64,000 nt of DNA from Saccharibacter floricola DSM 15669 (GCF_000378165.1 NZ_KB899336.1:141092-205091), one strand, 5' to 3'. Shown: positions 1 through 64,000, counted from the first letter of the stretch. Made by a program: numbers and translations. Notes: generated from the letters alone by a model not told the origin.

Positions 1-599
1 ACGATAGGGGCTTTCAGCCTCTATCGTCCCCTAAAAACTCCGGTCAACCTACCGGGCATGCTGAAGATATTTTAGTATGGGATCAAGCGCGTTTAGATAC
101 ACCGCCAAAATGGCAAGATTTGTGGGATGTGGTTCAACTCCCCGGGCAAAGAGCTCTCCCCAAAAGCGCACGTCTTACCCTTGAAATCGCGCTTCTTTCT
201 GATGGAGTGCCCCCACAACGTATTTACGAGACCCTTGCCACATCACGCGGCGTCGCCCATGCTTTCCATCGTCTTGACCAATTACGCCCCTATATCGTGT
301 GGTGGGATAGTCCTTCTAAAGCACGAGACTTGATGAAAAAGAAGGCTTTTCTGATGGGCGTCACACCTCGTAAAAGCATGGTACCATCAGCGAGAACATC
401 TAATTCCTCTCTTTTTATGAGCGGAACCACATACACGCTTTATACAACACAATTTGGGAAAAATCCGTGGGAAACAAACGCTGTAGATACCTCCCAAAAC
501 GTACCAATCTCTGATAAAACACTTGAAATTGACAACCATTTCTGGACGGTTCATGCACCTATGCTAGAAGCACGTTTCGCAGCATGGCTTCGCCGTTAA
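1..599 (+). CDS. Polyamine-type ABC transporter substrate-binding protein, 3' part
   Basis: This reading frame is already open at the left window edge, with its first complete codon at base 3, so the N-terminus, including any signal peptide, lies outside. The visible 198 residues match the C-terminal lobe of PotD/PotF-like periplasmic binding proteins: a PGxRAL-like stretch, LEIALLSDGVPPQRIY, then FHRLDQLRPYIVWWDS. Such proteins capture spermidine or putrescine and deliver them to an ABC importer. The usual 'GE(V/A)xMG' hinge segment is replaced by a divergent KKKAFLMGVTP stretch, so the ligand may differ. No permease or ATPase gene follows, so partners would have to lie upstream. The family call is fairly firm and the substrate is inferred. 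Confidence 0.7.
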   Translation, partial: DRGFQPLSSPKNSGQPTGHAEDILVWDQARLDTPPKWQDLWDVVQLPGQRALPKSARLTLEIALLSDGVPPQRIYETLATSRGVAHAFHRLDQLRPYIVWWDSPSKARDLMKKKAFLMGVTPRKSMVPSARTSNSSLFMSGTTYTLYTTQFGKNPWETNAVDTSQNVPISDKTLEIDNHFWTVHAPMLEARFAAWLRR

Positions 600-636
600 A
601 CTCTCTTCTTCATCGCCCCTAACGATACTGGACTCC

Positions 637-1128
637 ATGACTTCTACCGCGCCCTTTTGGCAAACCACTTCCCTTGATGACATGACAACGGAACAATGGG
701 AGTCTCTTTGCGACGGTTGCGGGCGTTGCTGTCTTGATAAATTACGTGACGACGAAACAGACGCCATTATCTGGACAAACGTTTCATGCCGCCTTCTAGA
801 CGGACATAGCTGCCTCTGCTCGGACTATCATCGTCGCCATCGCCGCGTGTCTGAGTGCATCACCCTCACGCTGTCTATCCTCCGCGAAGCAGATTGGCTC
901 CCCCCTAGCTGCGCCTATCGCCTCCTCCGTGATGGGTTTGACCTACCAGACTGGCACCCGCTGCGCAGCGGTACGCATGAAACAGTCCATAAAGTGGGCG
1001 CATCGGTCCGTGACCGTTGCATCAATGAGCGCGATGCCGGAATGCTCGAAGACCATGAGGTTGACTGGCCAGGTGAATGGCCAGAGCATGCTCCACCCTG
1101 TACAGCCCCCCTGTCGTCCGACACGTAA
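637..1128 (+). CDS. YcgN/UPF0260 family cysteine-cluster protein
   Basis: The 163-residue protein carries the family's N-terminal cysteine cluster CDGCGRCCLDK near residues 26–36, then further Cys residues (TNVSCRLL, CLCSDY, SECITL) and the conserved blocks WLPPSCAYRLL and LPDWHPL. These match E. coli YcgN closely in order and spacing. The cysteines suggest metal or Fe-S binding, but no biochemical role is established for the family. It lies 37 bases after the binding-protein gene. The downstream metalloprotease gene either overlaps its 3' end or starts 11 bases later, so the two may be co-transcribed. Confidence 0.9.
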   Translation: MTSTAPFWQTTSLDDMTTEQWESLCDGCGRCCLDKLRDDETDAIIWTNVSCRLLDGHSCLCSDYHRRHRRVSECITLTLSILREADWLPPSCAYRLLRDGFDLPDWHPLRSGTHETVHKVGASVRDRCINERDAGMLEDHEVDWPGEWPEHAPPCTAPLSSDT

Positions 1129-1139
1129 GCTGCTTGTTT

Positions 1140-1808
1140 ATGTTCGCCCCTCCGGTCATTTGGAAGAACGCACCACGCGCTAAGCGGCTCTCACTTCGTA
1201 TTGATATACAGAGCAAAGCTGTGGTGATCACTCTTCCCCCTCGCGCAAGCCGGAAACAGGGTATCGCACTTTTACACAGCCAAGCTCATTGGGTCAGCGA
1301 AGCTCTCGCAGCCCTTCCTGCTTCTGCTCTGGAAAGAAATCACGTGCTGTTGCACGGGTGCTTCTACCGGCTTCAGCACTCTACAGGCAACGAGACGACA
1401 CTCACCGCCGACACTTTTCTCCTCGGTGGTGAATGTTTGGAAGACAAACAGCGTCTTCTCAAGGACTTTGTGCATCAGCAAGCCAAAGTGACCTTACCGG
1501 CTCTTATTGACCATTACGGTCGCATCATGGACCAAAAACCACAGAAAATTACTCTGCGTGATACAAAAAGCCGTTGGGGCAGCTGCACGCGACAAGGACG
1601 CCTCATGCTCAACTGGCGCCTTATTATGGCGCCGGACGACATTGCTCGCTATGTGATCGTTCACGAGCTTGCTCATATGACACATTTCAATCATAGCCCT
1701 GCCTTTTGGGCTCATGTGGATCGTTTTTGCCCTGATGGAAAAAAAGGACGGCTTAAAGCAGAAAAATATCTTCGTCAGAATGGTATTCTTCTTATGCGTA
1801 TGGTATGA
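1140..1808 (+). CDS. YgjP-like (SprT-type) zinc metalloprotease
   Basis: This is a DUF45/YgjP-like metallopeptidase of 222 residues from the chosen start. The zinc-binding HExxH appears as VIVHELAHM, followed by the third ligand region NHSPAFWAHVDRFCPD, and is preceded by the family signature KSRWGSCT. An ATG at 1077 would extend it by 21 residues over the end of the upstream gene. I prefer the ATG at 1140, because family similarity begins after it (MFAPPVIWK) and it avoids a 52-base overlap, though neither start has a strong ribosome binding site. It is probably a cytosolic protease with unknown substrate. It ends 20 bases before tRNA-Leu. Confidence 0.85.
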   Translation: MFAPPVIWKNAPRAKRLSLRIDIQSKAVVITLPPRASRKQGIALLHSQAHWVSEALAALPASALERNHVLLHGCFYRLQHSTGNETTLTADTFLLGGECLEDKQRLLKDFVHQQAKVTLPALIDHYGRIMDQKPQKITLRDTKSRWGSCTRQGRLMLNWRLIMAPDDIARYVIVHELAHMTHFNHSPAFWAHVDRFCPDGKKGRLKAEKYLRQNGILLMRMV

Positions 1809-1828
1809 GGCTTTCAACTTCTGGTGTT

Positions 1829-1914
1829 GCGCGCTTGGCGGAATGGTAGACGCACGAGACTTAAAATCTCGGGTCCGTAAGGACGTGCGGGTTCAAGTCC
1901 CGCAGTGCGCACCA
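1829..1914 (+). tRNA. tRNA-Leu (anticodon UAA)
   Basis: The sequence folds as a class II tRNA. Its acceptor stem GCGCGCT pairs with AGTGCGC with one G-U pair, and the discriminator A and encoded CCA occupy 1911–1914. The D-loop region is TGGCGGAATGGTAGACGC. The anticodon arm is CGAGA/CTTAAAA/TCTCG, giving anticodon TAA. A variable arm and T-arm GCGGG-TTCAAGT-CCCGC follow. It is 86 nucleotides including CCA. An open frame running through it is a translation artefact. Confidence 0.96.
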
Positions 1915-2072
1915 GAAGCGATCCCCCAATAAAACCGTTCTCTTTGGCATACATCTGCTATCAGGCCACACCTAGATAATGCCTATATTAAGATAATGCT
2001 TCTTATTCTCATCTATCCATTCTATCATAGGAGGCCTTCTGCTTTCTCCCATTGATAGGGTTCTGCTTCTTC

Positions 2073-2843
2073 ATGGCACTGACACGCTTTCTGTCCTTCT
2101 TCCGCCGTTCACAGAAAGACAATATCCCTACTCCATTGCCGAATTCCATTCAGGACATTTACCAAAAAGCAGCGAATGGTCATGTTCTTGAGCAAGTTTT
2201 ATGGGGAAAGACCCTTCTCAACAGCCAATATGTAACACCCGATCATAAAAAGGCCTATGACTGGTTCACCATCGCCGCTCAGGCCCATTATGGCCCAGCG
2301 CATAATATGCTTGGCCGTTGCGCCCAATTTGGCTGGGGATGTCCACTGGATCTACCTACAGCCGTTCAACATTATCGCCGCGCTGCTGAGCTTAACGATT
2401 TATGGGGCATATATAATTTAGCGATCTGCACGATGCGTGGGCTGGGGACACTAAAAAACATGAAAGAAGCCTTCACGCTTTTTCACCGTGCCGCCCATAA
2501 AGGGCACCCCAAATCCATGAATCTTCTCGCCCGTTTCATAGAAGAAGGATGGGAAACACCGCGTGACCCTCGCGCCGCTTTAGACTGGTACCGCCGTTCA
2601 GCAGAGGGGGGTGATTATCGGGGGCAGCATAATTATGCAACGATTTTACTCTCTCAGAACCGTCCTCAAGAGGCGCTGTCACTCTGGCAGCGCGCCGTGC
2701 ATGACGCCACACCTGATATTCTTCTCGCCATGGAGCGTGAACTCAGCCGCCCCCACGCCCCCAAAGACCCCGAGTTAAAGGCGCTTCTGGACGAAAAACT
2801 TACGATCCTGCGTGCACAGCAGGAAAACGCAGCGTCTTCTTAA
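2073..2843 (+). CDS. Sel1-like repeat (TPR-type) protein
   Basis: This 256-residue protein consists largely of Sel1-like repeats of about 36 residues, seen as A-x2-YDWFTIAAQAHYGPAHNMLGRC, AVQHYRRAAELNDLWGIYNLA, AFTLFHRAAHKGHPKSMNLLA and ALDWYRRSAEGGDYRGQHNYA. Such solenoids bind other proteins. No signal peptide is obvious; the N-terminus is ALTRFLSFFRRS. A TTG seven codons upstream is open, but the ATG at 2073 is the more normal start and has AGGG about 12 bases ahead. It converges on moaE and overlaps its end by four bases. Its role is unknown. Confidence 0.85.
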   Translation: MALTRFLSFFRRSQKDNIPTPLPNSIQDIYQKAANGHVLEQVLWGKTLLNSQYVTPDHKKAYDWFTIAAQAHYGPAHNMLGRCAQFGWGCPLDLPTAVQHYRRAAELNDLWGIYNLAICTMRGLGTLKNMKEAFTLFHRAAHKGHPKSMNLLARFIEEGWETPRDPRAALDWYRRSAEGGDYRGQHNYATILLSQNRPQEALSLWQRAVHDATPDILLAMERELSRPHAPKDPELKALLDEKLTILRAQQENAASS

Positions 2844-3268
2844 CCATGATGATGGCACGCGACCCACTGGGCCTCACCTTCCGTGTAATGTTCTTTCTTC
2901 CACACAGGTAAGCGCTGTTTGATCGCATCAATAATAAAACGGCATGCCTGAAAGGCTGCCTCACGATGAGGGGCCGACACACCGATCCATACAGCCATAT
3001 CCCCTATATCCAACATTCCAGAACGATGCATCGCAGACGCCGCTGAAATCTCAAACCGTTCCATCGCTTCTTCTAAGATAGCCGCCCCTTCTTTGCGTGC
3101 TAGAGCCTCATACACCTGATATTCCAACGCTTTTACGGCACGCCCGTGATTATGGTTGCGCACCCATCCTTCAAAAGCACAATACCCCCCTGCCTCTGCT
3201 AAACGCAGCGCTTGCTTCAAAGGGGTTATATCCATCTCTTGAGCCGCAATGACAAAACGTATTGCCAT
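2840..3268 (-). CDS. moaE: Molybdopterin synthase catalytic subunit MoaE
   Basis: MoaE pairs with thiocarboxylated MoaD to convert precursor Z (cPMP) into molybdopterin in the cytosol. The 142-residue length is typical. Visible landmarks are GGYCAFEGWVRNHN near residues 28–41, HRSGMLDIGDMAVWIGVSAPHR in the central strand region, and the C-terminal KKEHYTEG, which contains the catalytic lysine pair. It is the last gene of the moco operon, four bases after moaD. Its stop overlaps the end of the convergent Sel1-repeat gene, leaving no room for a conventional terminator. Confidence 0.96.
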   Translation of the reverse strand: MAIRFVIAAQEMDITPLKQALRLAEAGGYCAFEGWVRNHNHGRAVKALEYQVYEALARKEGAAILEEAMERFEISAASAMHRSGMLDIGDMAVWIGVSAPHREAAFQACRFIIDAIKQRLPVWKKEHYTEGEAQWVACHHHG

Positions 3269-3272
3269 GGTT

Positions 3273-3512
3273 TTAACCTCCCGTCACGGGAGGAATGAAC
3301 ACCACCATATCTCCCTCATGAGGCACCTCATCCCATGAAGCAAACGCATCATTCACCGCCACACGAAGCTGATCACGCTCTAATGGGAACTGATAATCAC
3401 GCCTGACCTGCTCATAAAGCGTGCCGAGACTAATCGCTTCAATGTCCCGCTCTTCACGCGTGCACCCTGCTAGATCGCGCAGTTGAGCGAAATATTCTAA
3501 GGTAATCCGCAT
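3273..3512 (-). CDS. moaD: Molybdopterin synthase sulfur-carrier subunit MoaD
   Basis: This is a 79-residue ubiquitin-fold protein ending in VTGG. The exposed C-terminal Gly-Gly is adenylated and thiocarboxylated before sulfur donation to cPMP on MoaE. Family features include the N-terminal RITLEYFAQLRDLAG and the strand motif VAVNDAFASWD. Its start overlaps the mobA stop by one base and moaE follows after four bases, implying translational coupling and matched amounts of the two synthase subunits. Confidence 0.95.
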   Translation of the reverse strand: MRITLEYFAQLRDLAGCTREERDIEAISLGTLYEQVRRDYQFPLERDQLRVAVNDAFASWDEVPHEGDMVVFIPPVTGG

Positions 3513-4108
3513 CAGGCATCCTTTCCCATCTGTGCCAGAGCCGCTGCGCGATCCGCCTGACTATTCGCATTGTTCACATGATTCGCGTTCAGCGTATCCA
3601 ACAGCGCACTCTCCTGCTTTATCAGAGCCCGGCGTGGGCATACGTGCCCTTGGGCAACGTACTCCGACAATGCCGCCAGCATAGGCGGTGTCCAGATCGC
3701 ACACAAAGGCTCGGGGAGGCCATTCTCTGCGTTCCGATACGCAAGAGAACGAGAAGGAGATAGACGCCACTGATCACATAAATGCGCCAAACAGGCCTGA
3801 TCTATAAATGGCAAATCACACGCCAAGACCAGCCAATTCGCTTTGGGGAACGCACGATAAGCAGCCAAAATCCCCGCTGCTGGCCCCGTAACGGTTCCAT
3901 CGTCAACAAGGCAAGAAAAACGCGCCCTTACGCTCTCATGGCGCTGTTCAGGCCGTATAGAAACGAAAGACTGCTGCACGTAAGGCGCCACCACCTCCAT
4001 AAGATAATCAAGATGGGGCTTTCCATGGTAAGACAGCAGCGCTTTATCAGACCCCATCCGCGTGCTCTGTCCGCCTGCTAGGACAAGGCCGTAAAGACCC
4101 TCACTCAT
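3512..4108 (-). CDS. mobA: Molybdenum cofactor guanylyltransferase MobA
   Basis: MobA attaches GMP from GTP to Mo-molybdopterin, giving the guanine dinucleotide cofactor. The N-terminus holds the nucleotidyltransferase signature LAGGQSTRMGSDKALL (residues about 10–25). LVLACDLPFID supplies the metal-binding aspartate, and ENGLPEPLCAIW forms the later substrate-binding block. At 198 residues it is normal size. Its position inside the moa operon, overlapping moaC by four bases and moaD by one, suggests guanylylated cofactor is the main product here. Confidence 0.95.
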   Translation of the reverse strand: MSEGLYGLVLAGGQSTRMGSDKALLSYHGKPHLDYLMEVVAPYVQQSFVSIRPEQRHESVRARFSCLVDDGTVTGPAAGILAAYRAFPKANWLVLACDLPFIDQACLAHLCDQWRLSPSRSLAYRNAENGLPEPLCAIWTPPMLAALSEYVAQGHVCPRRALIKQESALLDTLNANHVNNANSQADRAAALAQMGKDA

Positions 4109-4587
4109 ACATTCTCTCGTTGAAAATCACGTTTCCCGCCGGCTTTTTGCAGCAACCGCACCTCATGAATCTCAATGTCATGGCTCAGCGCCTTGCACAT
4201 ATCATAGACCGTCAAAGCTGCGACAGAAGCTCCCGTTAGCGCTTCCATCTCCACCCCTGTTCGGCCATGGCATGATACATGACATTGAACAACAACATCG
4301 TCCCCCTCAACATGCAATTCAACCTGACAACCATTCAGCGGCAATGTATGACAAAGCGGAATAAGCTGCGGCGTCGCCTTTACACCCATCACCCCAGCAA
4401 TTTGCGCAACCGTCAAAACCGCGCCTTTCTTGGTCATAAAGCCTTGGTCACGCAACTGTTGCGCGCATTCAGCGGGGAAGCGAATACGCGCTTGCGCCGT
4501 AGCATGACGGGAGGTCACGTCTTTTTGGCCAACATCGACCATATGCGGATTCTGATTATGAGGATCAACATGATTTAATATGGTCAT
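4105..4587 (-). CDS. moaC: Cyclic pyranopterin monophosphate synthase MoaC
   Basis: MoaC turns the MoaA product 3',8-cyclo-7,8-dihydro-GTP into cyclic pyranopterin monophosphate. The family motifs are complete: MVDVGQKDVTSRHATA at residues 16–31, KATPQLIPLCHTLPL, and the C-terminal EMEALTGASVAALTVYDMCKA. The length of 160 residues is standard. It starts one base after the moaA stop and overlaps mobA by four bases, so it is likely translationally coupled to both. Confidence 0.97.
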   Translation of the reverse strand: MTILNHVDPHNQNPHMVDVGQKDVTSRHATAQARIRFPAECAQQLRDQGFMTKKGAVLTVAQIAGVMGVKATPQLIPLCHTLPLNGCQVELHVEGDDVVVQCHVSCHGRTGVEMEALTGASVAALTVYDMCKALSHDIEIHEVRLLQKAGGKRDFQRENV

Positions 4588-4588
4588 T

Positions 4589-5611
4589 TCAGCCCCCGAT
4601 ATAATTCATCTCAACACGTTGCGAGGCAGACTTCTGCCCATCAAGCCCTGCGCGCTTCTCACTGTAGCGGTCTGAACGCCGCTGCCATAACGTATGCAGA
4701 ACCTCCTCCACAGCATCAGGCCCTCCATGACGCACGACCGAACGGAGATCCTTCCCTTCCTGAGCAAAAAGACATGTATAAAACCGACCATCTGACGATA
4801 ACCGCGCGCGTGTACATGTCCCACAAAAAGGCATCGTGACAGAGGCAATAATGCCCACCTCACGATCAGTCCCACGATAGCGATAACGCGTCGCCACTTC
4901 GCCTTCATAACGCAGGTCTATACGCTCAAGGGGGCCATTTTGTTCAAGCAAAGCATAGATCTCATCAGCCGTCACAACCTCATGACGCTGCCACCCATTG
5001 CGCGTTCCCACATCCATATATTCGATAAACCTTGTGTTCATCTGACGCGCCGCCCCATAAGCCGCAAGTTTGGGAACCTCACGCTCATTCACACCCCGCT
5101 GCACAACGCTGTTGATCTTCACACCATCAGGGAACTGAGCCTGACAAGCCGCTTCAATCCCGCTCAGCACATGCTCAACATGCCCACGACCGCCACTCAT
5201 ATGAGAAAAAATCACAGAGTCTAACGCGTCCAAGCTAACCGTTACACGCCGCAACCCCGCCCTTTGCAACGGTTTTGCTAGCTGTGGAAGCAGCACCCCA
5301 TTGGTTGTCAGCGCTAAGTCCTCCACTCCTTCCAAAGCTGCCAAGGCTTCAACAAGCTCCAGCAACTGTGGATGCAGCAGGGGCTCCCCACCTGTCAGGC
5401 GAATTTTACGCACACCCAGCCGCACAGCACTGCGCGCAATCGTGACCATCTCCGCCACGCTCAAGCGCTCATTAGAGGCGAGGAAACGAAACCCATCGGG
5501 ATAGTCCGTCTCCGGCATGCAATACGGACAACGGAATGGACAGCGATCAATAATCGACAGTCTTAAATCCCGCCACGCACGACCGTACTGATCCCGTATG
5601 ACTACGCCCAT
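4589..5611 (-). CDS. moaA: GTP 3',8-cyclase MoaA (radical SAM)
   Basis: MoaA performs the first step of molybdopterin synthesis, radical cyclisation of GTP. The N-terminal radical-SAM cluster is the CxxxCxxC of CPFRCPYC (residues about 24–31), followed by the SAM-binding RLTGGEPLL. The second Fe-S cluster ligands are the C-terminal CGTCTRARLSSDG and YTCLF. The protein ends in GG (MNYIGG), required for activity in characterised MoaA. The length of 340 residues is typical. It overlaps the end of moeA by ten bases. Confidence 0.97.
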   Translation of the reverse strand: MGVVIRDQYGRAWRDLRLSIIDRCPFRCPYCMPETDYPDGFRFLASNERLSVAEMVTIARSAVRLGVRKIRLTGGEPLLHPQLLELVEALAALEGVEDLALTTNGVLLPQLAKPLQRAGLRRVTVSLDALDSVIFSHMSGGRGHVEHVLSGIEAACQAQFPDGVKINSVVQRGVNEREVPKLAAYGAARQMNTRFIEYMDVGTRNGWQRHEVVTADEIYALLEQNGPLERIDLRYEGEVATRYRYRGTDREVGIIASVTMPFCGTCTRARLSSDGRFYTCLFAQEGKDLRSVVRHGGPDAVEEVLHTLWQRRSDRYSEKRAGLDGQKSASQRVEMNYIGG

Positions 5612-6783
5612 GGATAAAAAGGAACGCGCGTCCCAGCGAACGCCTCTCCTTCTCCCGGTGAAAGCTCGACAATCCCACCAGTCTGAGGCAACCCCATAAA
5701 ATCCCCCGAGGTCGGCATAGGGAAAGGCTGGGCCTCTCCGCCTCTCACCTGCACCGGCACAAAACGCGTCCGCTGTGCCAAACGTGGCACGGGGGCCGTT
5801 AACGACAACGATACAACCTCGCCCACCGCGCGCTTAGCCGCTTGATCCAACAACGGCAGCACGTAACGCGCCATACACACCATGGCCGATACAGGATTTC
5901 CCGGCAAACCAACGACACGTTGCCCCGCGGAACCATAACCAAACCATAGCGGCCCACCAGGACGTTGTAAGACTTTATAAAAAACGCACTGTACCCCGAT
6001 ATGCTCTAAAGCACGCGGCACATAGTCAAAGGCCCCCATCGAAACCCCACCACTGAGCAAGACCACATCATAACGCGCTATAATGTCCCCAAGCACAGCA
6101 CATGTCTCATCATACGCATCCTTTAGCGTACGATGTTCAAGCATCGAAAAGCCGTGCAGCTGCAACATCCCCATGATCGCATAATAATTTGACCGCCGCA
6201 CCTGCCAAGGCTGGACAGGCTCATCCACCTCCACCAGCTCATCACCCGTTGTCACAACACAAACAGAAGGCTCACGGCTGACCAGCGGCGTCGCCACCCC
6301 GTTCGCCGCTAAAACGGCCAAAGAGGGGCCATCCAACTTCTGCCCCTCGCATAAAAGAACGTCTCCTTGCGTGCGGTCAGATGCTTGAGGATGAATGAAC
6401 GCACCCTGAGCAGGGAGCTCGTCTCCCATAAAAAAGACCTGATCATCCACCCGGCGAATCTGCTCAACAGGAATGATACAATTCGCCCCTATAGGCAGTA
6501 CAGAGCCTGTCGTGACCTCCCAGCAAAAAGCGCCCTCGGGCAGTTCACGCGGTGGTTCCCCAGCCCGTTGCATCCCCAAAACATGAAGTGGGAAAGCAGC
6601 CCCTACTCTTAGAGCAATGCCATCCATCATCACACGGTCATAAGGCGGTTGATCGCGCTCTGCTCTGACCTTCTGTCGCAAGACCCGTCCACGTGCGCGA
6701 TGTAATGGCACAGGCTCACACCCGAAATCACCCGCATGCCGCATCACAGCCTTATGCGCCTCTGTTACGGTGATGAGAGCCAT
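5602..6783 (-). CDS. moeA: Molybdopterin molybdenumtransferase MoeA
   Basis: MoeA inserts molybdate into adenylylated molybdopterin. The 393-residue protein shows PPYDRVMMDGIAL, the MPT-binding LLSGGVSMGAFDYV and GLPGNPVSAMV blocks, and a C-terminal MoeA domain IV. The frame is open 20 codons further upstream. The ATG at 6783 is preferred because AGAGGA lies seven bases ahead and similarity starts there (ALITVTEAHKAV). It is the first gene of the moco operon. No mogA/moaB adenylyltransferase is present in the window, so that step must be encoded elsewhere. Confidence 0.96.
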   Translation of the reverse strand: MALITVTEAHKAVMRHAGDFGCEPVPLHRARGRVLRQKVRAERDQPPYDRVMMDGIALRVGAAFPLHVLGMQRAGEPPRELPEGAFCWEVTTGSVLPIGANCIIPVEQIRRVDDQVFFMGDELPAQGAFIHPQASDRTQGDVLLCEGQKLDGPSLAVLAANGVATPLVSREPSVCVVTTGDELVEVDEPVQPWQVRRSNYYAIMGMLQLHGFSMLEHRTLKDAYDETCAVLGDIIARYDVVLLSGGVSMGAFDYVPRALEHIGVQCVFYKVLQRPGGPLWFGYGSAGQRVVGLPGNPVSAMVCMARYVLPLLDQAAKRAVGEVVSLSLTAPVPRLAQRTRFVPVQVRGGEAQPFPMPTSGDFMGLPQTGGIVELSPGEGEAFAGTRVPFYPWA

Positions 6784-7167
6784 AGCTATCCTCTTTTTAA
6801 TCCTCAGTGCCGTCCCTTTTAAATAAGAGCCCAGCGCCCACAATCAACAGCTGATACAAATGCAGAGCCCTTCCTTTGCCGTCTCTCCTCCGCCTGCTTC
6901 TATCTTTGCCGCTACAGGACTATTGCCGCAAAACCTCGCTCTTATTGTAGCGAGCCCCTCCTCACAAACATCGACAATCAGTCAGGCAGAAAGCCATAGG
7001 AGAGAAGAGTATCAACAATACAGAGCACGTTCCCAAAAGCGAGGCTTTACTAACGCTGGCCACATAAAAAAGGGCCTTCATTATCGAAGACCCTTTCCCA
7101 TCACGCACTCCCTCTATCTCTCACTAAAAAACAGAGAGGGAACACTCTATGACAGTCCTCCCTTCCT
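6784..7167. other. Intergenic region upstream of moeA
   Basis: This stretch lies upstream of the moco operon and downstream of the small membrane-protein gene, both on the minus strand. It must hold the moeA promoter. I see a terminator near its right end (annotated separately) and a six-base inverted repeat CTCGCT/AGCGAG at 6935–6940 and 6949–6954. A plus-strand frame of 103 codons exists but has low-complexity, non-protein-like content and is not called. I could not recognise a molybdenum-cofactor riboswitch by eye. Confidence 0.5.
7065..7093 (-). terminator. Rho-independent terminator after the ilvE unit
   Basis: On the minus strand GGGTCTTC and GAAGGCCC form an eight-pair stem with one G-U and a six-base loop, followed directly by a run of seven T residues. 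It lies 75 bases past the stop of the small membrane-protein gene and would end the ilvE transcript before moeA. Confidence 0.8.
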
Positions 7168-7473
7168 TTAAGAAGGAGGCGTTATGTTAAGTGCCCAAGC
7201 GGCATCTTGATTGCGCTCCGGCGTATCCGCCAGAACATAGCCCTCATCAGACAGCATGCGCGTCATATAATGGCGATTATAGAAAAAGCAGTAAAATAAC
7301 TGCCAAAATCCGCCCGTAATCGCCGTTAAAACGGCATGGAGGACAGCGACCAAAATCTCACCGCGAATAAGCGGTACCAAAAAGCCGAAAAAGAGATACG
7401 TCCAGCTAAAACCGATATAACCCTTCCGCGTTATACCAGATGCAGTATTACGAATCAGAACTCTCTCTGCCAT
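7168..7473 (-). CDS. Small membrane protein of unknown function
   Basis: This 101-residue protein has two clear hydrophobic segments: roughly residues 20–37, within GYIGFSWTYLFFGFLVPLIRG, and residues 41–64, within LVAVLHAVLTAITGGFWQLF. A short aromatic FYNRHYMTRML region and a soluble tail follow. The pattern (SWTYLFFGFLVPLIRG then a helix ending in a Tyr/Phe-rich turn) resembles small TM2-like or HrgC-like inner-membrane proteins, none with known function. It begins 19 bases after the ilvE stop and is probably co-transcribed with it, since a terminator follows. Confidence 0.7.
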   Translation of the reverse strand: MAERVLIRNTASGITRKGYIGFSWTYLFFGFLVPLIRGEILVAVLHAVLTAITGGFWQLFYCFFYNRHYMTRMLSDEGYVLADTPERNQDAAWALNITPPS

Positions 7474-7492
7474 GAAGCCGTCCCTTTATTGC

Positions 7493-8578
7493 TCACACTG
7501 TTACGTGGTGGACCCAATGAAACGAATCCTCCGCCTCACCACGTTGCACGTTACTCAAGGCTTCACGCAAGCGTAAAGCAACAGGGCCGGCCGTTTTCCC
7601 ATCACCAAAGCGTGCTTCATCGCCTGAAGCGCGGTGGAAAGACCCGATAGGAGACACCACCGCAGCCGTGCCACACGCAAATGCTTCGACGATCTCACCT
7701 GAGGCAGCGCCTGCAAACACATCATCAATAGCGATGGGCTCCTCACGCATCGTCAGGCCCATCTTACGGCCCAGCTTGAGCAAGCTATCGCGTGTAATGC
7801 CACGCAAAATGGCTCCGCTCAGCGGTGGTGTCACCACAGAACCATCTTTATGAACGAACATGACATTCATGCCGCCCATTTCATCCACATAACGCCGCTC
7901 ACGGGCATCAAGGAACAGAACTTGGTCACAGCCTTTCTCAGCAGCTTCTTGCTGAGGGACAAGGCTAGACGCGTAATTGCCGCCACATTTTGCTTCACCC
8001 GTTCCACCAATTGCCGCACGGGTATACTCATCCGACACCCACACAGACACACAGCCAGAGCTGAAATAAGCACCAACGGGACTTGCCAACAGCACAAATA
8101 AATATTCGTTCGCGCGCTTCACACCCAAAAACACTTCATTAGAAATCATGAAAGGACGTAGATAAAGGCTCTGGTCACTTCCCTGAGGAACCCAGTCCCG
8201 ATCAACTTTAAGAAGATTTTCAATAGCACCCATAAAGAGATCTTCAGGCAATTCCGCCATTGCCAAACGACGGGCCGATGCCGCAAAACGGGCAGCGTTC
8301 GCTCCAGGACGGAACAGAGTAATATCCCCATTTTTCCCGCGATAAGCTTTCAGCCCCTCAAAAATCTCCTGCCCATAATGCAAAACCGTTGAGGCTGGAT
8401 CAATCGACAATGGCCCCCGTGGCACCACCTTTGCATCATGCCATCCCTGACCTTCAACATAGCGAATAACCACCATATGATCGGTAAACACACGACCAAA
8501 TTTTGGGTCTTTAAGGAGTGCTTCCCGTTGATCAGCCGGAGTAGGAGTGGAGGTCTTTTCGATGTGGAAGTCAGCCAT
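7493..8578 (-). CDS. ilvE: Branched-chain amino acid aminotransferase
   Basis: This PLP-dependent class IV aminotransferase performs the last step of Leu, Ile and Val synthesis, or the first step of their breakdown. At 361 residues it belongs to the longer BCAT group that also includes the eukaryotic enzymes. Visible features are the N-terminal substrate-binding LHYGQEIFEGLKAYRG (around residues 87–102), LYLRPFMI, and the cofactor lysine within GTGEAKCGGNYASS. The C-terminal FACGTAAVVSPIG binds the PLP phosphate. The start follows a spacer after the rpsI terminator, so it is transcribed separately from rplM-rpsI. Confidence 0.95.
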   Translation of the reverse strand: MADFHIEKTSTPTPADQREALLKDPKFGRVFTDHMVVIRYVEGQGWHDAKVVPRGPLSIDPASTVLHYGQEIFEGLKAYRGKNGDITLFRPGANAARFAASARRLAMAELPEDLFMGAIENLLKVDRDWVPQGSDQSLYLRPFMISNEVFLGVKRANEYLFVLLASPVGAYFSSGCVSVWVSDEYTRAAIGGTGEAKCGGNYASSLVPQQEAAEKGCDQVLFLDARERRYVDEMGGMNVMFVHKDGSVVTPPLSGAILRGITRDSLLKLGRKMGLTMREEPIAIDDVFAGAASGEIVEAFACGTAAVVSPIGSFHRASGDEARFGDGKTAGPVALRLREALSNVQRGEAEDSFHWVHHVTV

Positions 8579-8652
8579 GACGTAAGATTCCTAAAGAAAA
8601 TAGGGCATTTAACGCAATAATACTTTCCTTGCTCTGACACAAGTTTTCCCAC

Positions 8653-8687
8653 AAAAAAACCCCCGCTGCATAACGCAGACGGGGGTT
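8653..8687 (-). terminator. Rho-independent terminator of rplM-rpsI
   Basis: On the minus strand CCCCCG pairs with CGGGGG, with an inner GCAG/CTGC pairing, and the stem is followed by seven T residues. It lies about 40 bases after the rpsI stop. Confidence 0.88.
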
Positions 8688-8724
8688 TTCCGTAGCGGCT
8701 TCCAAGCCACCAAACGTCGAAAAA

Positions 8725-9225
8725 TTAACGCTTGGAGAACTGGAAGGAACGGCGGGCTTTAGCCTTACCGTATTTCTTACGCTCAACCACACGACTATCG
8801 CGGGTGAGAAAGCCAGCCGCCTTCAGGACGCGGCGTAGCTCTGGCTCATAATGAGCCAACGCACGGGACAAACCGTGACGCACAGCACCAGCCTGACCAG
8901 ACAGACCGCCACCAGTAACCGTGCAATACACGTCAAACTGGTTGTAACGATCCACCAGCAGGAATGGCTGAGTGATCAGCATACGCAGCACAGGGCGTGC
9001 GAAATATGTTGTGACCGGACGACCGTTCACAATGATATCGCCTTTACCTGGCTTGATCCATACGCGAGCAATAGCGTCCTTACGACGACCCGTCGCATAG
9101 GAACGGCCTTGTGCATCACGCTTGGCTTCATAAACCGGTGCAGCATTTGTAGTAACAGGAGCAGCGCTAGCAAGATCCTGCAGCGTGCCGGTACGCTCGG
9201 CGGAGCGCTCTTGAGTCTCTGACAT
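8725..9225 (-). CDS. rpsI: 30S ribosomal protein S9
   Basis: S9 sits in the 30S head with its C-terminal tail reaching the P-site tRNA. The family core starts at [15 protein letters not shown] (about residues 44–58) and continues through [21 protein letters not shown]. It ends in the characteristic basic tail [19 protein letters not shown], which finishes in SKR as expected. The 40-residue N-terminal extension rich in Ala, Thr and Glu is common in alphaproteobacteria. It follows rplM after nine bases, the conserved rplM-rpsI pair. Confidence 0.98.
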
Positions 9226-9234
9226 GATCAGGCC

Positions 9235-9708
9235 TTACGACTTGCGTTGTACAGTGTTCTTGCGGTTCATAGCGGCAACATCCAGTGTCACAGGCTTTTG
9301 GCCATCGTGAGGATGTTCTGTTCCCGCATAAACGTACAAGTGCTTCATCTGAGCGCGCTGTAATGGGCCGCGTGAGATCATACGCTCAACAGCTTTCTCC
9401 ACCACGTGGCCAGGGTTTTTCCCTTCCAGACGTTGGCGAATGCTGCGCTCCTTCACCCCACCAGGATGACCGGTGTGATAATGGAACAGCTTCTGACCGA
9501 CTTTATTGCCTGTCAGAACAATTTTGTCTGCGTTGATCACAATAACAGCATCACCAGCATCCACATGTGGTGTGTACTGAGGCTTATGTTTACCGCGCAG
9601 ACGGTTAGCGATGATGGTAGCGAGACGACCCAAGACCAGCCCTTCGGCATCGATCAGGATCCAATTTCTCGTCACCTCCGCAGGTTTCAACGAAACTGTG
9701 GTCTTCAT
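9235..9708 (-). CDS. rplM: 50S ribosomal protein L13
   Basis: L13 is an early-assembling 50S protein. The 157-residue product starts [15 protein letters not shown]. It contains [23 protein letters not shown] across two blocks, [18 protein letters not shown], and the C-terminal [16 protein letters not shown]. The frame extends 14 codons upstream of the chosen ATG at 9708. This start is preferred because the family begins there and GGAA lies nine bases ahead. It leads the rplM-rpsI operon. Confidence 0.97.
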
Positions 9709-9824
9709 TAATGACGTTTCCAACTTGAGGCGCCGCGAACATCGCCGCACCGGGAAAAGCTTTCCTCGCCTCCCTCCTCATTGTCAGAGAATCAAGGCAT
9801 AAGAAAAGACATAAGATAGGGCGC

Positions 9825-9853
9825 GTTATCGCGAGAGATGACGATAAGGTCAA
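9825..9853 (-). promoter_or_regulatory. Candidate promoter for rplM-rpsI
   Basis: The minus strand has TTGACC (9848–9853) and GATAAC (9825–9830) separated by 17 bases. This is a sigma-70-like arrangement about 115 bases upstream of the rplM start, in the only spacer that can drive the operon. The −35 is good and the −10 is moderate. Confidence 0.5.
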
Positions 9854-9907
9854 GTGTTTTTTATAAACAGAGTTGAAGTGTTTTTGGCTAAAAACTGCTA
9901 CTTATTG

Positions 9908-9933
9908 TAGTGCGGTATTATGTTACCGCACTA
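9908..9933. repeat. Perfect 10-bp inverted repeat in the rplM / AsmA-like gene spacer
   Basis: TAGTGCGGTA (9908–9917) and TACCGCACTA (9924–9933) are perfect inverse complements around a six-base loop TTATGT. It lies in the 378-base region 9709–10086 between the divergent rplM and the 10087 gene. A short TTTT follows on the plus strand, but no plus-strand gene lies upstream to terminate. It may be an operator or an RNA hairpin in the leader of the 10087 gene. Apart from this and the candidate rplM promoter I see nothing in the spacer. Confidence 0.6.
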
Positions 9934-10086
9934 TTTTCTATCAACAAATCACTCGATTGATCATTTTTTGCCACAATCATGCTCCCAACAGAGGCTTGCC
10001 CCCATCAAAGTGGATGATATGGTGGCCCTCTTTCCCGTTTTAGGCCCTCCCAGTCAGAAGATGCGCCCTTTCAAAGAAGACACACC

Positions 10087-11640
10087 GTGAAAAGACCTTG
10101 GCTGACGACTTCTTTAACAGCCCTTATCCTCTGTGCGGCTGGTATTGGACTTTATCGTGAGGCGTCTCATGCGCTAACCCATATCCTCACACGGTTTCAG
10201 GAAACGCTGCCTGCTGGCAGTCATTTCACCTACCGCAGCGCCTCCCCTTCCCTCCTCATTGGCGGCGCAACACTCCATGATGTGACGTTTCACAGCCCAA
10301 CGATTACCTTCCACGCTGCTCAAGTTCGTTTAGGACACCCTCATTTTCTCCACGATGGTAGCATCGGCATGGCAAGCCTTCAGCTCGATTCTGCTGATTA
10401 TCGCGGCCCTTCACTTAATTTGCATGCCGCCAAGGCTATTTTCCGTCATCTTCTTATCCCGTCTCCCCCCAAGGCTGCACTCCATACAGACCTCACAACC
10501 GTCAGCACGCATTCACTTGCCGCTATTCTCTCCTTCAACCCGCAACATCTCTCATCGTTGCGCTTTGGCCGAACCCATGTTGAAGGGCTTGATTTCACGT
10601 TCCCGCCTCAACAACCCTTCTTTTCTCCTGCTCTTCACCTCACACATATCACGGTGGAAACCCTCACGTTGGAAGGCTATGGCGTCGGGTCTCGCGTTCT
10701 CACAGATATCAAAAATGTGTCTTTGTCCTTGTCGCTGTCCTCGAAGAGCACATCTACTTGGCCCACGCTTCTTTCCGATATGCTGTGCCCTCCAGATATG
10801 ACGAACAGTGCAGCCATCCCTCTTACACTCACGTTGGAGAGATTTTATGCTCGTAATGGCCATCATCATTGGCTCCAGAGCAATTCATCTCACATTGAAG
10901 AAGCATTATCCCAAGCATTCCAGCGTGATCCTCTCCAAAATTTGTGGGAAAGCCCCGGCTCTCTGTGGCTCCATCACCTTGCGCTCACCATTGGAAACCC
11001 AGAAAATGGCAGTGTCTTTCGGCTCGACCACCTGAACCTGACACGTAAGAATGACCTCTCAGCAGCCCTCCATACAGAAGGCGAGCTTCAAGGCATTCAT
11101 CTACGCCCTGCTGGCGGACGACATTTTACCATGTCAATCAATGGTCAAAAGACGCTCTTACAGTTCATAGAAAACAGCCATAAAGATGATAAAGGATGGG
11201 ATAACGCTTTCACCTCCCATCTTACGGTTCCTTCTCTTGGGCATGTAGCGCTGGACGCACATACACACCTTCCAGCAAAAAACCCTTTGCATACGGCCAT
11301 GGATCGAGAGAGTTTTGCCCAGAATGCTCTTATGACAAACGCTACTATCACCCTTAAAGGCGAACGGCTTCTCGATCTCTGGCCACATCTCGCTCATATC
11401 AACGCATCCGTAGAGGAACGTGCGCATTTCCGTGAAGATCTCATCCATGCGCTAGAACAGGCAATCAGCGCGCGTCCGCTCTTCACACCTATGATGGATT
11501 ATGTGCTCACTCCTAAAGACCGCACATTAACGGTTGGTTTTGGCACCCTGTCGATTGATGATCTCATCCATCTCCCACTCACAGGCCCCACCAATGCCGT
11601 GCTAGACCGCGCGCATATTACCTCTGTCACGGTGCATTAA
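10087..11640 (+). CDS. Membrane-anchored periplasmic protein, AsmA/DUF945-like character
   Basis: I do not recognise this 517-residue protein with certainty. It begins at a GTG with a purine-rich AAAGAAGA ahead, and one N-terminal hydrophobic segment (residues about 8–22, TSLTALILCAAGIGLY) suggests a membrane anchor. The rest is Ser/His/Leu-rich with alternating β-strand-like repeats such as LHDVTFHSPTITFHAAQVRLG and LTHITVETLTLEGYGV, as in AsmA-like or DUF945-like envelope proteins. Its stop overlaps the start of the downstream NmrA-like gene (TAATG), implying coupling. A role in the envelope is inference only. Confidence 0.55.
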   Translation: MKRPWLTTSLTALILCAAGIGLYREASHALTHILTRFQETLPAGSHFTYRSASPSLLIGGATLHDVTFHSPTITFHAAQVRLGHPHFLHDGSIGMASLQLDSADYRGPSLNLHAAKAIFRHLLIPSPPKAALHTDLTTVSTHSLAAILSFNPQHLSSLRFGRTHVEGLDFTFPPQQPFFSPALHLTHITVETLTLEGYGVGSRVLTDIKNVSLSLSLSSKSTSTWPTLLSDMLCPPDMTNSAAIPLTLTLERFYARNGHHHWLQSNSSHIEEALSQAFQRDPLQNLWESPGSLWLHHLALTIGNPENGSVFRLDHLNLTRKNDLSAALHTEGELQGIHLRPAGGRHFTMSINGQKTLLQFIENSHKDDKGWDNAFTSHLTVPSLGHVALDAHTHLPAKNPLHTAMDRESFAQNALMTNATITLKGERLLDLWPHLAHINASVEERAHFREDLIHALEQAISARPLFTPMMDYVLTPKDRTLTVGFGTLSIDDLIHLPLTGPTNAVLDRAHITSVTVH

Positions 11641-12515
11641 TGAACCCTTCAGCGCCCGTCGCCGTCATTGGGGCCAATGGCCGCACAGGCCGAGCTTTGT
11701 GCCGCACTCTTCTAAGAGCACACATCCCCCTCATTGCCTGCACGCGCTCACCTGAGCAAGTGCGCAAAAACCTCGCCCATTTTCCTCAGCACGCCGTTAC
11801 CGTCCGCTCTCTTGAGCTGCACGACAGTCAAAATGTTCGAGATGCATTACGAGATGGGGCCTTTATTATCACTACGGCCCATGCACGCCACTTGCCCACC
11901 CTTCTCCATGCGTCAAAAGCCCCAATCGTTGCACTCGGAAGCACCCGTAAAAACACCCACTGGCCCGATGACCATGCCCGTGGTGTTCTTCTTGGTGAAC
12001 GCGCCCTGCAGAATGACCCGCGCCCTTCCATCATCTTACACCCAACGATGATTTATGGTGCAGAGGGTGAAAATAACGTGCAACGCCTCACCAAACTTCT
12101 GCGTTTTCTTCCCGTCATCCCACTTCCCAATCATGGGCGCGCGCTCGTGCAACCGATTGACCAAGAGGATGTCATACGCTGCCTTTATGCCGCTTTGGAG
12201 CTTTTACGCAAACGCAACATCACGGGGCCAGAAAGTATCACAATCGCAGGAGCGGAATGCCTATCGTACCGGGATTTTATCACAAAGATTATGCAGCATG
12301 CAGGCTTAAAACCGCGCCCGATTCTCTCTTTACCGGCTTCCTTCTTAATGCGGATGGCCCAGCTCACGGCGTTCATTCCCGCTTTACCGACCATTACACC
12401 GCCTGAAATCCGGCGTTTGTTGGAAGATAAAGACACTGATATCACCATTATGACCACACGACTTGGCGTGCAGCCCATCAGCTTTGACGAAGGACTGAAG
12501 CGTCTTTTTCAATAA
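11640..12515 (+). CDS. NmrA-like NAD(P)-binding atypical SDR protein
   Basis: The 291-residue protein opens with a Rossmann dinucleotide-binding motif VIGANGRTGRALCRTLL (GxNGxxG, residues about 9–25). This is followed by a basic CTRSPEQVRK that would favour NADP. Later blocks LHPTMIYGAEGENNVQRL and VQPIDQEDVIRCLYAAL match NmrA/NDUFA9-type atypical short-chain dehydrogenases, which often lack the full catalytic YxxxK. The substrate is unknown. Its start overlaps the stop of the envelope-protein gene, so the two are translated together. Confidence 0.8.
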   Translation: MNPSAPVAVIGANGRTGRALCRTLLRAHIPLIACTRSPEQVRKNLAHFPQHAVTVRSLELHDSQNVRDALRDGAFIITTAHARHLPTLLHASKAPIVALGSTRKNTHWPDDHARGVLLGERALQNDPRPSIILHPTMIYGAEGENNVQRLTKLLRFLPVIPLPNHGRALVQPIDQEDVIRCLYAALELLRKRNITGPESITIAGAECLSYRDFITKIMQHAGLKPRPILSLPASFLMRMAQLTAFIPALPTITPPEIRRLLEDKDTDITIMTTRLGVQPISFDEGLKRLFQ

Positions 12516-12538
12516 GCTTAATTTTTAAGGGGGAATGC

Positions 12539-12615
12539 TGGGGCGAATGATGGGACTCGAACCCACGACCACCGGTACCACAAACCGGCGCTCTACCAAC
12601 TGAGCTACATCCGCC
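12539..12615 (-). tRNA. tRNA-His (anticodon GUG)
   Basis: On the minus strand the sequence starts GGCGGATGTAGCTCAGTTGG. The anticodon stem-loop is CCGGT-TTGTGGT-ACCGG, giving GTG, and the T-arm contains GGTTCGAGT. The acceptor GCGGATG pairs with CATTCGC, and an extra 5' G at −1 faces C73, the identity element of tRNA-His. CCA is encoded. It is 77 nucleotides. The gene lies between the NmrA-like gene and sulP. Confidence 0.96.
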
Positions 12616-12833
12616 ATACAGCGAGGCAAGTTCTATTAAATCCTCACCCTTACGTCCAGCCCCTAAATGATAAATTTTCAACAAAATATCATTCCACCAT
12701 CCCATCCTTTATCTTCACAGCGTCTTGAGAAGCTTTTATACCACAAGAAGAATTGCCGCCCCGGGCCGGAATACGGTGTGCATCTGTCCTTAATTGATCA
12801 CCACTTACCCGTATTACAGAAGGGTCATCACAT

Positions 12834-14291
12834 ATGGCATCCGCCACATCTTACGTCCAAGAATGGACACAACGCCCGGTGAAGGAAATTCTCGCCGGGA
12901 TGGTGGGGACATTTGCCCTCATTCCTGAGGTCATTGCCTTTTCCTACATTGCCGGGGTGTCACCGGCCGTCTCCCTCTTCGCCTCCTTTGTTATCTCCGT
13001 CTCCATTGCGTTTTTAGGGGGGCGCCCGGGTATGATTTCCGGCGGGGCAGGGTCCGTCGCACTTGTCATGGCGCCCCTCGTCCATACGCACGGTGTGCAG
13101 TATATGCTACTAGCGACCCTTATGGCCGGGGCCTTTCAGGTTATTTTCGGGCTCTGCAAGCTACAATCTGTCATGCGCTTTGTTTCAAGCGAAGTACGCA
13201 CAGGCTTTGTAAATGCGCTCGCGATACTGATCTTCTCCGCTCAAGTGCCGCAAATGCTGGGCGTAACATGGCATACGTACTTGCTCATCGCGATTGGTTT
13301 GGTGATTATCTACCTCGTCCCACGCGTCTTTAGCGCCATCCCCTCACCTCTCATCTGCATTATCGCGCTAACAGCCATTACAGTCTTCCACCCTATGCCT
13401 GTGCGCACTGTGGCGGATCTTGGAGAGCTGCCCACGGGCCTGCCACATCTCACCCTCCCCCATATCCCCCTGACATGGCAGACCATCTCAGTCATTTTCC
13501 CCTATGCCTTAGCGGCTGCGGCTGTTGGCCTGCTGGAATCCCTCATGACAGCTTCTGTCGTCGATGACATGACCGACACACACGGAAAGCCACAGCGCGA
13601 ATGCACAGGCTTAGGCTTGTCCAACATCTTCGTTGGGCTTTTTGGGGGCATTGCCGGCTGCGGCATGATTGGCCAGACCGTTGGTAACCTGCGCTATGGT
13701 GGGCGTGGGCGGCTCTCCACCTTTACCGCTGGGGCATTTTTGCTGCTCCTGATGGTTGCCTTACATTCATGGATTGCCCGCGTACCCATGGCCGCTCTCG
13801 TTGCTGTGATGATCATGGTCTCTATCAGCACCTTTGCATGGGACAGCTTAAGTGGGCTCATCCGCCAGCCTAAATTGTCGAGCTTTGTCATGATCGCGAC
13901 CGTCATCGTCGTTGTGCTAACGCATGATCTCGCCGCTGGCGTGGTCGTTGGCGTCCTGCTGTCAGGTGTTTTCTTCGCATGGCGTACAGCAAAACTGGTT
14001 CAAGTCACCCCGGCTCGGGATGGTGGAGTGCTCACCTACTCTATCAGTGGGGAAGTCTTCTTCGCATCAGCCGACCTTATTCCCAGCTCTGTTGACTACC
14101 TGACCGATGCCCCAACCGTGGTATTTGACCTCACCCACGCTCGGTTCTGGGACGTTACCTCTGTGCAAGCGATGGAAAAGACCATTGATAAGCTCCGCCG
14201 ACATGATCGTAAGGTGATCATCGAAGGGCTTAACGCACTTCATCATTCGATTTTTAACAAACAATCGGATGAACAAACGCTTCGCACTTAA
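12834..14291 (+). CDS. SulP-family anion permease with STAS domain
   Basis: This 485-residue SLC26/SulP transporter has an N-terminal membrane domain of about ten or more hydrophobic segments. It contains the family stretches LIPEVIAFSYIAGVSPAVSLFAS (shown in part) and GGRPGMISGGAGSVALV, then GLSNIFVGLFGGIAGCGMIGQ. A C-terminal STAS-like domain (about residues 395–475) includes VVFDLTHARFWDVTSVQAM. SulP proteins import sulfate, bicarbonate or other anions at the inner membrane, and the substrate cannot be assigned here. It stands alone between tRNA-His and an IS remnant. Confidence 0.9.
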   Translation: MASATSYVQEWTQRPVKEILAGMVGTFALIPEVIAFSYIAGVSPAVSLFASFVISVSIAFLGGRPGMISGGAGSVALVMAPLVHTHGVQYMLLATLMAGAFQVIFGLCKLQSVMRFVSSEVRTGFVNALAILIFSAQVPQMLGVTWHTYLLIAIGLVIIYLVPRVFSAIPSPLICIIALTAITVFHPMPVRTVADLGELPTGLPHLTLPHIPLTWQTISVIFPYALAAAAVGLLESLMTASVVDDMTDTHGKPQRECTGLGLSNIFVGLFGGIAGCGMIGQTVGNLRYGGRGRLSTFTAGAFLLLLMVALHSWIARVPMAALVAVMIMVSISTFAWDSLSGLIRQPKLSSFVMIATVIVVVLTHDLAAGVVVGVLLSGVFFAWRTAKLVQVTPARDGGVLTYSISGEVFFASADLIPSSVDYLTDAPTVVFDLTHARFWDVTSVQAMEKTIDKLRRHDRKVIIEGLNALHHSIFNKQSDEQTLRT

Positions 14292-14303
14292 CCGATGATA
14301 TTA

Positions 14304-14332
14304 AGCCAGTCTTTCTCTTTGGAAGACTGGCT
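14304..14332. repeat. Stem-loop after the sulP gene
   Basis: AGCCAGTCTT (14304–14313) and AAGACTGGCT (14323–14332) are a perfect ten-base inverted repeat around a nine-base loop, 13 bases past the sulP stop. The position fits a terminator, but no T-run follows, so it may instead protect the mRNA 3' end. Confidence 0.6.
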
Positions 14333-14439
14333 CCATGAATAGAATGACCATGCCCTAACCAACTGACACAATCTGGCATGTTCTAACCGGTTTTACCCCT
14401 TACCCACCGTGATATGTCACCTTGAAAGGGAGGGCACAA

Positions 14440-15060
14440 ATGCGTCGTTACGATTGACGCTATGGCCAATGGGAGCAGATAAAAGACCTGCTGCCCAATA
14501 GGGAGAGACACGTTGGAAGCACGACTTCGGACAATCAGCTCTCCGTGAAGGCCGTGCTGTATCGCTATCACGCCAGCATCCTATAGCTTGATCTGACTAT
14601 TGATTATGACAATAAAACTATGATGCTCAATAGCACAATTATCCAAGCCCATCAGCACAGCGCTGGAGCCCCTAAAAAAAGGGGATCAGGTGGACTGAAC
14701 ACTTAAATTTACACAGTCTGCAATGCACTGAACAACCCGGAAAAATATTTCATCACACTGGAGCACGCTGCACATATCAATCCAAAGACTTTTATTGCCG
14801 ACAAGCTCCATGACATAGATCAGTTGATCGCCCAACTGACACAATGTGGAGTGATTTCGGTTATTCCCCTCAAACACCAGAGAACAACATCATCTGTCTT
14901 CCAACAGTCAAAATGTTTGAGCGACCTCTCCAAGCCTTTGCTCTCCGGCTCGGTCATCCCTAAAACCGAAGTACGTTTTCAGCGTCACTCGACACGGGGG
15001 GGAGCCTCTCTATGTGAAACTCTCCCGCTTAAAGGCTATTATGGTATAAAAAACACCACC
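14440..15060 (+). pseudogene. Decayed IS5-family transposase remnant
   Basis: One frame starting at the ATG at 14440 reads as an IS5-type transposase with damage. MRRYD is followed by a stop, then QWEQIKDLLPNRERHVGSTT and VKAVLYRYHA. After another stop and an apparent deletion of the WRDLPERFG region it continues with MMLNSTIIQAHQHSAGA. A third stop precedes TVCNALNNPEKYFIT and LIAQLTQCGVISVIPLKH. Beyond about 14930 the frame drifts, although a shifted LKxxxxFSVTR echo of the family's LKHFRRxxTRY block is visible. At least three in-frame stops make it non-functional. I found no clear terminal inverted repeats. It fills the 899-base gap between sulP and hflX, where I see no other gene. Confidence 0.85.
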
Positions 15061-15190
15061 CACAAAAGCAGCAAAACCTGACGCTACCATAGCGAGGCAG
15101 CCTAACCACGATCTACATCCTCTTCACCCGAACTTTACCCGATCGGAAAAGATACAAAACACCGCTCGGTAGTATGGGCCAATGCGCTTC

Positions 15191-16522
15191 TTAATCAGTC
15201 GCGTTAGCCACATTTTCTAAGGGAAAAGTCGGATAAACACGTTTAAAGCGTTCACGGTTCACAGATGTTAAACGCACAATCAGCGTAATCGCCTCGTCAC
15301 TATCGGCACGCTCAATGACCTCACCATGATCGTACAGCCATGCCATCGCCGCTCCATCCGTGACAGCAAGAGACGTCCGCACGACTTCCATAGAGCGTGT
15401 CATGAACTGATCCAGCGCTTCAAGAAGATCAGGCAGCCCCTCCTTCGTCAGCGCAGAAACAACAACCGCACCTTCACGTTTGGGAATCGCTGTCGTACCC
15501 CCCAAAAGGTCAGCCTTGTTCATCACCTCAATCACACGCTCTGGCCAATGGCTATCCAACATCCCGTCTTTGGCCATATCATCCAACACAGAGAGCACAT
15601 CATCACGCTGTGCATTGCTTTCAGGATGAGCTGCATCACGCACATGCAAGATAATATCAGCTTCTGCCACTTCTTCGAGTGTCGCACGAAACGCGGCAAT
15701 CAACTCCGTGGGAAGCTCACTGATAAAGCCCACCGTGTCAGAAAGAATAACATGCCGTCCTGAAGGAAGCGTCAGCCCACGCATCGTCGGGTCCAGCGTT
15801 GCAAAAAGCTGGTCTTGCGCGTGAACTTCAGCCCCTGTGATCGTATTAAACAGCGTGGACTTTCCTGCATTCGTGTAACCAACCAACGCAACAATGGGGA
15901 AAGGAACACGCCGCCGTGCCGACCGATGCAACCCACGTGTGCGGCGCACCTGCTCTAGCTCTTTACGGAGTTTTACCAAACGCTCATCAAGCATCCGGCG
16001 GTCGGCTTCCATCTGGGTTTCCCCTGGGCCGCCCATAAAGCCAAACCCACCACGCTGACGCTCCAAATGCGTCCAAAGCCGCACGAGTCGTGAGCGTTGG
16101 TATTCCAGATGAGCCAGCTCGACTTGCAGCACACCTTCCCGCGTGGCCGCCCGTGCACCAAAAATATCGAGAATAAGCCCCGTTCGATCCACGACCTTAC
16201 AGCCAAGCTCATTTTCTAAATTACGCTGCTGTACAGGAGATAACCGCGAATCAACAACGACAACGCCAATATTCTCGGCCTTGACCTCATCACAGAGCTG
16301 CTCCAGCTGCCCCGCCCCCAAAAGCGTCGCCGGACGCCGTGTTCGCAGTGGGAAAATTGTTGTGTAGGCAATCTCAAGCCCAATAGAGGCTGCTAACCCA
16401 ACGGCTTCTTCAAGGCGTGACTGTGCGGCACGCGGATTACTATAGGCTCCCGTTTTCTCAACAGGGAGGACAACGGCCGCAACCGTTGGAGCGCGTGCTG
16501 TTTCTTTTGGCTGACGTCTCAC
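15191..16522 (-). CDS. hflX: GTPase HflX
   Basis: HflX is a ribosome-associated GTPase that splits stalled or hibernating ribosomes. The 443-residue protein has the N-terminal HflX domain with [10 protein letters not shown] and [14 protein letters not shown] glycine-rich linker [13 protein letters not shown] spans residues about 158–170, the G1 P-loop GYTNAGKST residues 215–223, DTVGF supplies G3, and NKADL supplies G4. Its start overlaps the hfq stop by three bases, the widespread hfq-hflX pair, here at the end of the dusB–ntr operon. Confidence 0.97.
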
Positions 16523-16788
16523 AAACTTTCCACACCTTCCTCAGCACCATCAATCAACTCTTGAGTAAAATCAGGCATCGACGCCACGGGCATGATGGTA
16601 CTAACGGCATGTTTATAGACAAGCTGCACATGGCCATCGCGCCGCAAAACCAGCGTACGATCATCAAACAGAGCAATAACCCCCTGAAGCTTCACACCAT
16701 TCACGAGGAAAACCGTGACCGATTCCTCACATTGACGCAAATGCTCCAAAAAGGCCTGTTGTACAGAACCAGACAGTGATGACGACAT
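16519..16788 (-). CDS. hfq: RNA chaperone Hfq
   Basis: Hfq forms hexamers that pair small RNAs with mRNAs. The 89-residue product carries the Sm1 motif region [20 protein letters not shown] (about residues 23–42) and the Sm2 segment [10 protein letters not shown]. The frame is open for 53 codons further upstream inside ntrX. The ATG at 16788 is chosen because it gives the normal N-terminus [17 protein letters not shown]. It sits 25 bases after ntrX and overlaps hflX. Confidence 0.97.
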
Positions 16789-16813
16789 AAAGACTTCGTT
16801 TCCCCTATCGCCC

Positions 16814-18235
16814 TTAGCGTTCAGCCGAAGCAGATTGAGCGCCATTATTGCGCTCTTCTTGCGTAACGCCAAGCTGCTTGAGTTTGCGATGCAACGCGCT
16901 ACGCTCCATGCACACAAAATTAGCCGTTCGGCTAATATTGCCGCCAAAACGCATCAGCTGCACCTGTAAATATTGTGTTTCGAATTTATCGCGCGCTTCC
17001 CGTAATGGCAGACTCATCACATCAGCCTCCGCATTCAGACGTGTCATGGACGGGGCTCCCTTACGCACCATCTCAGGCAACATATCCGCACGGATAGGGT
17101 CTGTATGGTTCGCACTCCCACTTGGAGCCATGATCAGCATACGTTCCATCAAATTACGCAATTCACGAATATTGCCGGGCCATTCATAGGTTTGCAAACT
17201 CGCGAGCGCATCAACAGAAAGCTCACGCTTAGGCAGACCAGAACTCTCCGCACAGCTTTCAAGAAAATAGCGCGCAAGAGCTGGAATATCCTCAGGCCGT
17301 TCTGCCAATGAAGGCACCTTCAACGGCACAACCGCTAAGCGATAATATAAATCTTCGCGGAAACGCCGTGCTTCAATTTCTTCCTGCAAATCACGGCTTG
17401 TCGTCGCGATAACGCGCACATCAGCCTTCACGCTATGAGTGCCACCTAAACGCTCAAAGGTACGGATTTGCAGAGCACGCACGATCTTTCCCTGCGTCTC
17501 CAACGGCATATCCGCAACTTCATCAAGCAACAAGGTGCCACGGTGCGCACGCTCGAGCACGCCACGACGTGTCGGCTGGCCTTCTTTCCCCTCCACCCCA
17601 AAGAGCTCTTCTTCAAAATGGTCAGGGGCCAAGGTTGCGCAATTCAGCACCACAAAAGGTTCATCAGAGCGCTTAGACTGCGCATGAATCATCCGCGCAG
17701 CCACTTCTTTCCCTGCCCCAGCAGGCCCACTCACTAACACGCGTGAATTTGTCGGGGCTACGCGTGAAATTTGCTGACGCAACGCGGCCATCAAACCACT
17801 ATTGCCCATCAATGTCATTTGTGCCCCGGCACGCAAACGAAGCTCAGCATTTTCCTGCTTTAAACGCGCCGCTTCAAGGGCTCGCTGCACAATGACCAAG
17901 AGACGATCAGACTGAAATGGCTTTTCAATAAAATCGTAGGCCCCTTCATGAAGGCTAGAAACAGCCGTTTCAATCGTGCCATGTCCTGAAATCATCAAAA
18001 TGGGCACGTTGGGCTCTTCTTCCTTGAAGAGCTTAAGCAGCTCTATCCCATCTAGCTTTGAATTTTGTAACCAAATATCAAGGATAACAAGTGAAGGCCT
18101 GTAGTCACGAAACAGTGCAATCGCCTCATCGGACTGCGCTGCACTCTGGGTACTATAGCCCTCATCCTCCAAAATTCCCTCAAGGAGAAAACGGATATCG
18201 GGCTCATCATCGACAATCAGAATCTCATGTTCCAT
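16814..18235 (-). CDS. ntrX: Nitrogen regulation response regulator NtrX
   Basis: NtrX is the response regulator partner of NtrY. The 473-residue protein has a receiver domain (1–120: VDDEPDIRF, phospho-acceptor region SLVILDIWL, and KPF). An AAA+ domain follows, with a P-loop ([17 protein letters not shown]) and Walker B-like [11 protein letters not shown]. The C-terminal Fis-type helix-turn-helix contains [23 protein letters not shown]. The GAFTGA loop of true sigma-54 activators is absent after [10 protein letters not shown], as is usual for NtrX, so it may act with sigma-70 instead. It follows ntrY after nine bases. Confidence 0.95.
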
Positions 18236-18244
18236 CTGATATCC

Positions 18245-20599
18245 TCACGATCCGTTACACTCCTCTGCAATATTATCGTCTTCCACCAGCGGCAAACAGA
18301 GTGTGACAAGCGTTCCTTGCTGGCTCTCCCCGAACTGGTCGTCATCATTGGACCGGCCCCCCTCACGACGATCCGTAAAAGTGATCCGGCCACCGTGAGC
18401 GTCCATGATCCGATGAACAATGGCAAGCCCTAGGCCCGTACCTTTTGGCTTATGGGTTACATAAGGCTCAATCAGCCGATGGCGTTCACCAGATGGCAAA
18501 CCAATACCATTATCACTCACGCCAATGACGGCTTCTTTATCGTTCACCTTCAACGATAAAACAATCTCCCCAATACACGGCCGCGTATCATCTATTTTGC
18601 GCCCTGTCATCGTGATCGCATCTGCTGCATTTTGCAAAAGATTAGTCAAACACTGCCCGATAAGGCGCCGGTCACACAAGACCATGACCCCTTTCGCCTC
18701 AAGCCCTTCTGTTCGATAGAGAATGTCAGGATGGGCATGGCGCTGCAAAATAGGTGCCTCTTGGCATAAACGCACAAGATCATACCGCGCCAATTCAGCT
18801 TGAGGCATACGCGCAAAAGACGAGAACTCATCAACCATGCGCCCAATATCGCCCACTTGGCGGATAATCGTCGCCACAAGCTGGTTATACGTATCAGGAT
18901 CACTTGTGATTTCCTTTTGAAAGCGCCGCCGCAACCTTTCGGCTGAAAGTTGGATGGGCGTTAACGGATTTTTTATTTCATGAGCAATCCGTCGTGCAAC
19001 ATCCGCCCATGCTGCCTTGCGCTGCGCCACTTGGAGCACCGTGATATCGTCAAAAGTGACGACATAACCATCAATATCACGCTCCCCTTTCTCCGTCGCC
19101 ACACGGACAAGAAGCGTGCGGCCAGCACGCGCGCCCCCGCCTTCACCCGGGCCGCCAGGAGCTTGTGCCCCTTCCGTGTCAATCTGCACTTCAGCGGTAT
19201 GTTCACGCTCAGGCACATGTTGTACGGCCTCTAACAACGATGCAAATTCGGGCACACACTCTACGAGTGCCCGGCCAATATACTGTTGTAGGTCACGCTG
19301 TAAGATCACCGAAGCTGCACGATTGGGCAGCTCCACCATCTGCCGGGTATCCAGCCCAATCACCCCTGCGGACACACCTGAGAGCACCGCTTCTGTAAAA
19401 CGCCGCCGCTCGTTGATCTGATCATAAGCCTTCATAAGCTCTGAACGCTGGCCTGCGAGCTGGTCTGTCATGCGGTTAAACGCCCAAGACAGCGTTTTAA
19501 CCTCATCATCGCGCTCAGTTGGCACGCCTTCAATCGGCACGCGCGCCTCTAGGTCTCCACGTGCAATACGACGCGCCGCAATAATCAGTCGGCTCAGCGG
19601 ATGAGCAATACGGTTCGCCAAAGCAAGGCCCGTTAGCATACCAACAGCGAGCACCAACAACCCCATCAGTGCCAAAATGAGGATGAGGGTTACCTGCGTT
19701 TTATTCCTGTTTCGCATCATACGCTGGTAATTATGCACCAACGTATTTGTACGCTGCATATGACGCATAATGTCTGGATCAACCGGACGTGTAATGACAA
19801 GAACAAGCCCCGAGCTTTCCCCCAGCGATACCACCGCCCTCACCACATGAGAGTCAGGCTGATCCAAGATGGCGACATCCCCCGCTTTCACCATCGCAAT
19901 GACTGACCGTGAAGGAAGCGCAAGCTGAGGGGATCCCTCCTTCCCCACGAACAACCCACCCGTGGCGATCACTTTATCGGATAAAGGGTCAAAAATAATG
20001 GCATCGCTCAACCCACGTTCTGTCACTTCATCTTCTAGAAGCGTTTGAAGCCGGGAAGGCGCATGGAAAAGATCCGTCCCATGCGCAAAAAACTCATCAT
20101 TTTGGATCGTCAACAAGGTGTTAGCGAGTGCAAAGGCTTCCGTGCGTGTGTTCTCATTATGCTCACGCAAATAACCCGCAGCGACCGAGCGCGCTTCGCT
20201 CAATGCCGTATTCACACGATTGGAAAACCAAATCTCCACACCATAATGGAAAAAGAGTGCCGATAATGCCCCAACCATCAACGTGGGTGCCACGGCAATC
20301 ACACCAAACAGCGTCACAAGGCGGACATGCAGCCTCGCTCCTGCCATGCCCATCCGTCTCTCGGCTTGCATTCGCCCAATCTGGCCAATAGCCGCCGCAC
20401 CGATCAACAATAAGGTGATGAAGTCCAGAAGGAATAGAAGGGCCTGCACCTGTGGAATATGCGCCACCGACATACCACTCGCGAGCACCCAGAAGGTGGT
20501 CAACGCTAAAAAAAGCGCCAAAACGGTAAGCGACACAATGCCATCGGCACTGACAAGCCGAGCGAGGAAGCGCCGTATCCACCGTGTCGAACGCCTCAT
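18245..20599 (-). CDS. ntrY: Nitrogen regulation sensor histidine kinase NtrY
   Basis: NtrY is the membrane kinase for NtrX. The 784-residue protein has N-terminal transmembrane helices in the first about 110 residues and a periplasmic sensing region. Another helix (about 305–330, LILILALMGLLVLAVGMLTG) leads to a HAMP domain (RIAHPLSRLIIAARRIARGDLEARVP), followed by a PAS-like segment. The HisKA domain shows the H-box ARRIAHEIKNPLTPIQLS, then an ATPase domain with GVSDNGIGLP and GTGLGLAIVHRIMDAHGG. It starts four bases after the ntrC-like stop. Confidence 0.96.
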   Translation of the reverse strand: MRRSTRWIRRFLARLVSADGIVSLTVLALFLALTTFWVLASGMSVAHIPQVQALLFLLDFITLLLIGAAAIGQIGRMQAERRMGMAGARLHVRLVTLFGVIAVAPTLMVGALSALFFHYGVEIWFSNRVNTALSEARSVAAGYLREHNENTRTEAFALANTLLTIQNDEFFAHGTDLFHAPSRLQTLLEDEVTERGLSDAIIFDPLSDKVIATGGLFVGKEGSPQLALPSRSVIAMVKAGDVAILDQPDSHVVRAVVSLGESSGLVLVITRPVDPDIMRHMQRTNTLVHNYQRMMRNRNKTQVTLILILALMGLLVLAVGMLTGLALANRIAHPLSRLIIAARRIARGDLEARVPIEGVPTERDDEVKTLSWAFNRMTDQLAGQRSELMKAYDQINERRRFTEAVLSGVSAGVIGLDTRQMVELPNRAASVILQRDLQQYIGRALVECVPEFASLLEAVQHVPEREHTAEVQIDTEGAQAPGGPGEGGGARAGRTLLVRVATEKGERDIDGYVVTFDDITVLQVAQRKAAWADVARRIAHEIKNPLTPIQLSAERLRRRFQKEITSDPDTYNQLVATIIRQVGDIGRMVDEFSSFARMPQAELARYDLVRLCQEAPILQRHAHPDILYRTEGLEAKGVMVLCDRRLIGQCLTNLLQNAADAITMTGRKIDDTRPCIGEIVLSLKVNDKEAVIGVSDNGIGLPSGERHRLIEPYVTHKPKGTGLGLAIVHRIMDAHGGRITFTDRREGGRSNDDDQFGESQQGTLVTLCLPLVEDDNIAEECNGS

Positions 20600-20603
20600 C
20601 GTA

Positions 20604-21284
20604 TCATCCCCCCTTCGGTAGACTGATCCCTAGGTCTCGAATACGCTTCCGCAGCGTATTGCGATTAACACCCAGTAAAGAAGCAGCACGCAACTGATTG
20701 CCGCCTGTATGATGAAGCACCATAGAAATTAACGGCTTCTCTACCGCCCCGACCACTTGCGCATGCAGCATGCACCCACCTGCTTCAAGACCAGCCTCCA
20801 CATAGCTACGCATCGCAGGCTCCAATACAGAAGAAAGGCCGGGGCTGCCTTTATGATCAGGCAAAGCGCGTACCGCTTTAATCCGCTCTGGGCCCAAACG
20901 CTGACTGGCCGTTAACCCCTCTAACCAATGATGGAGCGGCTCTTCTAACTGACCATCACGCAATAAGAGACCATGGTCATAACGGCTGGCCACCATCAGG
21001 CGAACATCATGATCTCGGCTTAAGAGCAGATCAGCAACACGCTTCTGTAGCTCTGTGGTCAGGCAATCCAACTCATCAATCAGCAACGTGCCGCCCTGCG
21101 CTTGCTCCACCCAGCCCGTCACCTCTCTTGAGCCAAATAAATACTCACTCCGCAACGCTTGCGGGATTGACGTCAGCTGTGCCTCAATAAAAGCTGCCCG
21201 TGCACGCGCACTATGAGCATGCAGCTTACGGGCCACTTCCAGACGCTCAATCCGACTCGTTCCGTAAAGAAAAAGCGTCTTCAT
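20604..21284 (-). CDS. Truncated, degenerate NtrC-like protein
   Basis: The position between dusB and ntrY is that of ntrC, but the protein has only 226 residues against about 470–480 for NtrC. There is no receiver domain. The start lands inside the AAA+ domain, where the P-loop GESGTGKE is degraded to GTSRIERL (residues about 8–15). The GAFTGA loop is replaced by FGSREVTG, while a Walker B-like GGTLLIDELD remains. The C-terminal Fis-type HTH, HTGGNQLRAASLLGVNRNTL (about 195–214), is intact. It may be a DNA-binding protein without phosphorylation or ATPase control. It is not simply broken, because the frame is clean. Confidence 0.8.
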   Translation of the reverse strand: MKTLFLYGTSRIERLEVARKLHAHSARARAAFIEAQLTSIPQALRSEYLFGSREVTGWVEQAQGGTLLIDELDCLTTELQKRVADLLLSRDHDVRLMVASRYDHGLLLRDGQLEEPLHHWLEGLTASQRLGPERIKAVRALPDHKGSPGLSSVLEPAMRSYVEAGLEAGGCMLHAQVVGAVEKPLISMVLHHTGGNQLRAASLLGVNRNTLRKRIRDLGISLPKGG

Positions 21285-21347
21285 CAGAGCACCCCGCTCT
21301 GTTCACGCAAAATAAGCCAGCAACCCACCGTCAATAGACCTAACCAA

Positions 21348-22451
21348 TTAGGCCGCATGACGCGCCGCCGTTCCTTCACGATCGCGCACAAAACCCGCGG
21401 CAATTAACGTATCGTAGAACTGCGTCAAATGCTCCACAACCTCCGGGGCGGAACTCATATGATTGACAGCCGCACGAAAAGCAGCAGACCCCGGGAGACC
21501 CGCAGAATACCAGGACACATGTTTACGCGCGAGACGAAGGCCAGGATGCTCCCCAAAATGATCCAGCATCATTTGGTAATGCTTCAGCACAATATGTTTT
21601 TCTGTTGCCAGATCGGGGTCCGGCACATCCTGTCCTGTACGGAGGGACTGCACAAGCTGGGCAGGGAACCACGGCCTTCCATAACACCCACGACCAACCA
21701 TCACGCCATCCGCTCCAGATTGTGTCAGCGCTTCACGCGCATCGGCAATACTGGTGATGTCACCATTGACGATCACGGGGAGATCCATGGCCTCTTTCAC
21801 TAACCGCACAAAAGCCCAATCGGCCGTGCCATTATAGAACATCTGCCGTGTTCGACCATGCACCGTGATCATGCGAATCCCACATTCCTGCGCGATCTTC
21901 GCTAAACGCGGCGCATTCAGATTGGTGTGATCCCAGCCCATCCGCATCTTCAGCGTTACCGGCACATCCACCGCTTTCACTGTCGCTTCAAGAAGGCGAG
22001 CGGTCAGGGCTTCATCACGCATAAGGGAAGAGCCCGCCATTTGACCGATAGCCACCTTTTTCACAGGGCAACCGACGTTAATATCAATCACATCAGCCCC
22101 ACCATCGACAGCAATCCGGGCAGCTTGCGCCATCGCCTCGGGGTCACATCCAGCAAGCTGCACAGCATTAAGCCCGTCTTTTCCAGCTGTGCGCGCCATA
22201 CGCATCGTATTCTCATTTTCACGAATCATCGCCCAAGAGGCGATCATTTCCGACACGACGAGACCAGCGCCGAGCTCACGCGCAAGACGACGAAATGGAA
22301 GGTCTGTTACACCAGACATAGGGGCAAGAATAACCGGATCCTCAATCACCTTGCCGCCACCCAAAGAAATCGGCGGCAGGGAGAAAAGAGGAGTAGAAGC
22401 AGAGCCCGGCTCTACCTGAACAGAAGACGATGGGAAGGAAATGGCATTCAT
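21348..22451 (-). CDS. dusB: tRNA-dihydrouridine synthase DusB
   Basis: DusB reduces uridine to dihydrouridine in tRNA D-loops using FMN. The 367-residue protein contains [19 protein letters not shown] (about 41–59), [12 protein letters not shown] and [11 protein letters not shown] with the active-site Cys. [13 protein letters not shown] and the FMN phosphate-binding [16 protein letters not shown] follow. The extra 30-residue N-terminus before the core is Ser/Pro-rich. It begins the dusB–ntr–hfq–hflX gene series, as in many alphaproteobacteria. Confidence 0.96.
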
Positions 22452-22506
22452 AGGCCGCCTAATTTAGCGCCCCCCCTGCAAAAGCGCAACAAATCCCCAC
22501 GTTCGT

Positions 22507-22791
22507 TCAGCCTTTTTTCAACACAGATATCCGAGAGGCCATCCCCTGAATTTCCTGCTTATGACGCGCCATTCCTTCGGGCGTGATCACAAACCGCCCA
22601 TTCTCTCTCTGACGCGCAAAACCACGCTCAACAAGACGATCTAGGCAAGGACGATCTTTAAGAGGCTGTCTAAAATCTGGAAGCTGAGCTCCCGCAGGTG
22701 CAGCCGCAGGCCGCCCTCCATCACCACTCAGCCACAGACGATGCAGCGCGGAGCGGCAGCAGGTTTCAAGATAGGGATCATCCCAACTCAT
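22507..22791 (-). CDS. Small conserved-type hypothetical protein
   Basis: This 94-residue protein is not recognised. It starts SWDDPYLETCCRSALHRLW and has an Ala/Pro-rich middle. Its second half, CLDRLVERGFARQRENGRFVITPEGMARHKQEI, reads like a winged-helix wing and recognition region (a 'LVERGF…NGRFVITPEG' pattern is common in such small wHTH proteins). DNA binding is therefore possible but unproven. It lies upstream of dusB on the same strand with a 55-base gap, and diverges from pyrD. Confidence 0.6.
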   Translation of the reverse strand: MSWDDPYLETCCRSALHRLWLSGDGGRPAAAPAGAQLPDFRQPLKDRPCLDRLVERGFARQRENGRFVITPEGMARHKQEIQGMASRISVLKKG

Positions 22792-22893
22792 GCTATCTCT
22801 ACCTTTTGAAATTCGTTACACTGAACAAGAAGGCTGGGCGCCGCCAAAGAACGTGGTGCGGCGATAGCGGGTTGTAAAGTCAAAGGAAACTTC

Positions 22894-23967
22894 ATGATGA
22901 TTGATACCAGTACGATCGCAAGTTGGGTGCTCCGCCACGTTAATCCTGAGCTCGCTCATGAAATCGCTGTCCATTCCATTCGCTCGGGCTTTGCAGGGAG
23001 CGCCCCTGCCGATGACCCTGCTTTAACCACCACAGCTCTTGGCCATTCTTTCTCCAACCCTATTGGTCTCGCAGCGGGGTTCGATAAAAATGCGCGCGCC
23101 GTTCGAGGTCTCGCCAAACTTGGCTTCAGCCATATTGAAACCGGGACTGTGACACCTCGTCCTCAGCCTGGCAATCCACGCCCTCGTCTTTTCCGCCTTC
23201 CAGAAGATGGAGCGATTATTAATCGTATGGGCTTTAACAGCTGTGGGATTGATCGTTTTTGCCAAAATCTCTCCCTCCTCTACCGCCCCGCTAGCGACGG
23301 CACCGTTCAGGCCGCGACGGCCCCCATCGGCATTAATCTTGGGATTAACAAAACCGGCTCAGCTCCGTTGAAAGACTACCCCGCTCTTGTCGGCCGGGTA
23401 AAAAACTATGCTGATTACATCACCATCAATCTTTCATCCCCCAACACACCAGGTCTGCGTGACCTACAAGGGTCTGATACGATCAGCCGCCTTCTTGATG
23501 CTATTAAGCAAGCTCACCCTGACCATCCCCCTCTCCTCGTCAAACTTGCGCCAGATCTCAGCGACGATTCGTACCGACCAATCGTTAATGCAGCCATTAA
23601 TAGCGGGGCCAATGGTTTAATTCTCACCAACACAACCCTTGCGCGCCCCAAAAGCCTCACCTCCTCTCATGCTCTTGAAACAGGCGGCCTCTCTGGTGCA
23701 CCCCTTAAGGCACGTTCCAGTGATGTCTTACGGCTTGTCTCTCAACTTGCCCATGGGCAACTCACCTTGATTTCCTCGGGGGGCATCACGACAGGACGTG
23801 ATATTCTTGATCGCCTCAAAATGGGGGCAAGCTTGGTTCAAATCTATACAGCCTTTATTTATGAAGGCCCCGCCGCTCTTGTACGGTTGAAAAAGGAACT
23901 CCTAGAAGCCATGCGTGCTGATAATATTTCCTCTCTTGCTGAGCTCACGCCCTATTCTAAGCGTTAA
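22894..23967 (+). CDS. pyrD: Quinone-dependent dihydroorotate dehydrogenase
   Basis: PyrD oxidises dihydroorotate to orotate in pyrimidine synthesis, passing electrons to quinone at the inner membrane. The 357-residue class 2 enzyme has the N-terminal membrane-associating helix (SWVLRHVNPELAHEIAVH). NPIGLAAGFDKNARAV follows, then HIETGTVTPRPQPGNPRPRL and FNSCGIDRF. TINLSSPNTPGLRDLQ and the FMN site LISSGGI plus GASLVQIYTAFIYEGP complete it. AAAGGAAA lies seven bases before the ATG. It stands alone between divergent and co-directional unrelated genes. Confidence 0.97.
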   Translation: MMIDTSTIASWVLRHVNPELAHEIAVHSIRSGFAGSAPADDPALTTTALGHSFSNPIGLAAGFDKNARAVRGLAKLGFSHIETGTVTPRPQPGNPRPRLFRLPEDGAIINRMGFNSCGIDRFCQNLSLLYRPASDGTVQAATAPIGINLGINKTGSAPLKDYPALVGRVKNYADYITINLSSPNTPGLRDLQGSDTISRLLDAIKQAHPDHPPLLVKLAPDLSDDSYRPIVNAAINSGANGLILTNTTLARPKSLTSSHALETGGLSGAPLKARSSDVLRLVSQLAHGQLTLISSGGITTGRDILDRLKMGASLVQIYTAFIYEGPAALVRLKKELLEAMRADNISSLAELTPYSKR

Positions 23968-24144
23968 AGCCAACACGATACCTTAACCCGCGAGGCCGTA
24001 ATATGGGGAAACATCCCGTACCCTGCGGCTTCCATCTCAGAGAAAATACCATTATTATGACGATCTGTGCGGGTTATCATTTTTGCCGAACCCGCCAGCT
24101 TCAACGCCCTTAGCCACCTTTAGCAATGGAGAATGGTACGCCTC

Positions 24145-25662
24145 ATGAAAACTGCTCTGGTCGGGATTATCCGCAATGAGGCAAGTGACCTTCTCGCTTG
24201 GATAGGCTGGCATGCCCTACTTGGAGTAGATACATTCGTACTCTTCGATGATGGGTCTGATGACGGCACACGCGCCCTCTTAAAGGCTGCCTCCGTGCAG
24301 CATGATATCCGTGTGTTTTTCATTAATGAACTGCACGGAACCTCATGGAAACCCCAGCAGCCTGTTTATTGGGAGCGCCAAAGAATCGTCTATATGGATG
24401 CCCTTCACGCACTCAAAGAAAGTGTGGATTGGGTCGGTTTCCTTGATACAGACGAATATCTAGCCCTGCACCGGCACGATACGCTGAAAAATTTCCTTCG
24501 TAGTTTTGGCCCCGATGTCGGTGCTGTCGGTATTCATTGGTGCCTTTATGGCAGTAGCGGGCACATCACCCGTCCCGACATGCCTCCCTTTTATGCCTAT
24601 ACACGCCACAGCACAGAAGATAACCCCGTTAATCGGCACATTAAGACCTTTTTGCGCCCACAATGCTGGAATGGCGAGTGGGAAAATGCCTACGCTTTCC
24701 CCCTTAAAGAAGGCCGTTATGTTGATCCTGACGGGCGTGACCTGAGCTGGGGTGCTCAGGTTGGCATGACAGAAGCACTGCCTGATTGGGCCACAGCGCG
24801 TATCATGCATTTTCGTGTGCGAAGCCTAGAGCATTTTGTCGAGCGCGCACGCCGTCGGCGTGATAGCCGCCTTACCTTGGCGGATTTTAACGAAGATGAC
24901 TGCAATGACAGCCAAGATAGCCGCCATCAAGGACGCACACCTCTTGTACTTGACTGGATGCGGAAAACCGTTTTTCAGGGGGTTGGAGAGGCGCTCAATA
25001 ACCTCCCATTACCAGCCTCCAGACCAGAGCAGATCTCCGTCGCACGGCCTCAGCCACCTTATAACCTTGCTGTTTCACGCCTTATACCGTGGAATAATGA
25101 CAAGCTGGAGATTCACGGCTCACGTGTTTGCTCACAAGGTCTGGCTAAAAACAATACGGGCCTCTTTGTTTTACACACCGCTTCTATGCCCCATCAGGGT
25201 TTCCTCTTCGCACTTGATCTCAAGGATAATATCCTCGACTTCTCCATTTTGGCGGATAGTCGCTTAACAGGTTTTCTAGGCTACAATCTTGTTCCAACCG
25301 AAAGAGCTGATCACGTTGCTTTACAACAAATAGGGGGAATGAGCCGCCGCCACGCATACCTCACCACAGTGCCCGGCGAACCCCTCATTGCGGATCGGCC
25401 TGTTCCCCATTTATGGGAAACGTTCAGCCTTGCTCCTGCATATGCGGCCCCTGATGGACGCTCATGGAATGAGCTTTCATTCATACGGTTACTGGAAAAC
25501 ACTCTGCGCCATCCGGTCACTCTCGGTACCATCGCCCATATGGCCCACAAAGATCGGCTAGCCACGATCCGCCTTCTTCCGCTCCTATACAATGTTCTCT
25601 CAGAAGACGATCAAAAATATCTGGCAGCTCAGCTTGGCCCCTTTGCGCCCTTTGTCTTGTAA
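24145..25662 (+). CDS. Glycosyltransferase family 2/92-like protein
   Basis: The N-terminal 250 residues form a Glyco_tranf_2_4/GT92-type domain. KTALVGIIRNEASDLLAWIGWH is followed by VDTFVLFDDGSDDGT and the metal-binding DxD in WVGFLDTDEYLAL. A conserved HIKTFLRP and HFRVRSLEHFVERARRR follow. The C-terminal half (about 260–505) is unassigned and may bind a substrate or carry a β-rich domain. An ATG four codons earlier (24133) is too close to the GGAG at 24128–24131, so 24145 is preferred. The acceptor is unknown. It is likely a cytosolic enzyme for surface polysaccharide or glycoprotein synthesis. Confidence 0.8.
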   Translation: MKTALVGIIRNEASDLLAWIGWHALLGVDTFVLFDDGSDDGTRALLKAASVQHDIRVFFINELHGTSWKPQQPVYWERQRIVYMDALHALKESVDWVGFLDTDEYLALHRHDTLKNFLRSFGPDVGAVGIHWCLYGSSGHITRPDMPPFYAYTRHSTEDNPVNRHIKTFLRPQCWNGEWENAYAFPLKEGRYVDPDGRDLSWGAQVGMTEALPDWATARIMHFRVRSLEHFVERARRRRDSRLTLADFNEDDCNDSQDSRHQGRTPLVLDWMRKTVFQGVGEALNNLPLPASRPEQISVARPQPPYNLAVSRLIPWNNDKLEIHGSRVCSQGLAKNNTGLFVLHTASMPHQGFLFALDLKDNILDFSILADSRLTGFLGYNLVPTERADHVALQQIGGMSRRHAYLTTVPGEPLIADRPVPHLWETFSLAPAYAAPDGRSWNELSFIRLLENTLRHPVTLGTIAHMAHKDRLATIRLLPLLYNVLSEDDQKYLAAQLGPFAPFVL

Positions 25663-25685
25663 ACATACGCTGTCATCCACCGTAT

Positions 25686-25725
25686 AAAAAACCCCCTCTC
25701 TTCATATGGAAGAGAGGGGTTTTTT
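25686..25725. terminator. Bidirectional terminator between the glycosyltransferase and sugar-porter genes
   Basis: CCCCTCTCTTC (25693–25703) and GAAGAGAGGGG (25709–25719) form a perfect 11-pair stem with a five-base loop. A-tracts flank it on the left and T-tracts on the right, so it can stop transcription from both convergent genes. Confidence 0.92.
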
Positions 25726-25759
25726 ATGTCGGGAATAGTGAAAAGCCTTCTAAGAAGCC

Positions 25760-27199
25760 TTAACGCCCCAATTTACGAAGTTTCACACCTTTCATCAGGC
25801 GCTCTTCAATCACTGCCAGCGCCATACCCTTTGTTTCTGGAACTAATAGGATAGTCAAAATAAGGAAGAGTGCATTCAACGCCCCTACCAACCAGAATGT
25901 GCCTGCTGCCCCCAACGTTTCCATCAATGTGAGTGCACTCAAACCAACGATCATATTGGTGACCCAGTTCGTCAACGTGGACGCAGCCATACCAAAATCA
26001 CGTCCGCCTATAGGCTGAATCTCAGAACACAAGACCCACATCAACGGCCCCGCCGACATCGCATGTCCTGCACAGAAAACCATCAGCACAAAAACTGCCG
26101 CCATCTGCGCACCGCTGGAGCCCATACCAGAATGGAGCAAGCAGCCTAAAACAACCATGGCGATCGCCATCACCGTAAAACCGACATACAGGATGGGTTT
26201 ACGTCCCCAACGATCGACCAGACCAACAGCCACAAAGGTGGCAAACATGTTGACCATCCCGATAATGGCCGTGCACCATACTTGGGACTGCGTATCGAAC
26301 TTCGCATATTCCAAAATTTTCGGCGCATAAAACATCACAATATTGATGCCAGCAAATTGCTGCATCGCCTGCAGCATAATGCCCAAGCCGACCGAACGAC
26401 GAAAATTGGAATTCGTCCGGAAGAGCTTCCAACCATCCTGCTTGGTTTCAAGTTGCAGACGAATGGCCTGAATCTCTTTCGCCGCTTCCAACGGGTCATT
26501 GCGCAGATCCAACATGATCTGCCGGGCCTCTCTGTGACGCCCCTGCATCACCAACCAACGTGGACTATAGGGAAGGAAGAGCACCCCAATCAAAAAGAGC
26601 GCCGCAGGGAAGGCCGCTACCCCGAACATCCAGCGCCAGTCACCACTATAAGAAAAATACGTATCAGATAAAAACGCGACAAAAATACCCACTGTCAGCA
26701 TCAACTGATAGGTGGAAACCATCGCTCCACGGGAATCCTCACTCGCAATTTCAGACAAATATAATGGTGCCGTAAAGGCCGATAGCCCAACAGCAACCCC
26801 CATCACGACACGAAAGGCAATCATCGAGGGGATAGACCAGCTTAAAGCACAGCCTGCCGCTCCAACAGCGAAGACAGCAGCACCCAAGATAAGAGCGCGT
26901 TTTCGGCCCATATGATGAGACAGCCATCCCGCGCTAACAGACCCAACAGCCGCGCCGGCCATCATTGAGCTCACCACCCAAGAAAGGGCCAAGGTGGAAG
27001 CATGAAATTGCTTACCAAAAAAAGCGAGCGCCCCTGACACCACGCCGATATCAATCCCTGACATCAGCCCAGCGAGAGCCGCAACAACACCAATGGCTAA
27101 AATTTTAAAGCGTGTCGGATCAAAAAACGATGTTGAATCGTCTTCCATACCCTCCGCAGGTGTTACACCCTGTCCTTGACGGGCCTCTTCTTCAACCAT
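25760..27199 (-). CDS. MFS sugar porter (copy 1)
   Basis: This 479-residue sugar:proton symporter-type protein has twelve predicted membrane segments. Sugar-porter signatures are GLMSGIDIGVVSGAL in TM1, LSHHMGRKRALILGA in loop 2–3, PYSPRWLVMQGRHREAR after TM6, VDRWGRKPILYVG in loop 8–9, and the C-terminal VPETKGMALAVIEERL. Such carriers take up glucose, galactose or pentoses, and the substrate is not predictable by eye. It lies directly downstream of a close paralogue in the same orientation, about 90 bases apart, evidence of tandem duplication. A strong bidirectional terminator follows. Confidence 0.92.
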   Translation of the reverse strand: MVEEEARQGQGVTPAEGMEDDSTSFFDPTRFKILAIGVVAALAGLMSGIDIGVVSGALAFFGKQFHASTLALSWVVSSMMAGAAVGSVSAGWLSHHMGRKRALILGAAVFAVGAAGCALSWSIPSMIAFRVVMGVAVGLSAFTAPLYLSEIASEDSRGAMVSTYQLMLTVGIFVAFLSDTYFSYSGDWRWMFGVAAFPAALFLIGVLFLPYSPRWLVMQGRHREARQIMLDLRNDPLEAAKEIQAIRLQLETKQDGWKLFRTNSNFRRSVGLGIMLQAMQQFAGINIVMFYAPKILEYAKFDTQSQVWCTAIIGMVNMFATFVAVGLVDRWGRKPILYVGFTVMAIAMVVLGCLLHSGMGSSGAQMAAVFVLMVFCAGHAMSAGPLMWVLCSEIQPIGGRDFGMAASTLTNWVTNMIVGLSALTLMETLGAAGTFWLVGALNALFLILTILLVPETKGMALAVIEERLMKGVKLRKLGR

Positions 27200-27234
27200 G
27201 ATTTTGGTTAGACCTTTCCTCTAAACAACGGCTC

Positions 27235-27280
27235 GAAGGTTATTATGGAAACGCTTCTCATACGATCCGTAATAACCTTC
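27235..27280. repeat. 11-bp inverted repeat between the paired sugar-porter genes
   Basis: GAAGGTTATTA (27235–27245) and TAATAACCTTC (27270–27280) are perfect inverse complements separated by 24 bases. They fill most of the gap between the two sugar-porter genes. No T-run follows in the transcribed direction, so it could be an mRNA-stabilising or partial-termination structure, or an operator. Confidence 0.6.
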
Positions 27281-27287
27281 CCCCTGC

Positions 27288-28712
27288 TTATTTCCCTAAT
27301 TGACGCAGCTTAACGCCACTCATCAGGCGTTTCTCAATTGTTTCTAACGAGACATCTTTTGTTTCTGGCACAAAGAGATAGATGAGAATAATAGCAAGAG
27401 CGTTAAAACTCGCAAATACCCAGAATGTATTAGAGCTGCCAAGCTCTTCGAGCATTGTCAAAAAGGTCGTCCCAATAAACAGGTTGCTCAACATATTGGT
27501 ACCCGTCGAAATCGAAATACCAAGATTACGCCCGGCATTAGGCTGAATTTCAGAGCAAATCACCCACATCAGCGGCCCAGCCGACATCGCAAACCCACCG
27601 ACGAACACAATAATGAGCGCCAACGCAGAGAGCTGAAGCGCCAAAGAACTCGGCCCGACATAGAGAATAACTGCAAGAATAGCCATGCTTAACGCCATGC
27701 TTGCATACCCCATATAAAGAATAGGTTTACGTCCCCAGCGGTCAGAATAACCAATCGCTACAAACGTCATCAGCACGTTAACGAGGCCAATCAGAGCGGT
27801 GCACCACATTTGCGCCGTGAGATCAAAATGTGCGGCTTCTAAGATGCGCGGGGCATAATACATGATGATATTAATACCAGCGAATTGCTGCATAATTTGC
27901 AACAACATACCAAGCCCAACAGAACGCCGAAAGTTGGAATTCCTGCGTAAAAGCTTCCAACCTTCTTGTTTTGTTTGAAGCTGTTCATCTATAGCCTCCA
28001 ACTCACGTTGGGCAGAAGACGACGTATCACGCAGATTGGTCATTACTTCAAAAGCATGTTCCCAATGACCACGCATCACAAGCCAACGCGGGCTTTGTGG
28101 AAGGAACAAAAAAGCCCCTAAGAAAAGTACAGCTGGAATAGCCTCAACAATCAACATCGTCCGCCATGCTCCCGACGGAGACAGCCAACTATTGGAGAAG
28201 AAAGCCAGAAAAATCCCGATCGTTTTCAGCAACTGATAGGTAGAAACCATTGCCCCACGCTGCTCTTTACGGGCAATTTCCGACAAATATTGAGGGGTTG
28301 TAAAATCGGACAGCCCCATACCTAAACCAACCAGCACACGGCAAGCAATCATCGACGCAACAGACCAACTTGCAGCCGACCCGAAAGCACCAACAGCAAA
28401 CAAAAATGCAGCAATAGTTAATGTATATTTACGCCCTAGATGGTTACAGAGCGTACCACCTGTTAGGGCCCCAATCGTTGCCCCCACCAACATGCCACCA
28501 ACAACCCACTCAAGTAAGCCTGTTGAGACATGGAATTGCGTGCCAAATGGCTTCAGCACGCCTGAAATAACACCAATGTCCAGCCCACACATGAGGCCAG
28601 CAAGTGATGCTATAAGACAAACAGCAAGCACACGGCGGCGCGCTACTTTATTAACGTGACCCTCTGCCGGTGCGTCGGGAGCAGTAACCTCCTGATCCGA
28701 TACAGTTTTCAT
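27288..28712 (-). CDS. MFS sugar porter (copy 2)
   Basis: This 474-residue paralogue of the downstream gene matches it along most of its length. Shared blocks include SLAGLMCGLDIGVISGVL, the RRNSNFRRSVGLGM stretch, QQFAGINIIMYYAPRIL, SDRWGRKPILYMG, SAGPLMWVICSEIQP and VPETKDVSLETIEKRLMSGVKLR. Twelve membrane segments are expected. PQSPRWLVMRGH replaces the canonical PESPRWL, as in copy 1. The pair probably arose by duplication and may differ in affinity or substrate. The QQFAGIN motif lies in TM7, which helps form the sugar site in characterised homologues. Confidence 0.92.
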   Translation of the reverse strand: MKTVSDQEVTAPDAPAEGHVNKVARRRVLAVCLIASLAGLMCGLDIGVISGVLKPFGTQFHVSTGLLEWVVGGMLVGATIGALTGGTLCNHLGRKYTLTIAAFLFAVGAFGSAASWSVASMIACRVLVGLGMGLSDFTTPQYLSEIARKEQRGAMVSTYQLLKTIGIFLAFFSNSWLSPSGAWRTMLIVEAIPAVLFLGAFLFLPQSPRWLVMRGHWEHAFEVMTNLRDTSSSAQRELEAIDEQLQTKQEGWKLLRRNSNFRRSVGLGMLLQIMQQFAGINIIMYYAPRILEAAHFDLTAQMWCTALIGLVNVLMTFVAIGYSDRWGRKPILYMGYASMALSMAILAVILYVGPSSLALQLSALALIIVFVGGFAMSAGPLMWVICSEIQPNAGRNLGISISTGTNMLSNLFIGTTFLTMLEELGSSNTFWVFASFNALAIILIYLFVPETKDVSLETIEKRLMSGVKLRQLGK

Positions 28713-28847
28713 AAAGGGAATGCTCCTATTTTATGAGCGCTCTTTAGGCAGTTCCCTGCATTTACCACAAAAAGCACTTTTAACTAAGCTAATAGATCAG
28801 TCGCTCTTGTCATAAACAAGGCAACATCCCCCCTGTTCCAGCGCCAA

Positions 28848-29876
28848 TCACCGGATAACAGAGCGAAGCGTCCCGACCTCTCGACCACGCCAATTCAGCT
28901 GCTTCCGCGCACTCCAACGATCGAGAAACGCCTCATCTTCTCCTGAATGACAAAGGCTCTTCTGACCAAAGCGCTTCAACAACGCTGTTAATGCTAACTC
29001 CGCCGCACGCGCTCCACCATCTTCAGCCTTCACGACAATGCCCAAGCCTTCTTCTGGTAGAGCCGCGACCATAATGCCTTCAGCACCCATTTTCACAAAG
29101 GCACGCTCACCAAAACGCTCCATAATCGCGGTATCATAACGCCCAGTGCCCGCCACCATATATGGATGCGCCGCCACAGCCCGGCGCAGACGAGCCGCCC
29201 CCTCTGCGTAGGCATCCGATAGGCCATCGCCCGTGCCAAAACGGGCCAACCCTTGGGCCAATGCTCGATAAGGCACGGCATAAGTCGGCAATGAGCATCC
29301 ATCCATCCCGCGATTTTCTGCGCGATGAGGCACCCCAATCACCTGTTCTAGTGAAGCGGTCACACGTTTTTGTATCTCATGCTCCGGATCTACATAGCCT
29401 GTCGGGTCTATCCCTTGATCACACGAAAGGCAGACCATCCCTGCATGTTTCCCCGAGCAGGTATTATGCAAACAACATGGAGCTGTATGGCCTTGCGCCA
29501 TCCATTGCCCAGCTGCAGGCATATAACTCGGCCAATGAGCACCACATTCAAGCGCTGTTTCATCGCGCCCAACACGAGCTAACATAGAAGCCGCCAAACG
29601 CGTATGGGCCTCCTCCCCTCCGTGAGACGCGCAACTTAAGGCAAGCGCATCATCACCGAGTTTCAAACGATCCGCCGCTCCGCTTGCGACCAATTCAAGC
29701 GCTAAAAAAGCTTTGACGGTAGAGCGTGGAAAAAGCAAAGACTCCGCATCACCACATGACCAGACAAGACGGCCCGCCGTATCGACGACAACGGCACGCC
29801 CATAATGACGCGACTCAACCCGTCCTCCACGTGTTGCCTCTGCCAATAAGCCCATATCCATCTTTTTATCGGTCAT
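28848..29876 (-). CDS. L-asparaginase II (rhizobial ReAV type)
   Basis: This belongs to the asparaginase II family unrelated to the E. coli enzymes. It hydrolyses L-asparagine to aspartate and ammonia. The 342-residue protein shows LLAEATRGGRVESRHYG at the N-terminus, the Ser/Lys pair in FPRSTVKAFLALEL, ALSCASHGGEEAHT, and the zinc or structural Cys region CCLHNTCSGKHAGMVCL. ENRGMDGCSLPTYAVP and GTGRYDTAIME follow. The frame extends 25 codons upstream. The ATG at 29876 is preferred because it overlaps the zur stop by 11 bases and gives the family N-terminus. It is the last gene of the rapZ-zur unit. Confidence 0.9.
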   Translation of the reverse strand: MTDKKMDMGLLAEATRGGRVESRHYGRAVVVDTAGRLVWSCGDAESLLFPRSTVKAFLALELVASGAADRLKLGDDALALSCASHGGEEAHTRLAASMLARVGRDETALECGAHWPSYMPAAGQWMAQGHTAPCCLHNTCSGKHAGMVCLSCDQGIDPTGYVDPEHEIQKRVTASLEQVIGVPHRAENRGMDGCSLPTYAVPYRALAQGLARFGTGDGLSDAYAEGAARLRRAVAAHPYMVAGTGRYDTAIMERFGERAFVKMGAEGIMVAALPEEGLGIVVKAEDGGARAAELALTALLKRFGQKSLCHSGEDEAFLDRWSARKQLNWRGREVGTLRSVIR

Positions 29877-30465
29877 GATCGCTATCTTTCCCATGATGAG
29901 AGGTATCGCCGTCTGGAAGAGACACCGCACATTCCGCACAGAGTCCCTCAATTTCTACCGTTGCCGCTTCTGCTTGGAAGCCTCTTCCACGCGCAGAAGA
30001 CAGCAAAACAGCCGCCACAACATCTTGCTCCAGCTCTTCCACACAACGACATTGGCGACAAATTAAGAACTGCGCACGATGCACGCCCCATGTTCCGTGC
30101 TCACGACACCCACTCTGGCAATCCAGCGCGTGATGGCATCCTACAAAAGCACTCAGGCGCTCAATCCGATGAACCAGCCCATACTCAAGAAGGAACTCTA
30201 ACGCTCGGTACACGGTGGGAGGAACCGCACGTGGCTGCAACGTGCGTAAACGCGCTAAAAGATCATACGCACCTGAAGCCTGTTTTTCAGACAATACCAA
30301 GCCTAGAACTTGCCGCCGTGTTTTCGTCAAACGCTGCCCATGCTGACGGCACCATTGCTCGGCCTCATCTAACCGCCGTATCACCGATGCGGAAAAAACG
30401 ACCTCTTCCCCGCCATGATCCTGAGCAGGCTGCCCAGCCTTTTGTGCCATGCGTGTTTCCTTCAT
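29866..30465 (-). CDS. zur: Fur-family zinc-type regulator (Zur)
   Basis: This is a 199-residue metal-responsive repressor. The winged helix includes QRLTKTRRQVLGLVLSEKQ and PPTVYRALEFLLEYGLVHRIE. The dimerisation part has FVGCHHALDCQSGCREHGTWG and FLICRQCRCVEEL, with the CxxC zinc site and His residues. Zur rather than Fur is suggested by the AEQWCRQHGQRLTK-type N-terminus and the high Cys content. A late AECAVSL probably supplies another Cys. It starts six bases after rapZ and overlaps the asparaginase gene, so it belongs to one transcript. No zinc transporter is next to it. Confidence 0.85.
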   Translation of the reverse strand: MKETRMAQKAGQPAQDHGGEEVVFSASVIRRLDEAEQWCRQHGQRLTKTRRQVLGLVLSEKQASGAYDLLARLRTLQPRAVPPTVYRALEFLLEYGLVHRIERLSAFVGCHHALDCQSGCREHGTWGVHRAQFLICRQCRCVEELEQDVVAAVLLSSARGRGFQAEAATVEIEGLCAECAVSLPDGDTSHHGKDSDHDR

Positions 30466-30471
30466 GCCCTT

Positions 30472-31422
30472 TTAATCACGCTGAGACGCTGTGCCTTCCT
30501 CCGGGGCCACCGCCCAACGCCATGACGCTAATCCTTGCCGCGCTAACTCACGGTGCAACACCATAATCGGCACATGCTCAGCCTCTACAGGCTTTTCTCG
30601 TTGTGCCAAATCATGTGCCAAAGCTTCCACAAGCGTCACGGAACGATGGCGCCCACCACTACAGCCAATCGCAATAGTGACGTATTTTTTCCCCTCTTCC
30701 ACAAAGCGCGGAAGCACCAACGATACCAAGCCTAAAACATGATCATAAAATGGCTTATAAAAGGGGTCTTCCTTCACATAATCAGCGACCACTTTCTCCA
30801 ACCCCGTACGGGGGCGAAGAGCCTCATCATAATGTGGGTTCCGCAGAAAACGAGCATCGAGCACAATATCAGCTTCTCGTGGCAAACCGGCCGGGTATGC
30901 AAAAGACATGAGAACGACGGAAAGGTCATTATCCGCATGCCCGCCAAACCGTGCCGTAATGAGTTGCCGCAATTCAGGTAAAGGAAGGTCTGACGTATCC
31001 ACCACAAGGTCTGCTTCAGAGCGCAATGGGGCGAGCAGCTTGGCTTCCTGCTCTAGCCCTGTCACGACGCTTCCACCACTGACAAGCGGATGACGCCGGC
31101 GCGTTGCCGTAAAACGACGCAGAAGAATATCATATTCAGCGGTCGCATAGAGAAGATGCACGACACTATCTGATTGCGCCCGCAACCACGAGACACGCTC
31201 CAGCACACGTTGTGCCTCAAAGCCACGGCTTCTGACATCAATGCCAATCGCGAGCCGCTTCCCTGCCCGAGAAATAAGCGCATCAAAAAGATCTAATGGC
31301 GGATTATCAACAACCTCATACCCAAGATCTTCCAACATGCGCAGAATAGACGCCTTCCCTGCACCTGAAAGACCCGTTACGAGCAAAATATGCCGAAGAG
31401 TCTGCTCTGTCATGATAGACAT
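30472..31422 (-). CDS. rapZ: RNase adapter protein RapZ (YvcJ-type P-loop protein)
   Basis: RapZ binds nucleotides and, in enterics, directs RNase E to the small RNA controlling GlmS, linking it to envelope precursor supply. The 316-residue protein has the P-loop GLSGAGKAS at residues 17–25; family members usually read GKS(S/T), so Ala at 24 is a small deviation. SFAYPAGLPREADIVLDARFLRNPHY and the C-terminal AIGCSGGRHRSVTLVEAL are diagnostic. It sits downstream of chvI-chvG, but the hprK gene usual between them in alphaproteobacteria is absent. Confidence 0.94.
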   Translation of the reverse strand: MSIMTEQTLRHILLVTGLSGAGKASILRMLEDLGYEVVDNPPLDLFDALISRAGKRLAIGIDVRSRGFEAQRVLERVSWLRAQSDSVVHLLYATAEYDILLRRFTATRRRHPLVSGGSVVTGLEQEAKLLAPLRSEADLVVDTSDLPLPELRQLITARFGGHADNDLSVVLMSFAYPAGLPREADIVLDARFLRNPHYDEALRPRTGLEKVVADYVKEDPFYKPFYDHVLGLVSLVLPRFVEEGKKYVTIAIGCSGGRHRSVTLVEALAHDLAQREKPVEAEHVPIMVLHRELARQGLASWRWAVAPEEGTASQRD

Positions 31423-31509
31423 CCCAGTCCTCTGCGATCATATCGCTCTGCGCACCCTGCCATCATGTCAGAAGCCCTTTCCAAGACGACATACGTGCCC
31501 GACTGATCG

Positions 31510-33234
31510 TCACCCCCAACAACGCGGCAAGTGGATGATAAATCGAGCACCATTGACCTCTCTCCCTCCCTCTGAAGAAGATGACACAGCATAGCGATTT
31601 TCTGCATAAAGATCACCTCCTAATACACGCACGATCTGGCGGCTAATGGCCAGCCCTAACCCAGAATGCTGCCCAAAATCTTCCGTTCCCGGGCGTTCGG
31701 AGTAAAAACGCTCAAAAATATTCTCAATCTTAGCAGGCGGAATGCCCGGGCCTTCATCTTCAATCACAATCTCAACAAAAGATGTTTTGCTCGCCTTCTT
31801 CCCCCTACGAGAAACATCACTTTGTTGGGGGTTTTCACTCCCGCACACCCGCACCGCAATCGTAACCACCCCTTTTTCTGGCGAGAAAGACAACGCGTTA
31901 TTGATCAAATTACGCAACACCTGCACCAGTCGGTCTTCTACCGCCCGCAAGCATAATTTACGTCCCTTTTTATCGGTCTTCAGGCGTAAGATCGGGTCTG
32001 TATCGCGCCGGGTCGTTTGGTGCATCTCCACCAACACGTTCAGCAAGGGGACAATTTCCACACAACCGCGCTGGCCACGGCGCAAATCTCCTTCAACACG
32101 ACTTGCATCTGAAATATCAGCAATAAGTCGCTCTAAGCGCCCCACATCGCCACTCACAATGTTCAAAAGCCGCTCGCGTGCAGCGGCGTCATGAATACGT
32201 GGCAATGTTTCTAAGGCCGAACGGATCGACGAAAGCGGGTTTTTAAGCTCGTGACTTACCTCAGCTGCAAAGCGCTCCGTGTCGTCCAGCCGCGCCCATA
32301 ACGCCAATGTGCTAATCCGCAATGCCCGTGCTAAAGTGCCGATCTCGTCTTTTCTGTTCAAAAGACTTTGCGGCACACAATCCGCTCTTCCCTTCCCTGG
32401 TTCACGCATGTCATGCGACGTTTTCACCAAACGCCGCAATGGCCGCGCAATGGTTGATGAGAGATAAAGTGAGAGCAGAACCGTCAAGCACAAAGACAGC
32501 AGCAGCAGCGATAGAATGGAAGAACGCACCGCAAACAAAGAACGGTCAATCTCTGGAGCATGCCGCGTGAGTTGAATCTCACCAATCGTCGCATTGCTGT
32601 CTGCTATAATCGGCTCCACCACCGTAATTACAAGCTCGTGTGTATCCGTCCTGCGAATATAGGGGGGCATCTCTACTTGCGTCGGCATTGACGATGATGA
32701 GCCTGCTAATGCAGCATCATCTGTGGAATTATCAAGAGGAACAGGCCCAGCGCTGGACGTAAGAGGCAAGCGCAGCAACACCCACGCATAAAACATATCG
32801 AAAATATTATCGCGCGGCGGAGACCAGCGCTCAGGGCGCCCCGGAACCACGACACCACCCCGATCAAGGGGGAAATCACGCCGACTATCAACCAGCAAAT
32901 GTCCATCCGGGCTATACAGACGTGCATGAGCGTTCAAGCTGGAATTCATCAGACTAGCCAATAAGGGGCTCGCCAAAGACGCTTCCAGCGCCACCTCATG
33001 ACGATCACCACGACGAACAGCCGACTCCCCTAGTGCTCCTGCATAAATATGCGCCTGCTCACGCAAAGCCGTCACATCTGCTTCTAACAAACTGGCTTGG
33101 AATTGATTGATATAGAGCAGCATCCCCGCCAACAGCATGAGCGGGACAATGTTCACCAACAGAACACGCACAAGTAAGGGCGATACTTGCCGAGGGGAAC
33201 GTAACCAGCGAGGGAAAAGACGCCGTACCGTCAT
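31510..33234 (-). CDS. chvG: ChvG/ExoS-type sensor histidine kinase
   Basis: ChvG senses envelope or acid stress with ChvI. The 574-residue protein has an N-terminal helix (about residues 23–43, VLLVNIVPLMLLAGMLLYINQ) and a periplasmic sensor. A second helix (about 238–258) is followed by HAMP (TIARPLRRLVKTS). The H-box is FAAEVSHELKNPLSSIRSALE. The ATPase domain has RNLINNALSFSPE, EDEGPGIPPAKIENIFERFYS and GLGLAISRQIV. It follows chvI after 88 bases. Downstream, only 87 bases separate it from rapZ. Confidence 0.92.
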   Translation of the reverse strand: MTVRRLFPRWLRSPRQVSPLLVRVLLVNIVPLMLLAGMLLYINQFQASLLEADVTALREQAHIYAGALGESAVRRGDRHEVALEASLASPLLASLMNSSLNAHARLYSPDGHLLVDSRRDFPLDRGGVVVPGRPERWSPPRDNIFDMFYAWVLLRLPLTSSAGPVPLDNSTDDAALAGSSSSMPTQVEMPPYIRRTDTHELVITVVEPIIADSNATIGEIQLTRHAPEIDRSLFAVRSSILSLLLLSLCLTVLLSLYLSSTIARPLRRLVKTSHDMREPGKGRADCVPQSLLNRKDEIGTLARALRISTLALWARLDDTERFAAEVSHELKNPLSSIRSALETLPRIHDAAARERLLNIVSGDVGRLERLIADISDASRVEGDLRRGQRGCVEIVPLLNVLVEMHQTTRRDTDPILRLKTDKKGRKLCLRAVEDRLVQVLRNLINNALSFSPEKGVVTIAVRVCGSENPQQSDVSRRGKKASKTSFVEIVIEDEGPGIPPAKIENIFERFYSERPGTEDFGQHSGLGLAISRQIVRVLGGDLYAENRYAVSSSSEGGREVNGARFIIHLPRCWG

Positions 33235-33322
33235 AATAAACGGCCCTCCAGAGCGAGGTCGGCATCTAAAACGCCCCTCTTTTGCAATTTAATGACGAAC
33301 ATAGACCGGCAGGATAGACAAA

Positions 33323-34072
33323 TCAGGACGCAATATCGCGATAACGATAGCCAACGCCATAAAGCGTTTCGATCTGATTGAAATCCTCATCTACCTGACG
33401 GAATTTCTTCCTTACACGCTTGATATGACTATCAATTGTCCGGTCATCAACATAGATACTATCACCGTACGCGGCATCAATCAGTTGATCGCGTGATTTC
33501 ACAAGGCCAGGCCGCACGACCAGTGCCTTAACCAGCAAAAATTCCGTTACCGTCAGGGCGACTTCCTTGTCGTTCCACAAGCATTGATGCCGTGCTTCAT
33601 CCAACGCCAACGGCCCACGCACAAGAATCGACCGCCCCGCCGTGCTGTCCCCCGTCACCTCAGCCTGACTGACTTCATGACGTCGCAACAAAGCACGGAT
33701 CCGCTCAACAAGCAGACGGAGCGAAAAAGGTTTAGTAATATAATCATCCGCCCCAAGACGCAGCCCCATCAACTGGTCCATTTCTTCGTCTTTAGAGGTT
33801 AAGAAAATAACAGGCATATTAGAGCGTGTCCGCAAACGCTTGAGCAGCTCTATGCCATCCATACGGGGCATTTTGACGTCTAAAATCGCTAATGAGACAG
33901 GACGAGATAACAGACCCTGCAAGGCGCTCTCACCATCCGTATAGGTATGCACCCCATAACCTTCCGCCTCTAGTGCCATTTGCACAGACGCTAAAATGTT
34001 ACGATCATCATCCACTAACGTGATAATAGGCGCTCCGCTCGCACGCCCATGCTGTTCGTCAGAATTTGGCAT
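33323..34072 (-). CDS. chvI: ChvI-type response regulator
   Basis: This OmpR/PhoB-family regulator of 249 residues partners ChvG. The receiver domain shows [19 protein letters not shown], the phosphorylation site in [13 protein letters not shown], and [10 protein letters not shown]. The winged helix contains [15 protein letters not shown] and the recognition region [17 protein letters not shown], ending GVGYRY. A longer frame begins 17 codons upstream. The ATG at 34072 is preferred because AGGAG lies 11 bases ahead. It leads the chvI-chvG pair and diverges from grpE. Confidence 0.94.
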
Positions 34073-34317
34073 TTTTATGGGGTCTCCTAACATAATCAAA
34101 CACAATATATATTTTAAAAGCACGCATTAAGAGATCACCCGTAGCATGAAAGCGCCTCAGACCAAATATCCCCTCAAGAGCTGTTTTTAGCCTTCCTCTC
34201 CCATCGCTGTATGGCATATTCCTCTTGCTTTCAGGCTCATCATCATTATGTCCTCTACGAAGGAAGGGTCATCCTGAAGGCCCATTTAAAAGGCACAAAA
34301 CGCAATAGGGTCATATT

Positions 34318-34932
34318 ATGACAGAACAAAATCCTCATACAGAAACAGACGAAACTGCTGGCGCACGCGCCGCTGCAGAGGCTGCCGCAGCTCTTGATGA
34401 GCAAAAAGAAGGCGAAAAGCCTGCAGCTGATGCCTCACCAGAGGAGCGTATTGCGGCTCTGGAAGCAGAAGTCGAAGAGATGAAAAACCGCTGGCTCCGC
34501 TCTGAAGCAGATAATCAAAACCTGCGGACACGTGCGAAGCGCGATCTTGATGATGCCCGTCAATATGCCGTGCAAAAATTTGCACGCGATGTTGTCGAAG
34601 CAGCAGAGAATCTTCAACGCGGCGTTGCCTCTCTCCCCGAACCTAAAGAAGGGGAAGATAAAATCATCACCAGCATTCGCGAAGGGCTAGAAGGTACGGA
34701 GCGTTCCTTCCTTTCCATCCTTGAGCGCAACGGGATCACCCGTCAGGATGCTACAGGCCAGGCTTTCGATGCCAACCTTCACCAAGCAATGCAAGAAGTT
34801 GAATCGCCTGACCATGCTCCAGGCCATGTTGTTCAAGCATGGACACCAACATGGATGCTCAAAGACCGCTTGCTGAAGCCCGCTATGGTTTTGGTTGCTA
34901 ATGGTGATTCCAAGGGCAAAAAACCCGAGTAA
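34318..34932 (+). CDS. grpE: Nucleotide exchange factor GrpE
   Basis: GrpE releases ADP from DnaK in the protein-folding cycle. The 204-residue protein has an acidic Ala/Glu-rich N-terminus and a long coiled-coil helix (EERIAALEAEVEEMKNRWLRSEADN, given in part). The core RTRAKRDLDDARQYAVQKFARD follows, and the C-terminal β-domain contains FDANLHQAMQEVESPDHAPGHV and RLLKPAMVLVA. dnaK and hrcA are not in the window. I could not identify a sigma-32 promoter in the 245-base spacer upstream. Confidence 0.96.
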   Translation: MTEQNPHTETDETAGARAAAEAAAALDEQKEGEKPAADASPEERIAALEAEVEEMKNRWLRSEADNQNLRTRAKRDLDDARQYAVQKFARDVVEAAENLQRGVASLPEPKEGEDKIITSIREGLEGTERSFLSILERNGITRQDATGQAFDANLHQAMQEVESPDHAPGHVVQAWTPTWMLKDRLLKPAMVLVANGDSKGKKPE

Positions 34933-34963
34933 TCCCTTTTAAACGTTATGAAAGGCGGAGACG

Positions 34964-35935
34964 TTGGCCCATATCCTCGTCATTAAGCACGGTGCTTTAG
35001 GGGATTTCTGTCAGGCCTTTAGTGCTTTTGCCACGCTCCGCCATCATTTCCCCTCAGATCATCTCACGTTACTCACCAGCAGCCCGTATCGCGCCTTGGC
35101 TGAATGCTCGCCGTGGTTTGATGACGTGCTGGTGGACGATCGCCCGTCATGGACGCATTGGCGTCATCATATGTGGATTCGCCAGCTTCTCCGCCGCGTC
35201 GATAAGGTTATTGACCTCCAAAACTCCGGTCGCACACAGTCCTATTTCCGCCTTGCTGGACGACCTGCTTGGTCGGGACAGCATGCGAAGAGTGACAACG
35301 CTCATACCAATCCGCAGCGCCGTGCCATGCACGGCCTAGCACGCCAAAACGACCAGCTCCGCACGGCCGGCCTCACGCCCCTGCCACGTCATGTCCCCGA
35401 TTGGCTTATAGCTGAAGGGCCCGCTCTCCCCCGTCCCTATGCTGTTCTCGTCCCCGGGGCAGCCGCCCATCGCCCAGCAAAGCGCTGGCCTGTCCGCCGT
35501 TTTGCTACACTCGTCCAATGGCTTGTTGAGCAGGGCATACAGCCTGTCATCGTCGGCGATGCTGCACAGCACGGGTTAGGCTCCTTCATCTGCAACACCG
35601 TGCCAAGCGCGCACGACCTAACTGGCCGGACATCTTTGCCAGAACTCGCCGGCCTGCTCCATCGTGCGGCTTTCGCGGTCGGGAATGATACGGGACCTAT
35701 GCATATGGCCGCCACAATGGACTGCCCCAGCCTCACTCTTTTCTCCCATGACAGTGACCCACGCCGTTGTGCACCATTATCTCTCACACCGGGCTATAGC
35801 CGCTCTCTTGTGACGCGTGACCTGGCCACCCTTTCAGCCGAGCGCGTGTGCCGCTACCTTCAAGACTGGACATTCCCCTTACTTAATCTTGAGCCGCAAC
35901 AGAAAAGCGTGCAAAATATCTTAATGATCGGCTAG
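34964..35935 (+). CDS. Family 9 glycosyltransferase (LPS heptosyltransferase-like)
   Basis: The 323-residue protein resembles WaaC/WaaF ADP-heptose:LPS heptosyltransferases. ILVIKHGALGDFCQAFSA at the N-terminus, VIDLQNSGRT, and the donor-binding PGAAAHRPAKRWPVRRFA are visible. The C-terminal DLTGRTSLPELAGLLHRA and VGNDTGPMHMAATMDCP are family hallmarks. It starts at a TTG with GGCGGAG three bases before it, immediately followed by the family N-terminus AHILVI. It likely works on the LPS core at the inner-membrane face. It follows grpE closely and thrS comes next. Confidence 0.9.
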   Translation: MAHILVIKHGALGDFCQAFSAFATLRHHFPSDHLTLLTSSPYRALAECSPWFDDVLVDDRPSWTHWRHHMWIRQLLRRVDKVIDLQNSGRTQSYFRLAGRPAWSGQHAKSDNAHTNPQRRAMHGLARQNDQLRTAGLTPLPRHVPDWLIAEGPALPRPYAVLVPGAAAHRPAKRWPVRRFATLVQWLVEQGIQPVIVGDAAQHGLGSFICNTVPSAHDLTGRTSLPELAGLLHRAAFAVGNDTGPMHMAATMDCPSLTLFSHDSDPRRCAPLSLTPGYSRSLVTRDLATLSAERVCRYLQDWTFPLLNLEPQQKSVQNILMIG

Positions 35936-36012
35936 ACTACGCCGCTTGTGAGGAAACTTCCGACCTCCTCGCCCATTTTTATCGATAACATCCTCAACCA
36001 AGGAGCGCCTTC

Positions 36013-37959
36013 ATGCCTGCCATTACGTTGCCCGATGGAAGTATCCGAACCTTCGACGGGACAGTAACTGGCACGACGATTGCCAGCTCCATTGGTGCCG
36101 GCCTCGCCCGTGCAGCTCTTGCCATGGAGGTTGATGGGAAGCTTGTCGATATCGCAACGCCCATCGAAAACGACGCACAGGTGCGTTTCATCACACGTAA
36201 GGACGATGAAGCCCTTGAGATGATTCGTCATGATGCGGCCCACGTTCTTGCAGAAGCTGTGCAAACCCTGTGGCCAGAAACGCAGGTCACCATTGGGCCA
36301 AGCATTAAAGACGGCTTTTATTACGATTTTGCGCGCGACAAGCCTTTCACACCCGATGATTTTGCCGCCATTGAAAAGAAAATGGCCGAACTCATCACCA
36401 AGGACACCGACTTTACCCGTGAAGTCTGGGATCGCGATGAAGCCATCCGTTTTTTTGAAAAAAATGGGGAACATTTTAAAGCGGAATTAATTCGCGATCT
36501 CCCCGAAGATGAGGTCATCTCCATCTACCGTCAGGGGGAATGGCTGGATCTCTGCCGTGGCCCTCATCTGCGCAGCACAGCCGATGTTGGTAACGCCTTT
36601 AAACTAATGCGCGTAGCAGGAGCCTATTGGCGCGGTGACCATCGCAACCCCATGCTGACCCGTATTTACGGCACGGCATGGCGCGATAAGAAAGAGCTGA
36701 AGGCCTATTTACAGCGCCTAGAAGAGGCCGAAAAGCGCGACCATCGCCGCATTGGCCGTGATATGGACCTCTTCCATATTCAAGAAGAAGCGGTAGGGCA
36801 GATTTTCTGGCATCAAAAGGGCTGGCGCCTTTACTCCACCGTGCAAGATTATATGCGCCGCATTCAAGAGCGCTATGAGTACCAAGAAGTGCGCACGCCA
36901 CAGCTGGTTGACCGCGCTCTTTGGGAAGCCTCAGGCCATTGGGATAAATATCGCGAGCATATGTTCATCGCCACAGTGGAAGATGAAGATAAAACCCTCG
37001 CGCTCAAGCCCATGAACTGCCCCTGCCATGTGCAGATTTTCCGCCACGGGCTACGCTCTTACCGCGAGCTTCCTTTGCGTATGGCAGAATTCGGCGCTTG
37101 CCATCGTTACGAACCCTCAGGCTCTTTACACGGCATTATGCGTGTGCGCGGCTTTACCCAAGACGACGCCCATATCTTCTGCACGGATGATCAAATTGCC
37201 GAGGAAACCGCTCGTTTCGTCACGATGCTCGGCGAAGTATATAAAGATTTCGGCTTTGAAAGCTTCCGCGTTAAATTCTCCGATCGTCCTGAAACACGCG
37301 CTGGGTCTGACGAGGTATGGGATCGCGCTGAAGGCTCTCTCAAACGCGCGTGCGAGATGGTCGGCGTCGACTATGAGCTTAACCCCGGCGAAGGGGCTTT
37401 CTACGGCCCTAAATTAGAGTTCGTCTTGACCGATGCTATTGGTCGTGACTGGCAGTGCGGCACCCTTCAGGTGGATTACGTCTTGCCGGAGCGTCTGGAT
37501 GCTTCTTACATTGGCGAAGATAGCGCCCGCCATCGCCCCGTCATGCTTCACCGCGCTATTTTGGGAAGTTTTGAGCGCTTTTTGGGCATTCTTATCGAGC
37601 AATATGCTGGGAAATTCCCGCTCTGGCTGGCCCCCACACAAGTCGTTGTCGCCAGCATTGTAACCGATGCTGCGGATTACGCTCGTGACGTGGCCCAACA
37701 GCTCCGTCAGGCAGGCCTGCATGTTGAAACCGATACACGCAATGAGAAAATCAATGCGAAAGTACGTGAGCATAGCTTAGCGCGCGTGCCCGTGATTCTT
37801 GTCGTTGGTCGCCGTGAAGCAGAGGAGCAAACTGTTAGTATGCGCCGCCTTGGCGACCAAGCTCAGAAGGTTATGCCACTTGCAGAAGCCGTCACAACCT
37901 TAAGCTCTGAAGCATTAGCTCCAGATATTGCTCGCAAAAAGAATGCACTAAAGCCTTAA
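36013..37959 (+). CDS. thrS: Threonine–tRNA ligase
   Basis: ThrS charges tRNA-Thr and edits mischarged Ser. The 648-residue protein has the N-terminal TGS domain ([17 protein letters not shown]) and the editing domain ([17 protein letters not shown] and the later [11 protein letters not shown]). The class II catalytic core follows, with [13 protein letters not shown] (zinc Cys), [21 protein letters not shown], and [19 protein letters not shown]. The anticodon-binding domain closes it. AGGAG lies eight bases before the ATG. infC follows after a 117-base spacer with a hairpin, as in the common thrS-infC order. Confidence 0.98.
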
Positions 37960-37970
37960 TCAGTCTCCCT

Positions 37971-38005
37971 CATAGCCCTTGCACCGTTGTCGTAGCAGGG
38001 CTATG
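37971..38005 (+). other. Stem-loop in the thrS–infC spacer
   Basis: CATAGCCCT (37971–37979) and AGGGCTATG (37997–38005) are a perfect nine-base inverted repeat, extendable by an inner GC pair with a bulge. No T-run follows, so it is not a typical terminator. It could be part of the infC leader or a transcript-processing site. Confidence 0.55.
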
Positions 38006-38065
38006 AATCGTAGAGAATTGTAATACCCTGCTTGGAGTCTTTCTGAACAGGGACGACATAGTGAC

Positions 38066-38079
38066 AGGAGTTGACCATA
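38066..38079 (+). promoter_or_regulatory. Ribosome binding site and probable ATA start codon of infC
   Basis: AGGAG occupies 38066–38070. The TTG at 38071 touches it directly, leaving no spacing, whereas the in-frame ATA at 38077–38079 lies six bases away, the normal distance. The sequence after ATA (ARPPFNAAPQRDGPRVNEEIRV) gives the expected IF-3 N-terminus. infC genes are known for rare AUU, AUC or AUA starts that allow IF-3 to control its own translation. Confidence 0.75.
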
Positions 38080-38631
38080 GCTAGACCGCCGTTTAACGCC
38101 GCCCCTCAACGTGATGGGCCGCGCGTCAATGAAGAGATCCGAGTGCCGCAGGTTCGTGTCATCGACGCTGATGGCGAAATGATTGGTATCATGCCGACCC
38201 GTGACGCCCTGTCGCGTGCTTTCTCTGCCGGGCTCGATCTTCTAGAAATCAGCCCGACGGCTGAACCTCCCGTAGCTAAAATTCTCGACTACGGTAAGTT
38301 TAAGTACGAACAGCAGAAAAAGCGCAACGAAGCGCGCAAAAAGCAAAAGGTCATTGAGATCAAGGAAGTTAAGGTGCGCCCAGGCACGGGTGAACATGAC
38401 TTCATGACCAAGGCCAAAGCCGTACAGTCGTTTCTTGAAGATGGTGATAAAGTGAAGGTTTCTCTTCGCTTTAAAGGCCGCGAAGTCGCCCATCAGGATC
38501 TTGGCTACAAGATGATGGAGCGTATCCGTGAAGCTACCGCGGATATTGCTAAAGCTGAGCAGCGCCCTCGTCTTGAAAACCGCCAAATGATTATGATCTT
38601 GGCCCCGACAAAGACACGGGAAACAAAATAA
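38077..38631 (+). CDS. infC: Translation initiation factor IF-3
   Basis: IF-3 binds the 30S subunit, prevents subunit joining and proofreads start codons. The 184-residue product has the N-domain motif RVNEEIRVPQVRVIDADGE, then GLDLLEISPTAEPPVAKILDYGK. A basic linker (YEQQKKRNEARKKQKVIEIKEVK, given in part) leads to the C-domain with KVRPGTGEHDFMTKAKAVQSFL and SLRFKGREVAHQDLG. The start codon is argued to be ATA. A TTG two codons earlier is possible only if the abutting Shine–Dalgarno is ignored. No rpmI-rplT follow; a terminator comes next. Confidence 0.95.
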   Translation: MARPPFNAAPQRDGPRVNEEIRVPQVRVIDADGEMIGIMPTRDALSRAFSAGLDLLEISPTAEPPVAKILDYGKFKYEQQKKRNEARKKQKVIEIKEVKVRPGTGEHDFMTKAKAVQSFLEDGDKVKVSLRFKGREVAHQDLGYKMMERIREATADIAKAEQRPRLENRQMIMILAPTKTRETK

Positions 38632-38682
38632 CCCTCCATTCTGCGCCTTCTCTCTGAATGAGGCGCTCTATCGCGGGTATTT

Positions 38683-38719
38683 AAAAACCCCTGCCACATC
38701 AGACTGGCAGGGGTTTTTT
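38683..38719. terminator. Bidirectional terminator between infC and metF
   Basis: CCCCTGCCA (38688–38696) and TGGCAGGGG (38705–38713) form a perfect nine-pair stem with an eight-base loop. Five A residues precede it and six T residues follow. It serves the convergent infC and metF genes; the metF stop lies two bases beyond. Confidence 0.93.
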
Positions 38720-38720
38720 C

Positions 38721-39572
38721 TTATCCTGGGAAATGCCCCAAAAGCCGGCTTACAGCCGCACACGTAGCACTTTGGTTGAGCGTATAGAAATGAAAATGAT
38801 CTACCCCCTCATCCAGTAATTTTTGGCACATACGGTCAGTCATCACCGCAGCAAGATGCGTGCGTACCGCCACGTCATCTTCTAACCCAGCAAAAAGATG
38901 ACGTAAGTCTTGAGGAACCGACGCGCCGCACATTTCAGCAAAACCCCAAGCCTGTGCAGGATTGCTCAGTGGCAAAATACCCGGCACCACCGGTTTGGTC
39001 ATGTTATGGGCGGCTAAACGATCACGAAAACGCAAGAAACGATCGGCTTGGAAAAAGAACTGCGTAATCGCCCGATCTGCTCCCGCATCGAATTTACGCT
39101 TCAAGTTATCAAGGTCAGCTTCCGGGCTTTGAGCTTCTGGATGTGTTTCTGGATAAGCCGCAACGGAAATCTCAAAAGGAGCAATTTTTTTCAGCCCCGC
39201 AACCAGCTCAGCCGCATTCCGGTAGCCTTGTGGATGCGGCTCAAACGACCGTGATTTGCCCTCAACTGGCCGTGGATCACCACGCAGCGCCACAATATGA
39301 CGCACGCCACTGTCCCAATAAGCCCGCGCTACGTCATCCACTTCACCCTTGGACGCATCAACACAAGTCAAATGACCGGCCATTGGTACAGAAACAAGCC
39401 CAACCATATCACGCAGTGTTTTAAGTGTACGCTCCTGCGTGCTTCCACCCGCACCATAGGTCACGGACATAAATTTAGGGTCCAGCCCTGCAAGAGTTTG
39501 CGCTGTTTGCAGCAGCTTAGCGGCACCCTTTTCCGTTTTAGCGGGAAAGAACTCGAATGAAATCTTAGGCAT
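38721..39572 (-). CDS. metF: 5,10-Methylenetetrahydrofolate reductase
   Basis: MetF reduces 5,10-methylene-THF to 5-methyl-THF, the methyl donor for methionine synthesis. The 283-residue FAD enzyme shows ISFEFFPAKTEKGAAKLL with the catalytic Glu. VTYGAGGSTQERTL, AHLTCVDAS, HIVALRGDPRP, FDAGADRAITQFFF and PGILPLSNPAQA follow. Near the C-terminus, HFHFYTLNQSATC matches the family. It lies downstream of the ArsR-methyltransferase gene with a 136-base spacer and is part of a methionine region with metE. Confidence 0.96.
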   Translation of the reverse strand: MPKISFEFFPAKTEKGAAKLLQTAQTLAGLDPKFMSVTYGAGGSTQERTLKTLRDMVGLVSVPMAGHLTCVDASKGEVDDVARAYWDSGVRHIVALRGDPRPVEGKSRSFEPHPQGYRNAAELVAGLKKIAPFEISVAAYPETHPEAQSPEADLDNLKRKFDAGADRAITQFFFQADRFLRFRDRLAAHNMTKPVVPGILPLSNPAQAWGFAEMCGASVPQDLRHLFAGLEDDVAVRTHLAAVMTDRMCQKLLDEGVDHFHFYTLNQSATCAAVSRLLGHFPG

Positions 39573-39708
39573 GCTACCGGTCTTCCTTTACATAAGCGCT
39601 CGTTGCGTCTCCTGAAAATTAGTTCAATCATGATCGGAAAAGAGAACCCTCAAAGCAGTACCCGCTGCCACTCCCTTCAGGGCTCTCACTCAGATTATAT
39701 GTCCGCCT

Positions 39709-40665
39709 TTACGACGCCGTTGAACGAAGCTGACCAAGCCATAATTTGACCGTCAGCTCTCCTTCCAACGCCTCGGTTAAGACAAGGTCAAAGCCCGCTG
39801 CTTTAAACCACTCAGCCATCTGCTCATCACGAAACCCCAAATAAACGTGTGCATCACGCATCCGAAGCTCTTCTCGTTGATGAGCAGCGAAATCGACCAG
39901 CAAGAACTGTCCATCCGGCGCTAAAATACGCGCAGCTTCCGCAATCACCGCTGCAGGATGCTGCGCATACCGCAAGGCTTGATGCATAATGGCCAAATCA
40001 GCAGCATTTTCAGCCATTGGCAGGGCATAAAAATTCCCCTGACGGAGCTTAATCCCCTCACCAGAAGCCGTCTGTATATGCTCCAACTTCGCCCGGGCTA
40101 AACGCAACATAGAAGGGCTGCGGTCAAAACCAACCGCACTCCGGGCAGTCCCTGCCAGCAGCTCCAACATCCGTCCCGTTCCGGTACCAATATCCACGAG
40201 GCAATTCTTAAGCGAATCACCCAGTACCTGGCCAATAGCGGCTTCGACCTCCTTTTCCGACACATGCAAGGAGCGAATCGCATCCCACTCCGCTGCATGA
40301 ACTTCAAACCAATCCTCTGCGGCCCCCATGCGCACATTACGCACGGCCTGAAGACGCTGCCGATCCGCTCGTACTAAGTCATCCTCCGCTTCCGATTCGG
40401 CTGGATGCCACTGATCCAGCGCCGCAAAAACGGGGTCGAGGTCTTTTTGCGCCCCTAAGGCCAAAAAAACCCAGCTCCCTTCTTTGCGACGCACCACGAG
40501 TTCTGCCTCAGCCAAGACTTTAACATGGCGAGACACACGCGGCTGGCTTTGACCCAGAACCTGGGCCAATTCCCCCACAGAAAGCTCCATCTCACGCAGA
40601 AGACGTAAGATTCTTAAACGAGTCGGCTCAGCAAGAGCCTGAAAAATGATAAGCGCACGATCCAT
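39709..40665 (-). CDS. ArsR-family regulator fused to a SAM-dependent methyltransferase domain
   Basis: The 318-residue protein has an N-terminal ArsR-type winged helix (residues about 1–95: ALAEPTRLRILRLLREMELSVG, given in part, and GQSQPRVSRHVKVLAEAELV). A class I methyltransferase domain (about 120–310) follows, with the SAM-binding LVDIGTGTGRMLELL, AVGFDRSPSMLRLARAKL and later GQFLLVDFAAH. Such fusions often sit beside metF or metE and plausibly sense SAM or SAH to control methyl-cycle genes; sensing here is inference. It diverges from metE, and a palindrome covers its own −10. Confidence 0.9.
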   Translation of the reverse strand: MDRALIIFQALAEPTRLRILRLLREMELSVGELAQVLGQSQPRVSRHVKVLAEAELVVRRKEGSWVFLALGAQKDLDPVFAALDQWHPAESEAEDDLVRADRQRLQAVRNVRMGAAEDWFEVHAAEWDAIRSLHVSEKEVEAAIGQVLGDSLKNCLVDIGTGTGRMLELLAGTARSAVGFDRSPSMLRLARAKLEHIQTASGEGIKLRQGNFYALPMAENAADLAIMHQALRYAQHPAAVIAEAARILAPDGQFLLVDFAAHQREELRMRDAHVYLGFRDEQMAEWFKAAGFDLVLTEALEGELTVKLWLGQLRSTAS

Positions 40666-40675
40666 AAGGGAGTAT

Positions 40676-40695
40676 ATATAACGACTTCATTATAT
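40676..40695 (-). promoter_or_regulatory. Candidate operator overlapping the arsR-methyltransferase −10
   Basis: ATATAA (40676–40681) and TTATAT (40690–40695) form an inverted repeat with an eight-base spacer whose inner GA/TC also matches. On the minus strand a perfect TATAAT (plus-strand 40689–40694) lies inside it, about 24 bases upstream of the ATG of the regulator. This is the geometry of an autorepressor. The −35 is weak. Confidence 0.55.
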
Positions 40696-40708
40696 GCGCA
40701 ATAGGCTA

Positions 40709-40924
40709 TTGACAGTTTTTAGGGAGCCTGTCAGTGCTTAATGCAGTCACGGTCGTGAAACGATTTTTTGGGAGTCACTTCACCGACCAAGACCCGACAC
40801 ACCCCTGTCGGTTCAGTATGGTTTTACAGGGCAAACGCCCTCCCTCTCTGTTCCGTTTCTCCCTACGGAGCGGAGCGGGAGGTGCCCTTTTCCTGCTGGC
40901 CGCTACGCCATGAGGCACACATAA
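40709..40924 (+). promoter_or_regulatory. metE upstream region and structured leader
   Basis: The region holds TTGACA at 40709–40714 inside a TGACAG/CTGTCA inverted repeat, although no good −10 follows at 17 bases. Downstream are hairpin candidates: CCGACA/TGTCGG (40794–40799, 40806–40811); AGGGC/GCCCT (40828–40832, 40837–40841); and competing pairings around 40852–40881, where CTCCC can pair with GGGAG, or TCCGT with ACGGA. GAGG at 40912–40915 is the metE Shine–Dalgarno. I could not match it to a known cobalamin, SAM or SAH riboswitch. Confidence 0.45.
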
Positions 40925-43243
40925 ATGACTGTACAAGTTGCCACACTGGGCTTCCCTCGCATTGGGGCCCGCCGTGAACTTAAAAAAGCCCTTGAAAGTT
41001 TCTGGGCTGGAACCAGCACGAAAGCTGACCTTCACCAAGCGGCAGAACATCTCCGCGCTGAAGCATGGTCTCGCCAGAAGGCCCAAGGTGCGGACATCAT
41101 TCCGTCAAACGACTTTTCTTTTTACGATCATGTGCTGGATACCAGCGCGATGGTTGGTGCCGTTCCTGAAATTTACGGGAAAGTTGACGGCAATGTTGAC
41201 CTCACCACCTATTTCGCCATGGCACGCGGTCGTCAGGTAAAAGGTGAGTCTCACGAAGACTGTGGTTGTGGCAAACACAGCCATAGCAGCGATGTTCCTG
41301 CTGCTGAGATGACGAAATGGTTCGACACGAATTATCATTATCTCGTGCCGGAATTCAGCGCTGACCAGACATTCCGCCTTTCCTCAACCAAAATCATTGA
41401 TGAATATCGTGAAGCGAAGGAACAAGGCCATGATACGCGCCCCGTTCTCCTCGGCCCGGTCAGCTTCCTCCTTTTGGGTAAAGGGCGTGATGCCTCCCTT
41501 AACCGGCTCGACCTTCTGGGCTCTTTGCTGCCTGTTTACGCGGACGTGCTCACTAAGCTTCACGAAGCCGGTGCACAATGGGTCCAAATTGACGAACCTG
41601 CACTCGTTCTAGACCTTGAAGACGCCACACAGGCCGCTTTCAAGCAAGCTTACCAGAGCCTCACTCAAGCGGTTCCCGCTATTAAGCTTCTGCTGACCAC
41701 CTATTTCGGTGGGTTAGGCCATAATCTAGATACCGCTCTGAGCTTGCCTGTGCACGGCCTGCATCTGGATCTCGTCCGCGCTCCAGAGCAGTTGGACACT
41801 GTTTTGAGCAAGGCGCATCCAGACCTGCTTCTGTCGCTCGGTGTGATTGACGGACGTAATATTTGGCGTGCTGACCTCAACGCGATTTTAGATCGTCTTG
41901 AGCCTATTGCAGCCAAACGTGATATCATTATTGCTCCATCATGCTCGCTTCTGCACACCCCGATTGATCTGGAACGCGAAACCACGCTTGATCCAGAGGT
42001 AAAATCTTGGCTGGCCTTTGCTGTCCAAAAGATTGGCGAACTCTCCACCCTCGCAAAAGCTCTCAATCAAGGACGCGATGCGGTGCGTGCAGCCCTTGAC
42101 GAGTCAGCAGCTGCTGTGAAGAGCCGCAAGAACTCTGTTCGTATTCACAATACGGCCGTTAAAGAGCGCGCTGCTCAAAAAGATGCGTCTTTAGCAAAAC
42201 GCCTCTCTCCCTTCCCCGTGCGTCAAAAAGCCCAAGAAGAAGCGCTTCATCTACCGCTCTTCCCAACCACAACGATTGGCTCCTTCCCACAAACGAAGGA
42301 AGTCCGTCAGGCACGCGCCAAGCACGCTAAAAAAGAAATCAGCACCGCTGATTACGAAGCGTTCTTGAAAGAACAAACCGCTTCTGCGATCAAATGGCAG
42401 GAAGAAACCGGCCTTGATGTGCTGGTTCATGGTGAGTTCGAACGTAACGACATGGTGCAGTATTTTGGGGAGCAGCTCTCCGGCTTTGTCTTCACCAAAC
42501 ACGCATGGGTGCAGTCTTATGGTTCTCGCTATGTGCGTCCGCCCATCATTTATGGAGATGTCACACGCCCAGCACCCATGACGCTGGATTGGTGGAAATA
42601 TGCACAATCCTGCACGCAGAAGCCTCTAAAAGGCATGCTGACCGGCCCTGTCACCATCTTGAACTGGTCTTTTGTGCGGGACGATCAGCCACGTTCTGAA
42701 ACATGCCGCCAGATTGCTTTTGCCATCCGTGATGAAGTGCAAGACCTTGAAAAAGCAGGCTGCCCTGTCATTCAGATTGACGAAGCTGCTCTGCGTGAAG
42801 GCTTGCCACTACGCCGCCAAGACTGGAAAACCTACTTAGATTGGGCCGTCGAGAGCTTCCGCATTACCTCTAGCGGTGTGCAGGATAAAACCCAGATTCA
42901 CACCCATATGTGCTATTCGGAGTTCAATGACATCATTGAATCCATCGCTGCAATGGATGCTGATGTGATCTCCATTGAGACAGCGCGCTCTAAGATGGAG
43001 CTTCTGGAAGCCTTTACCGACCATCACTACCCAGCCGAAATTGGCCCGGGCGTGTATGACATTCACTCACCGCGTATTCCAACCGTAAGCGAAATGGCAG
43101 ATCTGCTAGTCGCAGCAGAAAAGAAAGTCAGCCGTCGCCAACTTTGGGTTAACCCAGATTGCGGTCTGAAAACCCGCCGTTGGGAAGAAGTTCGCCCAGC
43201 GATTGCAAACCTTGTTGCAGCAGCGCGTGAACTCCGTGGCTAA
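40925..43243 (+). CDS. metE: Cobalamin-independent methionine synthase MetE
   Basis: MetE transfers the methyl group of 5-methyl-THF-triglutamate to homocysteine in the cytosol. The 772-residue protein has the N-terminal barrel (LGFPRIGARRELKKALE, EMTKWFDTNYHYLVPEF) and the catalytic C-terminal barrel, with FPTTTIGSFPQTKEVR, HGEFERNDMVQYFGEQL, IQIDEAALREGLP, HTHMCYSEFNDII (zinc His/Cys) and WVNPDCGLKTR (zinc Cys). An insertion of about 14 residues at 108–122, absent from E. coli MetE, reads SHEDCGCGKHSHSS. It diverges from the ArsR-methyltransferase gene and has a long leader. Confidence 0.97.
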   Translation: MTVQVATLGFPRIGARRELKKALESFWAGTSTKADLHQAAEHLRAEAWSRQKAQGADIIPSNDFSFYDHVLDTSAMVGAVPEIYGKVDGNVDLTTYFAMARGRQVKGESHEDCGCGKHSHSSDVPAAEMTKWFDTNYHYLVPEFSADQTFRLSSTKIIDEYREAKEQGHDTRPVLLGPVSFLLLGKGRDASLNRLDLLGSLLPVYADVLTKLHEAGAQWVQIDEPALVLDLEDATQAAFKQAYQSLTQAVPAIKLLLTTYFGGLGHNLDTALSLPVHGLHLDLVRAPEQLDTVLSKAHPDLLLSLGVIDGRNIWRADLNAILDRLEPIAAKRDIIIAPSCSLLHTPIDLERETTLDPEVKSWLAFAVQKIGELSTLAKALNQGRDAVRAALDESAAAVKSRKNSVRIHNTAVKERAAQKDASLAKRLSPFPVRQKAQEEALHLPLFPTTTIGSFPQTKEVRQARAKHAKKEISTADYEAFLKEQTASAIKWQEETGLDVLVHGEFERNDMVQYFGEQLSGFVFTKHAWVQSYGSRYVRPPIIYGDVTRPAPMTLDWWKYAQSCTQKPLKGMLTGPVTILNWSFVRDDQPRSETCRQIAFAIRDEVQDLEKAGCPVIQIDEAALREGLPLRRQDWKTYLDWAVESFRITSSGVQDKTQIHTHMCYSEFNDIIESIAAMDADVISIETARSKMELLEAFTDHHYPAEIGPGVYDIHSPRIPTVSEMADLLVAAEKKVSRRQLWVNPDCGLKTRRWEEVRPAIANLVAAARELRG

Positions 43244-43248
43244 TACCG

Positions 43249-43272
43249 CTTCTCCTTTTTAAAAAGGAGAAG
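43249..43272. terminator. Perfect palindrome between metE and the convergent binding-protein gene
   Basis: CTTCTCCTTTTT and AAAAAGGAGAAG are adjacent perfect inverse complements of 12 bases each. As RNA the central T/A run would form the loop, leaving a CTTCTCC/GGAGAAG stem. It starts five bases after the metE stop and overlaps the stop of the convergent gene. A terminator role in both directions is plausible, although no clean T-run follows the stem. Confidence 0.5.
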
Positions 43273-44287
43273 GAGGCAGGGCGGCCAACATCCTCCCTGC
43301 CTCCCAGTTGCTCACGTGCAGGCCATAGAAGTCGCGATAAAAAGCCACGATCCGATCCATCATCGCGCCTTCATCACTATGGCCTGCCGTGACAATCTGT
43401 TTAGCCCAGTCCAGTTGAAGCAACAATTCCGGGCCGTAACGGTCCCACAGAAACAACCCAGCGGGATTACGATAAACACGATGATTCTGCACCGCGCGTA
43501 AACGCGATAAAATAGGGTGAGATTGGAAAAAATCGTGCTCTGGAGCCGACGCTGGAATAATAATCAGGTCAGGGTTCCACATCACAATCTGTTCAGCTGT
43601 GACCTCACGATGATTTCCCGAAAGAGAAGCCGCGTTTTGCCCTCCAGCTGCTCGTATCCATTGGTCAATAATCGTTTGTCGCCCATCAACTTTAAGCGGC
43701 TTTAACGATGCCATATGTAAAAGACGCGGCCCATGCGGTGATGGAACACACTGCGTTAATGCATGACGTAACGCCCGCTCATAAGCACGCGCACGCCGGA
43801 AAGCGAGCGGTGTACTGATCAGAGATGCCGTTTCTCTCACGCAATGCAGCACCCCTTCCATGTCTGAAAATCCGAGCGTTACAGCACGTAAGCCTTGCTG
43901 ACGAAAAACATTACTCTGCCCTATCTCTGTTTCAGGAAGAAATAAGAGATCCGTCTTGAGCGACAACAAAGCTTCAGCATTAAGTGCGCGCGGTTGCAGC
44001 CGTGCAAGCTTGCGAAATTGGGGGAAAAAATGAAACATCCACGGTGTCGTTTCCGGCCGCGCTGCCGTGGCTACAAGGCGATCTTGCGCTCCAAGCAACA
44101 CAAGAAAAGCCGTGTGCGCATACCATGCATCTGCAATAAAACGCGGTGACGGTTGCTGTTGCTGCTCCTTCTCCGCAGAGAAAGCAGAATCTATACCTTG
44201 GAATACGGTACAGAAAGCCGCGCTCTTATAAAACATGGCACGCCGCGTCAGCATTTCCCTACCCACAAACGACGTCCTGTGCATCAA
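43259..44287 (-). CDS. ABC transporter substrate-binding protein (iron/cobalamin type)
   Basis: The 342-residue protein has a Tat-like N-terminus, LTRRAMFYKSAAFCTVFQ, followed by a likely cleavage near DSAFSA. The mature part resembles the FecB/BtuF class III binding fold: LVATAARPETTPWM, ALLSLKTDLLFLPETEIGQ, the long helix near ETASLISTPLAFRRARAYERAL, and WNPDLIIIPASAPEHDFFQ. The class binds siderophore-iron, haem or B12. No permease or ATPase gene is nearby, so it is an orphan here. ATGs at 44287 and 44254 are both possible. Its end meets metE head to head. Confidence 0.7.
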   Translation of the reverse strand: MMHRTSFVGREMLTRRAMFYKSAAFCTVFQGIDSAFSAEKEQQQQPSPRFIADAWYAHTAFLVLLGAQDRLVATAARPETTPWMFHFFPQFRKLARLQPRALNAEALLSLKTDLLFLPETEIGQSNVFRQQGLRAVTLGFSDMEGVLHCVRETASLISTPLAFRRARAYERALRHALTQCVPSPHGPRLLHMASLKPLKVDGRQTIIDQWIRAAGGQNAASLSGNHREVTAEQIVMWNPDLIIIPASAPEHDFFQSHPILSRLRAVQNHRVYRNPAGLFLWDRYGPELLLQLDWAKQIVTAGHSDEGAMMDRIVAFYRDFYGLHVSNWEAGRMLAALPPSPF

Positions 44288-44300
44288 CGCCTAACCACCC

Positions 44301-45098
44301 CTAATGTTGGGATCGTTGAGTGCTTTTCGAGGTGTCCTGCGAAGAAGAAGGCTGTGTAGGCAACGCTCCACCATCGTGAGAAGATGACGAGGACGGCACA
44401 ACGGACGCCTGTGATGTCGACGTCGATGCCCCATTATCTTGATGAGATGACGCAGAGGCCTTCACTGGTGCGGATGAAGACGTTCCTCCAGCATGCTGTT
44501 GAACGGGAGTAGCAGCTTTAGGCTGCACATCACGCGATGAGCCCCCTGCTGGCTCTGTCTTGGAATGGTCTACAGACTCACTCACAACACGACATGAAAC
44601 CGACATATCATCACGATCAACCCGAGAGAATGTCGCTTCATCCCCTTGTGTCGCCCATGAATAGCGATCGGCCACATATTTAGCCCCAGACCCCGATATG
44701 ACATTCGCCATGGCCAGCATATTTCCGTCCACGGGGAGCACAGCCAGCGCTGTCATATCCGCATTAAGATACGACACCATAAAATGCCCGCCTTCAGGGA
44801 GAGATTTAAGCAAGTCTTTCCCTCCATGCTCATCTTTCTTATCGTTATCTGTGCAATGATAGATCACATCCTGACGGTTCGAGGCTTCACCATGATGAAG
44901 CGGCACCATCATCACCCCATTAGGCGAGCTCTTCTCCTGATGGGCAGAGGACTGTTGGGCAGAGGACTGTTGGGCAGAGGACTGTTGGGCAGAGGACTGT
45001 TGGGCAGCATAAGCGCATCCAGCACTTCCCACCAGAAGAGCAAGCCCCATAGGTGCACAACCCATCAAAAATGGTGCTTTCATACGTCCCCTTTTCAC
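44301..45098 (-). CDS. Secreted low-complexity protein with QQSSA repeats
   Basis: I do not recognise this 265-residue protein. It has a signal peptide-like N-terminus (MGLALLVGSAGCAYA, then AQQ). Immediately after this come four tandem QSSAQ-type pentads and a folded central region (about 60–165) containing DVIYHCTDNDKKDE, LPEGGHFMVSYLNADMTALAVLP and KYVADRYSWATQGDEATFSR. The latter resembles the MliC/YbaY-style small β-barrel core of lysozyme inhibitors ('Y.C.dg..', 'Y..g....W'), a weak resemblance only. The tail is a Ser/Gln-rich disordered stretch. It starts four bases inside the upstream glycosyltransferase end, so it may be co-transcribed. Confidence 0.6.
   Translation of the reverse strand: MKRGRMKAPFLMGCAPMGLALLVGSAGCAYAAQQSSAQQSSAQQSSAQQSSAHQEKSSPNGVMMVPLHHGEASNRQDVIYHCTDNDKKDEHGGKDLLKSLPEGGHFMVSYLNADMTALAVLPVDGNMLAMANVISGSGAKYVADRYSWATQGDEATFSRVDRDDMSVSCRVVSESVDHSKTEPAGGSSRDVQPKAATPVQQHAGGTSSSAPVKASASSHQDNGASTSTSQASVVPSSSSSHDGGALPTQPSSSQDTSKSTQRSQH
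44941..45007. repeat. 15-bp tandem repeat, 4.5 copies
   Basis: The unit TGGGCAGAGGACTGT is repeated four times exactly (44941–45000), followed by a partial TGGGCAG. It is in frame with the overlapping gene and encodes QQSSA pentads on the minus strand. Identical copies suggest recent slippage expansion, and the copy number may vary between strains without shifting the frame. Confidence 0.95.
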
Positions 45099-46549
45099 TT
45101 ATCCCAGCTTCCATCACTATGGCGGTACACACCCAGCTGAGAGATCATATCGGCCCAAGCCTGAGCTTTACGCGCTTCATCACACTGATCGGGAGCATGG
45201 CTATTGGCAAAAATCATCCGCGCATCCGCAGCACTCGCCGCCCCGTAATTGGTAAAGAGCACGCGAAACTCAAGATTGGGATAACGCGCAGCAATGGCGT
45301 CAACCAATCGTTTAAAATCAGGCACACGCGTATGAGAAGGGCGATGGCTCCCTTCATAATGAAGCGTCTCCTGCCAATCGCGCACAAAGAGCACACGCTG
45401 TGTCCCATCGCAAAGCTGGTCAAGCTGTGCCAGATAACTCTGATATTCCTGCTTAAGGCGCCCCAGCTGACTATGGAACAGCTCGACACTCGCCCGCTCA
45501 CCGGGGGGAATATCCAAGCAATTATGATAGACAATCAGACTATCGCGACAGCGCAACGCATCGTGATAGCCATAGAGACAATTGGTCGAGAAAAGATCGC
45601 GAAAATCCGTCTCAAATAAAGCAATCAAACTGTGAAAAGGCGCCATAAAGCCGTCAAAAAGCCGCGACCCCGTTTCACCAAAAACCTGCTCTAAATACTG
45701 GGAGATTTTCTCACTTCCACCCAACGAAACAACCGCATCAAAACCGTTATCACTCGGCTGTGTTGCAGGTGTTGGACGATTCAAAGCAGCTTCCATTTCT
45801 TCGCGAAATAGAAACATCTGCTCATCAGAGCGCCATGGGGCCCGATAAAGCAGCTCATGTTGAATCTGCCGATGCAGCTCAACATTGCGGTGCACACATT
45901 CCGGTGTTCCATGCGATTCAGACGGCAATGTCTCCAGCCCGCCACGCAAAAAGAACACTTGGCCCCGTTCCGGCGTTCTAAATTGTGGCAAACCACCATA
46001 CCCCGCTCTTAGAAAGCGATGTGTATGCTCCACATGTTCTTCACCATATTTCTCGAAGCGAACCTCAAGATAGCCGACAAAATCAAGCGCGCGTGCATGA
46101 TAACCGACACAATACGCTTGATGCATCGGCGCAATGTAAGGATCAGCCGCGGTACCAGCACCTGAAGAAACGTCGTTATCAATCTCAAGCGTAATTTCAG
46201 GCATATGATTGATATGGCCATAGGCCTCAACAGCCTCAATCCACTGTTTTTCCCACCCGAACACGCATGGGCGACAATCATCTTCAAACACTAAGATAAC
46301 ATCGCACTGCTTTTCTTCTTTAAGCCACCAGATCGCCCGGTTACGGTTCCAAGCGATCCCGCGATTATCACCGGTTATGTAAGGGACGTGCAGACGCTCC
46401 AGCAAAGATGGCGTACCATCATGGGAGCCATCATCAGCAACGACCAACTCAAAAGGATGTTGGGTAAAGGTGCGCAGTGCTTCCACACATTGCCGCACAG
46501 TATCCTTCCGATTGTAGGTGATGACCCCAATACCAAGCTTTATGGCCAC
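45095..46549 (-). CDS. Glycosyltransferase family 2 fused to a DUF1796-like domain
   Basis: The first 250 residues form a GT2 domain: LGIGVITYNRKDTVRQCVEAL, FELVVADDGSHDGTPSLLE, NRGIAWNRNRAIW, and the metal-site VILVFEDDCRP. Residues about 271–484 resemble DUF1796, a papain-like family: VVSLGGSEKISQYLEQVFG, SRLFDGFMAPFHSLIALFE, FRDLF, and late HYEGSHRP and NLEFRVLFTN. The family's usual catalytic Cys after SLG appears to be replaced by Ser/Glu here. The pairing suggests a surface glycan or glycoprotein enzyme with a non-peptidase accessory domain. It overlaps the downstream secreted-protein gene by four bases. Confidence 0.75.
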   Translation of the reverse strand: MAIKLGIGVITYNRKDTVRQCVEALRTFTQHPFELVVADDGSHDGTPSLLERLHVPYITGDNRGIAWNRNRAIWWLKEEKQCDVILVFEDDCRPCVFGWEKQWIEAVEAYGHINHMPEITLEIDNDVSSGAGTAADPYIAPMHQAYCVGYHARALDFVGYLEVRFEKYGEEHVEHTHRFLRAGYGGLPQFRTPERGQVFFLRGGLETLPSESHGTPECVHRNVELHRQIQHELLYRAPWRSDEQMFLFREEMEAALNRPTPATQPSDNGFDAVVSLGGSEKISQYLEQVFGETGSRLFDGFMAPFHSLIALFETDFRDLFSTNCLYGYHDALRCRDSLIVYHNCLDIPPGERASVELFHSQLGRLKQEYQSYLAQLDQLCDGTQRVLFVRDWQETLHYEGSHRPSHTRVPDFKRLVDAIAARYPNLEFRVLFTNYGAASAADARMIFANSHAPDQCDEARKAQAWADMISQLGVYRHSDGSWDK

Positions 46550-46604
46550 GCTTCACTCCCATAACGACCAGTTATGCCCTCATCAGTCCTCAGACCTAAC
46601 ATGT

Positions 46605-47126
46605 TTACCGAGCAGCCGCACGTCTCTGAAACGCCCCTTTCCAAGAAGACGCATTTTGTGTTTTCGGCGGACGCGGCTGGCAGGCCATAAAATAAAGCCC
46701 AATGACAAAAATCACTAAGGATACAAAGTCCAGATCATTCCAGAGCTCATCACCTGATGGTTCACTCACTAAGCACCAACCACTATAGAGCACAAACCCA
46801 ATCCCTATAACGCGCAAACTCCGCATCATAGGGCGCAAAGGGTTCATCATATCCGGGCGAACAAGAGTGCGATAACGCTGAAAACCGAGGAATAAGACAA
46901 GACTGCACAGAAAGCCCAAAACAGACTGCACAACAAGATTGACGCTCACACGATAAAAAAGAAAAGGCACAACAATAGACGCTCCCTGAAAAATCAGAGA
47001 ACCAAGTTGAAAGCTCATTCCCACCGACCAAGACGACCATCCTGCGGGCAGGCGGTCTGCTATCGGTTGGAAAATACCATCAAGCAAAGCACTATCAGCA
47101 CGACGAATCGTCTCTTGCACACTCAC
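46605..47126 (-). CDS. Integral membrane protein of unknown function
   Basis: The 173-residue protein has about four hydrophobic segments: around residues 37–60 (SFQLGSLIFQGASIVVPFLFY), 66–83 (VVQSVLGFLCSLVLFLGF), 107–122 (VIGIGFVLYSGWCLV) and 133–148 (FVSLVIFVIGLYFMA). A cytosolic basic tail ending GAFQRRAAAR follows. No family was recognised. It lies upstream of the GT2-DUF1796 gene in the same direction, separated by about 55 bases, and may belong to the same surface-glycan unit. Confidence 0.65.
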   Translation of the reverse strand: MSVQETIRRADSALLDGIFQPIADRLPAGWSSWSVGMSFQLGSLIFQGASIVVPFLFYRVSVNLVVQSVLGFLCSLVLFLGFQRYRTLVRPDMMNPLRPMMRSLRVIGIGFVLYSGWCLVSEPSGDELWNDLDFVSLVIFVIGLYFMACQPRPPKTQNASSWKGAFQRRAAAR

Positions 47127-47250
47127 TCTTATTTATCCTTTCCACTCATTTCATGGGGTTTCAGCCATAGACAAAGACGGCGTCAAGCTTTTTACTCAGT
47201 TGTACGTTTTTCTTTGACCCACCACTGACGCGCTCATTGCTGGAGGTTGC

Positions 47251-49962
47251 ATGTTCCCCTCTCTTTCCCGTCTGTCACGATGGACGCTCCTTAGTGCGTC
47301 CATTCTCGCCTCTCCGTCACTCGCTTGGGCTCAGCAAACCCCGTCTTCAACACCCACCGCGCCTTCTAGCTCTCCAGATACAGTAGCTCCCCTACGCGCA
47401 ACGCTGCCCAATGGACTACGCGTTGTCATCGTGCGTAACCGTCTCGCACCCGTTGTGCAAACCATGCTGAATTATGAAGTTGGCTCCGCTAATGCGCCCG
47501 CTGGCTTCCCCGGTACAGCCCATGCGCTTGAACATATGATGTTCAATGGCTCGCACACCCTCTCGCGTGATCAACTTTCAACACTCAGCGCACGGCTCGG
47601 CAATGAAGATAACGCTGACACCACCTCTGATGTCACACAATATTATTTCACAGCTCCTGCATCTGACCTTGATATCCTGCTCCGTATTGAAGCAGGCCGT
47701 ATGGAAGGGCTCACTCTCGATGCTAAAGAATGGGCCCATGAAAAGGGCGCTATCGAGCAGGAGGTCTCACGCGATCTTTCCAGCCCTATCTATCGCTATA
47801 TGTCCCAAGTACGAAGCATTCTCTACAAAAATACGCCGTATGAATATGATGCTCTCGGAACGCGCCCCTCTTTTGATGCGACCAACACACATACGCTACG
47901 CCATTTTTACCAAGACTGGTATGCCCCTAATAATGCCGTCCTCATCATTGTAGGCGATGTAGACCCGCAAGAAACCCTTGCCCATGTGCAACGGGCTTTT
48001 GGTCGCATTCCTCCACACGCTCTTCCAGCACGCCCCACCATTAAACCACAATCGGTCACGGCCAAAGACCTCCAACTTCCCACCGATTTACCAATCGGCC
48101 TCACAACCATGGCATGGCGGATGCCGAGCCAGCGTGACCCACGTTATGCCGCCGCTACGTTACTCTCCGATGTCTTAGCAAGCGAACGTGGACAGCTTTT
48201 TGCCCTCGTGCCCCAAGGCCAAGCCCTTGAAACAGGCTTCATGTACTCCCCAGAAGCACAAGGAGGCATTGCCACGGCCTATGCAGGCTTCCCTAAAGGC
48301 AGCAATCCCGCAGCCCTTAAAGCGGCAATGGCGCGTATTTTAGAGGATTACCGCCAACATGGCCTTCCAGAAGAGCTGATTGAAGCAGCACGACAACGCG
48401 AAATTGCGGCTCTGGAATTTAACGCCAACAGTATTTCAGGCTTAGCAGAGAGCTGGTCACAAGCCGTAGCAATACAACATCTTAACAGCCCAGAAGATAT
48501 GATCGCCGCGTTCCGTTCTGTGCGTAAAAGCGACATTGACGCCCTCGCTCGCCAATGGCTGAACCCTAAAAATGCGGTTAGCGCAACACTCACCCCTAGT
48601 GATTCCGGCAAACCCATTGCTGATAAGGGCTTTGGTGGAACAGAAACTCTGACCTCTCCCCCTAGCCGTGCGGTCACCTTGCCCGACTGGGCCCAGAAAG
48701 CCTTGGCTCGGTTAACCCTTCCGCCCAATGCCCCTCAACCTGTCAGCACGGTCTTGCCCAATGGGTTACGTCTGCTTGTTCAGCCTGAGCATGTCAGTCA
48801 TACGGTTGAGCTTTTTGGCACCATTCGGCAAAATCCTGCTTTAGAGCAACCTCATGGGAAGGAAGGAGTTGCAGGACTAACCGATTCTCTCTTCCTTTAC
48901 GGAAGCCACAGCCACGACCGACTTGCTCTCGCAAGCGCGCTTGACGCTCTGTCAGCCGATGAGAACGCCGGTTCATCCTTCAGCCTCAGCGCATTAAGCT
49001 CCAAATTCCATGATGGGCTCACATTGTTAGCTGACCATGAACGTGACCCAGCCTTCCCGCAAAAAGCATTCGACATTACACGCGAGCAAGAAGCACAAGC
49101 CCAATTCGGAACCTTACAATCTCCGGGCTATCATTTCGGCCGTGCCGTACGCCGTGCGCTTGTCCCCCCAACAGACCCCACCTTGCGTGAAGCGTCACCG
49201 GCGGGCATTCGCGCTCTCACACGGGATGATGTCCTTGCTTATTATCGCACGACCTACCGTCCAGACCTGACGACAATTGTCGTCATCGGTGATATTACGC
49301 CTGAAAAAGCACGTGCTGAAATTGAACGAACCTTTGGCTCGTGGAAAGCGACGGGACCAAAACCACAGCTTGATCTCCCCAGCCTTCCTGAAAGTAAGCC
49401 CTCTCAAGCTGTGATTGCCGACCCCGGCCGCTCACAAGATAAAGTCACACTGGCTGAAACCTTGGCCCTGACCGTTCAACATCCAGACCGCCATGCGCTT
49501 GCTGTTGGGAATGAAATTCTTGGTGATGGTTTTTCATCACGTCTTATGCAAGACCTCCGCGTACGCACCGGCTATGTTTACGGTGTTGGTAGCGGCATTA
49601 GCTATTCCCGCACGCGCACAAGCTTCTCCATTACCTTCGGTGCAGACCCTTCTAAAGTCAGCAAAGCACAGAAACGCGCCCTTGAGGATGTCCAATCCCT
49701 CCGCACAACCCCTGTCTCAGCCGAAACACTCGACCTCGCAAAAGCAACCTTGCTACGCGGCCAACCGATGGGACGAGCAAGCTTTAGCAGTCTTGCTGGC
49801 ACATGGCTTGGGCTGATCTCCCTTGACCTACCTCTTGATACACCAGACCAATCAGCGCGTGCCATTTATACAATGACACCACAACACGTGCAGGAAGCCT
49901 TCTCTCGTTGGGTACGCCCTGCCGATATGGCACGCATTATTCTTGGGCCAAAGCCACAATAA
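47251..49962 (+). CDS. M16-family zinc metalloprotease (two-domain, secreted)
   Basis: The 903-residue protein has a signal peptide ([17 protein letters not shown]) and two pitrilysin-type halves. The first half carries the inverted zinc motif [11 protein letters not shown] (HxxEH, about residues 92–96) and the downstream Glu in [13 protein letters not shown]. The second half (from about 490) has [13 protein letters not shown], then lacks HxxEH ([14 protein letters not shown]), as expected for the inactive half of the fold. [13 protein letters not shown] and [14 protein letters not shown] are the matching strand motifs. It likely degrades peptides in the periplasm. It diverges from the membrane-protein gene. 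Confidence 0.92.
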
Positions 49963-49972
49963 CGCTCCCATC

Positions 49973-50004
49973 AAAAAAGCCTTCCCACATTTTGTGGGAA
50001 GGCT
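49973..50004 (-). terminator. Terminator of the CgeB-like gene
   Basis: AGCCTTCCCACA (49978–49989) and TGTGGGAAGGCT (49993–50004) form a perfect 12-pair stem with a TTT loop. On the minus strand it is followed by TTTTTT, so it ends transcription of the glycosyltransferase genes on that strand. It also lies 15 bases after the plus-strand protease stop. Confidence 0.9.
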
Positions 50005-50031
50005 CCATCAACGCTTAAAACTCACAAACCA

Positions 50032-51033
50032 TTACGACGGTTGAGGCAATAATTTCTCACTCTGTAAATACTCAACTACACGTTGAAGCCGATGTTTATA
50101 GAGATGTTCCTTCTGCGTACGCTCCTGAGCTTTCCGTGCCATCGCCAAACGCTTTTCATCATCATAAAGATATGTATCAATCAACGTTTCAAAATCCCGT
50201 CGATTTGAAAACACAGGGATCTCGTCCGCCCCATAATAACGGCGCAATTCATACGTCTCTTCATGAAATGCTTGGAAGGCCCCCGCAAGAGCCGCCTCAA
50301 ACGTACGTGGGCCCGGCGTTGAAGGCGCAATCATAAAGCGTTTATTCTCAAAATGCAGAGAACGGCCTAAGTTCAGCACAATCTTCGACCGGCTATAGAG
50401 CTCAATCAGCTCCTTCTTTTCAATACGGGCATCGGAAAAGCCAATCCCCATATCTCCCCATCCCGGGCCAATAAAGCGCGTATTCAGCTTTTCCAGGACA
50501 GGCATGAGATTACGCGCAACTTCTTTACGCGAACTAAAGGCCACACCGCAGAAAAGCACATCAATCGTTTTTTCAGTACGATCATTAAACGGCACATAAT
50601 GCAATTTAGGACAAGCGCCCAGCGGTAGATGCACCACCCGATCACGCTGATAAAAATGATGCCCCCAGCGATCGCAAGAGAAAATCACATCGAAATCATA
50701 AGCGATTTGATAGTTCGCATCCTGCTCATAGGGGTCTTCCGTTGCCCAAAACGCTGTCGTCGCGCCATGTTTCTTCGCCTCACGGGACACTTCTCCATAG
50801 TACGTGCTCTCAGGCAAATAAGACCCCATCGCAAAAACCAGCACAGGCTTTAATAGACGGATTGATGCAGCAGCTGAGGAAATATCAACAGAGGTGACGT
50901 TACCCTCACCAAAGCAGGCTTCAAGACCATCTTTAATCGTCTTGCGCACCTGCGCATTCGCGTGGCTTTCATAGCGTCCACCACTGCACAATAAAACATG
51001 CCCCATGGCTTTAGGCCCTGTCTCTGCTGTCAT
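50032..51033 (-). CDS. CgeB-like glycosyltransferase
   Basis: The 333-residue protein resembles CgeB/DUF3880-type glycosyltransferases. It opens with GHVLLCSGGRYESHANAQVR, then FWATEDPYEQDANYQIAYDFDVIFSCD (given in part), followed by VVHLPLGACPKLHY and DVLFCGVAFSSRKEVARNLM. The sugar-nucleotide-binding C-terminal half contains KKELIELYSRSKIVLNLG and APSTPGPRTFEAALAGAFQ. The acceptor is unknown. It is the last gene of a set of three large glycosyltransferase genes on this strand, 64 bases after the next one, and is followed by a strong terminator. The N-terminal part of the 1117-residue protein is a related domain. Confidence 0.85.
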   Translation of the reverse strand: MTAETGPKAMGHVLLCSGGRYESHANAQVRKTIKDGLEACFGEGNVTSVDISSAAASIRLLKPVLVFAMGSYLPESTYYGEVSREAKKHGATTAFWATEDPYEQDANYQIAYDFDVIFSCDRWGHHFYQRDRVVHLPLGACPKLHYVPFNDRTEKTIDVLFCGVAFSSRKEVARNLMPVLEKLNTRFIGPGWGDMGIGFSDARIEKKELIELYSRSKIVLNLGRSLHFENKRFMIAPSTPGPRTFEAALAGAFQAFHEETYELRRYYGADEIPVFSNRRDFETLIDTYLYDDEKRLAMARKAQERTQKEHLYKHRLQRVVEYLQSEKLLPQPS

Positions 51034-51097
51034 ATGCTTACTTCCCGCCTCATCAAGTCCGTGCCGTCAACCGGTTAAATCGTCCGCCTCTTTTTGG

Positions 51098-54079
51098 TCA
51101 AGCAAAAGAAGCTGTCATGATATCCGCTAGGCGTTTCTTAAAAGCAGCTGGATCAACATCCCGCTTTACCGACGCTAAGGCACCCTCTCTAAGATGATGC
51201 CACAAATCCCGATCATCATACAGTCTTCTCACCGCAGACGCGAAATGCTCAGGAGCCTCTGAAGAAGCCGTCAGCAAGGCCTCTCCATTAGCCCACCCCA
51301 CCTGTTCACCCAAGAGGGACGTCGCCACAATCGGAAGACCATAAGCTGCCGCTTCATGGAGCTTAAAGGGTAGACCACCAGCAAAACGCGTCGGTGCGAC
51401 AAAAACACGATGTCGATCAAACAACGGTGCCAAATCCTCAACCGCGCCTATAATATCCACGCGCGGATGCCGCGCAAGAGGTGTCATATCCACCCAAGGG
51501 GGCACATACCCCGCAATGCGTAACACGACATCATCAGCCAGGCCATCAAGATGGGGCATCACCTCCCTGACAAACCACATCATACTGTCATAATTCGGTG
51601 ATGTTTCACTGTGCATCGCCCCTAAGAAGAGGATATCCTTACGCTCTTCAAAAGACCGTACCGTTGGATGCGGCTTCATGCTATGGCCTAATACGGACAC
51701 ATTGGGATAGCCAGCCCGCCGAACAAGTGCTGCATCTTGCTCAGTAACCGCAACAACCTGCTGGCAATAATGCGCGCTTTGAAGCTCTTCTTTTAAAAGC
51801 GTATCAAGACTTTCCCGAGGCTCTTTACCGTCAACAATTTTTTCTTGCAAAAGTGTCCGTGGCGCTGCCACCACCTCTGTATCCAGCACCGATCCACACC
51901 GGAAGAGAAACCGGCTAGCTTCGCTCAAAATAGGCAATAAACGCGTCATATTATGTGTGCGGCCAATCCAGAGAAGATCATAATAGCCAGCACGCTCTTC
52001 TAGAAAATGCCCCAGCGTGGACATATCCTGCTCGCAAGCCAGCTCAACAGTCTCTGGGAATTCCCGATACAGAAGGAAGCTTTCCTCCTGAACGGGAAGA
52101 ACCGGATAAACGGTAACATGATACCCCAACGCTACCATAGCGCAGATAATATCGTTGGATCGCACATAACCCGACCCTAACCCCCGCAAAGGCATACGAT
52201 CTTCAATAAACAAGACGCGCTTACGGTCAGAACGGCGACGCTCACGCCCAAGCAGCGCATTACGCACATGGGGCGGCTGCTGATGGCGCAAAAACTCCTG
52301 ATGTGTCTGGGCAAATACACGCCAATGTTTCTGGATCAGGTTATGAGAGCCGGCATGACCTGAGCTTCCAAATTCGAGATGCTCAACCACAACGGAGGGG
52401 TCATACACTATCCGCGCGCCAATCTGTCCTAAGCGGACGCATAGATCTGTATCTTCAAAATAAGCTGGAAGGTAGCGTTTATCATACCCTCCTAAACGCC
52501 GTACCAGCCCTGTCCGCACGAGCAAAAAGGCTGCCGAACCGTAATCAACCTCTCGGACAAAATTCGCTTCTGGCAAATTAGGATCATCTTGGCGGCGATA
52601 GCCATAAGTCGCACCATCGCGCCAAATAATAGAGCCCGCCTCCTGCAAATAAAGATTTGAGCGTATAAGTTTCGCGGCAACAGCGCCCGTTTCCTCATGC
52701 TTATAAAGACGTTCCAACGCATGTGGCAGAGCATCTGGATACAATCTTAGATCATTATTCAGGTATAAAATGGCGGGGGCTTTTACATAGGCCAGCCCCA
52801 CATTACACCCCGTCAAATAACCGATATTGGCACGAGAACGTATAATATCCGCCCCATGAACAAGCTTATCAATCTGAGATGTTTCATCAGAAGAGCCTGA
52901 ATCGACTAAGATCAGCTGGATCGACCCACGGTAGTTCGCCCGTAAGGATAAAAGGGCCTGCATGGTCAGAGCAATTTGATTATGCACCACCATAATCACA
53001 CTGACTTCCGGCATCCCCTGCACGCTAAAATCAAGCGGAGAGCGCGCCGTACTCGCCAACAACGCCTCGGCTTCTCGTTTAAAAAGAACGCGTGACTGGC
53101 TCTCCTCAATTTCGGGCGCATTCTCTCCCGTTGGGCCAGCATAGCCCTGACGTTCAGCCACAAAACGCGCAAATGCACTGTCAAACAGTCCATTGTCACA
53201 TTGGGAACGCACAAGGAGATTACGGCTATACGCGGCTAACTCAATCCCTTCTTCTGGAACACGCCCCTCATGAGCACCATAGTAGACAAAATGCTCATAG
53301 CCGTTACGAAATTTTCCCGCTTCTAGCGTGGGAAGAATATCGGGAGAATGTTCAAGATAGTATTCTTCGCAGAAGAAAGGCAGCGGATTGTAACGCCGTG
53401 GCGTGTCATTCGTAAAATAATGATGCAGGGCGTTCGCATAACGTCCCTCCTCAATCCCTCGCTGCACATCCGGGTAAGTCTGCCCATACCAAACCGGATC
53501 AAAATACCATGAAATAGGCGCAGCATCAGCTATTATAGACGGTAACACAAGCCAAGACGCCAGCAATCCTTCATCCCCGAAATAATCCGGGTACCGCGCC
53601 GCCATGTCACGGCAAAGGCGTATGTCCACAAAGGGGCTCCCTTGGAAGCCGCGCCTTTCGCCAATTTCTAGGTAATGATCATACCCGTTCCACAGGCCGT
53701 CTTTTTGCAAAGAAAACTCTGTTAAGGATGGATGGCGCCGCCGGTAATAATGCTCGTCAAACAGCCAATGCGGCGCGTAGGTTTTATACCCTTCTGCACA
53801 ATAATGCTCAAAACCAGACCGCCATGTCTGGTTGATAAGGGCACGATGAACATCGCTATGAGTGTCGCGATACCAGACTTCATCAAAATACCGGTTGGGG
53901 GAGTGCCCATACAGGCACCCCACCTCCCGATAGAAGAGTTCAGGATCATCATAGCCCTTCTCTTCCATCCAAGAGGTAACTTCCGGGTAGCGCAACACAT
54001 ACCACGCACGCTCAAAGATCAACCAGCGCGGCTGACGAGCACCTCTTGGGTCTTCAGACGAGCTAGATGACATAGACAT
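51098..54079 (-). CDS. Multidomain glycosyltransferase: N-terminal repeats, GT2 and GT4
   Basis: The 993-residue protein has an N-terminal region of five related segments (about residues 22–273), such as FDEVWYRDTHSDVHRAL, FDPVWYGQTYPDVQRGI and FCEEYYLEHSPDILPTL. A GT2 domain follows (about 357–590: PEVSVIMVVHNQIALTMQALL, LVDSGSSDETS, YLNNDLRLYPDALPHAL and YFEDTDLCVRLGQIG). The C-terminal part (about 625–990) reads as a GT4-like domain with KDILFLGAMHSE and KLHEAAAYGLPIVATSLLGEQVGW (given in part). It probably adds two different sugars to a surface glycan. It starts seven bases after the gene upstream. Confidence 0.85.
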   Translation of the reverse strand: MSMSSSSSEDPRGARQPRWLIFERAWYVLRYPEVTSWMEEKGYDDPELFYREVGCLYGHSPNRYFDEVWYRDTHSDVHRALINQTWRSGFEHYCAEGYKTYAPHWLFDEHYYRRRHPSLTEFSLQKDGLWNGYDHYLEIGERRGFQGSPFVDIRLCRDMAARYPDYFGDEGLLASWLVLPSIIADAAPISWYFDPVWYGQTYPDVQRGIEEGRYANALHHYFTNDTPRRYNPLPFFCEEYYLEHSPDILPTLEAGKFRNGYEHFVYYGAHEGRVPEEGIELAAYSRNLLVRSQCDNGLFDSAFARFVAERQGYAGPTGENAPEIEESQSRVLFKREAEALLASTARSPLDFSVQGMPEVSVIMVVHNQIALTMQALLSLRANYRGSIQLILVDSGSSDETSQIDKLVHGADIIRSRANIGYLTGCNVGLAYVKAPAILYLNNDLRLYPDALPHALERLYKHEETGAVAAKLIRSNLYLQEAGSIIWRDGATYGYRRQDDPNLPEANFVREVDYGSAAFLLVRTGLVRRLGGYDKRYLPAYFEDTDLCVRLGQIGARIVYDPSVVVEHLEFGSSGHAGSHNLIQKHWRVFAQTHQEFLRHQQPPHVRNALLGRERRRSDRKRVLFIEDRMPLRGLGSGYVRSNDIICAMVALGYHVTVYPVLPVQEESFLLYREFPETVELACEQDMSTLGHFLEERAGYYDLLWIGRTHNMTRLLPILSEASRFLFRCGSVLDTEVVAAPRTLLQEKIVDGKEPRESLDTLLKEELQSAHYCQQVVAVTEQDAALVRRAGYPNVSVLGHSMKPHPTVRSFEERKDILFLGAMHSETSPNYDSMMWFVREVMPHLDGLADDVVLRIAGYVPPWVDMTPLARHPRVDIIGAVEDLAPLFDRHRVFVAPTRFAGGLPFKLHEAAAYGLPIVATSLLGEQVGWANGEALLTASSEAPEHFASAVRRLYDDRDLWHHLREGALASVKRDVDPAAFKKRLADIMTASFA

Positions 54080-54086
54080 AGCCGAC

Positions 54087-57000
54087 TTAACGCTCCATCA
54101 GCTGCAAGATAAGCGACCTCATACGGTCTTCCTGCTTATCAGACGTTTTTTTACGGTCTACCTCGACAACGCGTCCCTTCGTCAAAGTTGCCCGCAACTC
54201 TGTCACTGTCACGCCGTACAGATCACCGGCAATATTAACCAACGCAATGCGCCATGTCCCGTCCATTTTATCAACCTGCCCCTGCCAAGGCCGGAGCACT
54301 TCATGGAAGCCAGAGCACAATGGTGCATCACGATGGACAACCTGAACATCATTCCGGGCAAAACGTTCCGTTGCAAAGAGGCCGATTTCATCGTCCTTCT
54401 CATGCACCATTGCCACAAAAATCTGCCCTGACCGCGTGAGTCCTTCTAGGAAGCTCCATCCGCGGATAAAGAGCGCTCCTTGGTCATGATCAGACGCTCC
54501 CTCGGCCCCCATGATCTCAAACGTATCAATAAAGTGCGTCAACTGTCCGCGCTCATACGGATAGAACGCCCCTGCTGGGAAACGCGACAAACGAATACCA
54601 CGCAGCAGATTGTCGCTTTTTAACAAGCGGCGGAAATCACTCAAGATAACGTCATTAGAAGGCGGAGAGGTATAAACCTGCTCAATCTTACTGCCCTTAA
54701 CCTCCACACCATGAGAAAGAAGCTGGAAGGCAGCGCGGCCATTAATGATGTTAATAAGCCCAATACGATAACGCCCTTCACACCATTTACCACGCAAAGC
54801 AGCCTGCGCTGAAAAACCCGAACGACGCGGCACATTCGCACCGAACAAGTTAGAAATATCTGACCGTATCTCGCGTTGAGCCTGCATAAAGATGAGCGGA
54901 CCATCGGGATCGTCACTCACAAGAACGACGTAAATCTGCCCAGACGTACTCACATCCGGCAAGAAGGTCCAACCACGGATATGGAACTCATCCGCAGCCT
55001 TAAAGCGCTTCTCATACCCCTCAGAAAGCACACAATGGCAGATGTCATCCACGTAGCATTGAGCCCCCTGGATAGCGAACCAGTCAATAATCTGGGGAGG
55101 CAAACCAATCGACAGGTCACGCGAAATGGGAGGATCAAAAATATGCCGTGGGGGCGCTTGGTGCCGCCATGATGCAATCGGCAGAATATGAAGTTGCCCC
55201 ACATCAAGCTGAAGCTCAGACACACCCATACTGCGACGTGGTGCAATACGACGATACAGCTCAAGCAGGCCTTTGCCGTATTCTTTCTCATGCGTCCACA
55301 GCTTCGGTGAAATGGCCTCCATCATCTTCTTACGAAGAGAATCTGATGACCGCAGCAATTCAAGCCGTTCTAGGACAATATCAGGACGGCTCACGGGCAC
55401 TTTAAAGCCATTGACACCATCGGTCACACGGTCACCCAAACCGCCAATATCGGTCACAATCGGCACAAGCCCATGCTGCCATGCTTCTGAAAGCGAAATA
55501 CAGTAGGTTTCGGGCCAGATGGACAGCGCTAAGGAGACGTCCGCCTGCTGCAATACACTGGTATTACCAATATCATAACGTCCATGCACCGTAACATCAG
55601 AACGCTTCATCTGGTCAAAAACCCCCTGATATTCAGGGTGGATATAACCAAAGATATGGAAGTGAAAATGCCCCGGACGCGCGGCCTCAATGAGAGCGAG
55701 AATAGTGTCTGCTCCCTTTGTCCGTAAAAAGTTCCCAACGATCGCCACACTCAATGGGCGCCCATCAAGAGGCTTATAAGCCTTTGGCGTAACCGGAACC
55801 GTCGTTTCAGGGCTCGGGATTCCGTTCACGACACTCAGTTTTTGATCCAAAATCGGATAAACTGAATGCATCAAATCGCGCGAATACGGCGTCCCGAACA
55901 TAATCGCATCAATATGATGCAACATACGGTCGATAAAGGCACGACGCGTCTGCTCCCCACCATATTCCACGCCTTCTGCGACCTTGAGCATAACATCCAT
56001 CGCCAAGACAGAGGTGAACTCACCCTCCACATGGCGCAAATCCTGATTAAGGAGGTTATAACGCGATGAAATAAGCCAGAAATCATGGGCAGAGAAGACA
56101 ACGCCCGTACCATTCGCTTTCGCGATTAACGGCAAGGAAAGCGCATGATGGCCCAAATGCTGGAAATGCACGATGTCAATATTATACTGGCTAATGACGC
56201 TGGAGAACATGCCCTCCTCAGCCGCATCACACACGACATCTTGCCAAGGCTGCTCTGTAATATCAAAACGCTCAAGCTCTTGCCCAGCAGCACTCAGCAA
56301 GCGGCAAAAATTACCGCGTCTCAACCAATAGAAAAATTCGACATCGCGCCCTAAGAGCGAACATAGACCGCGCTGGTAAACTTCAACGCCGCCCCATTCC
56401 TGCTCATGGATCGTGGAGTGTGTGCACATCAGCACACGCAAGCGATGACGCCGCTCTACCAGAGGAATTGTCTGGTTTTTACGACGAGAGAAGTTCGCTT
56501 TCGTAATATCGCGCATCTGCTCAAGGCGATGCTCATAAAGATGCTGCTTTAATGCACTTTTTTGAGACGTCTGCGCAGCACGGCGACGAGCAGCCTTATT
56601 ATTGAGAAGCCGTGAAACAGCCTCAACCACCTCGTCAGGATCATGAGCTAAGCTAAAACCATCGAGGCTTTTGAAATGCTCCATATCCATTCCAGGAGCC
56701 GCTTCGACAACTTGAGCGGTTCCTGCCAGAGCAAGTTCAAAAAAGCGAGGCCCAGGTGCTGTCGCCTGACTGACATCGCCATGACTTGCATAATCACGAA
56801 ACATGGTCAGCGTCACAGCACTGACATTGGCGAAATCGACAAAAGCCTCATGACTGACTGGCCGCTGCAACGCCAAGGCTGAAATATCATCTGGGAGGGG
56901 AGGAAGATATTCATTGCCCGGGCAAATCAGCTTCAGACGTGCCTCAGGGAAGGCGGCAATAACACGCCGCAAAGTCTGTACGCGATTAGGCCACATCGTG

Positions 57001-57440
57001 CCGGCAAAAAACAGATCATACTCAAAAGAGTCGGCCGGCTGAATAGGCCGCTCATGCAACCAACGACTTGCCGCTAGAGGAAGATAATGCCCTTTGTTTT
57101 GATATGCTGAAACACAGGATGGATCATTGGTGAAGATATGATCAAATAGAGGCCCTGCTTCGACGTTAAAGTCCTTCATAAACGGATCTTCAAACGTCCA
57201 TAAGATCATGGTCTTAAAAGCTGGACGCACACGCCGGATCAACGCCGTATTGAGACGCTGCCCATCAATACATAGCAGCGTGTCGTGCTCCCCTGCCGCT
57301 GCAAGCTCCCCCAAACTCATATTATCTGCAACAACAATATTGTCCTTGCCGAAAAGGAGCTCCGCAGCCTGCCTAATAGCAAGGGTAAGATATGAGTTGG
57401 GGTTATGTGTGTAGTTGGTATTATAGATAATAGCCATCAT
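54087..57440 (-). CDS. Giant glycosyltransferase: CgeB-like, GT4 and two C-terminal repeat modules
   Basis: This 1117-residue protein is a fusion. Residues 1–330 form a CgeB-like domain (YDLFFAGTMWPNRVQTLRR and ATAPGPRFFELALAGTAQVVEAA). Residues about 345–730 form a GT4 domain (MCTHSTIHEQEWGGVEVYQRGL, given in part; GVVFSAHDFWLIS; LSVVNGIPSP; SLSEAWQHGLVPIVTDIGGLGDRV). The tail has two copies of a β-rich module at about 820–915 and 991–1085, each starting RGW(T/S)FL and carrying SGF and a GxW/Y-R-I-x-L-(I/V)-N strand. The modules may bind the glycan acceptor. It is the first gene of the three glycosyltransferase genes on this strand. Confidence 0.85.
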   Translation of the reverse strand: MMAIIYNTNYTHNPNSYLTLAIRQAAELLFGKDNIVVADNMSLGELAAAGEHDTLLCIDGQRLNTALIRRVRPAFKTMILWTFEDPFMKDFNVEAGPLFDHIFTNDPSCVSAYQNKGHYLPLAASRWLHERPIQPADSFEYDLFFAGTMWPNRVQTLRRVIAAFPEARLKLICPGNEYLPPLPDDISALALQRPVSHEAFVDFANVSAVTLTMFRDYASHGDVSQATAPGPRFFELALAGTAQVVEAAPGMDMEHFKSLDGFSLAHDPDEVVEAVSRLLNNKAARRRAAQTSQKSALKQHLYEHRLEQMRDITKANFSRRKNQTIPLVERRHRLRVLMCTHSTIHEQEWGGVEVYQRGLCSLLGRDVEFFYWLRRGNFCRLLSAAGQELERFDITEQPWQDVVCDAAEEGMFSSVISQYNIDIVHFQHLGHHALSLPLIAKANGTGVVFSAHDFWLISSRYNLLNQDLRHVEGEFTSVLAMDVMLKVAEGVEYGGEQTRRAFIDRMLHHIDAIMFGTPYSRDLMHSVYPILDQKLSVVNGIPSPETTVPVTPKAYKPLDGRPLSVAIVGNFLRTKGADTILALIEAARPGHFHFHIFGYIHPEYQGVFDQMKRSDVTVHGRYDIGNTSVLQQADVSLALSIWPETYCISLSEAWQHGLVPIVTDIGGLGDRVTDGVNGFKVPVSRPDIVLERLELLRSSDSLRKKMMEAISPKLWTHEKEYGKGLLELYRRIAPRRSMGVSELQLDVGQLHILPIASWRHQAPPRHIFDPPISRDLSIGLPPQIIDWFAIQGAQCYVDDICHCVLSEGYEKRFKAADEFHIRGWTFLPDVSTSGQIYVVLVSDDPDGPLIFMQAQREIRSDISNLFGANVPRRSGFSAQAALRGKWCEGRYRIGLINIINGRAAFQLLSHGVEVKGSKIEQVYTSPPSNDVILSDFRRLLKSDNLLRGIRLSRFPAGAFYPYERGQLTHFIDTFEIMGAEGASDHDQGALFIRGWSFLEGLTRSGQIFVAMVHEKDDEIGLFATERFARNDVQVVHRDAPLCSGFHEVLRPWQGQVDKMDGTWRIALVNIAGDLYGVTVTELRATLTKGRVVEVDRKKTSDKQEDRMRSLILQLMER

Positions 57441-57559
57441 TCCCCCCGAGCACGACGGCTCATCTTATGTCCCACGTCCTTTAGCAAAAGCGCTCTTCTA
57501 TGGCCATAGAACCATAGACAGCCCTCTTCTGCTCTCTGAGCGTATTTTGATCATTTATC

Positions 57560-57597
57560 GCAAAGAAAGGGCGGTCTTATAAAAGACCGCCCTTTCT
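57560..57597 (-). terminator. Terminator of rpsA
   Basis: GAAAGGGCGGTCTT (57565–57578) and AAGACCGCCCTTTC (57583–57596) form a 14-pair perfect stem, extendable by one A-T pair, with a four-base loop. On the minus strand it leads into a T-rich CTTTCTTTG. It lies about 55 bases past the rpsA stop. Confidence 0.88.
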
Positions 57598-57650
57598 CGC
57601 AAGTCTAGAGTATTCTGAGAAGCATTTTTCTTTCCAGAACTCTCTAAATT

Positions 57651-59360
57651 TTAGTCGTCTGTGCTACGACGACGGATTGCAGCACCCAGGATATCACCCA
57701 AAGATGCACCAGAATCCGACGAACCGTATTCACTGATCGCTTGCTTGTCTTCTTCGACCTCACGACCACGGATGGTCAGGGCCAGCTTGCGAGAAGCACG
57801 ATCCAGGCTCACGACCTTAGCATCAACCTTCTCACCAACAGCAAAGCGCTCTGGGCGTTGCTCAGCCTTATCACGGGCCAGCTCACCACGACGGATGAAG
57901 CCAGTTAGAACATCGTCCACCTTCACTTCGATCCCGTTGCTCTGAACTGCCGTCACAACGCTGGTAACAATGTCACCCTTGTGGATACGAGCCAGAATGT
58001 CTGCAGCAGGGTCTTCCTGAAGCTGTTTAATACCAAGGGAGATACGCTCCTTCTCAGCATCAACATCCAGAACCTTCGCCTGAACCACCTGCCCCTTTTC
58101 ATAACGGGACATCATGACTTCGCCTGGCTCATCCCATGATAGGTCAGACATGTGAACCATGCCGTCAATATCAGCAGACAGACCGATGAAGAGACCGAAT
58201 TCAGTGATGTTACGGATCTCACCTTCGATGACCGAACCCACCTTGTGCTCTTCAGCAAACTGCTCCCATGGGTTGCGCTGAACTTGCTTCAGACCCAAGG
58301 AAATACGGCGTTTCGCACTGTCCACATCCAGAACCATGACTTCCACTTCCTGAGAAGTTGCCACGATCTTACCTGGATGGACGTTCTTCTTCGTCCAGGA
58401 CATTTCAGAAACGTGCACCAGACCTTCAACGCCTGGTTCCAGCTCAACAAACGCACCGTAATCGGTAATGTTCGTCACGCGACCTGTGAAGCGAGCATTG
58501 ACCGGATATTTAACGGAAACATTCTCCCATGGATCAGCTTCAAGCTGCTTCATACCAAGGGAAATACGCTGTGTTTCGGAGTTAAAGCGAATCACCTGCA
58601 CGCGCACTGGCTGACCGATCTGAAGAGCTTCAGATGGGTGGTTAATCCGCTTCCAAGCGATATCCGTCACGTGCAACAGGCCGTCAACGCCGCCGAGATC
58701 CACAAAGGCACCGTAATCGGTGATGTTCTTGACCACACCGTCAAGAATCATGCCTTCCTTCAGACCCTGGATCAGCTCAGAACGCTGCTCAGCACGAGTC
58801 TCTTCAAGAACGGCACGACGGGAAACAACGATGTTACCACGTGCACGATCCATCTTTAGAATCTGGAAAGGCTGTGGCTGCCCCATCAGTGGGCCAACAT
58901 CACGCACTGGGCGAATATCAACCTGGCTACCAGGCAAGAAGGCCATAGCCCCACCGAGATCCACGGTGAAACCACCCTTCACACGGCCATAAATGGTGCC
59001 GTTCACGCGCTGGTTGTTCGCAAAAGCACCTTCCAGAGCAGTCCATGCCTCTTCGCGGCGTGCCTTCTCACGAGAAAGAACGATACAACCGTCACGATCT
59101 TCGTAACGTTCAATATACAGTTCCAGAACATCACCCGGCTTAACATCCGGCGTCACACCTGGCGGACCGAATTCACGCAGAGCAACGCGCCCTTCGCTCT
59201 TCAGACCAACGTCAACAATCGCGTGATCATCTGTCAGACGAACAATACGGCCACGGACAACGGAACCATCAAAGCCCGTATCGCTACCGAGTGTTTCGTC
59301 AAGAAGAGCAGCAAAATCTTCTGTTTCGTGATTCGGTGTATTCTGAGTGGCAGAAGCCAT
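57651..59360 (-). CDS. rpsA: 30S ribosomal protein S1
   Basis: S1 helps unstructured mRNA onto the 30S subunit. The 569-residue product contains about six S1 RNA-binding domains. The visible repeats are VVRGRIVRLTDDHAIVDVGL, VNGTIYGRVKGGFTVDLGG, LDGVVKNITDYGAFVDLGGVDGLL (given in part), FTGRVTNITDYGAFVELEPGV, IEGEIRNITEFGLFIGLSAD and VTSVVTAVQSNGIEVKVDD. A longer frame exists, but the ATG at 59360 gives the normal start ASATQNTPNHETEDFAALL. A nickel permease gene separates it from cmk and aroA, and a terminator lies upstream, so it has its own promoter. Confidence 0.96.
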   Translation of the reverse strand: MASATQNTPNHETEDFAALLDETLGSDTGFDGSVVRGRIVRLTDDHAIVDVGLKSEGRVALREFGPPGVTPDVKPGDVLELYIERYEDRDGCIVLSREKARREEAWTALEGAFANNQRVNGTIYGRVKGGFTVDLGGAMAFLPGSQVDIRPVRDVGPLMGQPQPFQILKMDRARGNIVVSRRAVLEETRAEQRSELIQGLKEGMILDGVVKNITDYGAFVDLGGVDGLLHVTDIAWKRINHPSEALQIGQPVRVQVIRFNSETQRISLGMKQLEADPWENVSVKYPVNARFTGRVTNITDYGAFVELEPGVEGLVHVSEMSWTKKNVHPGKIVATSQEVEVMVLDVDSAKRRISLGLKQVQRNPWEQFAEEHKVGSVIEGEIRNITEFGLFIGLSADIDGMVHMSDLSWDEPGEVMMSRYEKGQVVQAKVLDVDAEKERISLGIKQLQEDPAADILARIHKGDIVTSVVTAVQSNGIEVKVDDVLTGFIRRGELARDKAEQRPERFAVGEKVDAKVVSLDRASRKLALTIRGREVEEDKQAISEYGSSDSGASLGDILGAAIRRRSTDD

Positions 59361-59482
59361 GTAATTCAATATTCCAGGGTCGTTAACCCGATCAGGCCAA
59401 GACCCGTGCTTTGCGCCGCCCATTCTGCAACGAGGATAAAACGACGTCTCCCCTCACCTCGTAGCCAAGCGAGAGTTCATCT

Positions 59483-59519
59483 AAAAACCAATAAGGCCCG
59501 CTTCATTCACAGAAGCGGG
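59483..59519 (-). terminator. Terminator upstream of rpsA
   Basis: On the minus strand CCCGCTTC and GAAGCGGG form a perfect eight-pair stem (59497–59504 and 59512–59519) with a seven-base loop. It is followed by CCTTATTGGTTTTT. It lies downstream of the nickel permease gene and before rpsA, so the two are transcribed separately. Confidence 0.8.
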
Positions 59520-59644
59520 GCTTGCCACGGCACGGCTACATACACGTGACATAGACTTGGCGGGCACCCTACGATATCTTCTAGAAAGATAAAAGCGCTA
59601 AATGACAAACTTAAATCAATACTTAAAATGACAATGTATCTTTG

Positions 59645-60625
59645 TCATAAATTGATGTTATTTCGTTCTTTCCGCAATCTATTCAATATATCTTTTGATA
59701 TAAAAACAAACCAAACTGATGTTATTGCCAATGAAAATATTATTCCTATATTTATAGAGATGACATCACCATAAAAGCGAATATTTATGTGATTGTTAAC
59801 AGAATTCTCTTCATCCACAGCATCACAAATTTGGAAAAAAGAGATCAATAACGCCATCATTGATGACATAATGGCCGTATAAAAACGATAGCGCTTTCTT
59901 TGGGATGAACGCCCCAATGATTGGCGATAAACACGCCACGCCCACAAGCCATCAAGTGTGTCCATAAGAATCATGCCGGCCGCAAAAAGGCACGGCAGAA
60001 GAAGCACACGCCACACAGACACACCCTGCATGGACTGTGTAGCCGACACCCCCAGAACGCCAATTTCTGTTGTCGTATCAAACCCTAGCGCGAATAAAAG
60101 ACCCAGAAGATAGAGCCCCCATCGTCGAGCTGAGAAGCGCCGAATAACGCCCTGACACTGGCGAACACCCCAAGGTATTGACTTATGAGGATCACGCCAG
60201 CCGTCAAGCAAGGTCGCACTCCCCGCCAGGAGCAAAAACGCCGTCGAGACGATCGTCCCGACAATCGCCCAACGCGCCATATAATGATGAATGTGCTGCT
60301 GTAAGCCATGACCAAGACAGAACACCAGCACACACATGCCCACAACGATCGTCGAATGGCCCAGCGAAAAAAACAGCCCAGCACTCGCAGACCCACCACG
60401 CCGATGCGCGTCCAGGCGGAGAGCACTATCAATACTCGCAAGATGGTCTGCATCCAAAGCGTGGCGTATCCCGGTTCCATACGCCAAAGCGGCAATCCCG
60501 AGCAGAACGGGCTGGCTTTTGAGAAGCCACCCGGCGAGCCCCCATAAGACAAGAGTACCGGTAACAGGCCCTACCAGCCACCAGAGCTGGGACCTCGCCT
60601 TCTCAGCACGCTCCGCCCTTACCAC
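59645..60625 (-). CDS. NiCoT nickel/cobalt permease (HoxN/NixA family)
   Basis: The 326-residue protein has about eight hydrophobic segments. It contains the NiCoT metal-binding signature RHALDADHLASID (HX4DH), then SLGHSTIVVGMCVLVF, LGFDTTTEIGVLG and LMDTLDGLWAW. Such permeases import Ni2+ or Co2+ at the inner membrane for urease, hydrogenase or cobalamin enzymes, none of which is visible here. The C-terminal about 65 residues (from ICDAVDEENSVNNHINI) are encoded by much more AT-rich DNA than the neighbours. It splits the usual cmk–rpsA pair. It is placed 12 bases after cmk. Confidence 0.93.
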   Translation of the reverse strand: MVRAERAEKARSQLWWLVGPVTGTLVLWGLAGWLLKSQPVLLGIAALAYGTGIRHALDADHLASIDSALRLDAHRRGGSASAGLFFSLGHSTIVVGMCVLVFCLGHGLQQHIHHYMARWAIVGTIVSTAFLLLAGSATLLDGWRDPHKSIPWGVRQCQGVIRRFSARRWGLYLLGLLFALGFDTTTEIGVLGVSATQSMQGVSVWRVLLLPCLFAAGMILMDTLDGLWAWRVYRQSLGRSSQRKRYRFYTAIMSSMMALLISFFQICDAVDEENSVNNHINIRFYGDVISINIGIIFSLAITSVWFVFISKDILNRLRKERNNINL

Positions 60626-60637
60626 AGAAGCATCATC

Positions 60638-61276
60638 TTAGGCTCGCCGTTCCTGCAAAAGCGTGAGAACACGATCCAACACCGACTCTGCATCCATATG
60701 GTCTGTAAGAATTTGCACAGCATTATCCGCTGGCTTCAAAGGCGAGACCTCCCGCGATGCATCTTGCTCATCCCGTGCGACAATCGCCGCGACTTCTTGA
60801 GCCAACAACTCAGCGTCCTGACAATCCTCACCATGCCGTTGGCGATAACGCCGCTGTGCTCTTACCTCAGGAGAGGCCGTAATAAACAGCTTCAGATCGG
60901 CATCGGGAAAGACAACCGTCCCAATGTCACGACCATCAACTACGGCACCATGAACCCGTCCAACAGAACGCTGTCGTTCAAGCAGCGCCTCCCGCACTGC
61001 TGGCTGGCGTGCTACGAGAGAGGCTGCACGGTCAACCTCAGGAACACGGAGATCATCACGTTCCAGATCAGCGGGCTCAATCGCCTTCGCATGTTGCTCG
61101 CCCTGCAAAACAGGGTCTTCCCCATGATCTAAAACGCGCCGTGCAACAGCGCGATAGAGCAATCCGGTATCCAGATAAGGTAGAGCCAAGCGCTCTGCCA
61201 ACGCCTTTGCCAAAGTGCCTTTACCTGCCGCTGCAGGCCCATCTACCGCAATAATCAACCGACGTGATCCCGTCAT
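60638..61276 (-). CDS. cmk: Cytidylate kinase
   Basis: Cmk phosphorylates CMP and dCMP. The 212-residue protein shows the P-loop IIAVDGPAAAGKGTLAKALAE (given in part) and LPYLDTGLLYRAVAR. The CMP-binding VDGRDIGTVVFPDADLKLFITASPEVRAQRR (given in part) follows, as do DEQDASREVSPLKPADNAV and the late aspartate region. Its start overlaps the aroA stop by four bases, the classical aroA-cmk pair. Confidence 0.96.
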   Translation of the reverse strand: MTGSRRLIIAVDGPAAAGKGTLAKALAERLALPYLDTGLLYRAVARRVLDHGEDPVLQGEQHAKAIEPADLERDDLRVPEVDRAASLVARQPAVREALLERQRSVGRVHGAVVDGRDIGTVVFPDADLKLFITASPEVRAQRRYRQRHGEDCQDAELLAQEVAAIVARDEQDASREVSPLKPADNAVQILTDHMDAESVLDRVLTLLQERRA

Positions 61277-62604
61277 ACCGTAATCCCTGCGCCTAGCGTA
61301 TTCATCAAATCCACAAATCCGGGGAAGCTTGTTTCAATAAAAGCCGTATCATCAATGGATACGGGCTTTTGCGCAGCCAAGCCCAGCACAATCGCACTCA
61401 TCGCTAAGCGATGATCCATATGGGAGAGCACCTGCCCACCACCAGGAAGAGACGGCTGCCCCTCAATGATCAAATCATCACCCTCAACATGCACCCGTGC
61501 ACCATTGACCTCAAGCAACGCAACCGTTGACGCCAGACGGTCACTTTCCTTCACCCGTAGCTCAGCCAATCCTTGCAAACGGGATGTCCCTTCAGCAAAG
61601 GCACACGCCACCGCCAAGATCGGATATTCATCAATCATGGACGGCACACGCTCTGGAGGCACCGTTACGCCTTTCAGCGTCCCGGCACGAACATGGAGGT
61701 CTCCCACAGACTCACCACCTTCAATCCGCTCATTGAGAATCTCAAGAGAGGCTCCCATTTCTTGCAGGCTGATAAACAGCCCTGTCCGCAACGGATTAAG
61801 CCCCACACCCTCAATCACGCAATCAGAGCCCGGCACCAGCAAAGCCGCCACCAGTGGGAAAGAAGCAGAAGAAGGATCTCCCGGAACCACCACATCACGC
61901 GCCGTCAGTGTTGCAGGGCCCTGAAGGCTAATCGTGCGCCCGCCACCTTCAAGCGGCGATACCTGCACATCCACACCAAAATGCTGAAGCATATTCTCGG
62001 TATGGTCACGCGATAAGATGGGCTCTTCCACCACTGTTGTACCCTGGCAATTGAGCCCAGAAAGCAACACAGCTGACTTCACCTGTGCAGACGCAACTGG
62101 AAGACGATACTGCAAAGGTTTGCCAGCCCCCGTCCCTTGCACAGCGAGAGGCAGCCTCTGCCCTTCCCGTGTCAAGAACTGCGCCCCCGTTTCCGACAAA
62201 GGCGCGGTTACGCGCTTCATCGGGCGCGATCGCAACGACGAATCACCACTCATCACACTCATAATGGGGTGCGTTGCCAGCAGACCCGTTAAAAGACGCG
62301 CTGCCGTGCCAGAATTGCCCATGTCCAAGACATCGCTTGGCTCTTTGAGCTGCCCAACCCCGCAGCCTTCAACGCGCCAAGTCGTCTCACCACGCGTAAT
62401 CTTCGCACCAAGCTGGCGAAGTGCGCCGGCTGTACACAGCACGTCCTCACCTTCCAAAAGGCCAGAAATCTGCGTTGTGCCTTGCGCAAGAGCAGCAAAC
62501 ATCAACGAACGATGGCTGATAGACTTATCTCCTGGCACATGGACACGGCCACAAAGCCCAGCAGGAGAAGCGGAAACAGTAAGGGGACGGTGTTGGGCGG
62601 TCAT
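61273..62604 (-). CDS. aroA: 3-Phosphoshikimate 1-carboxyvinyltransferase (EPSP synthase)
   Basis: AroA transfers enolpyruvate to shikimate-3-phosphate in aromatic amino acid synthesis. The 443-residue protein has the family motifs VPGDKSISHRSLMFAAL near the N-terminus, DMGNSGTAARLLTGL, and SAQVKSAVLLSGLNCQG. SRDHTENMLQHFGVDVQ, PGDPSSASFPLVAALL, SMIDEYPILAVACAFAEG and LRVKESDRLAS follow. The blocks RDHTE and the overall pattern align with the class II enzymes related to the Agrobacterium CP4 type. At the position equivalent to CP4 Ala100 this one has Gly (GNSGT). It starts the aroA-cmk unit and diverges from the FYDLN gene. Confidence 0.96.
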   Translation of the reverse strand: MTAQHRPLTVSASPAGLCGRVHVPGDKSISHRSLMFAALAQGTTQISGLLEGEDVLCTAGALRQLGAKITRGETTWRVEGCGVGQLKEPSDVLDMGNSGTAARLLTGLLATHPIMSVMSGDSSLRSRPMKRVTAPLSETGAQFLTREGQRLPLAVQGTGAGKPLQYRLPVASAQVKSAVLLSGLNCQGTTVVEEPILSRDHTENMLQHFGVDVQVSPLEGGGRTISLQGPATLTARDVVVPGDPSSASFPLVAALLVPGSDCVIEGVGLNPLRTGLFISLQEMGASLEILNERIEGGESVGDLHVRAGTLKGVTVPPERVPSMIDEYPILAVACAFAEGTSRLQGLAELRVKESDRLASTVALLEVNGARVHVEGDDLIIEGQPSLPGGGQVLSHMDHRLAMSAIVLGLAAQKPVSIDDTAFIETSFPGFVDLMNTLGAGITV

Positions 62605-62776
62605 AAGGGTCCTTCATCACGGAGGGATTGCGATGGTATCAATCTACTCACAAGAAAGTGGACTTTAACCATTGCCAGCAAAAGCGAAAAGAGAGAAACA
62701 TTTGACAGGCCCCGCCTGAAGTGGCATGGGCCCCAATACTTCTTCCTTTAGCGTGGCATGGCAGGCTTTCAACATT

Positions 62777-63100
62777 ATGGCAAAACCTGAACTTGGTTTA
62801 AAACGGACATGTGTCGATTGTAACGCACGTTTTTATGATCTTAACCGCGTTCCGGCCGTATGCCCGAAATGTGGGACAACACAGCCCTCTAACCTCTCCC
62901 GTCTCCAACAGCACGAAGAGGCCCTTCCTAACGAGAAGGAAAAAGAGCTGGATCAAAACGAGCATGAGAATGACGTCGATCTCGACACCGCTGGTGACGA
63001 TGATGACGATGTGATTTCTCCCGACGATGATCTGGATGACGACGACATCAGCAATGATATTGAAGTCACCACTGACAAAGACGATCGCGACGATTCGTAA
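62777..63100 (+). CDS. FYDLN acid domain protein (TIGR02300 family)
   Basis: The 107-residue protein starts AKPELGLKRTCVDCNARFYDLNRVPAVCPKCGTTQP (given in part), with two CxxC pairs forming a zinc-ribbon and the signature FYDLN. The C-terminal half is almost entirely Asp, Glu and Asn, giving a long acidic tail. Its function is unknown, but the gene is typically found divergent from aroA in alphaproteobacteria, as here. The ATG at 62777 is chosen because it begins the family's conserved region; the frame is open for 17 codons upstream. Confidence 0.9.
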   Translation: MAKPELGLKRTCVDCNARFYDLNRVPAVCPKCGTTQPSNLSRLQQHEEALPNEKEKELDQNEHENDVDLDTAGDDDDDVISPDDDLDDDDISNDIEVTTDKDDRDDS

Positions 63101-63134
63101 ACGTCTTTGGAGGAGTCCTCTCCTCCCCGCGCTG

Positions 63135-63737
63135 GTGCGCCTTTTCTTACAAGGCGCACTGAAGCGCACTTTTTCTGGGATAAGCAACACACCATTCTAT
63201 CGTCTTGGGTGTTCTTTCCTCCTCCCGTTTCTCTGTTACGGCGTATTCGGCATGGCTCCCGCTTCTGCCCATGACCAAGGCCAAAAGTTACGCACGCTTC
63301 TCCTAGAGCGTGACAGCGCAACGGCAAGCTTACAGAGCTTCTGCAAAACACCCATTCACGCTGTCTTACTCCATGACCACAGCATTCCCGATAGCGCATT
63401 AATCGCCTCACTCAATCTGAGTGCCACCAGCGATGCCGCTATTACCATACGTCATGTGCAGCTTATGTGTGGCTCAACGCTCCTCTCGGAAGCCTGGAAT
63501 GCCTACGTACCCAATCGCCTCACCCCCATTGCGCGCGCACGCCTAGCTGACAAACACACACCCTTTGGCCGAGCTGTCGGAAGTGCCACATTCTGGCGTG
63601 AAAGGCTCAGTAGCCGTGTGACGGGCCTCCCTGCTGGTTTTATTCTCGAAAACAGGGCTCTTTTGCACCGCCATACCGATAGTCTTCCTATCGCTGCCGT
63701 GCTTGAACGCTACACAAAAGACGCCCTACCACGTTAA
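63135..63737 (+). CDS. Chorismate-lyase-like protein with N-terminal signal sequence
   Basis: The C-terminal 150 residues resemble E. coli UbiC. LLLERDSATASLQ matches its LLLEDSMTKRFEQ. ITIRHVQLMCGSTLL has the substrate-binding Arg in the position of UbiC Arg76. VPNRLTPIARARL and PFGRAV follow, and LERYTKDALP holds a Glu aligned with UbiC Glu155. The N-terminus, however, reads as an export signal (LGCSFLLPFLCYGVFGMAPASAHDQ). The start is uncertain: a GTG at 63135 is taken, since the only ATGs upstream lie inside the FYDLN gene. If secreted, it cannot meet cytosolic chorismate. The fold call is plausible and the function is unproven. Confidence 0.55.
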   Translation: MRLFLQGALKRTFSGISNTPFYRLGCSFLLPFLCYGVFGMAPASAHDQGQKLRTLLLERDSATASLQSFCKTPIHAVLLHDHSIPDSALIASLNLSATSDAAITIRHVQLMCGSTLLSEAWNAYVPNRLTPIARARLADKHTPFGRAVGSATFWRERLSSRVTGLPAGFILENRALLHRHTDSLPIAAVLERYTKDALPR

Positions 63738-63850
63738 GCTTGTGGAAGCCTTTATCCCCAGTCGCAAGACTATAGAACGCTGCCAATAAGCACGCACGGC
63801 CACTCTGCAAGAAAAGCACCGTACTAAAACTCTGGTAAAACAACCCTCTT

Positions 63851-64000
63851 TCAGCGAGGAGGTGACCAATTGAGATGCTGCCCACTATCAAGGGCAATCA
63901 TCTGCCCCGTTATAGACGGTGTCGCTATCAAAAAACGTGCTGTTTGAGCGACTTCCTGAGGGGTCGCTCCATGATGAAGAGGCGTATTGTGGCACATCTG
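63851..64000 (-). CDS. SDR-family oxidoreductase, 3' end (truncated by window)
   Basis: On the minus strand a frame enters from the right edge and ends at 63851. The 49 residues include HGATPQEVAQTARFLIATPSITGQMIALDSGQHLNW (given in part), the C-terminal signature of short-chain dehydrogenases, where 'TPEEVA…AVRFLL….VTGQ.I.(L/V)DGG' is standard. The TGQMIALDSGQHLNW ending is close to dihydromonapterin or pteridine reductase-like proteins, but the substrate cannot be assigned. The N-terminal cofactor and catalytic regions lie outside. Confidence 0.8.
   Translation of the reverse strand, partial: QMCHNTPLHHGATPQEVAQTARFLIATPSITGQMIALDSGQHLNWSPPR

Follow-up and report, generated by a model that had tools for sequence, protein, structure and literature searches.

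A dual glycosyltransferase with two C-terminal modules of predicted Ig-like fold in Saccharibacter floricola and other acetic acid bacteria

The dual-glycosyltransferase gene and its operon

The window analysed here, a stretch of 64,000 nucleotides from the genome of Saccharibacter floricola DSM 15669, harbours on its minus strand a gene (54087..57440) for a protein of 1117 amino acids, in which a CgeB-type glycosyltransferase, a GT4-type glycosyltransferase and two C-terminal modules follow one another in a single chain. The CgeB-type part comprises residues 1-325 (56466..57440, minus strand) and includes a C-lobe recognised as Glyco_trans_1_2 (PF13524) at residues 159-310, with 65.9 bits against a Pfam cut-off of 25 (E 4.9e-18); its TAPGPRFFELALAGTAQVVE motif is conserved in 15 orthologues, the CgeB-type stretch TAPGPRFFELALAG being retained with minor changes in all 15 of the orthologues aligned. 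The GT4-type part (residues 332-735; 55236..56447, minus strand) is matched by PF00534 and PF13692 with E about 1e-13. The Glycos_transf_1/Glyco_trans_1_4 matches at residues 560-709 all exceed their cut-offs (PF00534 reaches 50.6 bits against 26.4), and that of Glyco_transf_4 at residues 412-538 is barely over its own. The EX7E motif of this domain, lying within WPETYCISLSEAW, spans E644-E652 (55485..55511, minus strand), and both glutamates are kept in 15/15 aligned orthologues. The mean identity across the family is 69% for the CgeB part and 68% for the GT4 part. With these motifs kept, the two catalytic halves look intact, and the preliminary description was right to place a CgeB-like and a GT4 domain in one chain. 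The protein resembles known CgeB-type and GT4 enzymes in its matches above the Pfam cut-offs and in the EX7E motif of its GT4 half, and differs from them in joining both to the paired modules within a single chain. A scan for transmembrane segments of the whole 1117-residue protein revealed nothing resembling one.

Beyond residue 735 no Pfam match rises above its cut-off. This part begins with a linker (residues 736-785; 55086..55235, minus strand) that contains a strongly conserved QAPPRHIFDPP motif in the alignments, and for which AlphaFold2 yields mostly low pLDDT values when the linker is considered on its own. Module 1 (residues 786-922; 54675..55085, minus strand) is separated from module 2 (residues 965-1096; 54153..54548, minus strand) by a segment with one predicted helix and a conserved LRGI(K/R)L motif (residues 923-964; 54549..54674, minus strand), and the chain ends with another predicted helix (residues 1101-1116; 54093..54140, minus strand).

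The gene is the first and largest of three on the same strand. Only 7 nt separate it in the window from the second (51098..54079, minus strand; 993 amino acids), whose product combines FDxxWYxxxYPDV-type repeats with GT2 and GT4 domains; the third (50032..51033, minus strand; 333 amino acids) encodes a stand-alone CgeB-type glycosyltransferase (PF13524, E 2e-24). Both are conserved neighbours, and the GT2/GT4 gene adjoins the dual-glycosyltransferase gene in nearly all named orthologue loci. The repeats, which make up approximately the first 340 residues of the second product, are matched by no Pfam model. In most genera the order is aroA-cmk-rpsA followed by the dual-glycosyltransferase gene, the gene combining WY repeats with GT2 and GT4, and the CgeB gene, after which a gene for an M16 peptidase on the opposite strand is often found; in the records from Acetobacter the three glycosyltransferase genes stay together, in reversed order and at a distance from rpsA. 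Scans of the operon for promoters and terminators gave signals at shuffle level only. Our search of the literature on the operon, on CgeB in acetic acid bacteria and on CgeB in connection with flagellin found nothing relevant, and the operon context of the dual-glycosyltransferase gene is new here.

Several observations were made at this locus and its counterparts along the way. The GT2/GT4 neighbour in genome G042 (L137 4712-9985, minus strand) has grown to 1757 amino acids through three blocks of FDxxWYxxxYPxV repeats. Elsewhere in the window, a gene at 45095-46549 (minus strand) specifies a 484-residue GT2 protein with a C-terminal half weakly similar to DUF1796 (papain-like; E 0.03), and a 15-bp tandem repeat with 4.7 copies (44937-45007) encodes repeated QQSSA units close to the start of a 265-residue ORF whose N-terminus is signal-like.

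Searching the first 60 genomes of the family turned up full-length orthologues (51-97% identity) in 15, one of them the genome of the window; 40 genomes of the class that belong to other families yielded none. The closest named record, from Saccharibacter sp. EH611, is 97% identical over the protein; the other named carriers belong to Bombella/Parasaccharibacter, Gluconobacter, Neokomagataea, Asaia, Swaminathania, Tanticharoenia, Brytella, Acidomonas and Acetobacter. In one genome (G167, locus L078) stops and frame changes interrupt both the dual-glycosyltransferase gene and the GT2/GT4 gene next to it, and the product is therefore dispensable there.

Loci with multiple glycosyltransferases often modify flagellin, and the genome to which the window belongs does have a flagellin. 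The operon might hence be imagined as a dedicated flagellin glycosylation system with modules that recognise this protein. However, no flagellin is detectable in 11 of the 31 genomes carrying the gene, one of them from the same genus and all of them at least 98% complete, and no flagellar genes reside at the locus. Since the operon is present in those 11 genomes, a dedicated flagellin system appears very improbable to us; this evidence against such a role is new here. From a multi-glycosyltransferase operon that has no dedicated flagellin substrate we infer, as did the preliminary description, a surface glycan as the product.

The duplicated C-terminal module

The preliminary description had pointed to two similar segments in the C-terminal part (54698–54983 and 54188–54470), which correspond to residues 820-915 and 991-1085; the true repeats extend over residues of about 786-922 and 965-1096. 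The two copies share 36% identity over 84 columns, with a Smith-Waterman score of 96 compared to a best score of 49 (mean 25, sd 4.4) among 5000 shuffles, and the family profiles of the two copies align over 126 columns with E 5e-27 and a probability of 99.7%, so that the repeats are real. The pattern originally proposed for them needs some correction: the motif at the end reads [Y/W]-R-I-x-L-[I/V]-N, with Y in copy 1, and "SGQI" is largely specific to the genus, because the only invariant columns in an alignment of 28 rows from the whole family (in copy-1 numbering) are GW, G49, R74, P86, GF and G104. The order of motifs characteristic of the module is ID / GW / R-x-D-V / GF.

A β-sandwich had also been suspected, and the AlphaFold2 models agree with this, giving both copies the same order of strands. 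The model of the 382-residue tail, built with 40 orthologues as input, consists of two β-sandwiches (mean pLDDT 84) with an identical succession of strands and with a short helix ahead of the GF strand; module 1 modelled alone reaches a pLDDT of 91.8 and a pTM of 0.87. A Foldseek search with the two-module model retrieved mainly antibody Fabs, which we read only as an indication of a tandem Ig-like arrangement. Searched by fold against the PDB, module 1 alone has no match at E 0.001 or better, and what either module matches there is generically Ig-like and at background level, the best matches having Z 7.3-7.5. Amylase-family and starch-binding Ig-like domains are among the fold neighbours of module 1, at Z values (up to 7.5) that represent background. 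By fold, the two-module tail is matched best by the wall teichoic acid rhamnosyltransferase RmlT of Listeria monocytogenes (PDB 8bz8, 8bz7, 9gzk), in which the C-terminal domain (chain residues 341-511) superposes on module 2 over 113 aligned residues with rmsd 3.5 and Z 7.3, again within the background range. RmlT differs from the protein studied here in being a single glycosyltransferase of another type, and the identity is 7%.

As the preliminary description supposed, the module has no name: none of the models in Pfam, NCBIfam and PHROGs matches it, and 28 module sequences compared with Pfam gave no match to a CBM or Big family up to E 10. We rejected a candidate match to DUF7259 (E 0.099), which lies under the cut-off and involves a single member only. 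Taken as a whole, the feature singled out by the preliminary description is genuine and its broad nature was read correctly.

Nearly every complete orthologue retains the pair of modules; G171 has a single module, and G128 has two divergent copies. Sequences of copy 1 cluster with one another across genera, separately from those of copy 2, and the two copies of G128 fit this split. We conclude from this clustering, in which several supports are modest, that the duplication is old and appears to predate the spread of the genera. The two modules have not been conserved to the same degree: the mean identity is 55% for module 1 and 37% for module 2, as against 68% for the glycosyltransferases. The fast evolution of module 2, together with the single module of G171, might be expected if the modules were mainly structural, that is, spacers or stabilisers packed on the GT-B domains and having neither a ligand nor a partner of their own. 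We nevertheless regard this as quite improbable, considering that parts of module 1, LRGxWxEG and PRRxGF among them, have stayed invariant and that the pair is so rarely reduced.

A search of 200 Acetobacteraceae genomes with the 28-row module profile returned matches almost only in the dual-glycosyltransferase gene, and the same search of 385 genomes of the class outside the family gave chance-level matches only. Recognisable copies of the module are thus nearly confined to this gene and to the Acetobacteraceae. The profile also weakly hit isocitrate lyases (in the PDB, and at positions 4-47 in frames of 443-475 amino acids), which we dismissed as chance matches because they end before the R-x-D and GF columns.

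The genome G015 has extra copies of the module on other proteins. Its GT2/GT4 enzyme (L136 5715-9230, minus strand; 1171 amino acids) has a module of its own at the N-terminus, followed by WY-type repeats, and a 472-residue protein (L077 4698-6116, minus strand), encoded at the rpsA site that the operon occupies in other genera, consists of a module and WY repeats and is devoid of a glycosyltransferase domain. It follows that the module moves among enzymes belonging to one operon and, given its presence on the GT2/GT4 neighbour, is common to enzymes of one pathway. These observations bear on the main rival to a glycan-binding role, namely that the modules are docking domains that bind no glycan and instead tether the operon's three glycosyltransferases to one another or bring in a protein as acceptor. 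The occurrence of the module on two different enzymes of the operon fits docking well, and its fusion in G015 to the type of repeats that forms the N-terminus of the neighbouring enzyme is the best evidence for it. Ig-like folds often mediate plain protein-protein contacts, which counts against the glycan reading, and the best fold match of module 2 is a domain of a glycosyltransferase, RmlT. The argument against docking comes from the more distant relatives of the module.

Distant relatives of the module

The module profile weakly matches a polytopic membrane protein of genome G005 in its C-terminal domain. The reverse search, starting from this domain, supports the match: it recovers module 1 of the window (E 1.6e-7), together with a membrane protein of the same kind in G171 (5.5e-11). 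With a widened profile, A2, the same type of protein was recovered from G608, a genome outside the class (E 4e-13), and more weakly from G603, where the distant relative also touches Big_7 at a weak E of 0.061. In three genomes, the distant relatives are C-terminal on membrane proteins (checked by a transmembrane scan for G005), and such copies are rare, being found in 2 of 274 genomes in the class of G608. The membrane proteins bearing a C-terminal relative of the module are about 800 residues long (L079 4479-6914, minus strand; L142; L185; L191 4517-6895, minus strand). An NAD-dependent epimerase-like gene lies near them in both G005 and G608, suggesting a small cluster transferred between distant Proteobacteria.

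When the A2 profile was compared with all PDB sequences, the best match was the C-terminal domain of EfAmi1 (PDB 8c4d sequence), a prophage endolysin of Enterococcus faecium, with an E of 0.011 that is marginal alone. Profiles of the module and of the endolysin domain, the latter drawn from related phage endolysins, align with a probability of 90%, E 1.4e-6 and a score of 41.2; none of 200 column shuffles, which constitute a lenient control, scored above 21.4. A comparison of predicted folds led to the same relative: in BFVD, a collection of predicted viral proteins, the sole match below 1e-3 is the endolysin of the Enterococcus phage vB_EfaP_Zip (E 8.9e-4, probability 1.00; 17% identity, TM-score 0.52 and rmsd 6.6, a predicted structure being compared with a predicted one), which is also found by sequence from the EfAmi1 fragment. 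The sequence match to EfAmi1 and the predicted-fold match to vB_EfaP_Zip therefore represent the same relative reached by separate routes. The endolysin domains, likewise unnamed, have the motif order ID / GW / R-x-D-V / G(F/Y), the same as that of the module, but differ from it in sitting on a peptidoglycan-cutting amidase that acts on the cell wall, the identity being about 17%. We conclude that the module and the domain at the C-terminus of Enterococcus phage endolysins are related, as judged by sequence and predicted fold, a link that is new here. In the EfAmi1 study this domain is described as unclassified and is absent from the crystal, and the authors put it forward as a new carbohydrate-binding module, which is a proposal and not the result of an assay (PMC10167349).

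A third set of possible relatives comes from the Acetobacteraceae themselves. A domain with the motifs G-x-ID ... GWA ... R-x-D-L ... HGF, which we refer to as the GWA domain, is found in large numbers on glycosyltransferases, in 41 of 60 genomes of the family (L151-L180). It shares with the module the order of motifs, the kind of host protein and a frequent tandem arrangement, but it is shorter (about 90 residues); neither Pfam nor the PDB contains a match to it. Its profile aligns with that of the module at a probability of 25-45%, the 45% going with a score of 26.5 against a shuffle maximum of 19.2. This is a weak match, no more than suggestive, and judging from the two profiles a common ancestry seems likely.

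The fact that relatives occur on phage endolysins and on membrane proteins encoded in unrelated clusters, where there is no comparable docking partner, makes a glycan ligand the simpler common denominator, and we consequently hold protein docking among the operon enzymes to be rather unlikely.

A possible role in building an envelope glycan

Glycosyltransferases with appended binding domains are already known. The closest parallel is TarS, the wall teichoic acid β-GlcNAc transferase of Staphylococcus aureus, which likewise has two tandem C-terminal Ig-like domains, a fold that is predicted only in our case. These β-sandwich domains have been described as resembling carbohydrate-binding modules; they trimerise the enzyme, and TarS without them has a higher Km for the polymer and a lower intrinsic processivity (PMC5156392). 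The parallel has its limits, as TarS has one GT-A (GT2) catalytic domain whereas the CgeB-type and GT4 parts of the dual glycosyltransferase are both of GT-B families, and the TarS domains resemble CBM48/CBM68, whereas the modules described here have no sequence match in any CBM family.

With moderate confidence, we favour the view that the protein is a cytoplasmic dual glycosyltransferase in which the pair of Ig-like modules serves to hold the acceptor glycan, to oligomerise the enzyme, or both. Judging from the glycosyltransferase families involved, the soluble protein would act in the cytoplasm, transferring sugar from a nucleotide-sugar donor to an acceptor linked to a lipid or a protein. 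Two active sites per chain, together with five glycosyltransferase units in the operon, would suit the synthesis of one defined oligosaccharide or repeat, and in acetic acid bacteria the three genes probably serve to build a glycan of the cell envelope that is not essential. By analogy with TarS, the paired modules may keep the growing acceptor near the two active sites and/or join enzyme chains, with a possible effect on processivity. By the same analogy, the assembly may be processive, as the preliminary description suggested. The acceptor- or carbohydrate-binding function considered for the modules in the preliminary description is plausible and has indirect support from their relation to the endolysin domains in sequence and predicted fold and, at background Z, from the starch-binding Ig-like domains among the fold neighbours of module 1.

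A broader proposal, which we put forward tentatively, is that the module is the founding member of a superfamily, so far uncurated, of Ig-like β-sandwiches that bind glycans and have the motifs ID / GW / R-x-D-V or L / GF in this order. Its members would be found on builders of envelope glycans, including soluble dual glycosyltransferases, membrane glycosyltransferases and proteins with the abundant GWA domains of Acetobacteraceae, as well as on phage endolysins, which cut cell walls, and the dual glycosyltransferase would keep hold of its product via the tandem of modules.

The module has no name and no model even though the operon encoding it is conserved in many genera of acetic acid bacteria, among them bee symbionts (Bombella, Parasaccharibacter) and the industrially used Gluconobacter. 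A model of the superfamily would annotate many proteins currently recorded as "glycosyltransferase" with unexplained domains. Moreover, the tie to the endolysin domain reduces the matter to one question, that of the glycan bound, and the answer would inform both the assembly of the cell envelope in these bacteria and the recognition of targets by phage lysins.
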